Origin: Anaeromyxobacter dehalogenans 2CP-C
Lineage (GTDB): Bacteria > Myxococcota > Myxococcia > Myxococcales > Anaeromyxobacteraceae
Assembly (NCBI RefSeq): GCF_000013385.1
Contig: NC_007760.1
Coordinates: forward strand, 4,128,001 to 4,192,000
DNA: 64,000 nucleotides
Direction of reading: 5' to 3'
Under the pieces are notes generated by a model, which was not told where the DNA came from, did not search any database, and saw only the letters and a list, made by a program, of their open reading frames with translations. How positions within the stretch are numbered: position 1 is the stretch's first letter; each line of letters opens with the position of its first letter. Positions 1-64,000 of the stretch are shown here, piece by piece. Position numbers and translations under genes: made by a program.

Positions 1-471
1 CTGCCACATCCCCCGACGTCCTGCGCCCTCGCGCTCCTCCTGGCGACGGCGCTATCGCTCGTCGCGCCAGCCGCGGCGCGCGCGGCGAGCTGCAGCCTGA
101 CCATGGGCACGTCGATCGCGTTCGGCGCCTACGACCCGCTCTCCCCCGTGCCGCTCACCACCACCGGCATGCTGCAGTACCGCTGCTCGCGCGGGCAGCC
201 CATCCGCATCACGTTCACCGCCGGAAGCTCCGGCGACGTGTACGCCCGCACGCTGCGCCAGGGACCCTGGACGCTCGCGTACAACCTGTATGCGGACGCG
301 GGCTTCGGGACGGTCTGGGGGGACGGCACCGGCGGCACCGCGGCCGCGCCCGCCGTCACCACGCTCTCGAACGGCCTCACCGTGGCCTACGTCTTCGGGC
401 GCATCCCCGCGCGGCAGGAGCCGCCGGTCGGCCCGTACTCCGACACCATCGTGGTGACGTTCGAGTTCTGA
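1..471 (+). CDS. Spore coat U (SCPU) domain secreted protein, 5' end outside window
   Basis: The reading frame is open from base 1 and ends at a TGA at 469-471; the true start lies before the window. The first ~29 visible codons are a hydrophobic signal peptide ending in an Ala-rich cleavage region. The mature part starts with a Cys and the motif FGAYDPL, and ends with a YGRIPA segment and an alternating hydrophobic last strand. This is the layout of SCPU/CsuA-B type secreted pilin-like proteins, usually exported by a chaperone-usher system. The next gene is a paralogue with the same motifs, so the two probably belong to one locus continuing to the left. The family call is good; the role as a pilus or spore-coat subunit is inferred. 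Confidence 0.8.
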   Translation: MPHPPTSCALALLLATALSLVAPAAARAASCSLTMGTSIAFGAYDPLSPVPLTTTGMLQYRCSRGQPIRITFTAGSSGDVYARTLRQGPWTLAYNLYADAGFGTVWGDGTGGTAAAPAVTTLSNGLTVAYVFGRIPARQEPPVGPYSDTIVVTFEF

Positions 472-673
472 CCGCGCGTCCGCGCGCGCAGCCTGCGCCC
501 GGACGATATCGCGGACGAGCCGGACCCACCGCGGCGCCTGCGCGGCGACAGCGCCCCCGCGTTGACCACGGGTCACGCGCTCTTCACGTGGGATGGGGAT
601 GCCGGGCGGCCTCGACCCCGGTTAGCGTCCGAGCCTCGCGATCTCGCGAACGTTCACCCAAGGAGTCATCCAC

Positions 674-1171
674 ATGCAGAAGCTCGCCCTGCGCCTCGCG
701 CTCGCCATCGCCGCCCTCACCCTCACCGCCGGCGCCGCTCGTGCTGCGAGCGCGACCGCCACCCTCGACGTCACCGCCACGGTGGTCCCCTCCTGCACGA
801 TCGCCGCCACGCCGGTCGCGTTCGGCAGCTACGACCCGCTCGTCACGAACGCCGCCACGGCGCTCGACGCGCAGGGCACCGTGACGGTCACCTGCACGAC
901 CGGCACGGCGTACACCGTGGGTCTCGGCGCCGGGAACAGCGGCAGCGGCAGCCGCGCCATGCAGCACGCCTCGATCGCCGGCGCGCAGCTCCCGTACGAG
1001 CTCTACCAGGAGGCGGCCCGCACCACGGTCTGGGACAGCACGGTCATGCAGGCCGGCACCGCCGCGAGCATCACCCCGGTCCAGTACACGGTGTACGGCC
1101 GCATCCCGGCCGCCCAGAACGTCCCGACCGGCAACTACGCCGACGCGGTCGTCGCCACCGTCACGTTCTAG
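674..1171 (+). CDS. Spore coat U (SCPU) domain secreted protein
   Basis: 165 residues. A signal peptide spans about residues 1-24 (LALAIAALTLTAGAARA), followed by a single SCPU domain with SCTIAATPVAFGSYDPL near residue 40 and YGRIPAAQNVPTGNY near the C terminus. An AAGGAGT ribosome binding site sits about 9 bases before the ATG. It is a paralogue of the truncated gene at the window start; the 202 bases between them hold no gene. SCPU proteins are secreted subunits of CsuA/B-like adhesive pili. No chaperone or usher gene is visible, so assembly partners must lie to the left or elsewhere. Confidence 0.85.
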   Translation: MQKLALRLALAIAALTLTAGAARAASATATLDVTATVVPSCTIAATPVAFGSYDPLVTNAATALDAQGTVTVTCTTGTAYTVGLGAGNSGSGSRAMQHASIAGAQLPYELYQEAARTTVWDSTVMQAGTAASITPVQYTVYGRIPAAQNVPTGNYADAVVATVTF

Positions 1172-1193
1172 CCGCTCGCCGTCGCCGCACCCT

Positions 1194-1225
1194 GCGCGCC
1201 GGTCCGCACCCGCGGGCCGGCGCGC
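1194..1225. terminator. GC hairpin between convergent genes
   Basis: A perfect 9-bp stem (GCGCGCCGG pairing with CCGGCGCGC, loop 1203-1216) lies between the + strand SCPU gene and the - strand cyclophilin gene. There is no U-tract, so this is a stem-only, probably bidirectional terminator; its function is inferred from position. Confidence 0.5.
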
Positions 1226-1261
1226 GCTCCCGACACGTCACGATCCGTCAAGGGCGACCGC

Positions 1262-1879
1262 CTACCGCTGCGCCGCGCCGGCCGGGCCGACCACCCGCGC
1301 CGCGAGGATGCGGACCGGCGGCGACAGCGCCTGGCCCTTCGCCGGCGCCCTGTGGATGCGCCGCACCACGTCCATGCCGCGCACCACCCGGCCGAACGCG
1401 GCGAAGCCCTGGCCGTCCGGGTTGCGGCGGCCGCCGAAGTCCAGCTCCGGCTGCGCGCCCACGCAGACGAAGAAGTCGCTGGTGGCCGTGTCCGGTCCCG
1501 CGCGCGCCATCGAGATCGCGCCGTCCACGTGGCGCAGCCCCGTGTCGCGCGTGCGCTCCAGCCGGATGGGCGCGTGGTCGCGCTCCGCCCGCGCCGGCGC
1601 CACGCCCGCCTGCACCACGTCGATCTTCACCGGGCTGGCTGGCTGGTTGCCGGGGCGCACCGTGCGATGGAACCGGCCGCCGTCGTAGCGCCCCTCGCGC
1701 ACGTAGCGGAGGAAGTTGGCCACCGTCGCCGGCGCGCGCGCCGCGTCCAGCACCAGCTCGAGCTCGCCGAGCTCGGTCGTCATCACGACGTGGACCGGGG
1801 CCGCAGGCGCCGGCGGCGAGGCCGCGGGGGTCGCGGGGGCGGCGGCGAGCAGCAGCGCGAGGAGCGGGGACGCGATCAT
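1262..1879 (-). CDS. Cyclophilin-type peptidylprolyl cis-trans isomerase, probably periplasmic
   Basis: 205 residues. A short hydrophobic, Ala-rich leader (residues 1-25) suggests export. The cyclophilin domain spans about 30-200: a beta-strand start TELGELELVL, the FHRTV core near 70-74 carrying the catalytic Arg, and GAISMARAGPDTATSDFFV near 120-138, equivalent to the family's MA-x-SQFFI segment. It would isomerise Xaa-Pro bonds during folding of exported proteins. Several core positions depart from the E. coli PpiA pattern (TSDFF instead of SQFF), which is usual for secreted paralogues in this group. It stands alone and converges with the SCPU gene. Confidence 0.85.
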   Translation of the reverse strand: MIASPLLALLLAAAPATPAASPPAPAAPVHVVMTTELGELELVLDAARAPATVANFLRYVREGRYDGGRFHRTVRPGNQPASPVKIDVVQAGVAPARAERDHAPIRLERTRDTGLRHVDGAISMARAGPDTATSDFFVCVGAQPELDFGGRRNPDGQGFAAFGRVVRGMDVVRRIHRAPAKGQALSPPVRILAARVVGPAGAAQR

Positions 1880-1949
1880 TCAGCCAGCGTAGCGCCCGAT
1901 GCGGCCCACGCCATTTCTCCACACGCGGCGGCGCCGCCGGGGCACGCCG

Positions 1950-2226
1950 TCATCGCCGCAGCGCGTCCCGGATGTCGCGCAGCAGGACGACCTCCTCCGG
2001 AGGCGCGGGCGGCGGAGGCGGCGGCTCGGCCCTCCGCAGCCGGTTGAACTGCTTCACCATCAGGAAGACGATGAACGCCAGGATCAGGAAGTTCAGGGCG
2101 ACGGTGAGGAAGCTGCCGTACGCGAAGACTGGCACGCGCGCCTTCTTCATGGCGTCGAGCGCACGGGGAACACCCGGCGGGATCTCCCTCAGGGCCACGA
2201 AGTAGTCCTTGAAGTCGAAGCCTCCC
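1950..2226 (-). pseudogene. mscL: Truncated mscL paralogue lacking its N-terminal half
   Basis: The C-terminal ~90 codons closely match the intact mscL at 3173-3619 ([12 protein letters not shown], the second membrane helix, KQFNRLRRAE and the final EVVLLRDIRDALRR). Identity stops abruptly at about 2222, just before GGFDFKD. The first transmembrane helix that lines the MscL pore is absent, and the upstream bases are unrelated. The frame is open further upstream only as antisense to aqpZ, with no plausible start. This is a decapitated duplicate, probably not making a channel. It still keeps an intact stop and C-terminal helix, so a recent origin is likely. Confidence 0.8.
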
Positions 2227-2361
2227 CACCGGGCGGCGCCGCGCCGCACCCCCTTGGCCGCACTCGGATGGCCCGCCCGCCTCCACGCACGATCCGTGCT
2301 ATCGGAAGCGCACCGGAAGCTCACGTCGCGAGCGTGGAGGCACGCGCGGAGGTCGATCGTC

Positions 2362-3099
2362 ATGCCTTTGGCCCACCGGATGGCAGCGGAGTTCGTCGGT
2401 ACGTTCTGGCTCGTCCTCGGCGGTTGCGGCAGCGCGGTCCTCGCCGCCGCGGTCCCTGAGCTGGGGATCGGGTTCCACGGCGTCGCGCTCGCGTTCGGGC
2501 TGACCGTGCTCACGATGGCGTTCGCGATCGGGCACGTGTCCGGCTGTCACCTCAACCCCGCGGTGACGGTGGGACTCACCGTCGCGCGTCGCTTCCCCGG
2601 CGCCGACGTCGGGCCGTACGTCGTCGCGCAGGTGCTCGGCGCCGTGGCCGGGGCCGGCGTGCTGTACCTCATCGCGTCCGGCAGGGCGGGCTTCGACGTC
2701 ACGGCAGGCTTCGCGTCCAACGGCTTCGCAGAGCACTCGCCCGGCGGGTACGCGATGGGCGCGTGCTTCCTGACCGAGCTGGTGATGACGTTCGCGTTCC
2801 TGTTCGTGATCCTGGGCGCGACCGACGAGCGCGCGCCGAAGGGCCTCGCCCCGATCGCGATCGGGCTCTGCCTCACGCTCGTCCACCTCGTCAGCATCCC
2901 CGTCACCAACACCTCGGTGAACCCCGCCCGGTCCACCGGGCCGGCGCTGTTCGCGGGCGGCTGGGCGCTCGCGCAGCTGTGGATGTTCTGGATCGCGCCC
3001 ATCGTGGGCGCGGCGCTGGCGGGGGTCGTCTACCCGCTCGTCGCCGGCGGCCGCGCCGCGCAGCGTCGAGCGACGACCTCGCACGCGAGCGCGGCCTGA
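2362..3099 (+). CDS. aqpZ: Aquaporin Z (water channel)
   Basis: 245 residues, six transmembrane helices and both NPA boxes of the aquaporin family: HLNPAVTVG in the first half and SVNPARSTG in the second. The [10 protein letters not shown] helix and the FEHSPGGY-like loop fit AqpZ rather than a glycerol facilitator. The ATG at 2362 follows a GGAG box by about 9 bases; a second ATG at 2380 is possible. It mediates passive water flow across the inner membrane. It lies between a truncated and an intact mscL, so the locus joins the fast water channel to the emergency osmotic valve. Confidence 0.92.
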
Positions 3100-3130
3100 C
3101 GCACCCGCACGAGCGCCCGGTTCACGGCGG

Positions 3131-3157
3131 CGGAGCCCCGCGCACCGCGAGGCTCCG
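3131..3157. terminator. Hairpin between convergent aqpZ and mscL
   Basis: A 7-bp stem CGGAGCC / GGCTCCG encloses a 13-base GC-rich loop in the 73-base gap between the two convergent genes. No U-tract. Terminator role inferred from position. Confidence 0.35.
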
Positions 3158-3172
3158 GGCGGCAGCGCCTCG

Positions 3173-3619
3173 TCACCGCCGCAGCGCGTCCCGGATCTCG
3201 CGCAGCAGGACGACGTCCTCCGGAGGCGCGGCGGGCGCGGGCGGCGGCTCGGCCTTCTTCAGCCGGTTGAACTGCTTCACCATGAGGAAGATGATGAACG
3301 CCAGGATGATGAAGTTGATGGCGATGGTGATGAAGCTGCCGTAGGCGAAGACCGGGACCCCCGCCTTCTTGACCGCGTCGAGGGCGTGGGGGACACCCGG
3401 CGGGATCTCCTTCAAGGCCACGAAGTAGTCCTTGAAGTCGAAGCCCCCGAAGATCGCGCCGACCACGGGCATCACGAGATCGTTGACGATCGAGTCCACT
3501 ATCTGCCCGAAGGCGGCGCCGATGATGACGCCCACCGCCAGGTCGACCACGTTCCCCTTCAGCGGTGACGGGCGCGAAGGCGACGGCGCGGTGACGCGGG
3601 CGCCGGGCTCGCCGGTCAC
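3173..3619 (-). CDS. mscL: Large-conductance mechanosensitive channel MscL
   Basis: The body is canonical Msc[17 protein letters not shown] forms the first, pore-lining helix, then the periplasmic loop, the second helix ([19 protein letters not shown]), KQFNRLKK and a charged C-terminal bundle. It opens on membrane tension to release solutes in osmotic downshock. The N terminus is odd: the usual amphipathic segment (of the type EFKEFAVKGN) is replaced by a Pro/Ser-rich stretch, and no ATG lies near the expected place. The best start is the GTG at 3619, overlapping the stop of the methyltransferase gene, giving 148 residues. The start is therefore uncertain although the family is not. Confidence 0.82.
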
Positions 3620-4266
3620 ACTCGGCCGGTGAACGCCACGGCGAAGATGCGCGCGATCCCCGTCAGCGACCGAACGCGGACATCCTTCAGCCCCGCGGCC
3701 TGCATCGCGCGGACGAGGTCGTCGGGCCGGTGCCGCGGGTACCGGAACAGCAGCCGGAACGGGAGATCGGGGGCGAGCGGGCGCGTCGTCACGAGGACGA
3801 CCCACGCGCCCGGCCGCGCGACGCGGGCCAGCTCGCGGATGGCCGGCGCAGGGTCCGCGAGGTGGTCGAGCACCAGCGCACTGATCACCGCGTCCATCCC
3901 TGCATCGCGGATCGGCAGCGCACGGACGTCCGCCCGCGCCAGGAACGGCCTCGCGCCCTGCCTCCCGAGCCTCGCGGAGGCCCGCGCCAGCAGCCGCGGC
4001 GACAGGTCCACGCCGTACGCGCCCGCGCGAGCTCCGCCTGCCCGGATGGCCGCCTCGCTGAACAGGCCCGCGCCGATGCCGCAGTCGAGGACGCGCCCCG
4101 GAGGCGCCCGGTGAGGCCCGTCCGCCTCGAGCCGGGCGAGCAGCCTACGGTACGCGCGCGCGTAGGTGAGCGCGTGGAGGAAGGAGTCCCAGTACCAGGC
4201 GGTCGCGTCGTAGATCCCGGCGAGCCAGGACGCACGCTCGGCGCCGCGTGCCGGTCGAGGTTCCAT
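3616..4266 (-). CDS. Class I SAM-dependent methyltransferase
   Basis: 216 residues. The Rossmann-type SAM site is visible: motif [16 protein letters not shown] (about residues 58-72), an acidic strand end [26 protein letters not shown], and the post-motif helix ending in [16 protein letters not shown]. The fold resembles UbiE/COQ5-like methyltransferases; the substrate cannot be read from sequence. A GGAGG box precedes the ATG. Its TGA overlaps the proposed GTG start of mscL, so the two may be translationally coupled. Confidence 0.8.
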
Positions 4267-4348
4267 GCGTTGCCTCCTGGTTTACCGGGAGGTCCTAGGC
4301 GACGCGAAGTGACCGCTCCACCCGCGAAGCCGTCCGCCTGGCCGCTCC

Positions 4349-5150
4349 TCATGCCCTGGGATGGTGCAGGATCTCCCTCGCCCTCATCCACGGTCCGAGG
4401 AGCGCGACCTCCGTCTCGGTCACCGGCCGGTTCGCGAACCCCTTCCACTCCGACACGCGCCAGCCGCCCATGCACGGGGAGATCGCGATGGTGAGCCCCC
4501 TGCTGCCGACCTGGGCGTGGAAGACGACGGCCTCGCCCCGCTGGATCTTCTCGCGGTAGTCCGTCACGCAGCTGCGCATCCGCAGGCCCTCGGCCCGCAG
4601 CTCGTGCAGCGTGACGATCCGTCGGACCTCCACGCCGTTCGCGGCCCAGTCCTCGATGACGTGACGCGAGAGCGGGGCGCTCCGCGGCGCGGCGGGGGAG
4701 CCGGCCGGGGCCGCTGCGCCGCCAACCGGGCGCACGAGCGCCACCTCGGGCGCCGCGACCACCGGGCGGCGCGTCCTCAGCGGCGAGCTTCCGCGCGGCC
4801 CACGCCAGCGCGTAGGCGAAGAACTCGGGCCGACCCGCGCCGGGCCAGCGGCGCGACATCGACCAGTGCAGTCGCTCGGGCGAGTCGGACTGGATCGTCA
4901 CCCAGAGGAGCGGGCGCAGACGAACCTCGATCCCGATGGACCACGCGCCGGGCCCGTCCTGCTGCGCCTCGAGCGACGCCCGCGCGACGTCCCGGGCGCG
5001 CGACACGGTGACCAGGACCGAGCGCGGTCCGACCGCCAGGCGCTCGCGCCACGACGGCGGCACCGCGCGGCCGACCGGCGCGCACACGACCGGGCTCGGC
5101 GGCGGGCCGCCGGCGAAGCGGAACGCGGCCTGGGGGGAGGCGCCGGGCAC
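4349..5150 (-). pseudogene. PcfJ-like protein gene with a frameshift
   Basis: Two open frames on the same strand look like one gene. The 5' part (GTG at 5150 to about 4775) encodes a soluble N-terminal region ending in ARKLAAEDAP. The 3' part, open at 4349-4762 in another frame, carries the PcfJ-type core LRAEGLRMRSCVTDY and a trailing LTIAISPCMGGWRVSEWKG. A one-base change near 4765-4790 would join them into ~265 residues. PcfJ family proteins are mostly known from plasmids and accessory regions and their function is not settled. Either the gene is inactive or there is a base-calling error here. Confidence 0.5.
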
Positions 5151-5267
5151 GACCGTACATCATCCCCGGCGGTCGGACAGTCTGCCGTGAGGGCGCGCTC
5201 CGCGTGAAGGCGGGGCTCGACTTCGGGTACACTGCGGGGCTCACGCCCGTCGTCATGGGGGTCGCCG

Positions 5268-8200
5268 GTGCTCTCGCTCGTCGCCACAGTCGTCCTCGCC
5301 GCCGCGCCCGCCCTGCCGCCGTGGGACGCCGCGTTCCTGGAAGCACCGGCCGCAGAGGTCGCGCGCGCGGCGGCCGCGCTCACGCCTCCTGAGCGCGCGC
5401 TGGACCCGCTGCACCACGAGGTCCGGTTCGTCGTGGACGACGCGGGCCGGGTCACCACGACGGTCCGCGCCGCCTTCCGGATCCTCACGCAGGCGGGCGT
5501 CGAGGCGATGGCGCAGGTTTCCGCCCCCTGGCAGCCCTGGCATCACGATCGCCCGGCGATCCGCGCCCGCGTGATCACGCCGGACGGCCTGGCGCACGCG
5601 CTCGATCCCGCCACGCTGGTCGAGTCCGGAGCGCCGGAGGGCGAGCGGACGCTGCGCGACGCTCGGCAGCTCCACGCCGTGCTGCCCGCCCTCGCGGTGG
5701 GCGCCGTGATCGAGGTCGAGATCGCGACCGGCGAGCACACGCCGTTCGCGGCGCCGGGAGCGGTGGGATCCGTCTCGCTCGACGGCCCCGGCTGGCGGCG
5801 GCAGATCGTCCGGATCGAGGCGCCCGCACGCCTCCAGCTGCGCCACCGGCTGTCGGGGCGCGTCCTGGCCCCGCGCGCCGGCACGGCCGGCGACCGCCGC
5901 ACGCTGGAGTGGAGCTGGGCCCCGTCTCCGTCGCACCCACCCGGCGAGCCGCTCGCGCCCGCCGTGAGCGGCGACGGGCCGAACCTCGTGTTCACGACGG
6001 CGCGCTCATGGGAGGAGCTGGCGACGTGGTACTCCGCCCAGGTGGATCGGTCCCTCGCCGGTGCCGACCTCGCCACGCTGGCGCGGGAGATCGCGGGCGG
6101 AGCCGCCACACCGGAGCAGGCCGCGGCGCGACTGGTCGAGTGGATGCAGACCCGCGTCCGCTACACGGCGCTGGAGATCGGCGCGGGGGCCGTCATCCCG
6201 GCGCGTCCCTCCGACGTCCTCTCCCGCGCCTACGGCGACTGCAAGGATCTCTCGACGCTGCTGGTCGGCTTGCTGCGCGCGCTGGGCCACCCTGCGGACG
6301 TGGTCCTCGCGCGGGCCGATCGCGTCGACATCGATGCCGAGCTCCCGGGGATGTTCTTCGACCACGCCCTCGTCCGCGTCGGCGGCCCGCACCCAAGGTA
6401 CGTGGACCCGACGTTCCCGGCGCTGCCCGTCGGCTTGCTGCCGCCGAACCTCGAGGATCGATGGTCGCTGGCCGCGCGGCCCGGTGCCCGGCTCGAGCGG
6501 CTGCCCCGGAACCCGCTGTCCGCGTACCGGGGCGAGCTGGACCGTGAGCTTCAGCTGGACGGCCCCGGCAAGGCGAAGGCGCGGGAGGTCCGGCGGTATC
6601 ACGGACTCTTCGCCGCGATCCATCGCGCCGCGCGCGCTGGCCACCCCGAGGACGAGCTTCGCAAGCGGGACGAGGGCGAGGCCAGGGAGCGGCTCAAGGC
6701 AGCGCGGGCCACCGCGACGTTCCGGGACCGGGCGGATGGGACCGTGGAGATCGTCTCCGAGGCCGAGGGCTCTGCCCTGGCCAGCGCCGAGGACGATTCG
6801 GCGGAGGCCCGTCCGGAGCGCCGGGTGCTCTCCTGCCTCCAGGACCAGCTCTGGCCCCAGGACGCCGGCAAGGACGCGCGCTCGCAGCCGCTGACGATCG
6901 AGCTTCCGTGCGTGGGCGAGAGCCGGTACCGGATCCGGCCGCCCCGCGGCATGCGCGTGGCGGGCTCGCTCCCGCCGGACCTCGACCTCGCGGAGGAACA
7001 CCTCCGCTACCAGGAGACGTACCGGGCCGAGCGCGACGGCACGGTCGTGGTCACCCAGCGGCTGGAGCAGCGCCACGGCCCGGTGCCGCCGGCCGAGGTG
7101 ACCTCCTGGCGCCGCCGGCTGCGCGCGCTGGGCAAGGACGCGCCCGTGATCCGGTTCGAGCGGACCAGCCAGGCGCTCCTGACGCAGGGACGCGGCCGCG
7201 AGGCGCTCGAGGAGCTGCGGCGGGTCCTGTCCGAGTCCGGCGGCGACCTCCCATCGCGCGTCCGGTACGCGGCCGGCCTGGGCGAGCTCGGGATGGTGGA
7301 CGCCGCGCGGAGGACCGCCGAGGAGGCGGTGCGCCTGGCGCCCGAGAGCGGCTGGGCCTGGCGCGTGCTCGCGATCCAGCGCGCCCGCGGATCGTTCGGG
7401 GAGACGCTCACGTCGGGCTGCGATCTCCCCGGGGCGATCGCGGCCCAGCGGCGCGCCTCGGAGCTCGAGCCGAGAGCGGGAGGGACGCGCGGGTACCTGG
7501 GATACCTGCTCCTGCAAGGCGCCGATTGCCGGTACATGGCCGCCGGCGCGCGCCCCGAGGAAGCGCTCGAGCCGCTGCGCCACGCGCGCGACGTGCTCGG
7601 CAACCACCGCTTCGACGACGACCTGGCGACCGCGCTGCTCGCGCTGGGGAGGGCGGCGGAGGCCACGGCCGTCGCGCGCGAGATGCCCGCAGGGAAGCAG
7701 CGGGACGTCGTGCTGCTGGCCGCGCTCACCTCGAGCGAGGGAGTGGAGGCCGCGGCGGCGGAGGCCCGTGCGATGACGGCGCAGCGGCGCGGCGATGCGC
7801 TGCTCGGCGCCGCCAGCCGCCTGCAGCGGCAGCGCGCGTTCGGCCAGGCGGCGGCGCTCCTCGACGCCGCGAGCGACGGGTCCGAGAACATCGCCACCCT
7901 GAGGTCGCGCGCCGCGGTGCTCCGCCGCGTGAAGCGCCTCGGACCGGACGAGGTTCCGCCGGGACCGGAGGGCGTCCCGGTCCGCGTGTTCCGGGCGGTC
8001 GCGGGGCTCGCGCCGCTCACCGACGTGCTCTCGGCCGATCGCCCATCCGCGGACGGAGGGGTGGTCGAGACGTTCCTGCGGACGATGCGGCAGCGCATCA
8101 CGGGAGAGCTCGACGGCGCCGCGCTGGTGGACCTCCTCGCCGCCGCCCTGGAGCCGAAGTTCGACGGCGATGCGCGCGAGGGCGGCCCCCTGGCCGCCGG

Positions 8201-9284
8201 CGGGATCCGCTACTACGTGGTCCCCGAGCGCGGCAGGTGGAGGCTCGCCGCCGTCGAGGGGGAGGCGACCGTGCTCGCTCACCGGGCGCTCTCGCTCGTC
8301 GAGTCCGGCCGGCCCGACGCCGCGCGACGCTGGCTGGACTGGGCCCGGCGCGAGACGCCCGCGGGTGGGGGAGACCCGACGTCCGGCGGCCGGCTGGTGG
8401 AGGCGCTCTGGCCCGAGGAGCCCGCCGCGTCGCCCGAGGATGTCACGCTGGCGGCCGCAGCGGTCGTGGCCTACGGCCCGAGCGCGCCCGCCGCGGTCCC
8501 GCTGCTCGACCGGCAGCTGGCGCGCCCGTTGCCGCCGCGGCAGCGCGACGCCGCCCGCCTCGCGCTGCTGAACGCGGTGTCCCGCTCGCGCGCGCACGCG
8601 CGGACCCTCGAGCTGGCGCAGGCCCTGCTGCGCGAGCTGCCTCCGGACGCGCCGGTCCGGCCGCTCGTGTCGCAGCTCGAGATCGCCGCGCTGCACGGCC
8701 TCGGGCGCGACGGGGAGGCTCGGGCCCGGCTGCTTGAGGCGCTGACCACGCTGTCCAGCGCGTCCGCGCAGCGGCGCCTCGCCCGCGCCGCGCTGAGCAT
8801 CGGCGCCTTCGAGGAGGGCATCGACGTGCTCGATCGGCACGCCCGCGGCGCCTCGCCGGATCCCGAGGATCTGAACGAGCTCGCCTGGGCGCGGCTCTTC
8901 GTCGAGGGGTCGCCCGCGGCGAGCCTGCACGACGTCGAGCTCTGCCTCGGGCAGACGCGCGACGCCACCAGCCGGGCCGCAGCGCTCCACACCCAGGCTG
9001 CGATCCTGGCCGAGGTCGGCGAGCCTGAGGCCGCGATCCGCAAGCTGCAGGAGTCGCTGGCGGCCGATCCGTCGTTCGTGGGGAGCGCCGCGTGGCTGGT
9101 GGTCGGCCGGGTGGCGGAGTCCTACGGTCTGCCCGAGGACGCCCGCGCCGCATACCAGCGCGTCGATCGCGTCCCGTTCCCCGACGCCGGGCATCCGCGC
9201 GCGCTGGCGGACCGATGGGCGCGCCGCCTGCCCGAGCCCGTGCGCGCCGGCGCGGCGCCCTCGCCCACGACCGGGGGAACCTGA
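5268..9284 (+). CDS. Giant DUF3857 / transglutaminase-like / TPR protein
   Basis: 1338 residues from a GTG start. A short hydrophobic leader (1-14) suggests export. The order is a DUF3857-type beta domain (~45-240), a transglutaminase-like domain (~255-400) with an intact-looking triad Cys325 (AYGDCKD), His366 (FFDHAL) and Asp380 (YVDPTF), a linking beta region, then many TPR-like helical repeats from ~600 to the end. Proteins of this DUF3857-transglutaminase type are common in Bacteroidetes and myxobacteria; substrates are unknown. The triad suggests a working cysteine peptidase or amidase. The following micro-ORF and lipoprotein gene are packed behind it and may be co-transcribed. Confidence 0.8.
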   Translation: MLSLVATVVLAAAPALPPWDAAFLEAPAAEVARAAAALTPPERALDPLHHEVRFVVDDAGRVTTTVRAAFRILTQAGVEAMAQVSAPWQPWHHDRPAIRARVITPDGLAHALDPATLVESGAPEGERTLRDARQLHAVLPALAVGAVIEVEIATGEHTPFAAPGAVGSVSLDGPGWRRQIVRIEAPARLQLRHRLSGRVLAPRAGTAGDRRTLEWSWAPSPSHPPGEPLAPAVSGDGPNLVFTTARSWEELATWYSAQVDRSLAGADLATLAREIAGGAATPEQAAARLVEWMQTRVRYTALEIGAGAVIPARPSDVLSRAYGDCKDLSTLLVGLLRALGHPADVVLARADRVDIDAELPGMFFDHALVRVGGPHPRYVDPTFPALPVGLLPPNLEDRWSLAARPGARLERLPRNPLSAYRGELDRELQLDGPGKAKAREVRRYHGLFAAIHRAARAGHPEDELRKRDEGEARERLKAARATATFRDRADGTVEIVSEAEGSALASAEDDSAEARPERRVLSCLQDQLWPQDAGKDARSQPLTIELPCVGESRYRIRPPRGMRVAGSLPPDLDLAEEHLRYQETYRAERDGTVVVTQRLEQRHGPVPPAEVTSWRRRLRALGKDAPVIRFERTSQALLTQGRGREALEELRRVLSESGGDLPSRVRYAAGLGELGMVDAARRTAEEAVRLAPESGWAWRVLAIQRARGSFGETLTSGCDLPGAIAAQRRASELEPRAGGTRGYLGYLLLQGADCRYMAAGARPEEALEPLRHARDVLGNHRFDDDLATALLALGRAAEATAVAREMPAGKQRDVVLLAALTSSEGVEAAAAEARAMTAQRRGDALLGAASRLQRQRAFGQAAALLDAASDGSENIATLRSRAAVLRRVKRLGPDEVPPGPEGVPVRVFRAVAGLAPLTDVLSADRPSADGGVVETFLRTMRQRITGELDGAALVDLLAAALEPKFDGDAREGGPLAAGGIRYYVVPERGRWRLAAVEGEATVLAHRALSLVESGRPDAARRWLDWARRETPAGGGDPTSGGRLVEALWPEEPAASPEDVTLAAAAVVAYGPSAPAAVPLLDRQLARPLPPRQRDAARLALLNAVSRSRAHARTLELAQALLRELPPDAPVRPLVSQLEIAALHGLGRDGEARARLLEALTTLSSASAQRRLARAALSIGAFEEGIDVLDRHARGASPDPEDLNELAWARLFVEGSPAASLHDVELCLGQTRDATSRAAALHTQAAILAEVGEPEAAIRKLQESLAADPSFVGSAAWLVVGRVAESYGLPEDARAAYQRVDRVPFPDAGHPRALADRWARRLPEPVRAGAAPSPTTGGT

Positions 9285-9367
9285 TGGTCATGACCAATCG
9301 CGAGCTGCGTGTGATGCGCGGCCAACTCGGTCTCCGAACCGGACAACCGGTCAGGAAGGGGCCATGA
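9284..9367 (+). CDS. 27-codon micro-ORF linking two genes
   Basis: An ATG at 9284 overlaps the TGA of the preceding gene by one base, and its own TGA overlaps the ATG of the following lipoprotein gene. The encoded peptide (MVMTNRELRVMRG..., basic) is not recognised. The perfect stop-start overlaps on both sides suggest a translational bridge rather than a functional protein, but chance cannot be excluded. Confidence 0.3.
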   Translation: MVMTNRELRVMRGQLGLRTGQPVRKGP

Positions 9368-9879
9368 ACAAGCGCTTGGCGCGGCGCGCGGCGACTTCGG
9401 TCCTCGGATCGGCACTGGTTCTGGCCCTCGGCGGCGCGGCGGGCTCATGCAAGGTCAAAGACCCCGACCACCCCCTGGTGCGGGCCTACCTGAGCGCCGA
9501 ACCCGTGACGCCCGTCTGGAATCCGGACATCTCGCCGCCCGAGCCCATGTGGACCCAGAAGATCGAGCTGCCCGGCGCGTCGGTGACGGTGTCCGCATGG
9601 TGCTGCGTCGGCCAGGGATTCGTGGCGCGGTTCTCGGACGAATCCTCGCCGCGCACCGTGTTCACGCCCGGCGACTACGTGTATCCGACGGAGCTGCGGG
9701 TCGCGCCCCGCGAGCACGTCGTGTACGGGCGCGCGGGCGGGCGGGCGGGCGGGATCAGGAACGTGACGAAGATCTTCGCCTACGATCTGGACCGGCGGCG
9801 CCTCGTCGAGTCCGTGGAGATCGACCCGGGGCTTCTCCCGCCGGTACGGGAGCCGGCGTCACCCCGGCCAGTCCGGTAG
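9364..9879 (+). CDS. Putative lipoprotein of unknown function
   Basis: 171 residues. The basic N terminus, a hydrophobic stretch and AGSC near residue 29 form a lipobox-like signal, so lipid anchoring at Cys29 is likely. The rest contains a Cys-Cys pair (SAWCCVGQG) and predicted beta-strands; no family recognised. AAGGGG sits just before the ATG. Codons around 9734-9753 contain five copies of CGGG, giving an RAGGRAGG stretch that could slip during replication. A strong hairpin starts one base after the stop codon. Confidence 0.6.
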   Translation: MNKRLARRAATSVLGSALVLALGGAAGSCKVKDPDHPLVRAYLSAEPVTPVWNPDISPPEPMWTQKIELPGASVTVSAWCCVGQGFVARFSDESSPRTVFTPGDYVYPTELRVAPREHVVYGRAGGRAGGIRNVTKIFAYDLDRRRLVESVEIDPGLLPPVREPASPRPVR

Positions 9880-9902
9880 GGACCCCACCGTCGGTGGGGT
9901 CC
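9880..9902. terminator. Perfect bidirectional hairpin between the lipoprotein gene and rnpB
   Basis: A 10-bp perfect stem GGACCCCACC / GGTGGGGTCC with a GTC loop begins directly after the lipoprotein gene and lies 22 bases beyond the 3' end of rnpB on the other strand. It can end both transcripts. Confidence 0.75.
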
Positions 9903-9923
9903 AGGTCGGCGATGCGAAGACGA

Positions 9924-10342
9924 AAGACCGGAGCCGCCCTGTAAGCCGGGTTCTGTTCCGCGGGAAACCCCGCGGCGACGAACATTCATCTCGGACGCGC
10001 GTTGCCGCGCGTCTCCAGCGAGCATACCCGGAGGCCTGGACCGGGCCGGTCTTGCCCTCCCGCTCGCGCGGGTGGGACGCCTCCCTATTCGCTCTTGCAC
10101 CGCGTGGGGTTTGCCGTGCCGCGCCGGTCACCCGGCGCGCGGTGCGCTCTTACCGCACCGTTTCACCCTTGCCACGCACGCCGGTCGCCCGGCGCCGTTC
10201 GGCGGTCTGTTCTCTGTGGCACTTTCCTGCGGGTCGCCCCGACCGGCCGTTGGCCGGCACGCTGCCCTGTGGTGCCCGGACTTTCCTCGGCGGCCCCCTT
10301 CCCTGCAGGACCGACGCGTTCGCCCGGGCGGCTCCGGCGAGG
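9924..10342 (-). ncRNA. rnpB: RNase P RNA (bacterial class A)
   Basis: Read on the - strand, the conserved blocks come in order: GAGGAAAGTCCGGGC near the 5' end, ACAGAGAACAGACCGCC, AAGGGTGAAACGGTGCGGTA and GAGCGCACCGC in the middle, GAGATGAATG, and CAGAACCCGGCTTACAGG at the 3' end. The termini pair (GCCGGAGCCGCCC with GGGCGGCTCCGGT) as stem P1, fixing both ends to within a few bases. This RNA is the catalytic part of RNase P, which trims tRNA 5' leaders. A matching promoter lies upstream and a hairpin terminator downstream. Confidence 0.95.
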
Positions 10343-10345
10343 CGG

Positions 10346-10373
10346 ATGTAACACGGGCCCCCGGGCCGGGCAA
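10346..10373 (-). promoter_or_regulatory. Sigma-70-type promoter of rnpB
   Basis: On the - strand, TTGCCC (10368-10373) and TTACAT (10346-10351) are separated by 16 bases. A start about 6-7 bases after the -10 box falls at ~10339-10340, exactly at the RNA 5' end predicted from stem P1. Confidence 0.65.
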
Positions 10374-10444
10374 TGCGCCCAAACGGCCGACCATGATCCG
10401 TGATCGGCAAGCGAGCGGAGCGAGCCCGCCGGGGCGCAGCCCCG

Positions 10445-11125
10445 TCAACGACGGATGGCGGCGGGGACCCCGCGCTTCGGGCAGAGGTCGGCCACGACGC
10501 ACCGCGAGCACGCGGGGGCGCGCGCCGCGCACGTCCGGCGCCCGTGCCACACGAACAGCTGGTGACCGCGGCCCCAGCGCGCCTCGGGGAGGAGCGCCAT
10601 GAGGTCCCGCTCCACGCGGTCTGGATCCTGCTCGCGCGTGAGGCCGAGCCGGCGCGAGACGCGGCCGACGTGCGTGTCCACGGGGAACGCCTCCGCGGCC
10701 CCGAGGTGCACGAGCACCACGCCGGCGGTCTTCCGCCCGACGCCGGGCAGCGCCTCGAGTCCCTCGCGCGTGCGGGGCACGCGCCCGCCGTGCTCGCGCG
10801 CGATGGCGTCCATCGCGGCCACGATCGCCTTCGCCTTGTTGCGGAACAGGCCGAGCGAGCGGATGTACGGCCAGAGCTCCTCCGGCTGCGCGGCGGCGTA
10901 GGCGGCGGCGTCGGGGTAGCGCGCGAACAGCGCGGGCGTCGCCTTGTTCACCCCGGCGTCGGTGCTCTGGGCGGAGAGGATCACCGACACGAGGAGCTGG
11001 AGATCGTCCTGGAAGGCGAGCGCGATGCGGGCCTCGGGCATGGACGCGTCCAGGCGGTCCACGATCTCGGCGGCGCGGGCGCGGGCCTGCGCGGTGGGCG
11101 CGCGGGGCCGTGGGCGGGGGGACAT
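10445..11125 (-). CDS. nth: Endonuclease III (DNA glycosylase/AP lyase)
   Basis: 226 residues. The helix-hairpin-helix LPGVGRKTAGVVL carries the catalytic Lys132, Asp150 lies in VDTHVGR, and the C-terminal 4Fe-4S loop has the exact spacing Cys199-x6-Cys206-x2-Cys209-x5-Cys215. The enzyme removes oxidised pyrimidines and cuts the abasic site in base excision repair. The start at 11125 keeps a Pro/Arg-rich N-terminal extension before the first conserved helix. The gene diverges from pssA. Confidence 0.93.
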   Translation of the reverse strand: MSPRPRPRAPTAQARARAAEIVDRLDASMPEARIALAFQDDLQLLVSVILSAQSTDAGVNKATPALFARYPDAAAYAAAQPEELWPYIRSLGLFRNKAKAIVAAMDAIAREHGGRVPRTREGLEALPGVGRKTAGVVLVHLGAAEAFPVDTHVGRVSRRLGLTREQDPDRVERDLMALLPEARWGRGHQLFVWHGRRTCAARAPACSRCVVADLCPKRGVPAAIRR

Positions 11126-11461
11126 GCGGGCGCGGATGCTAGCACCGGCGGGCGCGCGGCCGGGCCGCCGGAAGAAAGAAGGCGCCCCGGCGCGGCGGCC
11201 AGGGCGCCTTTCCCACACCCTCCCCCGCGGAAGGCGGCGGATGCGGCGAGACGATGGCGTACATGGTGCCCCTGGAGGCGCCGCGCGGTCAAAGCCCTCG
11301 GCGGGCCAGGCGCCGGCGCCGTGTCCCGTCCTCGCTCGACAAACGGGCCCACCCGTGCCAGCCTCTGCGCTCGCATCGGGTCCCGCGGGGGGGCGGGCCG
11401 TCGCTCGGCACGCCGCTCCAGGGGAAGGCCCTCGTCGCGCGCCATCGGAGGATCGCGCTTC
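11126..11461. other. Divergent nth/pssA intergenic region with a terminator-like hairpin
   Basis: No gene is supported in these 336 bases. At 11179-11211 a stem AAGGCGCCC / GGGCGCCTT is followed by T-rich bases on both strands (CTTTCCC on +, CTTCTTTC on -). It looks like an intrinsic terminator, yet it lies upstream of both divergent genes. It may terminate a short leader RNA or a small transcript that I cannot identify. An AGGA box precedes the pssA ATG. Confidence 0.4.
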
Positions 11462-12316
11462 ATGCAGATCAACCTGCGCAAGGCGATGTTCGTGCTGCCG
11501 AACCTGTTCACGGTCAGCTCGATCTTCCTCGGCTTCTACGCGCTCACGCTGTCCGCCGGCGACGCCACGCCCGCCCAGCTCTACCAGGCGGCCCTCGCCA
11601 TCTTCTTCGCCATGTTCTTCGACGCGTTCGACGGCCGCGTCGCGCGCATGACGAAGACCCAGTCCGACTTCGGGGTCCAGCTCGACAGCCTCGCCGACGT
11701 CATCTCCTTCGGCGCGGCCCCGGCGCTGCTCGTCTACAAGTGGGCGCTCGCCCCCCTCGGCTTCATCGGCCTGTTCTTCTCGTTCGCGTTCGCGGCCTGC
11801 GGCGCGCTCCGCCTGGCGCGCTTCAACGTGCTCGCGCAGCGCGGCGACAAGGGCTCGTCCGCGTTCTTCGTCGGGCTCCCCATCCCGCTCGCCGCCGGCA
11901 CCATCACGGCGCTCGTCATCGCGCACTACAAGGAGTTCGGCGCGGCCACCAACCCGGCCACCCGCGTGCCGGTGCTGGTGGTGGTCGGCCTGCTCTCCTT
12001 CCTGATGGTCTCGACCGTCCGCTACCGCACCTTCAAGGACGTGCACCTCTCCGCGCGCAGCCTGTCGGCGTTCGTGCTGGCGAGCGCGGTGGGGCTGGCG
12101 GTGGCGTACGCGACCCGCGCGTCGTTCGCGCTGGTGGTCTACATGGGCGCGTACATCGCCATGGGCCTGGCCGAGTCGCTCTTCGAGAAGGCCCGCACGC
12201 TGGACCGCAGCCGGCTGCCGCCGGACGTGCGCGCCGAGCTCGACGCCGACGAGGCGCTCGAGCCGGGCCCCGAGGACGTGGACGGGGACAAGGCGGAGCA
12301 GGACGAGTACATCTAG
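11462..12316 (+). CDS. pssA: CDP-diacylglycerol--serine O-phosphatidyltransferase
   Basis: 284 residues with about seven membrane helices. The CDP-alcohol phosphotransferase signature is complete: Asp57-Gly58-x2-Ala61-Arg62-x8-Gly71-x3-Asp75-x3-Asp79. The N-terminal FVLPNLFTVSSIFLGFYA and the later RLARFN match the PssA subgroup rather than PgsA. It condenses CDP-diacylglycerol with serine to phosphatidylserine in the inner membrane. The acidic C-terminal tail is an extension. pgpA follows after 3 bases, so this is a phospholipid operon continuing into cinA. Confidence 0.9.
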   Translation: MQINLRKAMFVLPNLFTVSSIFLGFYALTLSAGDATPAQLYQAALAIFFAMFFDAFDGRVARMTKTQSDFGVQLDSLADVISFGAAPALLVYKWALAPLGFIGLFFSFAFAACGALRLARFNVLAQRGDKGSSAFFVGLPIPLAAGTITALVIAHYKEFGAATNPATRVPVLVVVGLLSFLMVSTVRYRTFKDVHLSARSLSAFVLASAVGLAVAYATRASFALVVYMGAYIAMGLAESLFEKARTLDRSRLPPDVRAELDADEALEPGPEDVDGDKAEQDEYI

Positions 12317-12319
12317 CGC

Positions 12320-12943
12320 GTGACCACGCCGCCCCCGCCCGCGCCCGGCCCGGCCATGCCCGCGCCGGGCGCGTCCTCCCCCGGCCTCCTCTCCCGCCTC
12401 CGCGCCCGCGGCCGCAAGCGCGGCCCGAGCCCGAAGGGCCCGCCCGGCCCGGCGGTGCTGTTCGCCGCCTGGGGCCCCTGCGGCTACGCGCCGGTCGCGC
12501 CCGGCACGTTCGGCACGCTCGGCGCCATCCCGCTCTACTGGGCGCTCACCTGGCTCACCTGGCCCGCGTACCTCGCCGTCACCGCGGCGCTCACCGCGCT
12601 GGCGATGGTGGCGGCGCACCGCGCCGGCCGTTACTGGGGAGTCGCCGACGCCTCGCCCATCGTGGTGGACGAGGTGGTCGGGTACCTCGTGACCATGGCG
12701 CTCGTCCCGTTCTCCTGGCCCGCCGCGATCGCCGGCTTCGTGCTGTTCCGGATCTTCGACGTGCTGAAGCCCTGGCCCGCGTCCGCGTTCGACCGCGTGA
12801 AGAACGGCTTCGGCGTGGTGATGGACGACGTGGCGGCCGGGGTGTTCGCCTGGTGCGCGCTGCAGTTCGTGCAGCTCGCGCTCCGGCTCCTGGCCGGCTG
12901 CGGGGCGGTGTTCCACTGGTGGTGCGTGGAGGTGGGGTCGTGA
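12320..12943 (+). CDS. pgpA: Phosphatidylglycerophosphatase A
   Basis: 207 residues from a GTG start. A Pro-rich N-terminal extension of ~45 residues precedes the PgpA domain: GYAPVAPGTFGTLGAIPLYW, then VVDEVVGYLV and FDVLKPWPASAFDRVKNGFGVVMDDVAAG, the conserved acidic motifs of the family. It dephosphorylates phosphatidylglycerophosphate to phosphatidylglycerol. The start 3 bases after pssA and the ATGA-type overlap with cinA support one operon. Confidence 0.9.
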   Translation: MTTPPPPAPGPAMPAPGASSPGLLSRLRARGRKRGPSPKGPPGPAVLFAAWGPCGYAPVAPGTFGTLGAIPLYWALTWLTWPAYLAVTAALTALAMVAAHRAGRYWGVADASPIVVDEVVGYLVTMALVPFSWPAAIAGFVLFRIFDVLKPWPASAFDRVKNGFGVVMDDVAAGVFAWCALQFVQLALRLLAGCGAVFHWWCVEVGS

Positions 12944-14169
12944 TGCAGGTGGAGATCCTCGCGACCGGGGACGAGCTGCTCACCGGCCAGGTGGTGGACA
13001 CGAACTCCCCCTGGCTGATGGACCGGCTCTGGGACCTCGGCCTCATGGTGCGGCGCAAGACGCTGGTGGCCGACGACCGCGACGACCTGCGCGCCGCCAT
13101 CCTCGAGACCACCGGGCGCGCCGACCTGGTGGTGATGAGCGGCGGCATGGGCCCGACCGAGGACGACCTCACCTCGGAGTGCGTCGCGGCGGTGCTGGGC
13201 GTGCCGCTCGAGCGGCACGAGCCGTCGATCGAGCTGCTGCGCGAGCGCTTCCGCAAGTTCGGGCGCACGCTCACGCCGAACAACGAGAAGCAGGCCTGGT
13301 TCCCGCGCGGCGCCGAGGTGATCCCGAACCGCTGGGGCAGCGCGCCGGGGTTCACGGTGCAGGTGGGGCGCGGGCGGGTGGTGTGCCTGCCCGGCGTGCC
13401 CGTCGAGTACCGCGGGCTGTGCGACGAGTGGGTCCTGCCGCACGTGCGCGCCCGGCTGGGCGAGGTGCCGGCGGCGGGCCTCGTGAAGCTGTTCGCGGTG
13501 CCCGAGTCGCACGCCGACCACGCCATGCGCCCGGTGATGGACGACGCGGCCAACGCCGGCGTCCGCTTCGGCTACCGCGCCCACTGGCCCGAGGTCCACG
13601 TGAAGTGGACCGTGCCCGGGCCGGACGCGGCGGCGCGCGCGGCGCGCATCCGCGAGCGCGTGCTCGGGATCTTCGGCGAGCAGGTGTTCGGCGAGGGCAA
13701 GGACGAGCTGCCGGACCTGGTGGTGGCGCGCCTCGCCGCGCGCGGCGAGCGCGTGGCGCTGGGCGAGTCGTGCACCGGCGGGATGGTGGCCGAGCTGCTC
13801 ACCTCGGTGGCGGGCGCCTCGGCGGTGCTCGACCTCGGCGTGGTCGCGTACGCGAACGCCGCCAAGGAGCAGGTGCTGGGCGTGCCGGCGGCGCTGCTCG
13901 CGGCGCACGGCGCGGTGTCCGAGCCGGTGGCGCGGGCGCTCGCGGAGGGGGCGCGCCGGACCGCGGGCGCGGCCTGGGGCGTCGGCATCACCGGCATCGC
14001 GGGGCCGAGCGGCGGCACGCCGGAGAAGCCGGTGGGCACCGTGCACCTCGCCGTGGCGGGCCCGTCGGGCACCGAGGCCGTGGCGCGCGCCTACCGCGGC
14101 GACCGGGACCGGGTGCGCCGCCAGGCCGCCTACGAGGCGCTCAACCTGCTGCGGCTCGCCCTGCGCTGA
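12943..14169 (+). CDS. cinA: CinA family protein (competence/damage-inducible; nicotinamide-nucleotide amidase type)
   Basis: 408 residues. The N-terminal molybdopterin-binding-like domain (1-170) has ATGDELLTGQVVDTNSPWL and SGGMGPTEDD; the C-terminal amidase domain (~250-408) has LGESCTGGMVAELLT and GITGIAGPSGGTPEKPVGTVH. Full-length two-domain CinA proteins recycle NMN and are historically tied to competence and recA. Here cinA stays in the phospholipid operon, away from recA. Its ATG overlaps the pgpA stop (ATGA). Confidence 0.9.
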   Translation: MQVEILATGDELLTGQVVDTNSPWLMDRLWDLGLMVRRKTLVADDRDDLRAAILETTGRADLVVMSGGMGPTEDDLTSECVAAVLGVPLERHEPSIELLRERFRKFGRTLTPNNEKQAWFPRGAEVIPNRWGSAPGFTVQVGRGRVVCLPGVPVEYRGLCDEWVLPHVRARLGEVPAAGLVKLFAVPESHADHAMRPVMDDAANAGVRFGYRAHWPEVHVKWTVPGPDAAARAARIRERVLGIFGEQVFGEGKDELPDLVVARLAARGERVALGESCTGGMVAELLTSVAGASAVLDLGVVAYANAAKEQVLGVPAALLAAHGAVSEPVARALAEGARRTAGAAWGVGITGIAGPSGGTPEKPVGTVHLAVAGPSGTEAVARAYRGDRDRVRRQAAYEALNLLRLALR

Positions 14170-14178
14170 CGCGCGCCG

Positions 14179-14195
14179 CGCGCCCTCAGGGCGCG
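14179..14195. terminator. Short hairpin at the cinA / 14186 convergence
   Basis: A perfect 7-bp stem CGCGCCC / GGGCGCG with a TCA loop spans the point where cinA and the opposing gene end. The loop bases overlap the stop codon of the - strand gene. Likely terminator by position. Confidence 0.45.
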
Positions 14196-14644
14196 GGCGG
14201 CGCGGCGAGCTCGACGCAGAACGCCTCGACGAAGCGGTCCCAGGTGACCTGGGCGGCGCCGCTCGCCAGGAGCGCCTCGTACGTGCGCGCCGCCGGCTCG
14301 AGCAGCTCCGGCAGCGGCCGCGGCGCGTAGCGGGCGGTGAGCCCGCCGTCCTCGAGCACGCGGCGCACCAGCGCCTGCACGTTCACCGCGCGCCCCTCCA
14401 GCTTGCCCTGCCGGTCGATGAGCCACCCCACCAGCTGGCCGATCCGCTCGCGGACCGCCACCCGCACGTTCGCGCCGCCGGCGGCGAGCGCCTCGTTCAC
14501 GGCGTCCGGCGCCGCGTCGCGGACCACCACCCAGGTGAGCGAACGCTCCGCGGCGTACCCGGCGCGCTCCAGCGCGGCGCGGCAGCGGGTCTCTTCCTCG
14601 GGCGGGCAGCGGATGCGGACCACGGGCTCGGTGCGGGTGCTCAC
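14186..14644 (-). CDS. Conserved-looking protein of unknown function
   Basis: 152 residues from a GTG at 14644, chosen because the protein-like composition begins there and upstream codons look antisense. It is soluble and mixed alpha/beta (VVRIRCPPEEETRCRAALE, then RERIGQLVGWLIDRQGK and LTARYAPRPLPELLEPAA). The fold could be a small regulatory module. No recognised motif and no signal peptide. It converges with cinA and diverges from the DUF1285 gene. Confidence 0.5.
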   Translation of the reverse strand: MSTRTEPVVRIRCPPEEETRCRAALERAGYAAERSLTWVVVRDAAPDAVNEALAAGGANVRVAVRERIGQLVGWLIDRQGKLEGRAVNVQALVRRVLEDGGLTARYAPRPLPELLEPAARTYEALLASGAAQVTWDRFVEAFCVELAAPPAP

Positions 14645-14735
14645 GGGGCCCGTTCGTACCCTCGCGGCGCCCGGCGCGCAACGCCGTCGGCGCGCGGGCC
14701 CGCGCCCGGCGCCGCGCCGCGCTATCCTCCGGAGC

Positions 14736-15224
14736 GTGTCCGAGGGACCTCCCGACCCCGCCGCGCTGGAGCTGCTCCGGTCCCGGAGCGGCCTCTCCAT
14801 CGACGCCGAGGGCCGGTTCCTGCACCGCGGCGAGCCCATCACCCACGCCCGCACGCTGGAGGTGCTGTGGCGCTCGCTCGCGCGCGCGCCCGACGGGCGC
14901 TACGAGGTCGCCATCGGACGGGAGCGCGCCTACGTGCAGGTGGACGAGGCGCCGTACGCGGTGCGCGGCGCGACCGAGGATCCTCGCGGCGGCGCGCCGC
15001 TCCTGCACCTCTCCGACGGCACCGCGGAGCCGCTCGACCCGGCCACCCTGTCGCTCGGCGCGGACGGCGTGCTGCGGTGCGCGGTGAAGGGCGGCGCCCA
15101 CCGGGCCCGTTTCACCCGCGCGGGCCATGTGTCGCTCGGCCTGATGCTCCGCGAGGACCCGCCCGGGTCGGGCGATTACGCACTTTTCGTGAACGGCGCA
15201 CGCTGGCCGGTGACGGTGTCGTAG
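14736..15224 (+). CDS. DUF1285 family protein
   Basis: 162 residues from a GTG at 14736 with an adjacent GGAG. DUF1285 hallmarks: LSIDAEGRFLHRGEPITH near residue 20, RYEVAIGRERAYVQVDEAPY around 55-75, and the C-terminal GDYALFVNGARWPV. The family has a duplicated all-beta fold seen in structural genomics and no assigned function. The preceding region is divergent. The next gene starts 76 bases downstream and may share the transcript. Confidence 0.75.
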   Translation: MSEGPPDPAALELLRSRSGLSIDAEGRFLHRGEPITHARTLEVLWRSLARAPDGRYEVAIGRERAYVQVDEAPYAVRGATEDPRGGAPLLHLSDGTAEPLDPATLSLGADGVLRCAVKGGAHRARFTRAGHVSLGLMLREDPPGSGDYALFVNGARWPVTVS

Positions 15225-15300
15225 TCCGCACGGACGGTGCCCGGCGCGGTATCCTTCCGGTTGCTCGCCCGGCGGCGGGCCCGACCGTTACCTTCAAAAA

Positions 15301-18300
15301 ATGAGAAGACTCGTCGCGCTCTGGGCGCTCGCCATCCCGCTCGCGGCCGCGCCCCAGGGGTTCCAGCTCCGGGCGCCGTCGCTCGCCGAGGCGTTCCAGA
15401 CGATGGACCGCATCGAGGCGCGCCAGGTCGAGGGCCGCGTCGAGGACGGGCTCGAGCAGACGTACATCCTCCCCGAGCGGCCCGGCCAGAACCAGGTGGC
15501 CTGGTACGGCTTCGACTGGCACTACCTCGACGTCCCGCCCCCGGGCGGCGGCAAGGGCGGCATCCGGCTCTACTACTACGAGACCGAGCTGGCCCAGGCG
15601 AAGCGCGCGCTGCCCGCGATCCGCAGCGCCTACGCGCGCCTGGTGGACGCGTTCCACTACAACCCCACCCGGCGCATCCCGTACATCCTCTACGCCACGC
15701 AGCGCGAGTTCCAGACGCAGAACGTGTTCGCGGTGACCGAGTCGGTGCTCGGCGTGACCTCGCCCGAGGACCTGAAGATGACGGTCCCGTACTTCGGCGA
15801 TCACTTCCGGTTCACCGAGGTCTCCACGCACGAGATGGTGCACCAGTTCACCATCCAGAAGCTGATGGAGGCCGCCGGCGCCGAGGACATCGGCTCGCCC
15901 ATCCAGTACCTGCCGCTCTGGTTCATCGAGGGCATCGCCGAGTACTACACGAAGGGTGGAATCGACGTCGAGACCGACCTGTACCTGCGCGACCTGGTGT
16001 GGAACCCGGATCCGCGGCGCGGGTACGAGATCCTCGCGTTCCAGGACGACCGCTACCGCGGCTACATCCCCACCTACAAGCTGGGCCAGGCGCGCGTCGC
16101 CTTCATCGCCGAGGAGTACGGGCGCGAGAAGATCCAGGGCTTCCTGGAGAGCGCGTACCTGCTCGCGGACGACGGCGGGCGAGGCGGCGGCGGGGGGAGC
16201 CGGGGCTTCGCCGCGCTGGTCCGGCGGGTGCTGAACGAGCCGGTGGAGCAGGTGGACGCGCGCTGGAGGGCGTGGCTCAAGAAGCGCTACTACCCGGCCT
16301 ACCTCGCCGCGCGGCAGGACCTCTCGGCGGTGCGCGAGCTGCGGCAGCTCCCCGGCGAGCCCGAGGACTTCACCACCTCGCACGACGGCACGCTCGTGCT
16401 CTACCGCGCCATCGACCGGCGCCGCGGGCGGGCCAGCCTCTACCTGATGGACGTGCGCAGCCCGCGCAGCGCGGTGGAGGTGGCGACCGACAGCCAGCCC
16501 GGGCTCGAGTCGCTCCACCCGATCGACTACTCGGTCGGCGCGGTCGCGGACGGCGTCCTGGCCTTCTCGGCGCAGGACGGGATCGGCGACGCGCTGTACG
16601 TCCAGCGCTTCCGGCACAAGTTCACCGAGGGGCGCACCGCCCGCTTCCAGCTCGGGAAGCGCCGCAAGCTCGACCTCCGGCCGCCCACCGGGTCCCGCTT
16701 CATCACCGTCGCCGACCCGACCTTCTCCGCCGACGCGAGCCACCTCGCGTTCGTGGGCGTGGCCGAGGACGGGCAGCAGGACGTCTACGTGGTGCCGGTG
16801 ACCGGGGGCGTGGCCCGCCGGGTCACCAACGACGGCTACACCGAGAAGGACCTGCACTGGGGCGCCGACGGCCTCTACTGCGCCTCCGACGCGACCGACC
16901 ACGGCCGGCTCAACCTGTTCCGCATCGACCCGGCCACCGGCGAGCGCACCCGGCTCACCACCGGTCCCTCCACCGACCGGCACCCCTACCCGCAGGCGGA
17001 CGGCTCGGTGCTGTTCTCGTCCGACGCGCGCGGCAAGCCCGACCTCTACCTGCTGAAGAGCGGCGCCGTCCAGCGCCTCACCGACTTCACCACCGGGCTC
17101 ACCAGCCCGGCGGTCGCGCCCAAGGCCCGCGGCGTCCTCGCCGCCACCTTCAACGGCGGCCTGTTCCGCCTGGTCGAGGTGCCGAAGGTCGCGTGGCTGG
17201 AGGAGCCGCCCACCCCGGTGGCGCCGCCCGCCGGCGACGTGCTGGAGATCCCGTCCGCCGAGTTCCCCGACTCGGTGCCCGCCTACCGCGCCACCTCCAT
17301 CCGCAACTGGCGGCCGGAGGGCGGGTTCGTCTACGGCGGCGGCGCCGGCAGCAACGTGGCGGGCCGGGCGGCGGTGCTGTTCTCCGACCTGCTCCGCGAT
17401 CACGTGCTGTTCGTGGACCTCTCGATCTACGGCTCGTTCGACTACACGCAGGCGATGGTGCTGTACGAGAACCGGGCGCGGCGCCTGAACTGGGCGCTCG
17501 GCGGGTTCCACTTCGTCCAGCAGCAGATCGACCGGCTCGACTACAACCTCGCCTACTACCAGCGCGACTTCGGCGTGGTGGGCGCGCTCCGCTACCCGCT
17601 CGACCGCTTCCGGCGCGTCGAGCTGGAGCTGACCGTCGGCGGCGTGCAGCGCTACTGCCTGACCGACTTCTCCGGCGCCGGGTTCCTCGTCTGCAAGGGG
17701 ATCCAGCTCCAGGGCGGCGTCTACCGCGACACCGCCGACTGGGAGCGCCAGAACGGCGGCGTGAACCTCACCGTCAACCCGGCGGTGCGCTACGGCTTCG
17801 ACACCATCCGCTACGACGCGTTCACCGGCCCGCTCGCCGGCAGCTCGCTGCTGCTCGAGCTGGGCGGCGGCTACCTGCCCGGGCGGAGCGCGGTGCACGG
17901 GTCGGCGCGCCTCGACGCGCAGAAGTACTGGCAGCTCGTGGGCCGCTCGAACTTCTCGCTGCGCTTCGCCGGCGGCACCACGTTCGCGCCGAGCGGGAAG
18001 AGCGAGGTGTGGCAGCGGAGCTTCTGGCTGACGTCCGGCGACAACCTGCGCGGCTTCTCGCCGTTCGACCTCGCCTACCTCATCGGCCAGCACTACTACG
18101 TCGTGAACGCCGAGCTGCAGTTCCCGCTCGACCCGCTCATCCGCCTGCTCATCTTCGACTACCTGGAGGGCGTGGCCGCGCTCGACTTCGGCAGCGTCTT
18201 CAACCGGTTCGAGGACCGGGTGGACGCCGCGGGCACCATCCTCGAGCCGGGCGCCTGGGAGTCGCGCACGCTCACCGGCGTGCTGGGCGTGAACGTGCTG

Positions 18301-18426
18301 TTCGGCCCGCTGCTCCTGCGCGTCCACTTCGGCCACCCCTTCGACATCGGCGGCATCAAGACGCCGGCGATGCAGGAGGGGACGAAGTGGGTGACGAACG
18401 TGACGCTCCGGTACTTCTTCATGTGA
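15301..18426 (+). CDS. Exported zinc peptidase / TolB-like propeller / outer-membrane barrel fusion
   Basis: 1041 residues. A signal peptide covers ~1-18. A gluzincin peptidase domain follows: His177-Glu178-x2-His181 (STHEMVHQ) and the third ligand Glu210 in [11 protein letters not shown]. Residues ~340-640 contain repeated TolB/WD40-like strands with motifs of the type [30 protein letters not shown] and [16 protein letters not shown]. The last ~350 residues are alternating beta-strands resembling the C-terminal part of Omp85/D15 surface antigens ([23 protein letters not shown]). This suggests a protease displayed on an outer-membrane barrel; orientation and substrate are unknown. Confidence 0.75.
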
Positions 18427-18428
18427 CC

Positions 18429-18480
18429 GGCGGCGGGGCGCGGAGCGGGCCCGACCGCCCGCTCCCGCCTGCCCGCCGCC
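18429..18480. terminator. Nested GC hairpin between convergent 15301-18426 and recA
   Basis: An inner perfect stem GGAGCGGGC / GCCCGCTCC (18442-18465) sits inside an outer stem GGCGGCGGG / CCCGCCGCC (18429-18480). It has no U-tract. It fills the gap between the two convergent genes and probably ends both. Confidence 0.55.
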
Positions 18481-18502
18481 GCCCACCGCGCGCCGCGGGC
18501 CC

Positions 18503-19453
<951 letters not shown>

Positions 19454-19455
19454 GA

Positions 19456-19471
19456 TGCTGCCCTTCCCGAA
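19456..19471. repeat. attL, 16-bp direct repeat
   Basis: TGCTGCCCTTCCCGAA; the - strand encodes the FGKGS segment of RecA. Flanking bases diverge from the right copy on both sides (A/G before, G/C after), so the 16 bp are the exact shared core. Confidence 0.88.
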
Positions 19472-20496
19472 GCTCTGAACGGATCACCGCGTCCGATCGC
19501 TCCGCCTCCGCCGCCGCTCGGGCCACCCGACGTCACCACGCCGTTCACCTCCAGCCAACCGTCCGGGAAGAGGAGGATCTCGCCGCCCGGCCCCACGAGC
19601 CACTCCAGGATCCTGCGCCACGACGCCTTGACGTTCTCGTAGACGGCGGCCTCCTCTGCGTCACGGGGGGCACCGAAGGCGCTGTCCGGCCAGCCGTACG
19701 AGAGGCCCTCGCGGATCTTCTCGACCGTCTGTTCCATCTCCTCCTCGTTGATCGGTGCCGCCTCGGCCGCGGCCATCCGCGCGTGGGCAGCGTCCCGAGC
19801 CGCCTCCGCCGCGTTCTGCTGCGCCCGGATGCCCTTCAACTCCGCCTCGAAGATGCGCTCGCGCACCTGCCCGAGCGTCCGCATGTGGACGAGCGTCCGC
19901 TCCTGCCGGTCCAGGGTGCGGAGCTTCTTCTCGGCGGCGGCGACCTCCTGCTTCGCATCGTCACGCCCGGCTCGCGAGCGCTCCGCCTCGGCCTGCCTCC
20001 GCAGCCCCTCCCGCACGATCCTCGGATCGGAGAAGGCCCTGGTCAGCGAGGCCACGAGTCGCGCGTCCACGTCCGCGACAGCGATGCGCGGCTTCCCCCG
20101 CCCGCACCCGCGCGGGCAGAAGTACTTCCGCTCCCGGCGCCCGTCTCCGCCACCCGACAACGCTGCGTAGATGCGCGTGCCGCACTCGCCACACGAGGCG
20201 AGCTTGCGCAGCAGGGTGAACACCTTCGGCCGCGGACCCGAGAGCTTGTTGTTCAGCGTGAGCTGGGCGATGGCCCGCCGCTGCGTCACCTGATCCACGA
20301 TGGGTTCGAGCTGGGTCGTGGCGCCGTACGTCGTGTAGCGCCCCACCGCGCCCGGCGAGTGGATGAGATGCGCCACCGTGCGCTTCAGCCACCGCCGATC
20401 CCCTCTGCCCAGCGGGCTCGGGATCCCCTTCGCGTTGAGCACCTCCGCGATCTCCCTGAGCGACATGCCGGCGAGGCACATCTCGAAGATCGACCG

Positions 20497-21069
20497 CTAG
20501 ACCTCGGCGCGCTCCGGGTCGAGCGTCCACCCGTGCATCTTGTCGAAGCGCCGGCCGTACGGCGGAAACCCGATGATGAGGCGCCCCTCCTGCGCTGCCC
20601 GCCGCTTCCCGGCCACCGTACGCTCCACGATCTTCCGGCGCTCCTCCGCTGCGCCCTCTGCCCGGACGATGGCCAAGATCCGGCCGGTCATCGTGCGCGG
20701 GTCCGTGATGGATCCATCGGCCTCCACGATGACAGCGTGGGCGCGGCGGATGATGCCGAAGACAGCCTCCTGCTCGTCGGGGTCGGCGTGCCGAGTCAGG
20801 CGATCGAGATGCCGGACCCGCACCTCATCGAAGCCGACTTCGTCCGCGAGCTGGGCGAGCCGCCGGATGTCCGGCCTGTCCGCGGTGGCCTTGGCGCCGC
20901 TCACGGCGAACTCGATCGTCTCCACGAGCATCCCGGGCCGGGAGAGACGCAGGCGCTTCAAGGCGGCGCGCTGGTCCTCGGGCGTGTCTCGGTCCGCCTG
21001 AGCGGAGGTGGACACCCTGATCAGCTCTATGAACCTCGGCCCCGTGCTCGGGGCGGTCGCGATCGTCAC
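20497..21069 (-). CDS. Large serine recombinase, N-terminal catalytic part, ends at an in-frame TAG
   Basis: 190 codons from a GTG preceded by CGGAGG. The resolvase-type catalytic domain is clear: FIELIRVSTSAQADRDTPEDQ with the nucleophilic serine in RVSTS, LDRLTRH, and the start of the recombinase domain GFPPYGRRFDKMHGWTLDPERAEV. The TAG (20497-20499) falls at the point where relatives continue with V/R-R-I-F-E. Upstream and downstream parts share one frame, so a single base change disabled an otherwise intact ~500-residue integrase. Its position at one end of the element, reading toward attL, is typical for large serine integrases. Confidence 0.85.
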   Translation of the reverse strand: MTIATAPSTGPRFIELIRVSTSAQADRDTPEDQRAALKRLRLSRPGMLVETIEFAVSGAKATADRPDIRRLAQLADEVGFDEVRVRHLDRLTRHADPDEQEAVFGIIRRAHAVIVEADGSITDPRTMTGRILAIVRAEGAAEERRKIVERTVAGKRRAAQEGRLIIGFPPYGRRFDKMHGWTLDPERAEV

Positions 21070-21495
21070 GATGCACCTCCGTCGTTCTGGCCCTTCCCCC
21101 AGCGCGCCTGCGCTCCCTTGCGGCCGGCGCCCGAGCGAACGGCGGCACGGATCGCCTGGACAACCTCCGGCCCGCGCACACGAGATGCAACCGCGAGCGG
21201 CAGGATCTCACCGCCCGCGCGTACCGCGACCGCAACGGCGTGAAGGCGCTGCCGCCCTCGCGCGAGCAGCGCCGGCATGACGCGGCGGTGGCGGGTGCGC
21301 TCTCCGTCGCGGCCCTCCTCGTCATCATCGCGATCGGGGTGCCCTGGCTGCTCGCGAAGCTGGCTGGGCGCGCCGTCCCGACGTCGGTGTAGCCGCAGCC
21401 CCGGCCGCGGCGCTGGACGACCAGCGGGAGAGGATCGCTCCGCCGGCCGGCTAGAAGCGTCGTCGGGTTGGCTCGCTTCGAGACGGCGCGTTAGG
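21070..21495. other. Gap between recombinase and sce7726 gene
   Basis: 426 bases between two divergent genes. One frame on the + strand stays open and protein-like from about 21090 to 21392 but lacks a convincing start (see the small ORF at 21240). No clear promoter pair was found by eye. Confidence 0.3.
21240..21392 (+). CDS. Possible small single-pass membrane protein
   Basis: 50 codons from a GTG. A basic N-terminal stretch (SREQRRHDAAVAG) is followed by one transmembrane helix (SVAALLVIIAIGVPWLLAK). The frame is open and protein-like further upstream, so the true start could be an upstream non-ATG codon. No family recognised. It lies between the integrase and the sce7726 gene. Confidence 0.3.
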   Translation: MKALPPSREQRRHDAAVAGALSVAALLVIIAIGVPWLLAKLAGRAVPTSV

Positions 21496-22086
21496 ATGCG
21501 CACCGTGCGCGACCTCGACGTTCGCCTTGCGCTACATGAGACGGTACTCGCGCGGCATCGCGACGACCCGGAGACGATCGTCATCGACGAGTTCGGGTTG
21601 AACTGGGGCGTGGTCCGCGTGGACGTCGCGGTCGTGAACGGGACCATCCACGGCTACGAGATCAAGAGCGACTCGGACACGCTCGACCGGCTTCCCGTGC
21701 AGGCCGAGATGTACGGCCGCGTCCTCGACCGAGTCACCCTGGTCGCCGGCCGCCACCTCGCGGCTGCAGAGCGGCAGGTGCCGGACTGGTGGGGGCTCTG
21801 TGAGGCCATCGAGGTCGCGCCCGGGCAGGTAAGGCTCCGGTCCGTCCGGCGCGCCCGGTCGAACCGGAACCTCGACCTGAAGGCCGTCGCGATGCTGCTG
21901 TGGCGCGACGAGGCCCTGGCCATCTTGGAGGAGATGGGCTGCGCGGCAGGGCTCAGAGGCAAGCCCCGCCGCGCTCTCTACGGCGCCCTCGTGGAGCGCC
22001 TTAGTTCGACGCAGCTCCGCTCGCGGGTGCGGCGGGCACTGAAGCGCCGAGGGCCAGCTTGGAGAGCTGGTCCACCACGAACGTGA
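21496..22086 (+). CDS. sce7726 family protein, PD-(D/E)xK-like
   Basis: 196 residues. It matches the sce7726 family (named from Sorangium cellulosum) in its signature: RVDVAVVNG followed by HGYEIKSDSDTLDRLPVQAE, then PDWWGL and an LLWRDEAL helix. Asp43, Glu55 and Lys57 give the D-x(n)-E-x-K pattern of PD-(D/E)xK nucleases, so nuclease activity is plausible but untested. Its last 86 bases overlap the convergent beta-family gene tail to tail, an unusually tight arrangement suggesting the two belong together. The ribosome binding site is weak (TTAGG). Confidence 0.75.
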   Translation: MRTVRDLDVRLALHETVLARHRDDPETIVIDEFGLNWGVVRVDVAVVNGTIHGYEIKSDSDTLDRLPVQAEMYGRVLDRVTLVAGRHLAAAERQVPDWWGLCEAIEVAPGQVRLRSVRRARSNRNLDLKAVAMLLWRDEALAILEEMGCAAGLRGKPRRALYGALVERLSSTQLRSRVRRALKRRGPAWRAGPPRT

Positions 22087-23134
22087 TGTGGTGGTTGGTC
22101 GCGACCCGCCGCCACGTCTCGTGGTTGCCCGACCCGACGGTCCCGCTGGCGCACGCCGCGATGTAGTCGTCGCCCGCGCTGAACGCCGACCCGCAGTACG
22201 CCGGGTGCTTGACCACCAGCTTGCTCAGCGCGGTGAACTGGCCGAAGCCGTAGTTCTTGACGTTCCGGCCGCGGAAGATGACCCACTCGTCATCGCTCGT
22301 GTACCGGATGCTGGCGCTGATGAGGATGACGCGCGGGTCCAGCTCCTGGAGGTCCCAGTGCGCGACGGCGTAGTCGCCGTAGGTGGGCCGTCTCGGGAGG
22401 GAGCCGAGGGCCTTCCAGAGCGCCCACTCCGCGCGAGGCAGCGTGTGGACCCCGGGTGCGATGCCGCTCAGGTTCAACGGGAACGCCGTGGCGACGATGG
22501 TGAACGTCCGCCACGCCTTCAGGTTCGGGACCTTGCCGATGGCGCTCGCCGCCAACGCGGCGTTCACGGTCGTCTTGTTGGCCGACACGTCCTGCATGTC
22601 GATGACGACGTCAGCCGTCTTCTGCGTGACGCCGGTGGCCAGCAGCGCCTTGCTCACGGCCACCGGGAACGCGGGCGCCATCACCGCGTCGAGGCCCTCC
22701 CGCAGGCAGACGCCCCGCCGGTCCTTCTTGTGGATGCCGGCCGCGGCCTGGAGGATGTCCTGGGTCGCGCCGGTCGAGATGACCGGGATGGCGAGGATGG
22801 CCGCCGCACGGAGCCGGTCGAAGAGCCCGGTGAGCGTGGCCCCCGTCGCCTGGTTCGGCGGCAGGAGGCGGATGTCCACGAAGATGGGGTGGGCCGTGCC
22901 CCAACTCGACTTCATCTCCGCGATGGCGTCGTCCAGGTGCTTGGACAAGGTCTTCTTGGCGGCGCCGGTCTCGGGGTCGGTGGGGACGGGAACGACCTCG
23001 ACCAAGGGCGTGCAGGCCGCCTTCACGGCGGGGTCGAGGTCCTTCAACGCGCGCGCCTCCCCGCGCTTCCACTTCAGGACCGGGACGTAGTGCTGCTCGG
23101 AGAACTCCATGTTGAACTTCTGATCTGCTTCCAT
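22001..23134 (-). CDS. Beta-family protein (phage T4 beta-protein-like)
   Basis: 377 residues. The opening HYVPVLKWKRGEARALKDL followed by CTPLVEVVPV is the diagnostic start of the beta-protein family (PF14350). The rest has the expected alternating strands and helices (HPIFVDIRLLPP, AIPVISTG, DVVIDMQD) and a C-terminal domain with YAVAHWDL, SIRYTSDDEWVIFRG and a conserved-looking FSAGDDYIA. Function is unknown. Such proteins are often neighbours of sce7726 proteins in accessory islands. An AGGAGAG box precedes the ATG. The 3' end overlaps the sce7726 gene. Confidence 0.8.
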   Translation of the reverse strand: MEADQKFNMEFSEQHYVPVLKWKRGEARALKDLDPAVKAACTPLVEVVPVPTDPETGAAKKTLSKHLDDAIAEMKSSWGTAHPIFVDIRLLPPNQATGATLTGLFDRLRAAAILAIPVISTGATQDILQAAAGIHKKDRRGVCLREGLDAVMAPAFPVAVSKALLATGVTQKTADVVIDMQDVSANKTTVNAALAASAIGKVPNLKAWRTFTIVATAFPLNLSGIAPGVHTLPRAEWALWKALGSLPRRPTYGDYAVAHWDLQELDPRVILISASIRYTSDDEWVIFRGRNVKNYGFGQFTALSKLVVKHPAYCGSAFSAGDDYIAACASGTVGSGNHETWRRVATNHHITFVVDQLSKLALGASVPAAPASGAASN

Positions 23135-23454
23135 AAGCTACTCTCCTCATCAAGGACGCTGGTGCGCGGCTTACACCCAGCGCGAAATGCGCGGGTGGGC
23201 CCACACCGGATTTCGGCCGCGGGACTAAGTGTTCGCGCCTGCGGTCGATTCAGGCGAAACGCGCAGTCTTCCCGTTCTCGGCAGGCCAGTGTCCGTGCCG
23301 TTCCAGGCAGCCGCTTGTTCCGGGGTCCTTGACGAGGAAGGCGGAAAGTACGAAATTCCGCCCGTTCACCCCACGTCGTCGGATCGAGACTGGGCTGCTG
23401 ATGTCTCCGAGGGCCTGCGGCTGCAACCGCGGGCCCTCACCGTCTTCCCTGCTA
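23135..23454. other. 320-base gap, no feature recognised
   Basis: Lies upstream of the beta-family gene and downstream of the winged-helix gene. Apart from the AGGAGAG ribosome site at its left edge I see no gene, repeat or clear promoter. Confidence 0.4.
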
Positions 23455-23892
23455 CTAGTTCCTCTTCATCACCACCTCGCACTGATGTTGCCGCGAGCAG
23501 AATTCGCCGCGACCATGGGACAAGATGCTCCCGTCCTGTCGGAGCCGGTGCAGCGCAACTCGCACGGCGGAGCCGGCGCGCGGGAGTCCCAGCGCGCGTG
23601 CGATCGTAGACGGCGAGAAGGTTTCGTCAGGGTGCTCGTCCAAGAGTTTGACGATCTGGGTCGCGACGGAGACCTCCCGGGCAGCACCACCTCCGAACGC
23701 ACGAGATGGATGGTAGAGCACCTCCACGTCTCGCGCCGAGAGTGCGGGAAGCTCCTTGGACACGACAGCGGGCTCCTGAGCCCGATCTTCGCCGTGGAGC
23801 AGCGCGTCGAGTTGACGCTCCAGTCGCGCCACCTCGTCTCGCGCCTTCGCGATCTGCATCGACAACTCGATGACCTGCTCACGTCGCCCCAT
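23455..23892 (-). CDS. Coiled-coil plus winged-helix regulator
   Basis: 145 residues. Residues 4-32 form a coiled coil (ELSMQIAKARDEVARLERQL). A winged-helix-like DNA-binding domain covers ~78-130 (VATQIVKLLDEHPDETFSPSTIARALGL, then AVRVALHRLRQDGSILSHGRGEF). It probably binds DNA as a dimer through the coiled coil. The gene has its own strong promoter with a palindrome between the boxes (23903-23930), which fits autorepression. It may control the beta-family gene that follows on the same strand after 320 bases. Confidence 0.65.
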   Translation of the reverse strand: MGRREQVIELSMQIAKARDEVARLERQLDALLHGEDRAQEPAVVSKELPALSARDVEVLYHPSRAFGGGAAREVSVATQIVKLLDEHPDETFSPSTIARALGLPRAGSAVRVALHRLRQDGSILSHGRGEFCSRQHQCEVVMKRN

Positions 23893-23902
23893 GGTGAAGT
23901 CA

Positions 23903-23930
23903 ATACTAAGCCCCGTAACGTTACAGTCAA
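23903..23930 (-). promoter_or_regulatory. Promoter with embedded palindromic operator
   Basis: On the - strand TTGACT (-35, 23925-23930) and TAGTAT (-10, 23903-23908) are 16 bases apart. The spacer contains the perfect palindrome GTAACGTTAC (23915-23924). Related half-sites (AACGTT, GTTACG) occur just upstream. The ATG at 23892 is only 10 bases after the -10 box, so the mRNA would be leaderless or nearly so. Confidence 0.65.
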
Positions 23931-24085
23931 TCTGAGAAACGTTCCGCGTAACACGTCCAGCTCGAAAACCCCTCTGCCGTCAAGAGGTTGCGCAGGACCG
24001 CGGCATGTTGTCGCGGACGTAACTCGTTACCGGACTCCTGGACACTCCGAGCACCTGCGCGCCAGGTACACTGGCTGGTTCACAT

Positions 24086-24378
24086 CTAACCACGATGGTC
24101 TGACATCGAGGGAGGGCGGCGCCGTAAGTCCATCGAACTGCTGCAGATTTTAGCCCCGCTTCGGTCGACTTCATCACGCAGGGTGATGGTGCCGTCTGGG
24201 CTCGTGTCGGCGCGCCCGACAAGCAGCGCCCAGAGCACCTGGTGCGGGTCGCGCCCGCGGCAGAGGTCGGCCGCGATCTCCCACAGCTCCTCTGCTCCCA
24301 GCGTGCGACGTTCACCGCCGACGGCGCCGTCGTGGGCAGCGCCGTCGGGAACACCAGCTCGGTCTTCTTCGCCTTCAT
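24086..24378 (-). pseudogene. Small decayed ORF near attR
   Basis: A frame starting MKAKKTELVFPTALPTTAPSA at 24378 seems to continue in a second frame as LGAEELWEIAADLCRGRDPH and LLVGRADTSPDGTITL, ending at 24086. A one-base shift near 24315 would be needed. The product (~95 residues) is not recognised. Either a frameshifted cargo gene or chance. Confidence 0.3.
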
Positions 24379-24431
24379 GGCGCCGAGCGTGGAACGACCA
24401 GCCGGAGCGGGAACCCGCGCGCGGGAATCCG

Positions 24432-24447
24432 TGCTGCCCTTCCCGAA
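24432..24447. repeat. attR, 16-bp direct repeat
   Basis: Second copy of TGCTGCCCTTCCCGAA, inside the 5' part of recA. It marks the right end of the recA-borne element. Confidence 0.88.
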
Positions 24448-24510
24448 CTGCTTCTCGATGCCGGCCACGGCATGGCCCAGCGCCTTCCACTTCTCGCTCA
24501 GCTTGCTCAC
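24432..24510 (-). pseudogene. recA: recA, 5' part (codons 1-26)
   Basis: GTG at 24510 begins the RecA N terminus (VSKLSEKWKAL, then GIEKQFGKGS), the helix used for filament contacts. After the att core the frame runs into element DNA (TDSRARVPAP) and no longer encodes RecA. A GAGG box lies upstream. The gap to the comM remnant is only 58 bases and shows no obvious promoter or SOS box, so recA may once have been transcribed together with comM. Confidence 0.9.
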
Positions 24511-24568
24511 GTCCTGCCTCGCTTCTCCCGCCGGCGGCTGGGGTGGTGCCGCCCGCGGGCGGCGTGGA

Positions 24569-25272
24569 TCACAGGAGCGGGCGGTCCAGCGCGCGGTACT
24601 GGATCGCCTCGGCCACGTGCGCCGCCTTCACGGCCTCGTCGCCCTCCAGGTCGGCGATGGTGCGCGCCACCCGCAGCACCTTGTCGTGCGCCCGGGCGGA
24701 CAGCCCGAGCCGCGCCACCGCGTCGTCGAGCAGGCGCCGCCCCGCCGCGTCCGGCGCGCAGATCCGGCGCAGCGCCGCGCCGCGCAGCCGCGCGTTCACC
24801 GGCGCGGTGCGGGGGCCGGCCCGCGCCGCCTGCCGCTCGCGGGCCCGCGCCACGCGCGCCCGCACCTCGGCGCTCGGCACCCCGGGCGCGCCGCCGGACA
24901 GGAGCGCGGGCGGCACCGCCGGCACGTCCACGTGCAGGTCGATGCGGTCGAGCAGCGGGCCGGAGATCCGGCGCCGGTACGTCACCAGCTCGTGCGCGGT
25001 GCAGTGGCAGGCGCGGGTGCGATCGCCGTGGTGGCCACACGGGCACGGGTTCATCGCCGCCACCAGCATCACCTGCGACGGGTAGGTGACCGAGCGTCCC
25101 GCGCGCGCGATGCACACCTCCCCGTCCTCCAGCGGCTGGCGCATCGCCTCGAGCACGTGCCGCCGGAACTCGGGGAGCTCGTCGAGGAACAGGACCCCGT
25201 GGTGCGCGAGGGAGATCTCGCCGGGCCGCGGCGCGCTGCTGCCGCCCACCAGCCCGGCGTCGGAGATGGAAG
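24569..25272 (-). pseudogene. comM: comM (YifB/Mg-chelatase family), 3' part
   Basis: The C-terminal half of ComM from ISDAGLVGGSSAPRPGEISLAH onward: Walker B GVLFLDELPEF, the AAMNPCPCGHHG segment, SGPLLDRIDLHVDVP and the C-terminal AHDKVLRVARTIADLEG helices. Homology begins abruptly at about 25272, just before where relatives read RAPHHTISDAG. The N-terminal start lies 6 kb away at 31438-31638; the intervening ~180 codons including Walker A are missing. ComM is a branch-migration helicase that helps integrate DNA taken up by transformation. Confidence 0.85.
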
Positions 25273-25520
25273 CGTACCGCCTTCGCGGAGCAGCTTCGCG
25301 AGGCCTGCGCCGCGATGGCGGGATTCCTCTGCCTTCTAGCGACGACCGCTACGACTGCGTTGGCCGTGAGCGCGTCGACTTCGTGGTCGCGGACGTGGCC
25401 ACATCCATCGCAGATTCGCTGATGACTGGCGCTACGGTCGATGCGATGGTGCTCAGTCTCTTGCAGTGCGTCATCGACGCCCGGAGGCGAGTGCCTTCAC
25501 AAGACGTCGCGACGTCCTAG
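25273..25520 (+). pseudogene. Remnant ORF at the left junction
   Basis: From the comM junction, one frame reads KRTAFAEQLREACAAMAG and then, after a possible shift, RYDCVGRERVDFVVADVATSIADSLM to a TAG at 25520. Composition is protein-like but no start codon belongs to it. It looks like the tail of a truncated gene; identity unknown. Confidence 0.3.
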
Positions 25521-25589
25521 TCATGTCGATGTGTCCCTGGCGAGTATTCGTTCCCGCTGCACGGGACCCGGCGGGGAAACCAGCACGAA

Positions 25590-26150
25590 CTACTGTGGCC
25601 TGGTCGCAGACTGCTTGCCAGCATCCTCGTCGAGGGACGTGAACCACACATCGAGGTTCTGCTTGATCTGTAGGAGCGACACTAGGAGCAGAACGATAGT
25701 GCCACCCGCGAACGACAGGCACGCTGCCGCCGCCCACCAGCGCGGGATAAGCCCAACCGTCAACTGAAGCGCTGACGTTACAAGAGCGGCAAGGATGGAG
25801 AAGAACAAGAGATGACTTAGCCGCCTCAGCGGTGCGTAGTGTGACTCGGTGTGTCCGAACGCTCGAGCCCGTTCCGCGTGCTCCTTGTAGGCGGCGGAGT
25901 CGTACAGCCCCTCCTTCATCTTCACGAGCACGAACGTCTTCAGCGACAGCATGAAGCCGCCGATTGTTAGGAATCCGGCGAAGAAGCTACCGCGCATGTT
26001 CTTCGTAAAGAACTCGAAGACTGGGTCAACTTGCCCAGAACCAGGCGCCGGCAGAGCGTGATGGAACCACCACGCGGCGACTGCCGCCGGCAGAGCGCCC
26101 ACCGCAAACACGCCAAAGACGAACACCCAGACGAACAGGGACCGCATCAC
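25590..26150 (-). CDS. Four-helix membrane protein, second gene of a two-gene operon
   Basis: 186 residues with four transmembrane helices at about 5-29, 55-77, 111-133 and 138-161, a ~30-residue cytoplasmic or periplasmic loop rich in His/Glu (KEHAERARAFGHTESHYAPLRR) and a charged tail. No known family recognised. Its ATG overlaps the stop of the upstream 303-residue gene (TGATG), so the two are translationally coupled. The pairing of a soluble protein with a small polytopic membrane protein in an accessory island recalls abortive-infection pairs such as lambda RexA/RexB. This is analogy only; I see no sequence similarity to them. Confidence 0.7.
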   Translation of the reverse strand: MMRSLFVWVFVFGVFAVGALPAAVAAWWFHHALPAPGSGQVDPVFEFFTKNMRGSFFAGFLTIGGFMLSLKTFVLVKMKEGLYDSAAYKEHAERARAFGHTESHYAPLRRLSHLLFFSILAALVTSALQLTVGLIPRWWAAAACLSFAGGTIVLLLVSLLQIKQNLDVWFTSLDEDAGKQSATRPQ

Positions 26151-27058
26151 TGCACCTCAAAGATGTCCTTGTTCTTCTTCGCCGCGTCCAACAGCGCCTT
26201 GATCATCGCCGACTTCGCAAACTCTTCGACCTTCAGGTTCATCGTCTTAGCTGCTTGGCCGAACTCGACGTCGCCGAACTTCTCGTAGTTGTTCAGCAGG
26301 TTGATGATCTGCTCGTGTCCATCTTCGTCGTCGCCCACGATTCTACCCTTCGCGTCGGACAAACCCTTCAACACGGAGAGTACCGCAGCCTTCACCTTGC
26401 TCTGGCTCTTGTCTCGGTCGAAGACGTACTCCTCTCGCGCGAGCGTGATGAGGTCCTTCATGACAGGAGCAAACAAGGGCGCTTGCTGAGCCTTTAGAGC
26501 GCCGAAGTCAATGCGGAGCCGCTTCACACGACTCATCGCCTCGACCAGTTCGGGGACGTCCTCGTTACGAACGAGTTGGGTCAGCTTCAGCCTGCTCGAC
26601 AGCCCCGCCCGAATGGTCTTCTTCTTCTTCTCGGTGACCTCGCCGCTGGCCTCGGCTGCCGAGATCGCGCTCTCAACCTCGCGCCGCACCAGCTGCTTGA
26701 GGTGATGGTCGAGGTACTCGCCGAACTTACGAACCCCCATCGACTGATGGTAGTGCTGGTACAGACCTCGACGCGTCGCCTCGTTGATCACGAAGAAGTT
26801 GAAGTCGATGACGGCGCGTCCAGCGGCGACCTCTCTGACTTCGATGACCAGGTTCTCCTTGGCGAGTTCGCACACCTGCCGCTGATCCTTGGTCGACAGG
26901 ACTAGGCCAACGAAATAGCCGTCCTTCTTCGCTACGCGGATGATCCGGTCATAGAGCGCAAACCGCGCTGGCGAAGCCTTCTGGAGGAAGGTGGTCAACT
27001 CCGGAAGGCCCAGCGGCCCTTCACCCTCGAGCGCGAATCCAAGATACCGAATCTTCAC
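26147..27058 (-). CDS. Soluble protein of unknown function, first gene of a two-gene operon
   Basis: 303 residues from a GTG at 27058, selected for its GGAGGACAT ribosome site. No signal peptide or membrane helix. The N-terminal part is alpha/beta (KIRYLGFALEGEG, LYDRIIRVAKKDGYFVGLVLS, VIDFNFFVINEATRRGLYQHYHQSMG). The rest is helical and charged (EVTEKKKKTIRAGLSSRLKL, ...LLNNYEKFGDVEFGQAAKTM). The YxHYHQS and FGEYLDHHLKQL stretches are possible binding sites. Base composition is lower in GC than the flanking core genes, supporting transfer. Not recognised; the context suggests a phage-defence or sensing role. Confidence 0.7.
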   Translation of the reverse strand: MKIRYLGFALEGEGPLGLPELTTFLQKASPARFALYDRIIRVAKKDGYFVGLVLSTKDQRQVCELAKENLVIEVREVAAGRAVIDFNFFVINEATRRGLYQHYHQSMGVRKFGEYLDHHLKQLVRREVESAISAAEASGEVTEKKKKTIRAGLSSRLKLTQLVRNEDVPELVEAMSRVKRLRIDFGALKAQQAPLFAPVMKDLITLAREEYVFDRDKSQSKVKAAVLSVLKGLSDAKGRIVGDDEDGHEQIINLLNNYEKFGDVEFGQAAKTMNLKVEEFAKSAMIKALLDAAKKNKDIFEVQ

Positions 27059-27372
27059 ATGTCCTCCGCTAGGCGAGAGGGTGCCGACATCCGGCGGCAA
27101 TATACCGGGCGAACCGCTCTCGGAGTAAACGTCTCCACTGGAACGATGACGTCTCTCGGCTACGGCAGAACGCGAAGTCCCTGCGATGTGACCCCAATGT
27201 GTGTCCGACCGTGCGCCCGACAGCGTCAGCTGTCGCCTGTTCACGGTACGTCGCGGTGACGCTGGGTGAGACGGTTGACGGTCCGCGCGGAGACGCTGCT
27301 ACCGCCACGCACACGCCGCGACAGCGAGACGTCACCCCCACTCGGCCCCACGTTCAACTCTCCCGGGGCTCC
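27059..27372. promoter_or_regulatory. Divergent control region with a candidate promoter
   Basis: 314 bases between the two-gene operon (-) and the HNH gene (+). On the - strand TTACTC (27123-27128; or TTTACT at 27124-27129) and TATATT (27099-27104) are 18-19 bases apart and about 40 bases before the GTG start, a plausible promoter. No other gene is visible. The + strand promoter was not identified. Confidence 0.4.
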
Positions 27373-27807
27373 ATGACCAGGACCACGGTTGCGCTGGTCG
27401 CCGCGCTCGCTGCTGCTCCGCTGCTGGTGCCGACGGCCGCTGACGCGGGCACCCACGTCCGCGGCTACTACCGGAAGAACGGGACGTACGTCGCGCCGCA
27501 CTACCGGAGCTCGCCGGGCTCGGGCGCCGTCCGCAGCCACCCGCCGCGGACGTACCGGCGAACGCCGACGCCCTCGTACACGCCGCGCGATCATCACGGG
27601 AAGGTCAAGCGGAGCAGCTCGGCGAAGGCCGCGTTCCGGCGTTCGCACCCCTGCCCATCGACGGGCCGCAGCTTGGGCGCGTGCCCGGGCTACGAGGTGG
27701 ACCACGTGACGCCGCTCGCCTGCGGTGGCTCGGACGCCGCCTCGAACATGCAGTGGCTCACCACGCGAGAGAACCGGCGCAAGGGTGCCGCGGGCTGCCG
27801 GCGCTGA
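27373..27807 (+). CDS. Secreted HNH endonuclease
   Basis: 144 residues. An N-terminal signal peptide (1-25, VALVAALAAAPLLVPTAADA) is followed by a low-complexity Pro/Arg/Tyr linker. The C-terminal HNH domain has a Cys at 94, Cys at 104, Asp110-His111 in YEVDHVTPLACGG, Asn125, and Asn134 in TTRENRRKG. Such exported HNH proteins could degrade extracellular or periplasmic DNA. No immunity gene is visible. It diverges from the two-gene operon. Confidence 0.72.
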   Translation: MTRTTVALVAALAAAPLLVPTAADAGTHVRGYYRKNGTYVAPHYRSSPGSGAVRSHPPRTYRRTPTPSYTPRDHHGKVKRSSSAKAAFRRSHPCPSTGRSLGACPGYEVDHVTPLACGGSDAASNMQWLTTRENRRKGAAGCRR

Positions 27808-28063
27808 CGCGCCTGATGGTCGGTTCGGTCACGACGGGCCGACGCCACGCACATCGCCGCACAGCAGTTGCCTACCCCTGCGCGGAAGCGATCCTTTGCA
27901 CTCGGTCCGCCTCGCGCGCCGGGTCGTTGAGCGGCCACACCCCCCGGACCGTTTCGGCCCCGCGCGCGCTGGCACCTGCCGCAGATCGCGGCCGGGTGAT
28001 TGCGGCGCCCGACCCCGCAGCGCGTCGTGCAGTAGGTCGCGCTTCCATGCGCGCAGGTTCACT

Positions 28064-29863
28064 TCACCGCTTTCCCTTTGTTCGCAGAGCCTGCCCGATG
28101 GCCTCCTCAGACGGTCGTCCCGCCTGTTCACGTATTAAGGGCGTGGCCGTTTCTGACGAGTGCTCAGGAACGGTAACAAGCACCCCTCGGCGCGGAGGCG
28201 GCGCGGGTAGCGCCATGCCCGGCAGCACCAAGGTGCCACCGGCGGGCGGCGTGGTTTCGGTAATTTCGACGCCGGGATAGTCGACCCGCCGCCCGGCAAA
28301 GATGTCTGACGCGGATACGATCTGAAGCCGAGGGTACTTGCGCCCGGTATGAGGGTCTTTCCACATGCCCGCACGCGCCGCCTCGACCCGCATCTCCTGC
28401 GTCGGATCCTGCATCGTGACAAGCACGCCCATCGCGGCCTTTTCTCGCTGAACTGTGCCGTGAAGTTCTCGTACGTTGGCTGGCGTAACTGTGCGTCCGC
28501 CCTTCACGGAGACAACAATTTCGTAGACTCGCCCGTCAGCGCGGAACTTGATCATCCCGTCGATTCCGCGATCGCGTCCGCGCCTGCCCTCGCGCCGTCC
28601 CGGGACACCACCTACTGGGTGCGCACCGATCCGATGCACGGCCCACCACTGGAATTGGTACTTATCCGTCTCGGCCAGATCCCGGGCGCTCTCCAGGTCC
28701 TGCGGCTCGCCAGCAAGTTCGTACTGAATCCCAGGGAACCCGCTCGCGAGCCGGTCTCTGATCACCCGGATCGCCAAGTACGTCACATCGATACCGATCC
28801 ATTCACGGCCTAGGCGCTGAGCCGCTTCCACCGCGGTGCCGCACCCGCAAAAAGGATCAAGCACAACGTCGCCGGGACAGGAGGAGGTCGCGATGATGCG
28901 CTCGAGCAGTGCGAGCGGTTTTTGTGTCGGGTACCCCAGTCGCTCCGCTGCCTGGGAGTTCACGGGAGGGATATCGTCCCAGAGGCTTTGAACCTTCACG
29001 CCCTTCGACTCATCGAGATACATCTTCAGGCGAAGTTGACCGCCGCGTTTCGTCGGGAAATGGAGGCGCCCGGCGGTGTCGTACTGCCGCATCCTCTCCG
29101 GATCGCAGGACCACCCGTTACGATGCGGCTGGTACGTCACCCCGTTGCTCGCGTGATACGCGTAGTGCAGGTTCGGCCGCGGCTTCGGGCTCCGCAGCGT
29201 GACCGACTGCCAGACGCGACCGTCCTCGTCCTTCCCGCTAAAGCGCTTCGCCGCGTACTCCGCCGTGAACGGGCGATACTGACAGTGGAACTGGTACTCG
29301 GGAGATCGCGTGTAGAACAAGATGGTGTCGGTTACCGCACCGAAGTTTCGCCGCGGGTCACCGTGGCTGTGCGTTCGCTTCCATATGATCTCGTTTCGGA
29401 ATTGCTCTGGACCGAAGATGGCGTCCATGAGCAGTTTCAAATAGTGGCTGGCGGTCGGATCGCAGTGCAAGTAGATGGAGCCGCTCCGTGCGAGCACGCG
29501 CCGCAACTCGATCAACCGAGGCGCCATCATCACCAGATACGCCGCCATGTCACTTCTCTGCGGAAGCGCCTTGTAGAACGCTTCGATCAGCACGGACACC
29601 GCAGGCGGGATACCGTGGTTCACGGAGTCTGGCCCGGTCAGCTCCTCGTATGTCTCCTGCGCCTGCTGGTCCCAGTGCCAGCAATCCTCAAACGCTCGGA
29701 GTTGCGCGACTGACGACGAGAGGTCGTGCTCCTTGAAGAGCACGTTGTAGTCCTGGTTGGAGTTGAAGGGAGGGTCGAGGTACACGAGATCGACGCACTC
29801 ATCCGGAACGAACTCGCGCAGCATTGGCAGGTTGTCGCCGTAATAGAGCTTTCCGGGTCGCAT
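28064..29863 (-). CDS. DNA methyltransferase with a C-terminal restriction-endonuclease-like domain
   Basis: 599 residues. The order of motifs is that of beta-class N6-adenine/N4-cytosine methyltransferases: catalytic LDPPF at Asp30-Phe33, a target-recognition region (~150-300), then the SAM site [15 protein letters not shown] at ~336-350. From ~400 follows a Mrr-like nuclease fold: [11 protein letters not shown] with the acidic residue and EIVVSVKGG near 450 with the lysine. The usual E/Q before x-K is Ser, seen in related fusions I recall. A single chain might both methylate and cut, or only methylate. An inverted repeat overlaps the start region. Confidence 0.82.
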
Positions 29864-29865
29864 AA

Positions 29866-29889
29866 ATTACGCCTATCACTCAGCGTAAT
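29866..29889 (-). promoter_or_regulatory. Inverted-repeat operator before the methyltransferase
   Basis: ATTACGC (29866-29872) and GCGTAAT (29883-29889) form a perfect 7-bp inverted repeat with a 10-base spacer, ending 3 bases before the ATG at 29863. Upstream TTGAGA and TGATAG could be promoter boxes, so a bound protein would block initiation. This resembles C-box-type or self-regulated methyltransferase control; no separate controller gene was found. Confidence 0.55.
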
Positions 29890-29927
29890 CCGTTCTCAAA
29901 CTTATCGACCGATTCCAGGCGATATCG

Positions 29928-30299
29928 CTAACGGCGCGAGACGCCGAGGCGCTCGAGGTTCCGCCTGCGCGCCCGGGCGATCCCGCACTCCGGCGAGCAG
30001 GTCCGGGCGCGCCGCCGCATCAGCTCGCGCAGGCCGCGCGCGCGGCGCCGCTCGAGCGCCTCGCCCCACCCGACGCCGCACTCGGAGCAGCTCCACGCCG
30101 CCCCGCGTGGCTCCCGGATCCGGACGCGCTTCGCGCGCGCCCAGCGCGCCTCGGCGAGCCGGCGGGCACGGGCCCTCGAGCAGGTCGGGGAGCAGGTCCT
30201 CGCCGCGATCGTCAGCGGCGGGAGGCCGGCCCGCCGGCGGCGCCGGTCGGCCGTCGTCCACGGGCACCGGCACTCGGAGCAACGCCACCAGGAGGGCAC
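29928..30299 (-). CDS. Duplicated cysteine-motif protein
   Basis: 123 residues from a GTG. Two similar halves each carry a CSEC pair and a CSPxC pair: Cys7/Cys10 with Cys36/Cys40, and Cys71/Cys74 with Cys101/Cys105, each followed by an Arg-rich helix (ARARRLAEARWARAK, ARARRRNLERLG). This looks like two zinc-binding modules from an internal duplication, perhaps binding nucleic acid. No family recognised. It is upstream of the methyltransferase on the same strand. Confidence 0.55.
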   Translation of the reverse strand: MPSWWRCSECRCPWTTADRRRRRAGLPPLTIAARTCSPTCSRARARRLAEARWARAKRVRIREPRGAAWSCSECGVGWGEALERRRARGLRELMRRRARTCSPECGIARARRRNLERLGVSRR

Positions 30300-30408
30300 G
30301 AGGACAGCCTACGCGATTGTGGCGGGCATGCGATCGACTCTAGGTGTTCTCACTGGTTGTCAGACCCTCATGGATCCGTGTCCGCACCCGCAGGAGGAGG
30401 AGATCACC

Positions 30409-30597
30409 ATGTCGAACTCGAAGAAGCTGATCGTGGCCGGGTACGTCGCGGAGATGTTCACGCGGACGGACGTTCCGACGCTGGGCGGATCGGTGACGCT
30501 CAAGGGCTTCCGGTGCAAGATGTGCGACCTCACCGTGCTAGCGGAAACGAAGGAGCAGGTTCCGCCGCATGAGTGCGACCGCGGATCGGTGCTCTAG
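30409..30597 (+). CDS. Small CxxC...HxC protein
   Basis: 62 residues. A strong AGGAGGAGG site precedes the ATG. Cys36-x2-Cys39 and His54-x-Cys56 make a likely zinc knuckle (FRCKMCDLTVLAE ... PPHEC). Not recognised. The next gene starts with a GTG directly after its TAG, so they form a pair. Confidence 0.55.
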   Translation: MSNSKKLIVAGYVAEMFTRTDVPTLGGSVTLKGFRCKMCDLTVLAETKEQVPPHECDRGSVL

Positions 30598-30789
30598 GTG
30601 GACCCGCTCGTCCTGCTCCTCGCGGTCCCGGTCGGGCTCGCGCTGACCTGGGTGTCGTTCTACGTGGCGGCGCACGCCGTGCTCAAGGCGTGGCGCCGGT
30701 CCCGGATGCGCCAGGTCGCGGCTGAGGAGGACCTCGCCGACGCCCGTGCCGAGGAGCGCCTCGCGCGGATGCGGACCGGCCGCGGCTAG
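30598..30789 (+). CDS. Small single-pass membrane protein
   Basis: 63 residues from a GTG abutting the previous stop. One transmembrane helix (LVLLLAVPVGLALTWVSFYVAAHAV is the hydrophobic region, residues ~4-28) is followed by a charged coiled-coil-like tail. Unknown function; probably translated together with the CxxC protein before it. Confidence 0.5.
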   Translation: MDPLVLLLAVPVGLALTWVSFYVAAHAVLKAWRRSRMRQVAAEEDLADARAEERLARMRTGRG

Positions 30790-31142
30790 AACGCCGCGCC
30801 GACCAGCAGCACCGCGCCGCCCGGCCCGCCGGCGACGGTGGCAACGCCCTCCGCCTGCCACCGCCAGAGGCTCACGCGGCGCGTGGCGACGGCGCCGGCG
30901 AGCCACCCCGAGGGCGAGACCACGCCGAAGCGGCTGGGGCGATCCTCGTGCGCCTGGCAGGGCTCCGCGGGAGGCGTCCGCGCGGCGAGCGTCGCCGGCG
31001 CCGAGAACAGCTGCCGTGTCACCAGCGCGCCGCTCCCCTCGAGCCGCGCCCCGAGCGTGCCGGTCAGCCGGTACTCGCCTGCGGCCAGGCCGCGCTCGAG
31101 CACCAGGTCGGTGCCGAGCAGGAGCTCGCCGCCGCCCGGGCG
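30786..31142 (-). pseudogene. C-terminal fragment of an unknown beta-rich protein
   Basis: Protein-like on the - strand from about 31142 (GGGELLLGTDLVLERGLAAG) to a stop at 30786, without a start codon that fits. The visible part is strand-rich (EYRLTGTLGARLEGSG, VATVAGGPGGAVLLVGAAF). The coding signal breaks off where the recombinase-like fragment on the other strand begins, so this is probably a gene truncated at a deletion junction. Confidence 0.35.
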
Positions 31143-31421
31143 CGGGCCGAGTCGGCCGAGCGGCGGAGCGCCGTCGCGGCCGAGCTCGAGGTGAAGGTGG
31201 CCGCGCTCCGCGAGCGCCTCGCCGACGCGACCGACCAGGACTGGCGCCAGCTCGTGGAGATCCTGTTCCCGCGCACCGCGGCGACCGGCATCCGCGTCTT
31301 CCCGGACGGCCGGATCGACCTGCGCGGCGCGCTCTCGCTGGACGACGGCGGCGAAGCCGCGCTCTCGCGCGCCGCGCGCGACACCTCGCGCGTGCTGGTC
31401 CGGCTCGCGACGCGATCGTAG
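31143..31421 (+). pseudogene. C-terminal fragment of a large serine recombinase
   Basis: About 92 codons: a coiled coil (AELEVKVAALRERLADA) and then DWRQLVEILFPRTAATGIRV with FPDGRIDLRGAL. The tail pattern (W-R-x2-hydrophobic, G-I-x-hydrophobic-FPDG-x-hydrophobic) mirrors the tail of the recA-element recombinase (SWRRILEWL ... EILLFPDGWLEVNG). It ends 16 bases before the comM remnant, where an integrase gene would be expected. The catalytic domain is gone. Assignment rests on that similarity by eye. Confidence 0.5.
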
Positions 31422-31437
31422 GCCGGCGGAGGGTTCT

Positions 31438-31638
31438 CCGAACCGTCACCCGCTTCGACGGGAGCTTCACCCCGAGGTTCCGGATGGCGGCGAGCACCCG
31501 CACCTCGGCCTCGCGCACCGGCCCGGCCGCGAGCCCGACGATGTAGAACCCGGGCAACCCGACCGTCGCGTCCATCTCGACGTCCACCGGGACGGCGTTC
31601 ACGCCGAGCACCGCCCCGGATCGCACGCGCACGAGCAT
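31438..31638 (-). pseudogene. comM: comM, 5' part
   Basis: The first ~66 codons of ComM/YifB: MLVRVRSGAVLGVNAVPVDV, GLPGFYIVGLAAGPVREAEV and LGVKLPSKRVTV. Homology stops after VTV, where relatives continue NLAPADxRKEG; here the frame reads RRTLRRPT. With the 3' part at 24569-25272 this shows that comM is interrupted and partly deleted. Confidence 0.82.
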
Positions 31639-31789
31639 GCACGCGCGTTCAGCAGCCCGCGTGCCAGCGGCGGGCGCCCGCCGCGCCCCGTGGATCCGCG
31701 GGTCCGGGCCGCGCGGCAGGCGCGGCGAGCGGCGATCGGGTCCGGGGAACGTCCGGCGCGGACGGCGCGCGGCCGGCCGCCGCCGGCGC

Positions 31790-32470
31790 TCAGCGCGCCA
31801 GCGCGACGGCGCGGGCGAGGACCGCGTCGATCATGGCCGGGGTGAGCCGGCCGGTCTGCGTGTTCTGCTGGGAGGGGTGGTAGCAGCCGAGCACCGCCGG
31901 GAGCCCGGGCAGGCGCAGCTCGGCGCCGTGCCCGAAGCGCGGCCGCGGGCGCGGGAGCTCGCGCCCGGCGCGGCGCAGCGCGGCCAGGATCGCGTCCCAC
32001 CCGACGGACCCGAGCGCGACGAGCACCCGCGGGGCGAGCAGCGCGAGCTCGCGGTCGAGGAACGGCGCGCAGCGCTCCAGCTCGTCGGGGGTGGGCCGGT
32101 TGTCGGGCGGCGCGCACCGGCAGGCGGAGGTGATCCAGGCGCCCTCGAGCGCGAGGCCGTCGTCGCGCGCCCGCGAGCTGGGCTGGCTGGCGAGCCCGGC
32201 CCGGTGGAGCGCCGCGTACAGGAAGTCGCCGGACCGATCGCCGGTGAACATGCGCCCGGTGCGGTTCGAGCCGTGCGCGCCCGGCGCGAGCCCCACCAGC
32301 GCGATGCGCGCGCGGGCGTCGCCGAAGCCGGGGATGGGCCGGCCCCAGTAGACCTCGTCGCGGTAGGCGCGCCGCTTCTCGCGCGCCACCTGCTCGCGCC
32401 AGGCGACCAGGCGCGGGCAGGCGCGGCAGCGGACGACCTCGGCGGCGACGGCGGAGAGCGTGTCGGCCAT
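31790..32470 (-). CDS. Uracil-DNA glycosylase, family 5 (UdgB type)
   Basis: 226 residues. Cys residues in RCRACPRL, ACRCAPPD and LGCYHPS fit the 4Fe-4S cluster of family 4/5 enzymes. The active-site motif GLAPGAHGSNRTGRMFTGDRSG has Ala-His where family 4 has the Glu, typical of family 5, and HPSQQNTQTGRL is the second motif. It removes uracil and other deaminated bases from DNA. It stands alone between the comM remnant and the TPR lipoprotein gene. Confidence 0.88.
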   Translation of the reverse strand: MADTLSAVAAEVVRCRACPRLVAWREQVAREKRRAYRDEVYWGRPIPGFGDARARIALVGLAPGAHGSNRTGRMFTGDRSGDFLYAALHRAGLASQPSSRARDDGLALEGAWITSACRCAPPDNRPTPDELERCAPFLDRELALLAPRVLVALGSVGWDAILAALRRAGRELPRPRPRFGHGAELRLPGLPAVLGCYHPSQQNTQTGRLTPAMIDAVLARAVALAR

Positions 32471-32556
32471 GCGGGAGGGCGGAAGAGGTGCGGCCCGGTC
32501 CGGCGGGTTCGTCCGCCGTCCGGGCCGCGTCCATCGCGGGCTCGCGCCCGGCGCCG

Positions 32557-34110
32557 CTACTTCTTCAGGCGCCGCTTCGCGTCCTCCACCTGGCTCTTCG
32601 CCACGGTGTCGGTGACGCCCTGCACGGCGACCGCGGCCGCGAACGCCTCCTGGGCCTTGGCGTTGTTCTTCGCGAACGAGAACAGCGTCCCGGCGCGGTA
32701 GAGCGCGCGGGCGGCGAAGTTCGGGTCGCCCTTGGCGCAGGTCGGGTCCTTGCCGAACACCAGGTACCGAGCGGCCGCGTCGGCGGTCTTCTTGGCGGTG
32801 TCGAGCTCGGCCGCGACGTTCTGGAGCGCCACGCAGCGGTTCGGATCGCCCGGCCACTTCTCCACGAACTCGGAGTACATGCGGGCCGCGCCGGCGTGGT
32901 CGCCCTTCTTCGAGTGCTGGGCCGCGAGCAGCAGCGCGTTCTGCGGCGCCACCTTCGACTCCGGGAACTCCTTCAGGATGCGCTGGCGGAGCGCGCTCGC
33001 CTTGGCCCCGTCGCCGGCCTTGTCCCAGGCGATGGCGGCGTTGTGCAGCGCGCCGGCCACGTCGCCGCTCGACGGATCGGCGGCGAGCGCCTCGAACGCC
33101 TTGGCGGCCTCGGCCGGCTTGCCGGACTCGAGCAGCTTCTGCGCCTCGGCGAAGCGGGCGCCGGCCTCGGTGCGGCCGAGGTCCTGGAGGACCTTCTCGT
33201 ACGACGCCTTGGCCTTCGGATCGAGGCCGGGCTTCTGCGCCTGCGCGGTCACCAGGTCGCGCACGCGCTTCGCGGCGGCCTCGTGCCCGGCGGCGTCCTT
33301 CGCGAACGCGAACGTCTGCAGGTAGAGCGGCGCGGCCGCCTCGATCACGTCCGCGTCGTCGGGCCAGCGCTGCAGCACCACCTCGAAGCGGCGGCGCGCC
33401 TCCTCCATGTTGTCGAACGCGTACTGCACCTCGGCGGCGATGAGCGCGAGCTGCTGCGGGGCGACCAGGCGCCGCTCGGCCGCGGGCTTCTGCTGCTCCG
33501 GGTCGGCGTCGATGTTCGCGAGGTACACGTCGGTCGTGTCCACGAAGCGCTTCCAGGCGCCGGGCGGCGTGCGGGGCTTCAGCGCCTCGCCCTTGCGCTG
33601 CTCGACGTACGCCAGCTTGATGGGCTCGAGCTTGCCGGCCTTCACGTCCGCGTTGGCGGCCATGAGCCAGGCCTGCGCCGCGAGGTGGCCCGCGATCGCC
33701 TTGGTCTTCGGGCCGGCGTGCGGATCGGCCGAGGTCCGCTCGGCCGCCTGCGCCGCCTTCTCCCACTGCTGCGCCTGCATGAACAGCTCGGCGGCGCTGT
33801 AGCGGATGGGGATCTGGTACTCGTTCGCGCCGAAGCGGTCGTTGAAGTTGCCGAGGCCCTCGGCGGCGGTGGCCCACTCGGCGCGGGCCTGGTCCATGTT
33901 GCCGGCCTGGGCCGCGATGTCGCCGCGCCGCTTGTGGTCGAGCACGTCGGAGTAGAAGGCCCGCTCGGCGTCCTCCTGGATCGCGCTCGCGGTCGGCATC
34001 TTCTCGTCGGCCTGCTTGAAGCGTTCCGCGGTCCCCTTGCCCGCGCCGCCGCCGGTGGCGCAGGCGGTCGCGAGGAGCAGGAGGGCCGCCATCCGGATCT
34101 TCGATGTCAT
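32557..34110 (-). CDS. TPR-repeat lipoprotein
   Basis: 517 residues. The signal LLLLATAC places a lipid anchor at a Cys near residue 16. The remainder is helical with many TPR-type repeats (WEKAAQAAERTSAD, MEEARRRFEVVLQRWP, AAKAFEALAADPSSG, AARMYSEFVEKWPGDPN). Proteins like this act as scaffolds in the periplasm or outer membrane. The ATG at 34110 was chosen as the start of the signal sequence; a GAGG lies upstream. In myxobacteria similar TPR lipoproteins accompany motility and secretion genes, and mglBA is next, but a link is only suggested. Confidence 0.7.
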   Translation of the reverse strand: MTSKIRMAALLLLATACATGGGAGKGTAERFKQADEKMPTASAIQEDAERAFYSDVLDHKRRGDIAAQAGNMDQARAEWATAAEGLGNFNDRFGANEYQIPIRYSAAELFMQAQQWEKAAQAAERTSADPHAGPKTKAIAGHLAAQAWLMAANADVKAGKLEPIKLAYVEQRKGEALKPRTPPGAWKRFVDTTDVYLANIDADPEQQKPAAERRLVAPQQLALIAAEVQYAFDNMEEARRRFEVVLQRWPDDADVIEAAAPLYLQTFAFAKDAAGHEAAAKRVRDLVTAQAQKPGLDPKAKASYEKVLQDLGRTEAGARFAEAQKLLESGKPAEAAKAFEALAADPSSGDVAGALHNAAIAWDKAGDGAKASALRQRILKEFPESKVAPQNALLLAAQHSKKGDHAGAARMYSEFVEKWPGDPNRCVALQNVAAELDTAKKTADAAARYLVFGKDPTCAKGDPNFAARALYRAGTLFSFAKNNAKAQEAFAAAVAVQGVTDTVAKSQVEDAKRRLKK

Positions 34111-34377
34111 GTTGAGCACCTCGTTCCAGTGTCTCGCTCGCCCCGTCGCATGCCGTGGGCGGCGCACTTCGGACTCGCAACCAACCGGGCGGGCCGGTGG
34201 TCGACCGGTCGAACGGTTGGAATCCCGAGGAAATACGCCATCCCGGCGCGCACCGCCAGAACTAAAGTCGAGTCCGCAGGGGTCCGAGCGGCCCGCGCGG
34301 GCGCACGGACGATGCGCACGGCCGGCGCGCGCGGCGAGGCGCTCCGGCGGCTGCGCGCGGGCGCGCGGGGGAGCCGG

Positions 34378-34965
34378 CTAGCCGCCCTTCTTCAGCTCGG
34401 TGAGCACCAGCTTCGCGACCGACTTCAGCGTGTCGAACACGCCCACGCCGGTCGGGGCGACCGCCTGGAACTCCGGGACGCCGCGCGGGTTGAGCAGGCG
34501 GCGGAGCTCGTCCACGGTGGCGGTGTTGGGCAGGTCGCGCTTGTTGTACTGCACCACGTACGGGATCTTGTTCAGGTCGTAGCCCTGCTCGGCCAGGTTC
34601 ACGCGGAGGTTCTCGACCGACTCGAGGTTCGCCTCCATGCGCTCGATCTGCGAGTCGGCCACGAACACCACGCCGTCCACGCCCTTCAGGATCAGCTTGC
34701 GGGAGGCGTCGTAGAACACCTGGCCCGGCACCGTGTACAGGTGGAAGCGGGTCTTGAAGCCGCGGATCTCGCCCAGCGACAGCGGGAGGAAGTCGAAGAA
34801 GAGGGTCCGCTCGGTCTCGGTGGCGAGCGAGATCATCTTCCCCTTCGCGTCGGGGTTGGTCTTCGCGTAGACGTACTGGAGGTTGGTCGTCTTCCCGCAC
34901 AGGCCGGGGCCGTAGTAGACGATCTTGCAGTTGATCTCGCGCGAGCTGTAGTTGATGAAGCTCAT
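34378..34965 (-). CDS. mglA: Ras-like GTPase MglA (polarity and gliding motility switch)
   Basis: 195 residues, near-identical in outline to Myxococcus Mgl[22 protein letters not shown]-loop GPGLCGKTT, the DxxG-equivalent TVPG (the known Gly-for-Asp form, no classical DxxG), and QYNKRD as the NKxD motif. MglA-GTP marks the leading cell pole and drives motility; MglB is its GAP. The start at 34965 matches the family; an upstream in-frame ATG at 34971 adds two residues. It follows mglB after two bases. Confidence 0.95.
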
Positions 34966-34967
34966 GA

Positions 34968-35447
34968 TCACTCGCTGAACAGATTGTCGATGTCGTCGTC
35001 GGTGATCTCGGCGAACGGGCTCGCGGCGCCGGGCGCGGCCTGCTTCCTGGCCAGCGCGTCGAACACCCGGGCCAGCTCCTCCCCCGCCTTCTTCACCCGC
35101 AGGCGCACCAGGCCGAGCGAGCTCTTCGCGTCGAAGATGACGACCAGCACCACCCGGCCGCCCACGATGCTCATGTGGAGCGATTCCTTCTCGCCCTCGT
35201 GGAACTGGTTCGGGAACTCCTTCTCGCCGATGAGCTTGGCGAGGCCGCCCATGGCCGCGACGTTACCCGCGGTGAGGGACGCGAGCGAGGTGGTGTCCAG
35301 GTTCTGCGCCTGCCCGCTCGACGCGATGAGCTGGCCGTTCTTGTCGACGAGGAAGACGACCTTGGCGTTCGCGTCGCGCGTGAGCCGGTCGCAGATCCCG
35401 GCGATGAGCCGGAACTCCTCCTCGTACATCACCAAGCCGGAATTCAT
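34968..35447 (-). CDS. mglB: MglB, GTPase-activating protein of MglA (roadblock/LC7)
   Basis: 159 residues. The roadblock/LC7 fold shows as [34 protein letters not shown]-type segments, then [27 protein letters not shown] and the signature C terminus [17 protein letters not shown] shared with Myxococcus MglB. It dimerises and stimulates MglA GTP hydrolysis at the lagging pole. The stop overlaps the start region of mglA, forming the mglBA operon. Confidence 0.95.
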
Positions 35448-35587
35448 GGGCCGTCGCTCTCCGCGAAGATCCGAGTGATGGGCGAATACCAGGGAACCGT
35501 GCCGCGTTCAATCGGGGCCGGCGCGTGTAGCGCGATATCGCACCGGGGAGGCGCTACGGCGAGGCCCGGAGCCGTCGCCCGCCGCGC

Positions 35588-36184
35588 TCAGAGCTCGCGG
35601 CGGCCGGCCAGCGCGCGGGCCAGCGTCACCTGATCAGCGTATTCGAGATCCCCGCCCATGGGAACACCTTGGGCGATGCGGGTGACCTTCAGCCCCATCG
35701 GCTTCAGGAGCTTCGTCAGGTAGAGCGCGGTGGCCTCGCCCTCGACGTCCGGGTTCGTCGCCACCACGATCTCGTCGGCCGGCTCGCGCTCGAGGCGCAC
35801 CAGCAGCTCGCGGATCTTGAGGTCGGACGGGCCCACGCCGTCGAGCGGCGAGAGCGCGCCGTGGAGCACGTGGTAGCGGCCGCGGAACTCGTGGGTGCGC
35901 TCCACCGCCAGCAGGTCCGGCACGCCCTCCACCACGCAGATCATCCGGGCGTCGCGCTCCGGGTCGCGGCAGATCGCGCAGGGGTCCTGGTCGGTGAGCG
36001 TCTGGCAGGTCGAGCACAGCCGCACGTCGCGCACCACGCCGGCGATGGCCGCGGCGAGGTCGCCGGCGTAGCCGGCGCCGGCCTTGAGGATGTGGAACGC
36101 CAGGCGCTGCGCGGTCTTCTCCCCGATGCCGGGGAGCTTCGCCAGCTCCTTCACCAGGCGCGCGATGGGATCCGCGACGGCCAT
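35588..36184 (-). CDS. recR: Recombination mediator RecR
   Basis: 198 residues. The helix-hairpin-helix LPGIGEKTAQRLAFHIL, the zinc finger with CSTCQTLTDQDPCAIC, and the Toprim domain (ICVVEGVPDLLAVE ... VVATNPDVEGEATALYL) come in the usual order. RecR with RecO/RecF loads RecA on gapped DNA. It sits 3 bases after ybaB in the standard dnaX-ybaB-recR order. Notably recA itself is disrupted elsewhere in the window. Confidence 0.95.
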   Translation of the reverse strand: MAVADPIARLVKELAKLPGIGEKTAQRLAFHILKAGAGYAGDLAAAIAGVVRDVRLCSTCQTLTDQDPCAICRDPERDARMICVVEGVPDLLAVERTHEFRGRYHVLHGALSPLDGVGPSDLKIRELLVRLEREPADEIVVATNPDVEGEATALYLTKLLKPMGLKVTRIAQGVPMGGDLEYADQVTLARALAGRREL

Positions 36185-36187
36185 CGA

Positions 36188-36499
36188 TCAGCCGGCGATG
36201 CCGGGGATCTTGATGCCGCCGGTGGCCTTGCTCATCGACTCGTCGGCGGCCGTGCGCGCCTTCTCCACCGCCGCGTTCACCGCCGCGGTGATGAGGTCCT
36301 CGAGCATCGCCTTGTCGTTCGGGTCGATCGCCTTCGGATCCACCGTGAGCCGGGTGACCTCGCACTTGCCGTTCATGGCCACCTTGACGAGGCCGCCGCC
36401 GCTCTCGGCCTCGACCGCGATCTCGGCGAGCTTCTCCTTGGCGTCCGCCATGGCCTTCTCCAGCTTCTTGGCCTGGCGCATCAGGTACTGGATGTCCAT
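36188..36499 (-). CDS. ybaB: YbaB/EbfC nucleoid-associated protein
   Basis: 103 residues: an N-terminal helix ([20 protein letters not shown]), then [22 protein letters not shown] and a C-terminal helix ([17 protein letters not shown]). Dimeric DNA-binding protein. Its ATG overlaps the dnaX stop (TGATG), so translation is coupled. Confidence 0.93.
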
Positions 36500-38319
36500 C
36501 ACAGCTCCTCGATCCGGTCGATGGCGCCGTCCAGCACGCGGACGGCCTCCTGGATGTTGGGGTGGGCGCGCGCGGTGTCGCGCACCCGGGCCGAGCGGGC
36601 CATCCGCTCGGCGGCGTCGCTCGCGGCGATCGAGGGCGCGGCCGCGCCGGGGGGCGCCTCGGCCGCCGCGGCGGGCGCCGCCGGCAGCGCCGCGATCGTC
36701 AGCGCCAGCCTGGTGGGGCGCCCGAAGAAGCGGGCGAACACCGCCTCGATCTCGCCGCGCTTCCGCTCGGCGCTCTGCGCGTGGAAGCCGGGCGGGAGCT
36801 GGACCCGCACCTCGCCCTCGCCGAGGCCGAGCAGCGCCGCCTGCTTGAGCGACGCGGCCGCGGTCGGGCTCTCGTGCTCCACCTGCTCGACGGCCGCGCG
36901 CCAGCGATCGGCCGCGCTCGCGGCGGCGCCGGGGTCGGCCGCGGCGGCCGCGGGGGCGGGCGCGGCGGGCGGCGGCGGCGCGGGCGCGGGCTCGGCCTGG
37001 GCGGGCGCCGAGCCGGCGGCGCACCCGGGCGTCCCGAACGCGGGGAGCTCGCGCCAGCCCGAGGCGGCGGCGGCGCCGCGCGCAGGGGCGGCGGGCGGGG
37101 CCGGCGGCGCGGAGCCGGAGGCCGGCGCGGCGGGCGCGGGCGGCGCGGCAGGGCCGCCGGCGGCGCGAGGCGGCGGGAGCGGCGCGCCGCGGGCGAGCGC
37201 CTCGACGCGCGCCACCAGCTCGGAGACCTGCGCGCCGGGGGCGAGGAACACGCCCTCGAGCAGCGCCACCTCGAGCGCGTAGCGCGGCTGCTCGGCGAGC
37301 TTCACGTCCACCACCGCGCGCTGCGCCAGGTCGAACAGGCGCGTGAGCTGCGCCGCGTCGGCGGCCGCGGCCTGCGCGCGCACCTCGGCGAGCTCCGCGT
37401 CCGGCAGGTCGATGGGCGCCTGCGGCACGAGCCTCGCCACCACCACGTTGCGCAGGTGCCGGACGAGCTCCTCGGCGAGCCGCTTCACCTCGAGGCCGCG
37501 GTCGTGCAGCGCCTCGATCTCGCGCAGCAGCGCGGCGCCGTCGCGCCCGACCAGCGCCGCCGCGATGCGCGACACCGCCGCCGCGTCCACCGCGCCGAGC
37601 GCCTCCGCCACCGCGTCGTCGCCGGGCGCGTCGCCGCAGGCGGCCCGCACCTGGTCGAGCAGCGACAGCGCGTCGCGCATGCCGCCCTCGGCCTGCCGCG
37701 CCACCAGCGCCAGCGCGGCCGGGGACAGCCGCATCCCCTCCTCCGCCGCGACCTTGGCGAGCTGATCGGCGATCTGCTGGAGCGTGAGGCGCCGGAAGTC
37801 GAAGCGCTGGCAGCGCGAGAGGATGGTCTCGGGGACCTTGTGGACGTCGGTGGTGGCCAGCACGAACTTCACGTGCGGCGGCGGCTCCTCCAGCGTCTTC
37901 AGGAGCGCGTTGAACGCGCCCTGCGACAGCATGTGGACCTCGTCCACCACGAACACCTTGAAGCGGTCGCGGGCGGGCCGGTACTTCACCGCCTCGACGA
38001 TGTCGCGGACGTTGTCCACGCCGTTGTTGGAGGCGGCGTCGATCTCCACCACGTCCACCGCGCGCCCCTCGGCGATCTCGACGCAGGGGGTGCAGACGCC
38101 GCACGGCTCGGCGGTCGGGCCCTGCTCGCAGTTGAGCGCCTTCGCCACCAGGCGGGCGGTGGTGGTCTTGCCGACGCCGCGCGGGCCGGTGAACAGGAAG
38201 GCGTGGGCGAGCTGGCCGGTCTTGAGCGCGTTCGACAGCGTCCGGACCACGTGCTCCTGGCCGGACATCTCGCCGAAGCGCTGCGGCCGGTACTTGCGGG
38301 CGAGGACGAGGTAAGCCAT
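36499..38319 (-). CDS. dnaX: DNA polymerase III subunit gamma/tau
   Basis: 606 residues. The clamp-loader ATPase: Walker [10 protein letters not shown] (45-53), zinc module Cys64, Cys73, Cys76, Cys79, VVDEVHMLS (Walker B) and the sensor region [14 protein letters not shown] long Ala/Pro-rich linker (~400-490) precedes the tau-type domain near the C terminus ([20 protein letters not shown]). No slippery A-run for a programmed frameshift was noticed. First protein gene downstream of the SRP RNA. Confidence 0.95.
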
Positions 38320-38368
38320 TGGGATCGGTCACCGCGGGGGCGGGGCGCGCCTCACGTTCCAGCAAAAA

Positions 38369-38477
38369 GAGCCGGCCCACAATCCCCGGGCGCACGGAAG
38401 ACCACCTACCGTTGCTCCCTTCCGGGCCTGGCGGGGTTTGGTGACCCCCACGTCGCCCGAGGATTCTGGGCCGGCTC
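38369..38477 (-). ncRNA. ffs: Signal recognition particle RNA (4.5S type)
   Basis: On the - strand the conserved SRP domain IV reads CAGGCCCGGAAGGGAGCAACGG, with the GGAAG tetraloop region and the asymmetric loop. The two ends pair (GAGCCGGCCCA with GGGCCGGCTC), giving a 109-base hairpin RNA. A run of five T follows the 3' end (38364-38368), so the closing stem also serves as an intrinsic terminator. The RNA pairs with Ffh to target nascent membrane proteins. It lies just upstream of dnaX, a common order. Confidence 0.92.
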
Positions 38478-38536
38478 GCCCGGCGCATCGCCGGCTCGCG
38501 GTTCCCACCTTCTTAACGTCCTGGGAACCCCGTTGC

Positions 38537-38626
38537 TGGCGGAGAGGGTGGGATTTGAACCCACGGTACCGTTCCCGGTACACACGATTTCCAGTCGTGC
38601 ACCTTCAACCGCTCGGTCACCTCTCC
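38537..38626 (-). tRNA. tRNA-Ser (GGA)
   Basis: 90 bases including an encoded CCA. The acceptor stem is GGAGAGG/CCTCTCC with discriminator G; the anticodon loop CTGGAAA reads GGA. The long variable arm (GTGTACCGGGAACGGTACC) is typical of serine tRNAs, and the T-loop is GTTCAAATC. Confidence 0.96.
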
Positions 38627-38636
38627 TTATACCTGG

Positions 38637-38776
38637 GGGAGTGCTCGGCTCCCCTGTGCTTCGCCAGGGGAGCCTGCGCTCCCCCAGACCCCCTGCTCGC
38701 TACGGCCCACGCTACCGCGTGGGCCTGCGCTCGCTGAGGTTACTGCTTCCAACTCTCCAGGGAGTGCTCGGCTCCC
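38637..38776. repeat. Direct repeat and hairpins between the two tRNA-Ser genes
   Basis: GGGAGTGCTCGGCTCCC occurs at 38637-38653 and again at 38760-38776 (17 bp, identical). Between them are perfect hairpins CTCCCCTG/CAGGGGAG (38649-38672) and CCCACGC/GCGTGGG (38706-38723). No open reading frame is convincing in the 278 bases between the tRNAs. Possibly processing structures in a joint tRNA transcript, or a small repeat element. Confidence 0.5.
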
Positions 38777-38904
38777 TCCCTGGCGGTGGGGCCGAACGGG
38801 CCCCGTGATGTCTTCTCGGGAGCTCTCGATGCCTCTCCCCTGACCTCGGCTCCGGCCTCGTCTGTTCTCGCCGCAGCGAGCGAGCCCGCAGTCGTGGTCC
38901 AAAT

Positions 38905-38995
38905 TGGCGGAGAGCGAGGGATTCGAACCCCCGGTACCGTTGCCGGTACACCTGATTTCGAGTCAGGCGCCTTCGACCAGCTCGGCCAGCTCTCC
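38905..38995 (-). tRNA. tRNA-Ser (CGA)
   Basis: 91 bases with an encoded CCA. Acceptor stem GGAGAGC/GCTCTCC with discriminator G, anticodon loop CTCGAAA (CGA), long variable arm (GTGTACCGGCAACGGTACC), T-loop GTTCGAATC. The variable arm is almost identical to that of the neighbouring tRNA-Ser(GGA), suggesting duplication. Confidence 0.96.
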
Positions 38996-39003
38996 GCCGG
39001 CGG

Positions 39004-39031
39004 GTTTAACCGATCTCCCGGGGCGTGCCAA
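39004..39031 (-). promoter_or_regulatory. Promoter of tRNA-Ser(CGA)
   Basis: TTGGCA (39026-39031) and TTAAAC (39004-39009) on the - strand, 16 bases apart, with the predicted start at ~38997, two bases before the mature tRNA. It may also drive the tRNA-Ser(GGA) gene downstream. Confidence 0.55.
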
Positions 39032-39056
39032 GGGGGAAGGCTCGCCTACCCCTCGC

Positions 39057-39539
39057 CTAACCCTCGCCGCCGTTGCCGTTTCCGTTCCCGGCGCCCCGGC
39101 GGGCCCGGAAGAAGGCCCGGAGGAGCTCGCCGGACTCCTCGGCCAGCAGGCCGCGCTCCACCGGGAACCGGTGGTTCAGCCGGGGGTCCGCCGACAGGTC
39201 CTGGAGGGAGCCGGTGCAGCCGGCCTTGGGATCGCTCGCCCCGTAGACGAGCCGGTCGATGCGGGCGAGCACCATGGCGCCGGCGCACATGGCGCAGGGC
39301 TCGAGCGTCACCACCAGCGTGACGCCGGTGAGGCGCCAGCGCCCGAGGGTGCGCGCCGCCTCCTGGATCGCGAGGAGCTCCGCGTGCGCGGTGGGATCGC
39401 GCGCCGCCTCGCGGGCGTTCGCGCCGCGGCCGACCACGCGGCCCTCGAACAGCGCCACCGCGCCGACCGGCACCTCGCCGCGGGCCGCCGCCTCGCGCGC
39501 CAGCCCCAGCGCCTCCTGCATCGCCTCGCGCTCGTCCAC
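39057..39539 (-). CDS. tadA: tRNA-specific adenosine deaminase
   Basis: 160 residues from a GTG at 39539. Catalytic zinc site: His52-Ala-Glu54 in PTAHAELLAI and Pro81-Cys82-x2-Cys85 (LEPCAMC). ARIDRLVYGASDPKAGC is the TadA-type substrate loop. It converts A34 to inosine in tRNA-Arg. The C-terminal tail is Gly/Asn-rich. It lies next to two tRNA genes, on the same strand. An ATG at 39521 is an alternative start but would trim the first helix. Confidence 0.9.
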   Translation of the reverse strand: MDEREAMQEALGLAREAAARGEVPVGAVALFEGRVVGRGANAREAARDPTAHAELLAIQEAARTLGRWRLTGVTLVVTLEPCAMCAGAMVLARIDRLVYGASDPKAGCTGSLQDLSADPRLNHRFPVERGLLAEESGELLRAFFRARRGAGNGNGNGGEG

Positions 39540-39793
39540 GCGCCCTACATACCCCGACCGCGGGCGCCCGCGCACGCGCGCCGCGGCGCCGCAGGGTGAC
39601 CGAGCACCCGCGGTGAATCCTCCGGGTCGCCGCCCCGACCCGCGCGCCGCGTCCGGAAGCGCGCGCCGGGCCTCCACTCCTGGTCACGTCCGCGCCGGAC
39701 GGCGTTCCGCCCTTCCGAGCACGTTCACGATTCGTCGCAGTCACCGCCGGCGAAGGCCGGCCGCCTCACCCCTCTCGCCGACCGGAGCCCTCC

Positions 39794-42640
39794 ATGAAGC
39801 CCACCCGCCGTACCCTGGTCGCCCTGCTCTGCGCGGCGGCCGCCTGCTCCGGCGGCGACGACGCCGCCCCGTCCGCCCTGCCGGTGAGCGTGACCGCCGC
39901 GCCCGCGCTGGTGAAGGCGGACGGCGCCGCGACGGTCACCGTCCACGTGCGCGCCGGCAAGGGGCCGGTCGCGGTGGTGGCGAGCCGCGGCACGTTCCTC
40001 GGCACCGGCACCAGCACCGCCACGCTCGCCGCGGCCGAGGGCGACCTCACGCTCGTCACCTGCGACCAGCGGCTCGACCCCGCGTGCTGGGGCCCGGTGT
40101 CGGTGACCGCGTCGGACGCGTCGCTGGCGTACGGCCTCGCGCAGGTCACGTTCATGGGCGCCGAGGTCTGCGACAACGGCGTGCCGGACGCGGGCAACCC
40201 GGCGGCGGACTGCGCCGCGGCCGAGTGCGCCGGCGCGACCTGCCGCACCGGGGCGGGGGCGGTCGGGACCTGCGCCGCCGGCGCGTGCACGTGCACGCCC
40301 GACGCCGGCCAGCCGGGCGGCGAGACCGCCTGCGACGACGCCCGCGACAACGACTGCGACGGCGGGGTGGACTGCGCCGACGCGGGGTGCGCCGGACGCC
40401 GCTGCCTGGCCGCGGGCGGGGCGGTGGGCGCCTGCGCCCAGGGCGCCTGCGTGTGCACGCCCGCGTCCGCGGGCGAGACCGCCTGCGGCGACGGGCGGGA
40501 CGACGACTGCGACGGCCGGGTGGACTGCGAGGACGCGGACTGCGGCGGCGCGACCTGCGCCACCGCCGACGGGCGGGCGGGCGCGTGCGCCGGCGGCACC
40601 TGCGCGCCGGTGGCCTGCGACGCCACCGAGACGGCCGAGGTGTCCTGCGCGAACCGGCTCGACGACGACTGCGACGGCCTGGTGGACTGCGCGGAGGCCG
40701 CCTGCGACGGGCAGGCGTGCGACGCCGCCGCCGGCGCGCGCTGGGCCTGCCGCGGCCGCCGCTGCACCGACCTCGCCTCGGGCGTGGCGCTCGCGCTCGC
40801 CCCGGCCCGCGCCCGCATCCCGGCCGACGGCCGCGCCACCACCGCCGTCACGGTGACGCTGGCGCGAGAGGGCGTGCCCGCGGCGGGCGAGCAGGTGGTG
40901 CTGACCACCACGCTGGGCGCGTTCCAGGCCGAGTCCGGCCCGGCCGCGAGCGTCACCGTGGTGACCGACGGCGCCGGCGTGGCGGCCGCGACCTTCGTCT
41001 CCGCCGCGGAGGGCGGCACGGCCCACCTCACCGCCCGCCTCGCGGCCGCGCCGGTCGAGATCACCGCGTCGGTGCGCATGCCGGCGCTGGCGCAGATCTC
41101 CGCGCAGCCCGCGCCGGCGTTCCCGGTGATGGGCGTGCGCGACTCCGGCTGGAACGAGGCGAACGCGGTGACGTTCACGCTCGTCGGCGACGACGGCCTC
41201 GCCTACCCGGATGGCCTGGAGGTCCACCTGGAGCACCCGCGGCTGGGCGGCTCCGACCTGCACGGCGCGATCCCGTGCGCCGTGCCGGGCCCGGCGTGCA
41301 GCGCGGTGCGCGCCGCGACCACCTCCGGCGGCGCCGCGCCGGACACGCTCGGGCAGGTCCGCGCCACGCTCCAGTCCGGCACCGTGGCCGGCACGCTCAC
41401 CCTGACCGCGACCGCCACCGCCGGCGGCCAGACCCGCTCGGCCGTGCTCCAGCCCGGCGTGCCCGTCGTCGGCGCCCGGCCCAGCGCCGGCGCGTTCACG
41501 CTCGTGTGCGACCCCGGGAACGTGGAGGCGCTCGCCGAGACCGACTGCGGCGCGTCGCTGGTGGACGCGGCGTTCACCTGCGTGGCGGTGCTGCAGGACC
41601 GCCACCAGAACATGCTCGGGCGCGCGACCGCGGTGACGTTCCACTCCGAGGCGAGCCGCGCCGCCCTCGCGCGCACCACGCCCGACCTCCAGCCCGGCAT
41701 GGACCCGCCGGCGCAGCGCGACCTGGGCCTCGCGTCCGGCCTGTTCGCGACGCTGGGCGGCTACCTGCCGGAGGACGTGGCGCCGCGCGTCGGCGAGCCG
41801 TCGGTCACGTACGCCGACGCGTGCGGCACCCGCACGCACAACCCGCGCGACGGCGTGGTCTCCGTGATCGCGGTGGCCGACGGCGAGGAGGCGTTCACCG
41901 ACCTCGACGGCGACGGCCGGTACGACGCGGGCGAGCCGTTCGTGGATCTGCCGGAGCCGTTCGTGGACGCGGACGACGACGGCCAGCACGATCCCGGCGA
42001 GGCGTTCGTGGACGTGGACGGCTCGGGCGGCTGGACCGCGGCGAACGGACGGTGGGACGCGCTCACCAGGATCTGGACGCAGACGGTGGTGGTGTTCACC
42101 GGGCCGCCGCTCGGGCCGACCGCCGCCACCGGGGGTGCGGGGCTGCTCGGCACCCGGTGGGCCGCGCTCCCCGCCGCCGGCGAGGGCGCGTGCACCCCGA
42201 CCCCCCCGGCCGCCCCGTTCGCGCTCACGCCCGGTGACGTGCCCAGCCGGGCGACCTACGCGGTGTACGCGGCGGACGTGAACCTGAACCTGCTCCCGGC
42301 GGCCACCTCCTACGCGGTCGCGGTGCGCGCCCCGTCCAAGATCGCCGCCGCCTACCGGGGGCTCGACGCCTACCCGGACGGCCGCGGCCTCGAGTTCACC
42401 TACCAGCCCTGCAACGCGGCCGACGCCTGCGGCACGCGCTGCCCGGTGGACAGCGTGGGACCGTGCCGGATGGTGGCGCGGCTCGGCGGGTTCACCTGCG
42501 GCGTGGGCGCGTCGGTGACGCTGACCGCCGGCAAGGAGGCGGATCCGTACGCGCCGAGCGAGGTGGACTGGATCGTGGACTCGCCCATCCCGCTCCCGCT
42601 GGAGGTTCCCGTCACCGGGACCAGCGGGGCCGCGCCCTGA
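39794..42640 (+). CDS. Large lipoprotein with MopE-like Cys repeats and Ig-like domains
   Basis: 948 residues. A lipoprotein signal ends in CAAAACSGG. Residues ~125-320 have repeated Cys/Asp units of the MopE type (NDCDGGVDCADAGCAG, DDCDGRVDCEDADC, DDCDGLVDCAEAAC). Residues ~325-430 form a Big-1 invasin-like domain (ARIPADGRATTAVTVTLA ... GVAAATFVSAAEGGTAHLT), followed by a second Ig-like region. Around 700-735 are EF-hand/dockerin-like Asp repeats (DLDGDGRYDAGEPFVD, DADDDGQHDPGEAFVD). The repeats suggest metal (Ca or Cu) binding on the cell surface. Monocistronic by spacing. Confidence 0.72.
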   Translation: MKPTRRTLVALLCAAAACSGGDDAAPSALPVSVTAAPALVKADGAATVTVHVRAGKGPVAVVASRGTFLGTGTSTATLAAAEGDLTLVTCDQRLDPACWGPVSVTASDASLAYGLAQVTFMGAEVCDNGVPDAGNPAADCAAAECAGATCRTGAGAVGTCAAGACTCTPDAGQPGGETACDDARDNDCDGGVDCADAGCAGRRCLAAGGAVGACAQGACVCTPASAGETACGDGRDDDCDGRVDCEDADCGGATCATADGRAGACAGGTCAPVACDATETAEVSCANRLDDDCDGLVDCAEAACDGQACDAAAGARWACRGRRCTDLASGVALALAPARARIPADGRATTAVTVTLAREGVPAAGEQVVLTTTLGAFQAESGPAASVTVVTDGAGVAAATFVSAAEGGTAHLTARLAAAPVEITASVRMPALAQISAQPAPAFPVMGVRDSGWNEANAVTFTLVGDDGLAYPDGLEVHLEHPRLGGSDLHGAIPCAVPGPACSAVRAATTSGGAAPDTLGQVRATLQSGTVAGTLTLTATATAGGQTRSAVLQPGVPVVGARPSAGAFTLVCDPGNVEALAETDCGASLVDAAFTCVAVLQDRHQNMLGRATAVTFHSEASRAALARTTPDLQPGMDPPAQRDLGLASGLFATLGGYLPEDVAPRVGEPSVTYADACGTRTHNPRDGVVSVIAVADGEEAFTDLDGDGRYDAGEPFVDLPEPFVDADDDGQHDPGEAFVDVDGSGGWTAANGRWDALTRIWTQTVVVFTGPPLGPTAATGGAGLLGTRWAALPAAGEGACTPTPPAAPFALTPGDVPSRATYAVYAADVNLNLLPAATSYAVAVRAPSKIAAAYRGLDAYPDGRGLEFTYQPCNAADACGTRCPVDSVGPCRMVARLGGFTCGVGASVTLTAGKEADPYAPSEVDWIVDSPIPLPLEVPVTGTSGAAP

Positions 42641-42655
42641 TCGTCGCGGTCCGCT

Positions 42656-42677
42656 CCGGGCCCGTCCGCGGGCCCGG
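42656..42677. terminator. Hairpin between convergent genes
   Basis: A perfect 8-bp stem CCGGGCCC / GGGCCCGG with a six-base loop, midway between the lipoprotein gene and the radical SAM gene. Probable bidirectional terminator. Confidence 0.55.
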
Positions 42678-42689
42678 GGCGGGCGCCAG

Positions 42690-44459
42690 TCAGGCGGGGC
42701 GGGCCGGCGCGGCGAGCTGCACCACCGCCGGCTCGAGCTCCGGGTGGTCGGCGCAGTCGAGGCCGCAGGCGCGGCAGGTGTCCACCGCGCACTTGGGCGT
42801 GAGCTTCGACGCGACCCCGCGCCGCAGCTCCCGGGCCAGGAACCGCTTCTCGAGGCCCTGGTCGAGGAAGTCCCAGGGCAAGGTCTCCTCGACGCCGGCC
42901 TCGCGCAGCACGAAGAAGTCCGGATCGTGCGGCCAGCGCGCCAGCGCCTTGCGCAGGTCGCCGCCGGTCTCGCGGTGCGCCAGCTCGAGCAGGTCCGCCA
43001 CCCGGCGGTCGCCGCGCGAGAGCAGCGTCTGGAGGTAGGCCTCGCGCGGGCTGAAGAAGTCCACGTCGATGCCGAGCGGCCGCAGCGTCTTCTCCAGCAG
43101 CTTGCGCTTCGCCTCCAGGCACTTGCGGTCGTGCATGGGCAGCCACTGGAACGGCGTCCACGGCTTCGGCACGAACGGGTTCACCGACAGCGAGATGCGC
43201 CCCATGCGCCCGCGCTTGCGGGCCCACGGCAGCATCACCTCCTCGCGGATCCGCACCGCGATCCGCGCCATCCCCAGCACGTCGTCGTCGGTCTCGGCGG
43301 GCAGGCCGCACATGAAGTACATCTTCACGTGCTGCATCCCCTGCGAGAGCGCGTTCTCCGCCGCCTGGACGATCTGGTCGTCGGTGAAGTCCTTGTTGAT
43401 CACCCGGCGCATCTTCTCGGTGCCGGCCTCGGGGGCGATGGTGATCGACCGCTCGCCACCCTCCGCCATGCGCCGCGCCAGCGGCGTCGTGATCGCGTCC
43501 ACCCGCAGCGACGACGGGCTGAACGTGCCGCCCTGCTCGCCGATGAAGCAGGTGAGCGCGTCGAGGCCGGTGTAGTCGCTCGTGTCCGGGCCGATGAGGC
43601 CGATGCGCTGGCCGCGGGCGATCCCCTCGCGCACCTCGGCGCGGAGCCGCTCCAGGTCCACCTCGCGGTAGGGGCGCTGCACGAACCCGGCGGCGCAGAA
43701 CCGGCACCCCCACAGGCAGCCGCGCGCCACCTCGGTGAGGAACAGGTCGCCGAACTGCGCGTCGGGGCTGTCCACCACCCGCGAGGTGGGCACCTGCCGG
43801 AGGTTCGGGACGTAGCAGCGGCGGACGCGCTCCGGCGCCCCCTCGCGCGGCGCGAAGCGCGTGACCCACGCGCCGCCGGGATCCCGCGTGTCGGAGTACT
43901 CGACGTCGTACAGCCCGGGCACGTAGCCGCCGGGCAGCCGCGCCACCCGCCGGAGCAGCTCGGCGCGGGCGGGCCGCTCCTCGCGGGCGGCGCGGGCGAG
44001 CGCCAGGAACGGCCCGACCAGCTCCTCGCCCTCGCCCACCAGGAACGCGTCGAAGAACGGCGCCAGCGGCTCGGGGTTGATCTGCACCGCGATGCCGCCC
44101 CCCAGGACGAGCGGGTGGCGCTCGTCGCGGTCGGCGCTGCGGAGCGGCAGGCCGGCGCGGTCGAGCAGCTCGAGCACGTGGGCGTCGTCGTCCTCGAAGG
44201 AGAGCGAGAACGCGACCACGTCGAAGTCGCGCAGCGGCCGGCCGGACTCGACGGTGCGCGGCTCGCCCCCGTCCTCCGGCAGGAACGCCCGCTCGCAGGC
44301 GACCCCCGGGTCGGCGTTGAACAGCCGGTACACGGCGTGGAACCCGAGGTTCGCCATCCCCAGCCGGTAGGCGTTCGGGTACACGAGGGCCACGCCCAGG
44401 CGCCCGCCCGGCTCCTTGCGGATGGTCCCCCGCTCCCTCGTCGGCTGCGCGCGTTCCAA
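42690..44459 (-). CDS. B12-binding radical SAM protein (TIGR03960-like)
   Basis: 589 residues. The N-terminal region resembles a degenerate cobalamin-binding domain (GVALVYPNAYRLGMANLG ... LPLRSADRDERHPLVLGGG). The radical SAM core at ~245-255 has Cys-x3-Cys-x2-Cys in RGCLWGCRFCAAGF, then SSLRVDAITTPLARRM and ITIAPEAGTEKMRRVINKDF. The C-terminal part matches the family in which TIGR03960 is often followed by a TIGR03936 protein; Cys-rich CAVDTCRACGLDCADHP ends it. Likely RNA- or lipid-modifying; the substrate is not known. The ATG at 44459 diverges from the DsbA-type gene. Confidence 0.82.
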   Translation of the reverse strand: MERAQPTRERGTIRKEPGGRLGVALVYPNAYRLGMANLGFHAVYRLFNADPGVACERAFLPEDGGEPRTVESGRPLRDFDVVAFSLSFEDDDAHVLELLDRAGLPLRSADRDERHPLVLGGGIAVQINPEPLAPFFDAFLVGEGEELVGPFLALARAAREERPARAELLRRVARLPGGYVPGLYDVEYSDTRDPGGAWVTRFAPREGAPERVRRCYVPNLRQVPTSRVVDSPDAQFGDLFLTEVARGCLWGCRFCAAGFVQRPYREVDLERLRAEVREGIARGQRIGLIGPDTSDYTGLDALTCFIGEQGGTFSPSSLRVDAITTPLARRMAEGGERSITIAPEAGTEKMRRVINKDFTDDQIVQAAENALSQGMQHVKMYFMCGLPAETDDDVLGMARIAVRIREEVMLPWARKRGRMGRISLSVNPFVPKPWTPFQWLPMHDRKCLEAKRKLLEKTLRPLGIDVDFFSPREAYLQTLLSRGDRRVADLLELAHRETGGDLRKALARWPHDPDFFVLREAGVEETLPWDFLDQGLEKRFLARELRRGVASKLTPKCAVDTCRACGLDCADHPELEPAVVQLAAPARPA

Positions 44460-44575
44460 GGCCGGTCCTGTCTAAGCAGACCATGGGGGCGGTGCCACGT
44501 TCAAAGCGTGAGCGGCGCCCACGGCCGGCGGGGTCGTACTAGAATCCCGCGACCGCGCTCCCCGGGGCTCCCTCC

Positions 44576-45511
44576 ATGACGATCACCCGCTCGTTCCTCC
44601 TCGCCGCGCTCGCGGCCCTCGGCCTCGCCGGCCTGCCCGCCTGCAAGACCGCCGCGCCGGCACCGGGCGCGCCCGCCGCCGGCGCAGCCGTGCCGGCCTC
44701 CGAGGCGGCCGCCGCCGATCCGCTCGCCGGCGCGGACCTCGACGACCTCACCCCGGAGCAGCGCGCCGTCGTGCGCGACTGGGCCTCGCGGGCGTTCTGC
44801 TACTGCGGCTGCCCCCACACGGTCACGAGCTGCCTGCGCACCCACCAGCCCTGCAAGCACGCCGCGCGGATGACCCAGCTGGCGGCGCGCCTGGTGGCGG
44901 CCGGCGCGAGCCCGTCGGCCCTGCCCGGCCTGGTGGACGACTACTACGCCTCGTTCGACCGCCGCGTCGCGCTCGCCACCGACGGCTTCGGCCCGCCGCT
45001 CGGCGACGCCGCGGCGCCGGTCACGCTGGTCGAGTTCTCCGACTTCACCTGCCCGTTCTGCCGCGGCCTGCGCCCGCAGCTCGAGCGCTTCGTCGAGGAG
45101 CACGCCGGCCGGGTGAAGCTGGTGTTCAAGCCGTTCCCCATCGAGGCGCACCCCGGCGCGCTGGAGGCGGCGCAGGCCGGCGAGTGGGCGCGCGACCAGG
45201 GCGTCTTCTGGCCGCTGCACGACGCGCTGTTCGAGGCGGAGGCGCCGCTCGGCGTGGACGCGATCGCGGAGGCCGCGCGCGCGGCGGGCGGCGACGCGGG
45301 CGACCTGCGCGACGCGCTCGCCAGCCGGAAGTACCTGGACAAGGTCCGCGTCTCGCAGGCGGAGGCGCGCGCGGCCGGGCTGCGCGGCACGCCCACGCTC
45401 TTCCTGAACGGCCGCTACCTGGCCCTGCCCGACTACTCGCCGGCCATGCTGCTGCACGCGCTGGAGGACGAGGAGGAGTGGCAGAAGCACCAGGGCTGGG
45501 AGAAGGACTGA
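44576..45511 (+). CDS. DsbA-type thioredoxin-fold lipoprotein with an N-terminal Cys cluster
   Basis: 311 residues. The signal LAALGLAGLPAC anchors Cys23. Residues ~74-90 contain CYCGCPHTVTSCLRTHQPC, similar to the CcmH/NrfF-type motif region. The thioredoxin domain from ~140 has Cys159-Pro-Phe-Cys162 (DFTCPFCRGL) and the cis-Pro loop GLRGTPTLFLNG. It would make or shuffle disulfides in the periplasm. The N-terminal Cys cluster may be a partner redox site. The next gene begins 8 bases after the stop, so they form an operon with truD. Confidence 0.85.
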   Translation: MTITRSFLLAALAALGLAGLPACKTAAPAPGAPAAGAAVPASEAAAADPLAGADLDDLTPEQRAVVRDWASRAFCYCGCPHTVTSCLRTHQPCKHAARMTQLAARLVAAGASPSALPGLVDDYYASFDRRVALATDGFGPPLGDAAAPVTLVEFSDFTCPFCRGLRPQLERFVEEHAGRVKLVFKPFPIEAHPGALEAAQAGEWARDQGVFWPLHDALFEAEAPLGVDAIAEAARAAGGDAGDLRDALASRKYLDKVRVSQAEARAAGLRGTPTLFLNGRYLALPDYSPAMLLHALEDEEEWQKHQGWEKD

Positions 45512-45519
45512 CCCTGCTC

Positions 45520-46794
45520 GTGGACATCGACGCCCACGGGCGGCTGGTCCCCCAGACCGACGCGGTGCGGCGCGCGCTCGCCGACCGCGCCGGGCGGTTC
45601 GTGCTCCTGCCCTCCGCGCCGGACCTGCTGGTGGCGCGCCGCACCCCGGCCACCGGGGCCGCGGCCGCCCGCCCGCGCTGCCTGCTGGCCGGCGACCTGG
45701 ACGGCTTCCCGGTGGGCGACCTGGTGGCGTTCCTGCACCAGTCGCGGCTCACCGGGATCCTCACCGTCTCGTCGGGCGGCGCGGAGCGCTCGGTGGCGTT
45801 CCAGGACGGGGAGGTGCGCGGCGCCCGGTCCAGCGCGCCCGGCGAGCGGCTGGGCGAGATCGCGGTGCGGCTCGGGCTGGTGGGCGAGGCGCAGGCGCGC
45901 GAGGCGCTGCGCTCGGGGCGGCCGGTGGGCAAGGCGCTGCTCGACGCGGGCGCGCTCTCCGCGGCCGACCTGTGGAACTGCCTGCACGAGCAGGCCACGG
46001 TGGTGTTCCAGGCCATCCTGCTCGCCGGCCGCGGCTCGTTCGTGCTGATGGACGAGGAGCTGCCGGAGCGCGCCGCCGCCGCGCTCACCGTGAGCACGCA
46101 GGCGCTGCTCATGGACGGCGCGCGGCGCATGGACGAGCTGGCGCTGTTCCGCGCCCGCATCCCCGGTCCCCAGGCCCGCGTGCGCCGGCGCCGCCCGCGC
46201 CGCGCCGCCGCGCTGCAGCCGCCGGAGCGCGCCCTGCTCGAGCTGCTGGACGGGAGCCGCACCGTGGCCGAGCTGGCGATGGCCGCGCACCTCGACGAGT
46301 TCGAGGCGACGAAGCTGCTCTACCACCTCGCCGAGGCGGGCCACGTGGCGGTGGAGGCCGACGCCGCGGCGGAGCCGGCGCCGGAGGCGGCGCGCCTGGC
46401 GGAGCTCGCGGAGGCCATGAACACGCTCCTGCGCGAGGTGACGGCGGCGGTGCCCGAGGCGGGCCGGCCGGCGCTGCGCGCGGCGGTGCGCGGGTTCCTC
46501 GCCGACGGCGCGGGGCCGTGGGCGACGGTCTGGGCGCACGTGGGCCACGGCGACGACGGCGCGCTCGACCCGGCCGCGCTGGCCGCGAACGTGGGCGCGC
46601 TGGCCCCGGCCGCCGCGGCCCGCCTGCACCCCTCCGGCGATCGCGCGCGGGTGCTGTTCGAGGCGCTCCGCGAGCTGCTCTTCTTCCACCTCTTCGCCGC
46701 CGGCGACCGCCTGGAGCGCGCGGCGGAGCGCGCCCTCGGGGCGTCGCTCCGGCGCGGCCTCGCGCGCGTCGAGGCGCTCCTCCCCTCCGCATGA
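45520..46794 (+). CDS. DUF4388 domain protein
   Basis: 424 residues from a GTG at 45520. The DUF4388 (PATAN-like) domain is at ~65-200: GDLDGFPVGDLVAFLHQSRLTGILTV, GERSVAFQDGEV-type strand, LGEIAVRLGLV. A winged-helix-like region follows (LLELLDGSRTVAELAMAAHLDEFEATKLLYHLAEAG). DUF4388 proteins are frequent in myxobacterial signalling, often linked to GTPases and polarity. Sequence C-terminal to ~300 is helical. Coupled to truD by an ATGA overlap. Confidence 0.72.
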   Translation: MDIDAHGRLVPQTDAVRRALADRAGRFVLLPSAPDLLVARRTPATGAAAARPRCLLAGDLDGFPVGDLVAFLHQSRLTGILTVSSGGAERSVAFQDGEVRGARSSAPGERLGEIAVRLGLVGEAQAREALRSGRPVGKALLDAGALSAADLWNCLHEQATVVFQAILLAGRGSFVLMDEELPERAAAALTVSTQALLMDGARRMDELALFRARIPGPQARVRRRRPRRAAALQPPERALLELLDGSRTVAELAMAAHLDEFEATKLLYHLAEAGHVAVEADAAAEPAPEAARLAELAEAMNTLLREVTAAVPEAGRPALRAAVRGFLADGAGPWATVWAHVGHGDDGALDPAALAANVGALAPAAAARLHPSGDRARVLFEALRELLFFHLFAAGDRLERAAERALGASLRRGLARVEALLPSA

Positions 46795-47834
46795 CCGACC
46801 TCCCCTTCGTCACCGCCGACCTGCCCGGCTCGGGCGGCGCGCTGCGCCGCGCGCCCGAGGACTTCCGGGTGGACGAGGTCCCCGCCTACCTGCCGTCCGG
46901 CGCGGGCCCGCACCTGTACCTCCGCGTGGAGAAGCGCGGGCGCACCACCCGCGACGCCCTGCGCGAGCTGGCGCGGGCGCTGGGCGTGCCGGAGCGCGAC
47001 GCCGGCGCCGCCGGGCTGAAGGACAAGGACGCGGTCACCACCCAGTGGCTCTCGTTCCCGGTGGCGCGCGATCCCGACCCGGCCGCGCTCGCCGCGCCGG
47101 GCCTGCGGGTGCTCGAGGTCTCGCGCCACCAGAACAAGCTCCGCACCGGCCACGTCCGCGCGAACCGCTTCACGCTGGCGGTGCGCGGCGGCGACCTCGC
47201 GCGGGCGCGCGACTGCGCCGCGGCGCTCGCGGCGCGCGGGCTCCCCAACTTCTTCGGGCCGCAGCGCTTCGGCGCGGCCGGGCGGAACGCGGCGGTGGGG
47301 CGCGCGCTCGTCACCGGCGAGCGGAGCCCCGAGGCCGGGCGCGCCGCCCGCGATCGCTTCCTGCGCCGGCTGTCCCTCTCCGCCTACCAGTCGCTCCTGT
47401 TCAACCGCTGGCTCGCGGAGCGGATGGCGGACGGGCGCTTCGCGGCGGCGCTCGCCGGCGACGTGATGAAGAAGCTCGACACCGGCGGGCTGTTCACCTG
47501 CGAGGACCCCGCCACCGACGGGCCGCGCGTGGAGCGGTTCGAGATCTCGCCGGCCGGCCCGATGTTCGGGCACGCGCTGCGCCTGGCCGGCGGCGAGGCC
47601 GGGGCGCGGGAGGCGCGGCTGCTCGAGGCCGAGGGGATCGCGCTCGCCGACTTCGTGCGCGGCGGCGGCGAGGCCGAGGGCACCCGCCGCGCGGCGCGGC
47701 TCCGGATCGACGTCGCGCTCGAGCCGCTGGAGGACGGGTACCGCGCGGCGTTCGAGCTGCCGCGCGGCGCGTACGCCACCGTGGTGATGCGCGAGCTGAC
47801 GAAGGCCGACGCGGAGCTGCCCGAGGAGGACTGA
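46791..47834 (+). CDS. truD: tRNA pseudouridine(13) synthase TruD
   Basis: 347 residues. The TruD signature AGLKDKDAVTTQW around 74-86 includes the catalytic Asp78. FRVDEVPAYLPSG, HQNKLRTGHVRANRF and GLPNFFGPQRFG are the family's other conserved segments; the TRUD insertion domain precedes the C-terminal LPRGAYATVVMREL. It makes pseudouridine 13 in tRNA-Glu. Its ATG overlaps the previous stop (ATGA). Confidence 0.92.
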   Translation: MTDLPFVTADLPGSGGALRRAPEDFRVDEVPAYLPSGAGPHLYLRVEKRGRTTRDALRELARALGVPERDAGAAGLKDKDAVTTQWLSFPVARDPDPAALAAPGLRVLEVSRHQNKLRTGHVRANRFTLAVRGGDLARARDCAAALAARGLPNFFGPQRFGAAGRNAAVGRALVTGERSPEAGRAARDRFLRRLSLSAYQSLLFNRWLAERMADGRFAAALAGDVMKKLDTGGLFTCEDPATDGPRVERFEISPAGPMFGHALRLAGGEAGAREARLLEAEGIALADFVRGGGEAEGTRRAARLRIDVALEPLEDGYRAAFELPRGAYATVVMRELTKADAELPEED

Positions 47835-47835
47835 G

Positions 47836-48756
47836 TCAGGGGAGCCGCGCCGCGGCCACGTCGGCGAGCAGCGCCAGCACCGCCACGTCCTGCTGGTCGA
47901 ACAGCTCGCCGCCGCGCTTGTTCATCACCTCGATCGCGCCGAGCACCCGGCCGCCGCGGGCGATGGGCGTGCACAGCAGCGAGCGGGCCTCGTAGCCGGC
48001 CGCCCGCGCCACCGCGTCGTCGAAGCGCGGATCCTGGCGCACGTCCGAGACCGCCAGCGCCACGTTCTCCTGCACGCAGAAGCCCACCACGCCGGCGCCG
48101 ACCGGCACCCGCACGCCGCGCCGGAGGATCGCGTCCGCCGCCGGGCCGCGCGCCACCGCGAACGACAGCTCGCGCTCGCCGGGCCGCAGCAGGAACACCG
48201 ACCCGGCCTCGCACCCGGTCCGCTCCAGCGCCAGCTCGAGCAGCGCGCCCAGCCCGCCGCCCGCCTCGGCGCCGGCGCCGGGCAGCGCCGCCACGCGCCG
48301 CGCCACCTCGGCGAGCAGGGCCGCGGTGGCGGGGGAGCGCGGCGCCGGCTCGCGGCCGATGGGCGCCGCCGGCGGCCGGGACGGCAGCGGGCGGGCCTCC
48401 GGGGTCCCGCCGCCCCGCGGCGCGCCGGGGAGCGGCAGCTTCTCGGTGATCTCGTCGCGGGCCGGCCGGCGTGGCCGCGGCGCCGCGGGGACGGCGCCCG
48501 GCGGCGGCGTGCGCGACGGGCGGACCGCCGCCTCGGGCAGCTCCTGGATGCGGAAGGCGCGGCCGGTCTCCGGATCCGTCACGTGGATGGCGCCGCCCGG
48601 CCGGACGTCGCAGAGGACGTTCGCCGGGTGGCGGCCGCCGATCCGCGCCACGCCGGCCCGGAGCGCGCCGAGCCAGCTGTCCGCCTCGAGCAGCACGACC
48701 ACGTCCGCCGCATGGGCGGGCGGGGTGGCCGGCACGAAGATCTCGAACTGCGCCAT
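47836..48756 (-). CDS. GAF domain protein
   Basis: 306 residues. N-terminal ~75 residues hold a small alpha/beta module (EIFVPATPPAHAADVVVLLEAD), a Pro-rich linker follows, and a GAF domain occupies ~155-300 (GSVFLLRPGERELSFAVARGP, VPVGAGVVGFCVQENVALAVSD, GYEARSLLCTPIARGGRVLGAIEVMNK). It senses a small ligand or redox state; no output domain is attached. The ATG at 48756 has a GAGGG site; an ATG at 48777 overlaps the OmpA gene stop. Likely co-transcribed with the OmpA-like gene. Confidence 0.75.
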   Translation of the reverse strand: MAQFEIFVPATPPAHAADVVVLLEADSWLGALRAGVARIGGRHPANVLCDVRPGGAIHVTDPETGRAFRIQELPEAAVRPSRTPPPGAVPAAPRPRRPARDEITEKLPLPGAPRGGGTPEARPLPSRPPAAPIGREPAPRSPATAALLAEVARRVAALPGAGAEAGGGLGALLELALERTGCEAGSVFLLRPGERELSFAVARGPAADAILRRGVRVPVGAGVVGFCVQENVALAVSDVRQDPRFDDAVARAAGYEARSLLCTPIARGGRVLGAIEVMNKRGGELFDQQDVAVLALLADVAAARLP

Positions 48757-48773
48757 GCGTCCCTCGCGCTCCT

Positions 48774-49934
48774 TCATCCGCCCGGGAGGATCCGGACCTC
48801 GGTGCGCCGGTTCTGCGCCCGGCCGCGCGCGGTCTTGTTGGAGGCGATGGGGTGCTCGGCCCCGATCCCCCTCGCCTCCACCCGCTCCCCCTCGATCCCG
48901 CGCCCGGCCAGCGCCGCCCGGACCGCCTCGGCCCGCGCCTGGCTCAGCCGCTTGCTCGCGGCCGCGTCGCCGGCGCCGTCGGTGTGGACCTCGACGGCGA
49001 CGCGCAGCCGCGGGCGGTCGCGCAGCGCCTGCGCCAGCTCGTCGAGCAGGACCGCGCTCGACGGCAGCAGGTCGTCGCGGGCGCCGAACCGCACCGGCTC
49101 GCGCAGCGCGATCCGGTCGCGCCCCACCTCGAGCAGCCGGTACGCCCGCGGGCAGCCGTCGGCGGCGACCCCGGCCTGCTCGGGGCAGCGGTCGTCCGGG
49201 TCGGCCACCCCGTCGCCGTCCGCGTCCATCACCGGGCAGCCGCGGTTCTCGAGCGGCCCCTGCTCGTGCGGGCACGCGTCCACGCGGTCCACGATGCCGT
49301 CGCCGTCGTCGTCCGGGTCCGGGCAGCCGTCCTCCTCCTGGAACCCGTCCGCGTCCTCGGGGTCGAGCGGGCAGCGGTCGATCTCGTCGGGGATCCCGTC
49401 GCCGTCGGAGTCCTTCGCCGGCGGGCACCCCAGCGTCTCGGCCGGCCCCGCCTCCGCCGGGCACGCGTCCTCGGCGTCGCCCACGCCGTCCCCGTCCGCG
49501 TCGGGGCAGCCCTGGAGCGTCGCGGGGCCGGGCGCCTCCGGGCAGCGGTCGTCCAGGTCCGGGACGCCGTCGAGGTCGCCGTCGGTCTTCTCGATGATCA
49601 CCTGGGCCGCGGGCTCGCCCTTGCGGATGGTGACCTGCGGGGCGGCACAGGTCCGGGCCAGCTCGCGGGCGCGGCGGGCGCTGCGCGCGGCGGACTCGAC
49701 CCGGGCGCGGGCCGCGCCGTCCTCGCCGCGGCCCAGCCGCCGCTCGGCCTCCTCCAGGCTCGCCTCCGCGTCGGACAGCTCGTCCGCGGCGCAGCGCTCC
49801 GCGCCGGCGCCGCGGGCCTCCACCAGCTCGGCCCGCACGGCGCGCACGTCGGCGCGGAGCTGGCCGCCGGCGGCGCACGCGGACACCAGGAGCGCCGGCA
49901 GGAGCGCGCGAGCGGGGGAGAGGCGGAGGGGCAT
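48774..49934 (-). CDS. OmpA-family lipoprotein with thrombospondin type 3 repeats
   Basis: 386 residues. The lipobox LLVSACAA places a lipid at Cys20. Residues ~40-95 form a helical hairpin rich in Ala/Glu. Five TSP3-like Ca-binding repeats follow (DGDLDGVPDLDDRCPEAPGP, DADGDGVGDAEDACPAE, DSDGDGIPDEIDRCP and others). The OmpA peptidoglycan-binding domain closes the protein (VAVEVHTDGAGDAAASKRLSQARAEAV ... ARGRAQNRRTEVRI). Start chosen at 49934 from the signal peptide. It links the outer membrane to peptidoglycan. Confidence 0.87.
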   Translation of the reverse strand: MPLRLSPARALLPALLVSACAAGGQLRADVRAVRAELVEARGAGAERCAADELSDAEASLEEAERRLGRGEDGAARARVESAARSARRARELARTCAAPQVTIRKGEPAAQVIIEKTDGDLDGVPDLDDRCPEAPGPATLQGCPDADGDGVGDAEDACPAEAGPAETLGCPPAKDSDGDGIPDEIDRCPLDPEDADGFQEEDGCPDPDDDGDGIVDRVDACPHEQGPLENRGCPVMDADGDGVADPDDRCPEQAGVAADGCPRAYRLLEVGRDRIALREPVRFGARDDLLPSSAVLLDELAQALRDRPRLRVAVEVHTDGAGDAAASKRLSQARAEAVRAALAGRGIEGERVEARGIGAEHPIASNKTARGRAQNRRTEVRILPGG

Positions 49935-50092
49935 GGCGCGAGCCGACGCTACTCGCCGGGGGATCGGGGAGTCAAGGAAGCGCCCGTACCGACGGTCGTG
50001 GCGCGCCCGCACGCCGCCCTGACCGCGCGGCGCGAGGGCGAGCAGGCTCCGGCGTCGGCGGCGGGCCTACCTTTCCGCCGGGAGGCAGGGCC

Positions 50093-50359
50093 ATGGGGAT
50101 CATCGCCTGGATCGTCTTCGGGTTCGTCATCGGGCTCATCGCGCGCGCGGTGGTGCCCGGCAAGCAGAGCCTGGGCTTCGTCATGACCACCCTGCTCGGG
50201 ATCGCCGGCTCGCTCATCGGCGGGCTGGTCGCGTCCGCGTTCGCGGGCACGTCCGGCACGACGTTCCAGACCGCCGGGTTCATCGGCAGCCTGGTGGGCG
50301 CGATCGTGCTGCTCGTGATCGCCGGGATGGTGACGACGCCGCGGCGGCGGACCGTCTAG
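50093..50359 (+). CDS. GlsB/YeaQ/YmgE family stress-response membrane protein
   Basis: 88 residues, three membrane helices: GIIAWIVFGFVIGLIARAVVPG, GFVMTTLLGIAGSLIGGLVAS and GFIGSLVGAIVLLVIAGMV. This is the transglycosylase-associated protein family, induced by envelope or acid stress in other bacteria; molecular role unknown. A GGGAGGCAG site precedes the ATG. Confidence 0.9.
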   Translation: MGIIAWIVFGFVIGLIARAVVPGKQSLGFVMTTLLGIAGSLIGGLVASAFAGTSGTTFQTAGFIGSLVGAIVLLVIAGMVTTPRRRTV

Positions 50360-50378
50360 CCCCGCCGGCGCGGCCGGC

Positions 50379-51932
50379 CTACTCGCAGACCAGCTCGGCC
50401 GCGGCCGGCGGATCGCAGTACGTCACGGCGTCCACCGACGCGGCGCTCACGCCGGTGATGGCCTCGTAGTCGATCCCCGGCGCGGGCACGACGCCGGCCC
50501 AGCCGTTCCAGCGCGCGCTCACCACGGCGGAGTCGGCCACCAGGCCGCGCGCCGGCGACGGCGCGTACTCGCCGAAGACGTTGCGCCCGGCGCCGCAGGC
50601 GTCGGCGCCGGCGTCGAGGTGCCAGGCCGTCACGCTGCCCGAGACCAGCACCTGGTCGCCGGCGTTGCCGTGGACGGCGTTCCCGGAGAAGCCGACCGCC
50701 TGCGCGGCGGCGGGCGGGTTGCCGGCGAGGTACAGGCCGCCCACGGCGCGCTTGGTCGTGAACGCGCCGCGCGGGCTGGCCGCGTTCCGGCAGATGCGGG
50801 TCCCGGCGATCCACACGCGCGCGGTGTTCGCCTCGAGCACCACGCCGGTCGCCCCGTTGTCGCGGACCGTGCAGCCCTCGAGCGTGAGGCGCCCGTCCGC
50901 CCCGGCGGCGGCGACGAGCCCGGCCCCGCCGTTCGAGGCCAGCGTCACCCGCAGCAGCGTGACGTCGCCGCGCCCGAGGCGCAGCCCCTCCTGCGCGTTC
51001 CCCTCGAGCACCGAGTCCTCGGCGGTGACGGGGGCGCCCACGGCCAGCTCGCGCACCACCGCCACGCCCGGACCGGCGGCGCCCGAGACCGTCACCCGCT
51101 CCAGCGCCACCGGGCAGGCGCCCTCGAGGCGGAGCCCGGCCGCGAGCGCGCCGCCCTCGCGCGAGGCCGCCACGGCGACGTCGGCCACGCGGGCGGGGTC
51201 GCCGGCGGCGCAGGCGGTCCGGATCGCGACCGCCGCGTCGGGCGCGGCGTCGTCGCGCACCGTGACGCCGGCGAGCGTCGAGCCCGCGCCGAGCGTCACG
51301 CCCGCCGCCGCGACGCCGTCGCCGAGCGCCAGGATCCGGGCCGCCGGCGCGGCGGGGACGTCGTCGCCCCGCAGCGTCACGCCGGGCGGGATCACCAGGT
51401 CGGCGGCGACCGGGTAGACCGCCGGGGCCGCGCCCGCCGCGATCACCGAGGTCCCGCCGCCCTCGGCGGCCCGGGCCAGCGCGTCGGAGAGCGCGCGGTA
51501 GCGGCACTGCGCCGGCTCGCGCGCGCCGGTCGGCGCCGGCTCGCCCTGCGGCGCGCCCGCGACCGGGTCCACCCAGAGCTCGCCGCCGGCGGCGTCCGGG
51601 CAGTAGCACTCCGGGTCGGCGCCCGGCGTCCGCTGCCCGCAGCGCACGCCCGCGCCGCAGTCCGCCACCTGCGTCCAGGTCCCGCCGCACACCGCGTCGC
51701 CGGTGCCGTCGCACCGCACCACGTCGCCCCCGGCGGAGCAGGTCACCTGGCCCGGGGTGCACGGCCCGCCGTCGCAGGCGGCCGCGCGCCGGCTGCAGCG
51801 CAGGTCGTTGCCGCAGGCCTGGCCGGAGGGGCACTGCGCGGTGGCGCCCGGGACCTCGCAGGCGGCGCCCTCCACGTCCACCTGGCAGGCCGCGAGCGCG
51901 AGGGCGGCGGCGACGACGGCGAGGCGGCGCAT
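50379..51932 (-). CDS. Lipoprotein with a right-handed beta-helix
   Basis: 517 residues. Signal LAVVAAALALAACQ anchors Cys16. Residues ~20-115 are Cys-rich (16+ Cys; CPSGQACGNDLRCS, DAVCGGTWTQVADCG). Residues ~150-480 form repeated short strands of a parallel beta-helix (DSVLEGNAQEGLRLGRGDVT, GCTVRDNGATGVVLEANTAR). Likely a surface protein binding or degrading a polysaccharide; no catalytic residues identified. Last gene of an operon-like run with the PEGA and kinase genes. Confidence 0.7.
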   Translation of the reverse strand: MRRLAVVAAALALAACQVDVEGAACEVPGATAQCPSGQACGNDLRCSRRAAACDGGPCTPGQVTCSAGGDVVRCDGTGDAVCGGTWTQVADCGAGVRCGQRTPGADPECYCPDAAGGELWVDPVAGAPQGEPAPTGAREPAQCRYRALSDALARAAEGGGTSVIAAGAAPAVYPVAADLVIPPGVTLRGDDVPAAPAARILALGDGVAAAGVTLGAGSTLAGVTVRDDAAPDAAVAIRTACAAGDPARVADVAVAASREGGALAAGLRLEGACPVALERVTVSGAAGPGVAVVRELAVGAPVTAEDSVLEGNAQEGLRLGRGDVTLLRVTLASNGGAGLVAAAGADGRLTLEGCTVRDNGATGVVLEANTARVWIAGTRICRNAASPRGAFTTKRAVGGLYLAGNPPAAAQAVGFSGNAVHGNAGDQVLVSGSVTAWHLDAGADACGAGRNVFGEYAPSPARGLVADSAVVSARWNGWAGVVPAPGIDYEAITGVSAASVDAVTYCDPPAAAELVCE

Positions 51933-52932
51933 CAGAACGTCCCCTCCACGAAGAACAGCGTGACGCCCGCGGCGCCGGCCGCCCCGGCGATCCCGTAGAG
52001 CACGTTCGCGGTGCGCGCCTTCGAGCGCGCGTCCCGCGCCAGGGAGGCGGCGTCGTCGTGCGGCGTGCCGTCCACGAGCGCGTCGCGCTTGCGCTGCGCG
52101 GATTGCCCGTACAGGACGCCGGCGGTGAGCGCCGCGGCGGCGGCGCCGGCGGCGACCCAGGTGTACACGCGGTGCCGGGAGGGCCGGGCCTGCGGCGCGG
52201 GCGCGAGCGGCACCGACGCGGCGGGCGCGCGGGCGGAGAGGTCCGGGCGCGCGGGCGCGGGCGGCGGCAGCGCGGCCGCGCCGCCGCGCGAGGCGGCCGG
52301 CGGCGCGGTGGCGGCGCCCGGCGAGGCCGGCCGGGTCGCCGCGGCGGACGGGGCCGGGGCGGGCGCGGCGGAGGGCCGGAGCACCACCTCGACCACCCGC
52401 GAGACCGACGCGCCGACCTCCACCGCCTGCTCCACCGGCGCGTAGCCCTCGAGCGCGAGCGCGAGCGCGTACGGGCCGGGCGGCAGCGTCAGGTGGAACG
52501 GCGTGGTGCCGCGGGGCCGGCCGTCGATCCGGACCTCGGCCCCGGGCGGATCGGTGTACACGAGCAGCGCCTGCACCCCGGCCGCGGCGAGGCGCGCCTC
52601 GATGCGGCCGATGGCGGCGCGGACCGCGGCCCGGTCGCGCGCGTCGGGCACCTCGCGCAGGTAGTCGGTGTAGCTGCGCAGCGCGCCGGGCCACTCCTCG
52701 AGCTGCTCCCGGCAGCGGGCCACGTTGAAGTGGATGGCGCCGTGCGGCTTCAGCCGGTACGCGGCCTCGAACTCTGCGATCGCGGCGCGCCACTGCCGCT
52801 GCTGGTACAGCGCCGAGCCCTTGCGGAAGTGCGCGCTCGCCGCGGCCACGTCGTCCGCGCGCGCGGCGGCGGGGAGGGAGGCGGCCGAGGCGGTGAGCAG
52901 GGCGAGGAGCGGGAGCAGGCGCCAGGGTCGGT

Positions 52933-52936
<4 letters not shown>
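51932..52936 (-). CDS. TPR/PEGA domain exported protein
   Basis: 334 residues. The signal peptide is 1-27. Residues 30-110 form TPR-like helices (RKGSALYQQRQWRAAIAEFE), 120-190 a PEGA domain (DPPGAEVRIDGRPRGTTPFHLTLPPGPY), then a long Pro/Ala linker and a C-terminal hydrophobic helix. PEGA proteins with TPRs often accompany Ser/Thr kinases in myxobacteria. It is coupled on both sides: ATGA overlap with the kinase and TGATG overlap with the beta-helix gene. Confidence 0.78.
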
Positions 52937-54357
<1,421 letters not shown>

Positions 54358-54412
54358 GCGCGGGTCACGGCTAGGGTATCATGGAAGGCCTGTTGCACCG
54401 AGGGGACGCACC

Positions 54413-55360
54413 TTGGCCGATCTCGTGATCCTGAATGGCTCCCGCGCCGGGGCCGTGTTCGCCCTGCCGGAGATCCCGACGGTGCTGGGCCGGTCGCCCG
54501 AGGCGCACCTGCAGATCGAGGATCCGTGGATCTCGAGCATGCACGCCATGTTCGAGCGGCGGGCCGACGGCGTCTGGGTCATCGACCTGGAGAGCCGCAA
54601 CGGCACGTTCCTCGGCGACGACCGGATCGCCGAGGCGCGCATCGAGCCGGGCATGGTGCTGCGCTTCGGGCGCACCGAGGTGCGGGTCGCCGAGGGCGAG
54701 CGAGCGGCCGAGCCCATCGAGGAATCGCCCCCGGAGCGGCCCCGCGTCGAATCGCCCACCGAGCCGCGCCCGCGCGCCGAGGCGCGCGCCACCCTGCGGG
54801 GCGACGCGGAGCCCGCGATCTCCGCGCTCCGCGCCGGCGGCGCCGACCCGAACGCGCTCACCGCGCGCCCGCTCACGGTGCTGCGCCTCTCCATCCAGGC
54901 CACCGGCCGCGGGCGGCCCGCCGACGCGCTCGCGGTCCGCGCCGCGCTCGACGCCGCGGCGCGCGCCGCCGCGAACGAGGGCGCCGTCACCGCCCGCCTG
55001 GCGGCCTCGGGCGTGCTGGGGGTGTTCGGCATGCCGGCGCCGGGGCCGAAGGATCCCCTGCACGCGATCCGCGCCGCCCGCACCGCCCGCGCCGCGGTGC
55101 GCGCGTTCGGCGTGGCGCTCGACGTGCGCGCCGCGGTGGACCGGGGCCCGCTGCTCACCGGGACGCTGCCGGTGCACGACGGCACCGAGCTGGTGGCGCT
55201 CGGCGAGGCAGCCGACCGCGTCGAGCGGGTGCTGGCGCTGGCCGGGCCGGGCGAGACGCTGGGCGGGCCGGGCGTGGCGGGCACCGAGGGGCTCGGGCCG
55301 GGCATGGTGCTGCGCCTCGGCCGCGAGGAGATCCTGGTCTTCCGCGACGACGGGCGCTGA
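54413..55360 (+). CDS. FHA domain protein with a cyclase-like C-terminal domain
   Basis: 315 residues from a TTG start at 54413 (GAGGGGA site upstream), fixed because the FHA domain begins at once. FHA ~1-95: RAGAVFALPEIPTVLGRSPEAHLQ, SSMHAMFERR, SRNGTFLGD. After a Pro/Arg-rich linker, residues ~160-300 resemble a degenerate class III nucleotide cyclase (LTVLRLSIQ, GVLGVFGMPAPGPKDPLHAIRAA, ALGEAADRVERVLALAG); key Asp residues are hard to see, so activity is doubtful. It probably binds phosphothreonine on targets of the divergent kinase. Confidence 0.75.
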   Translation: MADLVILNGSRAGAVFALPEIPTVLGRSPEAHLQIEDPWISSMHAMFERRADGVWVIDLESRNGTFLGDDRIAEARIEPGMVLRFGRTEVRVAEGERAAEPIEESPPERPRVESPTEPRPRAEARATLRGDAEPAISALRAGGADPNALTARPLTVLRLSIQATGRGRPADALAVRAALDAAARAAANEGAVTARLAASGVLGVFGMPAPGPKDPLHAIRAARTARAAVRAFGVALDVRAAVDRGPLLTGTLPVHDGTELVALGEAADRVERVLALAGPGETLGGPGVAGTEGLGPGMVLRLGREEILVFRDDGR

Positions 55361-55446
55361 CGCGGCGGCGGCCGCGGGCGGGCAGCCGGCCTGCCGTTCT
55401 TGCACCACGTGCCGAATCGGCAGTAGAAGGGGCGGCAGGAGGCCCC

Positions 55447-56925
<1,479 letters not shown>

Positions 56926-57034
56926 TGCGGCAGCCGCCGGCCGCGGCCGGCCTGGACGCCAAGCGCCGGGATTCCCTGCGTTCCGGATGAAATGACGCGG
57001 TGGCGCGGTTCCTGCTCTCGGGTGGGACGACGCG

Positions 57035-57421
57035 ATGCAGACCGCCCCGCCGCCCCCCTCCGTCCTGCTCCTCGCCCACCCCACGCCGGCGAGCGAGGAC
57101 CTGTTCGCCGACCTCGCCCGCCGCGAGGACCTGTGCCTGCTGCGCGTCGCCACCGCGGCGGCCGCGAACCGGACCATCGACGAGATGCCGGTCGCGCTGG
57201 TGGTGACCTGCCCCGAGGTCCCGGTGGCGGCGGTGGAGTCGGTGCTGTCGCACCTGGAGCGCGCGCGCCCGGGCACGCCGGTGCTGGCCGTGCGCCCGCG
57301 GCAGCCGCCCGAGCCGGCCGGCTGGGGCGAGCGCGGCGTGGCGGTGCTGCGCCTGCCGCTGCTCGCCGGCGTGCTGTCGCGGTCGATCGACGTGGTCCTC
57401 GGCATGAAGCGCCTCGGCTGA
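57035..57421 (+). CDS. Receiver-like protein without obvious phospho-Asp
   Basis: 128 residues. Alternating strands and helices (VLLLAHPTPASEDLFADLA, VALVVTCPEVPVAAVESVLSH, TPVLAVRPRQPPEP) resemble a CheY-like fold but the acceptor Asp after strand 3 is replaced by Cys-Pro. Either a pseudo-receiver or a small regulator of the sigma-54 activator encoded upstream. No family confirmed. Confidence 0.5.
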   Translation: MQTAPPPPSVLLLAHPTPASEDLFADLARREDLCLLRVATAAAANRTIDEMPVALVVTCPEVPVAAVESVLSHLERARPGTPVLAVRPRQPPEPAGWGERGVAVLRLPLLAGVLSRSIDVVLGMKRLG

Positions 57422-57437
57422 AAGGAACCGGAACGGA

Positions 57438-58133
57438 ATGCAGCTCACCGAACGCGACGCGGCCCGCCTCCTCGGCGTCACCGAGGCCACCCTGCAGCGG
57501 TGGCTGAGGAGCGGCGAGCTCGCCGCCTCCCGGGTCAACGAGCAGTACCGCCTGAACAAGATCGACCTGCTCGAGTTCGCCTCCTCGCGCGGGCTGGAGA
57601 TCTCGCCCGACCTGCTCGCCGAGCTGGAGCAGCCGGCGCTGCCCAGCCTGGCGGAGGCGATCCGCGCCGGCGGCGTGCACCACGGCCTGGCGGGCGCCGA
57701 CAAGGCGGCCACGCTGCGCGACCTGGTGGACCGGCTCGCGCTCCCGCGCGAGGCCGATCGCGACCTGGTGCACCGGATGCTCCTCGCCCGCGAGGCGCTC
57801 GGCTCCACCGGCGTGGGGAACGGCATCGCCATCCCGCACGCGCGGAACCCCATCGTCCTGCACGTGGCCACGCCGGCGGTGGCCATCAGCTACCTCGACC
57901 GCCCGGTGGACTTCGAGGCGCTGGACGGGAAGCCGGTGCACACGCTCGTGCTGCTGGTGAGCCCGTCCACCCGCGCGCACCTGCACCTGCTCGCGCTGGT
58001 CGCCACGGCGCTCCGCGACCCGGGCGTGCTCGCGGCGCTCGACGCGCGCGCCGGGGTGGACGCGCTCCTCCCCGAGATCGAGCGGGTCGAGGCCGCCATC
58101 GCCGAGAAGCGCGCGGCGGCGAGGAAGCCATGA
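57438..58133 (+). CDS. HTH plus PTS EIIA (fructose type) protein
   Basis: 231 residues. The N-terminal excisionase/MerR-like HTH (LTERDAARLLGVTEATLQRWL) spans 1-55, joined to an EIIA-2 domain (~70-225) with the phospho-His134 in GNGIAIPHARNP. Such fused proteins can read the phosphorylation state of the PTS. A strong AAAGGAA site precedes the ATG. The stop overlaps the ATG of the following hydrogenase-type subunit gene (ATGA), tying this regulator to that operon. Confidence 0.85.
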   Translation: MQLTERDAARLLGVTEATLQRWLRSGELAASRVNEQYRLNKIDLLEFASSRGLEISPDLLAELEQPALPSLAEAIRAGGVHHGLAGADKAATLRDLVDRLALPREADRDLVHRMLLAREALGSTGVGNGIAIPHARNPIVLHVATPAVAISYLDRPVDFEALDGKPVHTLVLLVSPSTRAHLHLLALVATALRDPGVLAALDARAGVDALLPEIERVEAAIAEKRAAARKP

Positions 58134-60127
58134 CGCTCTACGTCGCCGCGCTCGCCGTGCTCGTGGCCGGCGGGCTCGCCGCCCTGGCCGTCTCCGCGCG
58201 CCCGCGCCTGGCGCTCGCGGTGGGGAGCGCCAGCGCCGCGCTGGGCTGCGCGCTCGGCCTCGCCGCCTCGCTCGCCGCGCTGCGCGCCCCGCCCGCCGCG
58301 CTCGACCTCCCCTGGCCGGTGCCCTTCGGCGCGCTGGCGCTCGGCCTCGACCCGCTCTCGGCCGCGTTCGCGACCGCGGTCTTCGCGCTCGGCCTTGCGG
58401 CCTCGATCTACGGCGCCGGCTACCTGCGCCCGCAGGCGGACCGCCGCGCCATGGGCCCGTTCGCGCTGTTCTTCGCGCTCACGCTCGCGAGCATGGCGCT
58501 CGTGGTGGCGGCGCGGCAGGCGGTGCTGTTCCTGGTGGCGTGGGAGGGCATGACCGCCGCGTCGTTCCTGCTCGTCGCCCACGAGCACGAGGACGCCTCG
58601 GTGCGCCGCGCCGCCCGCACCTACCTCGTGGCCTCGCACCTCGGCGCCGCGTTCCTGTTCGCGCTGTTCCTCGTGCTCGGGCGCGAGGCGGGGTCGCTCC
58701 GCTTCGAGGCGTTCGCCGCGCTCCGGGCCGGCGGCGCGCCCGCGGCGCTCCTGTTCCTGCTCGCGCTGGTCGGCTTCGGCACCAAGGCCGGCCTGGTGCC
58801 GCTGCACGTGTGGCTGCCCGAGGCGCACCCCGCCGCCCCGAGCCACGTCTCCGCGCTCATGTCCGGCGTGCTCGTGAAGATGGGCGTGTACGGCATCCTG
58901 CGGGTGCTGACGTTCCTGCCGCCCGCGCCGGCCTGGGCCGGGCTGCTGCTCGCCGGGGTGGGCCTGGCGGGCGCGCTCGCGGCGCTGGCGCTCGCGCTCG
59001 GGCAGCGCGACCTGAAGCGCGTGCTCGCCTACTCCACCGTCGAGAACGTGGGGATCGTCGCGCTCGCCGCGGGGCTGGGGCTGATCGGCGCCGCGTACCA
59101 CGCGCCGCTGGTGGCGGCGCTCGGCGTCACCGCCGCGCTGCTCCACGTCTGGAACCACGCGCTCATGAAGGGGCTCGCGTTCCTGGGCGCCGGGGCGCTG
59201 GTGCACGGGGCCGGCACGCGCGACCTGGAGCGGATGGGCGGGCTGCTCCGGCGGCTGCCGTGGACCGGCGGCCTGCTGGTGCTCGCCGCGGTGGCGCTGT
59301 GCGGGCTGCCCCCGCTGAACGGCTTCGTCTCGGAGTGGCTCGTGTACCTGGGCCTGCTGCAGGGCGGCAGCGGGACGGGCGGGCTGGCGCTGGCGGCGTG
59401 GCTCGCGCTCGCCGCGCTGGCGCTGGTGGGCGCGCTCGCCGCGGTGGTGTTCACCCGGCTCCTCGGCACCGCGCTCCTGGGCGAGCCGCGCAGCGAGGAG
59501 GCGGCGCACGCGCACGAGGCCGGGCCGCTCGTGCTCGCGCCGCTCGCGCTGCTCGGGGCCGGGAACGTGGCGCTGGCGCTGTTCCCGGCGCAGGCGGCCG
59601 CGCTGCTCGCGCCCGCCGCCGCGCAGGTCCTCGGGACCACCGAGGGCGAGGTGCTCGCCGCGCTCGCGCCCGCCACCGGCGCGCTCGCCGGGCCCATGCG
59701 CGCGGGCGTCCTGGTGCTGGTGGCGCTCGGCGGCGCGCTCGCGCTGGCGGCGCGGCGGCTGCGGGCGGGCCGCCCGGTGGCCACCTCGTCCACCTGGGGC
59801 TGCGGCTTCTCCGCGGCGAGCCCGCGCGTCCAGTACACCGCCGCCTCCTACGCGCAGCTCGCGCTGGCCGCGGCGGTCCCGCGCCCGCTCCGGCCGCGCG
59901 CGCGCCTGCGGCCGCCGGAGGGCGCGTTCCCGGCGGGCGCCTCGCTCGCGCTGGAGGGCGACGACCCGGCGCGCACCCGCGTGTTCGAGCCGGCGTTCCT
60001 GCGGGTGGGCGGCTGGTTCAGCCGGCTGCGCGGCTTCCAGCAGGCCCGCCTCAACCTCCAGCTCCTCTACACCGTCGCGGCGCTGCTCGGCCTCTCGGCG
60101 CTGCTCCTCCTCCGGTACGGTCCGTGA
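58130..60127 (+). CDS. hyfB: Group 4 hydrogenase membrane subunit, NuoL/HyfB-like
   Basis: 665 residues, ~16 membrane helices. The proton-translocating antiporter core has GFGTKAGLVPLHVWLPEAHPAAPSHVSALMSG with the lysine, and the ENVGI and HALMKGLAFLGAGALVHGAGTRDLE segments. C-terminal STWGCGFSAASPRVQYTAASY is the extension typical of HyfB/HycC-type subunits. It should pump H+ or Na+ driven by electron transfer to a hydrogenase module. ATGA overlap with the HTH-EIIA gene and GTGA overlap with the next gene. Confidence 0.85.
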   Translation: MTLYVAALAVLVAGGLAALAVSARPRLALAVGSASAALGCALGLAASLAALRAPPAALDLPWPVPFGALALGLDPLSAAFATAVFALGLAASIYGAGYLRPQADRRAMGPFALFFALTLASMALVVAARQAVLFLVAWEGMTAASFLLVAHEHEDASVRRAARTYLVASHLGAAFLFALFLVLGREAGSLRFEAFAALRAGGAPAALLFLLALVGFGTKAGLVPLHVWLPEAHPAAPSHVSALMSGVLVKMGVYGILRVLTFLPPAPAWAGLLLAGVGLAGALAALALALGQRDLKRVLAYSTVENVGIVALAAGLGLIGAAYHAPLVAALGVTAALLHVWNHALMKGLAFLGAGALVHGAGTRDLERMGGLLRRLPWTGGLLVLAAVALCGLPPLNGFVSEWLVYLGLLQGGSGTGGLALAAWLALAALALVGALAAVVFTRLLGTALLGEPRSEEAAHAHEAGPLVLAPLALLGAGNVALALFPAQAAALLAPAAAQVLGTTEGEVLAALAPATGALAGPMRAGVLVLVALGGALALAARRLRAGRPVATSSTWGCGFSAASPRVQYTAASYAQLALAAAVPRPLRPRARLRPPEGAFPAGASLALEGDDPARTRVFEPAFLRVGGWFSRLRGFQQARLNLQLLYTVAALLGLSALLLLRYGP

Positions 60128-62088
60128 CCTCCGCGCTCGCCCTCGGCGCCATCGCCCTCACCGCCGCGAGCGGGCTCGCCGCGGCGCTGCCCGGCCTCCG
60201 CCCGGCGCGCGCGCAGGCGCTCGCGACCGCGGCGCTCTGCGCCGGCGCGGCGCTGGGCCTGGCCGCGGCGGCGGCGGCGCTGGCGGGGGGCGAGGCGGCG
60301 GCGGGCGGGGCGCTGCGGGTGGACGCGCTCTCCGGCCTGTTCCTCGTGCCGATCCTCGGCATCGGCGCCGCGGGCTCGGTGTACGGGCTGCGCTACTTCC
60401 CGCAGGCGGAGCGCGGGGCGCGCGCGGTGCGGCTCCAGGTCTTCTACGGGCTCGCGGTCGCCGGGATGGCGCTGCTCGTGTGCGCCGCCGACGCCATCGG
60501 CTTCCTGGTCGGCTGGGAGGTGATGGCGCTCGCGAACTTCTTCATGGTGCAGACCGAGGACGAGGATCCCTCGGTCCGGCGCGGCGCGTTCCTGTACCTC
60601 GCCGCCACCCACGCCGGCACGCTGGCGCTGTTCGCGCTGTTCGCGCTGCTGCGGCGCGAGGCGGGCAGCTTCGAGCTCGAGGCCATGGAGGGGCTGCGGC
60701 TCTCCGGCCCGACCGCCGCCGCGGTGCTCGCGCTCGCGGTGGCCGGCTTCGGCATGAAGGCCGGGCTCGTCCCGCTCCACTTCTGGCTCCCCCCGGCGCA
60801 CGCGGCCGCGCCCAGCCACGTGTCCGCGCTCATGTCCGGGGTGGTGGTGAAGACCGGCATCTACGGGCTGATGCGGGTGACGGGCCTGGTGGACGCGCCG
60901 CCCGAGTCCTGGGGCGTGGCGCTGCTCGCGCTGGGCGGCGTCTCGGCGGTGCTGGGCGTCGCGTTCGCGCTCGCGCAGCACGATCTCAAGCGGCTGCTCG
61001 CGTACCACACCGTGGAGAACGTCGGGATCATCGCGCTCGGGCTGGGCCTCGCGGTGCTGGGGCGCGCCCGCGGGATCCCGGCGCTGGTGGTCCTCGGGCT
61101 GGGCGGCGCCGGCCTGCACGTCGTCAACCACGCGCTGTTCAAGTCGCTCCTGTTCCTGGGCGCCGGCGCGGTGCACCACGCCACCGGCACCCGCGAGCTC
61201 GACCACCTGGGCGGCCTCGCGCGCGCCATGCCCCGCACCGCGCTGCTGTTCGTGGTCGGCGCCGCGGCCATCAGCGGGCTCCCGCCGCTGAACGGCTTCG
61301 CCTCCGAGTGGCTGGTCTACCTCGGGCTCCTCGACGGCCTGCGCCAGCCCGGGGGCGACCTGCTCGCCTACGTGACGCTGGGCGCGCCGGCGCTGGCGCT
61401 CGTGGGCGGGCTCGCCGCGGCCTGCTTCGCGAAGGTGGTCGGGGTGGTGTTCCTGGGCAGCCCGCGCAGCGAGCACGCGCGCGGCGCGCACGAGCCGCCC
61501 GCGGCCATGCTCGCGCCCATGGCGCTCCTCGCCGCCGCCTGCGCCGCCATCGGCCTGTTCCCGGCCGCGACCACCGCGCCGCTCGCCCGCGCCGCGGCCG
61601 CCTGGGCCCGGGTGGACCCCGCCCTGCTCGCCGCCCCGGCCGCGCGCGCGGCCGCCGGCGCCGCGCGGGTGAGCGCGGTGGCCGCCGTGCTGCTCGTGGC
61701 CGCGCTGGCCGTGGCCGCCTGGCGGCGCCGCCGCCTGGCCGGCCGGGTCGCGCCCGCCCAGCCGACCTGGGGCTGCGCCTTCGCCGCGCCGACCGCCCGC
61801 ATGCAGTACACCGGCTCGTCGCTCGCCGCGCTGCTGCTGGCGCGCTTCACCTGGGCCATCTTCCCGCGGCGCACCGAGCCGCGCCTCGAGGGTCCCTTCC
61901 CCGCGGCGGCGCCGTTCGCCACCGCGGTCCCGGACACGGTCCTCGACCTCGCCCTCCTCCCGGTGGCGCGCGCGTACGGCTGGCTCGCCGAGCGCGCGCG
62001 CCTCCTCTACCTCCGCCGGATCCAGTTCCAGATGCTGCTCGTGCTCCTGACGCTCCTCGCCGTCCTCGCCTGGGGGTTCGCGTGGTGA
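60124..62088 (+). CDS. Second NuoL/HyfB-like membrane subunit
   Basis: 654 residues from a GTG at 60124. A paralogue of the preceding protein: GFGMKAGLVPLHFWLPPAHAAAPSHVSALMSG, ENVGIIALGLG, HALFKSLLFLGAGAVHHATGTRELD and the same C-terminal TWGCAFAAPTARMQYT extension. Two consecutive HyfB-type genes mean the complex probably has two large antiporter subunits. Overlaps at both ends by stop-start codons confirm one transcript. Confidence 0.83.
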   Translation: MTSALALGAIALTAASGLAAALPGLRPARAQALATAALCAGAALGLAAAAAALAGGEAAAGGALRVDALSGLFLVPILGIGAAGSVYGLRYFPQAERGARAVRLQVFYGLAVAGMALLVCAADAIGFLVGWEVMALANFFMVQTEDEDPSVRRGAFLYLAATHAGTLALFALFALLRREAGSFELEAMEGLRLSGPTAAAVLALAVAGFGMKAGLVPLHFWLPPAHAAAPSHVSALMSGVVVKTGIYGLMRVTGLVDAPPESWGVALLALGGVSAVLGVAFALAQHDLKRLLAYHTVENVGIIALGLGLAVLGRARGIPALVVLGLGGAGLHVVNHALFKSLLFLGAGAVHHATGTRELDHLGGLARAMPRTALLFVVGAAAISGLPPLNGFASEWLVYLGLLDGLRQPGGDLLAYVTLGAPALALVGGLAAACFAKVVGVVFLGSPRSEHARGAHEPPAAMLAPMALLAAACAAIGLFPAATTAPLARAAAAWARVDPALLAAPAARAAAGAARVSAVAAVLLVAALAVAAWRRRRLAGRVAPAQPTWGCAFAAPTARMQYTGSSLAALLLARFTWAIFPRRTEPRLEGPFPAAAPFATAVPDTVLDLALLPVARAYGWLAERARLLYLRRIQFQMLLVLLTLLAVLAWGFAW

Positions 62089-63005
62089 ACGCGCCCATGG
62101 TCCTGCGCACCGCGCTGCACGTGGTCGCGCTGCTCGTCCTCCCGCCGCTGCTGCTCGGCGTGATCAACCGCGTGAAGTCGATCGTCGGCGGCCGCCGCGG
62201 CCCGCCGCTGCTCCAGCCGTACCTCGACCTCGCCAAGCTGCTGCGCAAGGGCGCGGTCTACAGCCGGACCACGACCTGGGTGTTCCGCGCCGGCCCGGTG
62301 ATCGGGCTCGCGGCGACCGCCTCCGCCGGCGTGCTCCTCTCCATGGGCGGCGCCCCCGCGCCCATCGCGTTCGCCGGCGACTTCGTCCTGTTCGCGTACC
62401 TGCTCGGCCTGGGCCGCTTCTTCACCGCGCTCGCCGCGCTCGACACCGGCTCGTCGTTCGAGGGGATGGGCGCCGCGCGCGAGGTGACGTTCGCGAGCCT
62501 GGCCGAGCCGGCGCTGTTCCTCTGCCTGCTGGTCCTGGCGCGCGCCACCGGCTCGCTCTCGCTCTCCGGCATGCTCGGCCCGGACCTCGACGCCGCCTGG
62601 TCCTCGGCCGCGCCCGGCCTGCTGCTCGCCGCCATCGGCCTGTTCGTGGTGGCGCTGGCCGAGTGCTCGCGCATCCCGGTGGACGACCCCAACACGCACC
62701 TCGAGCTCACCATGATCCACGAGGTGATGGTGCTCGACCACGGCGGGCCCGACCTGGCGCTGATCCTGTACGGCGCGGCCATGAAGCTGTTCCTGTTCGG
62801 CGCGCTGCTCTCGCGCCTGGTGCTCGGCCACGGCGCCGGCGCGCTCGCCTCGGAGGCGCTGTTCCTCCTCGGCGTGCTCGCGTTCGCGGTGGCGGTGGGC
62901 GTGGTCGAGTCGGTGATGGCCCGGCTGCGCATCGTGCGCGTGCCGCAGCTCCTGGTGGGCGCCTCGGTGCTGTCCGCCTTCGCGCTGGTCCTCCTGCTCC
63001 GGTGA
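62085..63005 (+). CDS. hyfC: NuoH/HycD/HyfC-like membrane subunit
   Basis: 306 residues from a GTG at 62085 (ATG at 62097 is an alternative). The NuoH family segments KSIVGGRRGPPLLQPYLDLAKLL, SRIPVDDPNTHLELTMIHEVMVLDHGGPDLAL and EGMGAAREVTFA are present. This subunit forms the connecting channel near the hydrogenase module, in the position of the quinone chamber of complex I. Eight helices. Confidence 0.88.
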   Translation: MNAPMVLRTALHVVALLVLPPLLLGVINRVKSIVGGRRGPPLLQPYLDLAKLLRKGAVYSRTTTWVFRAGPVIGLAATASAGVLLSMGGAPAPIAFAGDFVLFAYLLGLGRFFTALAALDTGSSFEGMGAAREVTFASLAEPALFLCLLVLARATGSLSLSGMLGPDLDAAWSSAAPGLLLAAIGLFVVALAECSRIPVDDPNTHLELTMIHEVMVLDHGGPDLALILYGAAMKLFLFGALLSRLVLGHGAGALASEALFLLGVLAFAVAVGVVESVMARLRIVRVPQLLVGASVLSAFALVLLLR

Positions 63006-63009
63006 CCCC

Positions 63010-63657
63010 GTGACCAACCTCACCGACCTCGTCTTCATCCTCGTCGTCGTCATCGACTTCTTCCTGCTCGCCTCGAGCCGGCTCGGCGCCGCCATCCGCG
63101 CGGTCGCCACGCAGGGCGCGCTGCTCGCGGCCCTGCCGCTGCTGCTGCTGGAGGGCGGCCACCAGGTCGGCCACGTCCTGCTGCTCGCGGCCGGGGCGCT
63201 CGCCATCAAGGGCGCGCTCATCCCCTGGCTCATGTTCCGCGCCATCCGCGAGGCGTCCATCCGCCGCGAGATGGAGCCCATCGTCGGCTTCGTCCCGTCG
63301 ATGGTGCTGGGCGGCATCGGGGTGGCGCTCGCGTTCGCGTTCTCCAGCCGCCTGCCGCTCCCGGGCGGCGAGGCGCACCCGTACCTGGTCCCGACCGCGC
63401 TCTCGACCGTGTGGGCGGGGATGCTGCTGGTGGTCTCGCGCAAGAAGGCCGTCAACCAGGTGCTGGGGTTCCTGGTGCTGGAGAACGGCGTCTACGTCTT
63501 CGGCCTGCTGCTCACCGGGATCATGCCGGTGATGGTGGAGGCGGGCGTGCTGCTCGACCTGTTCGCCGCCGTGTTCGTCATGGGCATCGTCATGTTCCAC
63601 ATCAACCGCGAGTTCGCCTCGCTCGACACCGAGAAGCTCTCGGCGCTGAAGGACTGA
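63010..63657 (+). CDS. hyfE: HyfE-like membrane subunit
   Basis: 215 residues from a GTG. Multiple helices; NuoK-like elements (KKAVNQVLGFLVLENGVYVFGLLLTGIMPVMVEAGVLLDLFAAVFVMGIVMFHI) with the Glu in LEN and in VEAGVLLDLF. E. coli HyfE is of similar size. Follows hyfC after 4 bases. Confidence 0.82.
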   Translation: MTNLTDLVFILVVVIDFFLLASSRLGAAIRAVATQGALLAALPLLLLEGGHQVGHVLLLAAGALAIKGALIPWLMFRAIREASIRREMEPIVGFVPSMVLGGIGVALAFAFSSRLPLPGGEAHPYLVPTALSTVWAGMLLVVSRKKAVNQVLGFLVLENGVYVFGLLLTGIMPVMVEAGVLLDLFAAVFVMGIVMFHINREFASLDTEKLSALKD

Positions 63658-63663
63658 CCGCGC

Positions 63664-64000
63664 ATGGTGCTCCTCATCGCCGCCCCGCTCGCGCTCGCGC
63701 TGGTCGCGTTCGCGATGCCCTCCGCCCGGCGCCGCCCGCTGGTGCTCCTCGCCGGCGCGCTGGTCCACGCCGCCGGCGTCCTGGCGCTGCTCGCCGCGCC
63801 CCCGCCCGCCCGCGAGGGCGCCTGGCTCGCGTTCGACCCGCTCGCGCGCGTGACGCTCCTCACCGCCACCGCGCTGTTCCTCGCCTCGGCGGTGTACGCG
63901 CAGGGCTACCTGGCCCGCCGCGCCGATCGCGACAACCGCGTGTTCGTGGGCGGCCTGCTGGTGCTGCTCTCGGCCATGACCACGGTGGCGCTCTCGCACC
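63664..64000 (+). CDS. hyfF: HyfF-like membrane subunit, 3' end outside window
   Basis: 112 codons visible from an ATG at 63664; the frame is still open at base 64000. The N-terminal helices (MVLLIAAPLALALVAFAM, LARVTLLTATALFLASAVYAQGYL) match the start of NuoM/HyfF-type subunits. The gene directly follows hyfE, continuing the hyf-like order E-F. Confidence 0.75.
   Translation, partial: MVLLIAAPLALALVAFAMPSARRRPLVLLAGALVHAAGVLALLAAPPPAREGAWLAFDPLARVTLLTATALFLASAVYAQGYLARRADRDNRVFVGGLLVLLSAMTTVALSH

Follow-up and report, generated by a model that had tools for sequence, protein, structure and literature searches.

An HTH-EIIA protein encoded ahead of Ehr genes in Anaeromyxobacter dehalogenans 2CP-C looks like a dedicated regulator of membrane ion machines

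Genes and features of the locus

The window, i.e. the whole stretch of DNA analyzed, is 64 kb long and corresponds to contig positions 4128001-4192000 of the closed 5,013,479-bp chromosome of A. dehalogenans 2CP-C. Its relevant features are collected in Table 1. The Ehr operon extends beyond the window end, and its last genes were read from locus L009 of the same genome.

Table 1 Features of the HTH-EIIA/Ehr locus (positions counted from the first base of the window; extended coordinates run past its end at 64000)
Feature	Position	Strand	Details
Palindrome TGCCGAATCGGCA	55410-55422		5' of NtrC gene; only perfect copy in the 5.01-Mb genome
NtrC-family sigma54 activator	55447-56925	+	492 aa; Sigma54_activat 220.7 bits, HTH_8 35.3
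Palindrome copy TGCCGGATCGGCA	56910-56922		1 mismatch; about 90 bp upstream of the sigma54-like promoter
Sigma54-like -24/-12 element TGGCGCGGTTCCTGCT	57001-57016	+	Ahead of pseudo-receiver/HTH-EIIA/Ehr
Pseudo-receiver protein	57035-57421	+	128 aa; 16 nt before HTH-EIIA
HTH_17-PTS_EIIA_2 regulator (HTH-EIIA)	57438-58133	+	231 aa; ATG at 57438, TGA ending at 58133; Pfam/NCBIfam
Putative phosphotransfer residues of HTH-EIIA	R118, H134, H181		Alignment
NuoL/HyfB-like antiporter subunit 1 of Ehr	58130-60127	+	Proton_antipo_M 171.9 bits
NuoL/HyfB-like antiporter subunit 2	60124-62088	+	GTG start, GTGA overlap
NuoH/HyfC-like membrane subunit	62085-63005	+	NADHdh PF00146 117.8 bits
HyfE (NuoK)-like membrane subunit	63010-63657	+	Oxidored_q2 21.8 bits, under cut-off 26.1; operon position
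HyfF/NuoN-like antiporter subunit	63664-65094 (extended)	+	Locus L009
NuoCD-like large subunit	65094-66659 (extended)		521 aa; locus L009
Small subunit (ferredoxin-NuoB fusion)	66656-67426 (extended)		256 aa; locus L009

The fusion of an HTH to a PTS-type phospho-His domain, proposed in an earlier sequence-only reading, was confirmed, as both Pfam cut-offs were passed: residues 3-51 match HTH_17 (PF12728; 45.3 bits, cut-off 27) and residues 84-211 match PTS_EIIA_2 (PF00359; 76 bits, cut-off 27). The EIIA domain was assigned overall to residues 70-211. The N-terminal domain also scored above the cut-off of TIGR01764 (excisionase-family), and the protein reached 74.1 bits against the PtsN equivalog model TIGR01419, under its cut-off of 138.7. 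Relatives in the PDB are the PtsN structures 3urr and 4gqx, and the AlphaFold2 model (pLDDT 94.5), in which a winged HTH is predicted confidently, matched PtsN in Foldseek. The EIIA model also matched the cytoplasmic domains of band 3/AE anion exchangers in fold, which we regard as a curiosity and not as evidence of function. H134, singled out earlier for mutation, is present and lies within the active-site motif GIAIPHAR. From the alignment and from knowledge of the family, we take R118, H134 and H181 to be the active-site Arg, the phospho-His and the second His of PtsN.

The upstream activator was placed in the NtrC family by its Sigma54_activat AAA+ domain and its C-terminal HTH, both of which are present. 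Its receiver is degenerate (Response_reg 17.4 bits, under the cut-off of 30.2); the phospho-Asp position is apparently Glu, as judged by eye, and the receiver was not counted as phosphorylatable. In the case of the pseudo-receiver protein, Pfam gave no match and the AlphaFold2 model (pLDDT 89.7) led to receiver domains in Foldseek. In relatives, the activator and pseudo-receiver genes stay next to Ehr whether or not HTH-EIIA is present.

When the upstream regions of five genus members were aligned, the conserved islands were a palindrome block and a sigma54-like block. Both are accounted for by NtrC/sigma54, and thus the conserved blocks of the promoter region yielded no operator for HTH-EIIA. 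The perfect palindrome TGCCGAWTCGGCA occurs 7 times in 12 genomes (this one and 11 relatives), every time at the Ehr locus. In Myxococcota genomes it is almost confined to one locus, and it appears to mark a dedicated NtrC-type regulon for Ehr. The -24/-12 element ahead of the pseudo-receiver, HTH-EIIA and Ehr genes is described here as sigma54-like: sites of this quality number 4 on both strands of the window, and the leader before the pseudo-receiver gene would be only about 8 nt in this genome. At three other loci (L041, L044 and L045) such an element stands directly before the HTH-EIIA gene. Judged from these sequences, the NtrC/sigma54 module appears to be the visible promoter-level control in Myxococcota, and a view based on phosphotransfer only appears incomplete.

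The genes downstream had been read as a group 4 proton-pumping hydrogenase, and this part of the reading did not hold. In the PDB, the large subunit is matched best by HycE of the E. coli formate hydrogenlyase (7z0s; E-value 3.8e-45). HycE carries the NiFe cysteine motifs, whereas the large subunit here has none of them. The N-terminal ligand motif (CGxC) is absent, with AGDT where CGIC is expected (AESIAGDTAVGH where HycE has SDRVCGICGFAH), and the C-terminal DPCxxC is replaced by NLSYAG within FNLSYAGHDL. A true group 4 [NiFe]-hydrogenase was therefore rejected, as both Ni-Fe cysteine pairs are missing. NiFe ligands are absent as well from the other full-length Ehr-linked large subunits examined. 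Antiporter subunit 2 scored 556 bits against the NCBIfam model for hydrogenase 4 subunit B, under the cut-off of that model. Because the locus encodes group-4/complex-I-like subunits and lacks the NiFe ligands, it was assigned to Ehr as defined previously (PMC6349859). This assignment is consistent with the 2008 genome paper of strain 2CP-C, in which only two NiFe hydrogenases (Adeh_0478 and Adeh_4162) are listed. The operon encodes antiporter-type subunits, and the Fe-S cysteines of the small subunit are retained (CSGC, GAC and PGCPP). Ehr would probably link redox chemistry of the ferredoxin type with ion translocation.

Two arrangements elsewhere were also recorded. In L097 (positions 3-5669), an EIIA gene whose 5' end is cut by the contig lies beside a genuine group 4 hydrogenase with CGIC and DPCVSC intact. 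Three relatives (L034, L035 and L048) carry two divergent Ehr operons side by side, with an NtrC gene between them in L034 and L035.

Conservation of the gene order

A total of 82 HTH-EIIA homologues, comprising the best 80 loci obtained on scanning 84,980 species genomes and the proteins of relatives, was compared, and their neighbourhoods were read by tblastn using the proteins of this operon and one ClC protein as queries. The next gene encodes an Ehr subunit in 51 of the 82 and a ClC chloride channel in 21 (two were tested and scored 272 and 267 bits against Voltage_CLC); the remaining cases are contig ends (6), Ehr nearby (1) and other genes (3). Gene order in relatives had been chosen beforehand as the refuting test, and it is conserved over about 20 phyla, including Myxococcota, Acidobacteriota, Planctomycetota, Verrucomicrobiota, Spirochaetota, Bacteroidota, Ignavibacteriota, Calditrichota, Zixibacteria, Omnitrophota and others. 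This is far wider than the sequence of a single locus could reveal. Searches of the open-access literature brought up no previous account of HTH-EIIA paired with either Ehr or ClC.

In the maximum-likelihood tree, the Ehr-linked and the ClC-linked proteins fall into separate groups, the exception being one long ClC branch. The sister clade precedes ClC genes with CBS domains (L088, L090-L092, L094, L096, L098, L101, L104, L105, L109, L111, L113, L114 and L123), and several Desulfobacterota ClC loci then encode a further conserved protein, about 275 aa long. Some Planctomycetota loci carry HTH-EIIA genes or domains in tandem pairs before Ehr (L057:10001-11441, L061:10001-11506 and L070:10001-11436).

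Among 60 relatives, 16 genomes encode a full-length HTH-EIIA, and on unbroken contigs the Ehr large subunit is found 5.8-7.7 kb downstream of it. About 15 of the 60, including the same-genus genomes G003 and G006, have Ehr without HTH-EIIA. Since the large scan gave best matches only, a profile search free of any His pattern was run on 148 genomes of one phylum (that of L079). It returned 20 matches, of which 14 are followed by Ehr and 6 by ClC. An Ehr large subunit was detected in 28 of the 148 genomes: in all 14 genomes with an Ehr-type HTH-EIIA versus 14 of the 134 others. Canonical HTH-EIIA is thus absent from roughly half of the sampled Ehr-bearing genomes. At three loci (L081, L103 and L158) the Ehr order is rearranged with the large subunit first, and HTH-EIIA is still adjacent.

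The ATGA overlap between the HTH-EIIA stop and the start of the first antiporter gene, at 58130-58133, is present as first read. It was rejected as specially informative within its own operon, whose genes mostly join at -4 or -1, so that such an overlap is ordinary there. With start codons picked mechanically, 27 of the 51 Ehr-linked homologues, from many phyla, offer the next gene a start that shares 4 or 1 bases with the HTH-EIIA stop; ClC-linked homologues mostly have gaps of roughly 2-40 nt to the next gene. Conservation of the overlap was thus borne out in part: tight coupling to Ehr recurs across phyla and is not universal.

Phosphotransfer and the control of Ehr

Across 42 Ehr-linked homologues, R118 and H134 do not vary, and H181 is conserved to at least 90 %. 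The 84,980-genome scan used a pattern containing the His, which is consequently present by construction in that set; the set from the 60 relatives and the set from the 148-genome profile search are free of this bias. All 20 matches of the profile search keep the His. However, invariance of H134 over the whole family was rejected, because searches without the His pattern gave at least five Ehr-linked members without a phosphorylatable His (L176-L179 and L181). L176-L179 form a pseudo-EIIA group that lost the His together with its motif, and the two of them that were aligned lost the Arg and the second His as well. L181 is otherwise canonical but reads GIAVPRPR, with Arg in place of the His. All five retain the HTH and the slot before Ehr, and in the L174 operon an XRE-cupin-type regulator, named from its sequence, occupies that slot. 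The losses weaken a universal phospho-switch at H134, and together with L174 they identify the position before Ehr as a regulator slot. Phosphorylation is probably used by most members of the family and not by all.

HPr is present in all 34 genomes tested for it and EI in all 10, and the A. dehalogenans genome has genes for both; as both proteins are common, this lends weak support. An EIIC sugar permease is absent from seven of eight genomes, this one among them, and the PTS here therefore looks regulatory. On this sequence evidence, phosphotransfer control of HTH-EIIA is plausible, and so is control of Ehr by HTH-EIIA.

The explanation we favour, with somewhat more confidence than doubt, is that HTH-EIIA is a dedicated, cis-encoded and usually phospho-switched regulator that tunes the amount of Ehr. 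Synthesis of the protein would coincide with, or shortly precede, that of the Ehr subunits, and DNA at or close to its own operon is the most likely target of its winged HTH. EI and HPr of a regulatory PTS without sugar permeases would, most likely, place phosphate on H134, so that the PEP/pyruvate state may tune how much Ehr is made. In Anaeromyxobacter, the adjacent NtrC-family activator appears to switch the operon on through the TGCCGAWTCGGCA palindrome and the sigma54 promoter; NtrC/sigma54 would decide between on and off, and HTH-EIIA would tune. This explanation is supported by the adjacency to Ehr in both the large set and the unbiased phylum sample, by the separate Ehr and ClC clades, and by an adjacency that survives rearrangement of the gene order. 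The regulator at L174, the conserved active-site residues, the presence of EI and HPr, the absence of EIIC, the confident winged HTH and the NtrC/palindrome/sigma54 observations support it as well. It is weakened by the failure to find an operator, by the His losses and by the Ehr genomes without canonical HTH-EIIA.

The main rival to this transcription model is a post-translational one, in which HTH-EIIA acts directly on the antiporter arm of Ehr, by analogy with PtsN and YcgO, and the HTH serves feedback or a secondary role. There is a precedent, as unphosphorylated PtsN binds and inhibits YcgO and phosphorylation weakens the binding (PMC11808508). Both clades have ion-translocating membrane proteins as partners, and the overlap of the antiporter start with the regulator stop in 27 of 51 Ehr cases favours co-synthesis; the resemblance to band 3/AE domains, by fold only, adds no more than a curiosity. 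However, the HTH is retained even where the EIIA active site is lost, an ordinary transcription regulator can fill the slot (L174), and in the three rearranged operons the neighbour is the large subunit and not an antiporter. We judge direct action rather unlikely as the principal mode.

It is less probable still that the EIIA domain is a ligand- or protein-binding module with a borrowed fold and not a phosphotransfer switch. L176-L179, without the His and its flanking motif, and L181 would suit such a module, all of them being upstream of Ehr, but R118, H134 and H181 are kept by the large majority and only a few proteins show the losses. That HTH-EIIA is a passenger, adjacent to Ehr through shared inheritance and with no regulatory link, is very improbable: Ehr operons without it do exist, but the adjacency holds over about 20 phyla and with partners of two types, the junctions are tight, and it persists in rearranged operons.

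Relation to known systems and wider meaning

As the pairing recurs over so many phyla, HTH-EIIA looks like a dedicated regulator of membrane ion machines that has not been described before. More tentatively, the unnamed, phylum-spanning HTH-EIIA family, with its Ehr and ClC clades, may serve generally to couple ion-translocating membrane machines to the PEP/pyruvate phosphorylation state, possibly by acting on both the operon DNA and the membrane protein. Ehr is widespread, and a dedicated phosphorelay-type regulator would help to learn when cells produce it and in response to which signal. The split into Ehr and ClC clades suggests that EIIA switches for ion-moving membrane proteins are broader than the PtsN/K+ examples of Proteobacteria, and those members that have naturally lost the His provide a built-in comparison for the role of the phosphate.

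In subunit make-up, the complex resembles E. coli formate hydrogenlyase and hydrogenase-4. It is also like the Ehr of Geobacter sulfurreducens (GSU0739-45), which has complex-I/group-4-like subunits and no NiFe site. That complex was raised with formate (PMC7894505, PMC13194489), and one of these two papers states that its physiological role there had never been investigated. The available text of the two papers (PMC7894505, PMC13194489) mentions no HTH-EIIA regulator for it, whereas one precedes the Ehr genes here.

HTH-EIIA shares its N-terminal domain with the HTH_17/excisionase-family DNA-binding proteins and differs from them by the fusion to EIIA. With PtsN (EIIA-Ntr of the nitrogen PTS), it shares the EIIA fold and the Arg/His/His active-site residues; PtsN likewise belongs to a regulatory PTS without sugar transport and is a precedent for the control of ion transporters. 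The A. dehalogenans genome also has a separate stand-alone EIIA besides HTH-EIIA. Unlike PtsN, HTH-EIIA has an N-terminal HTH and is encoded in cis with its apparent target.
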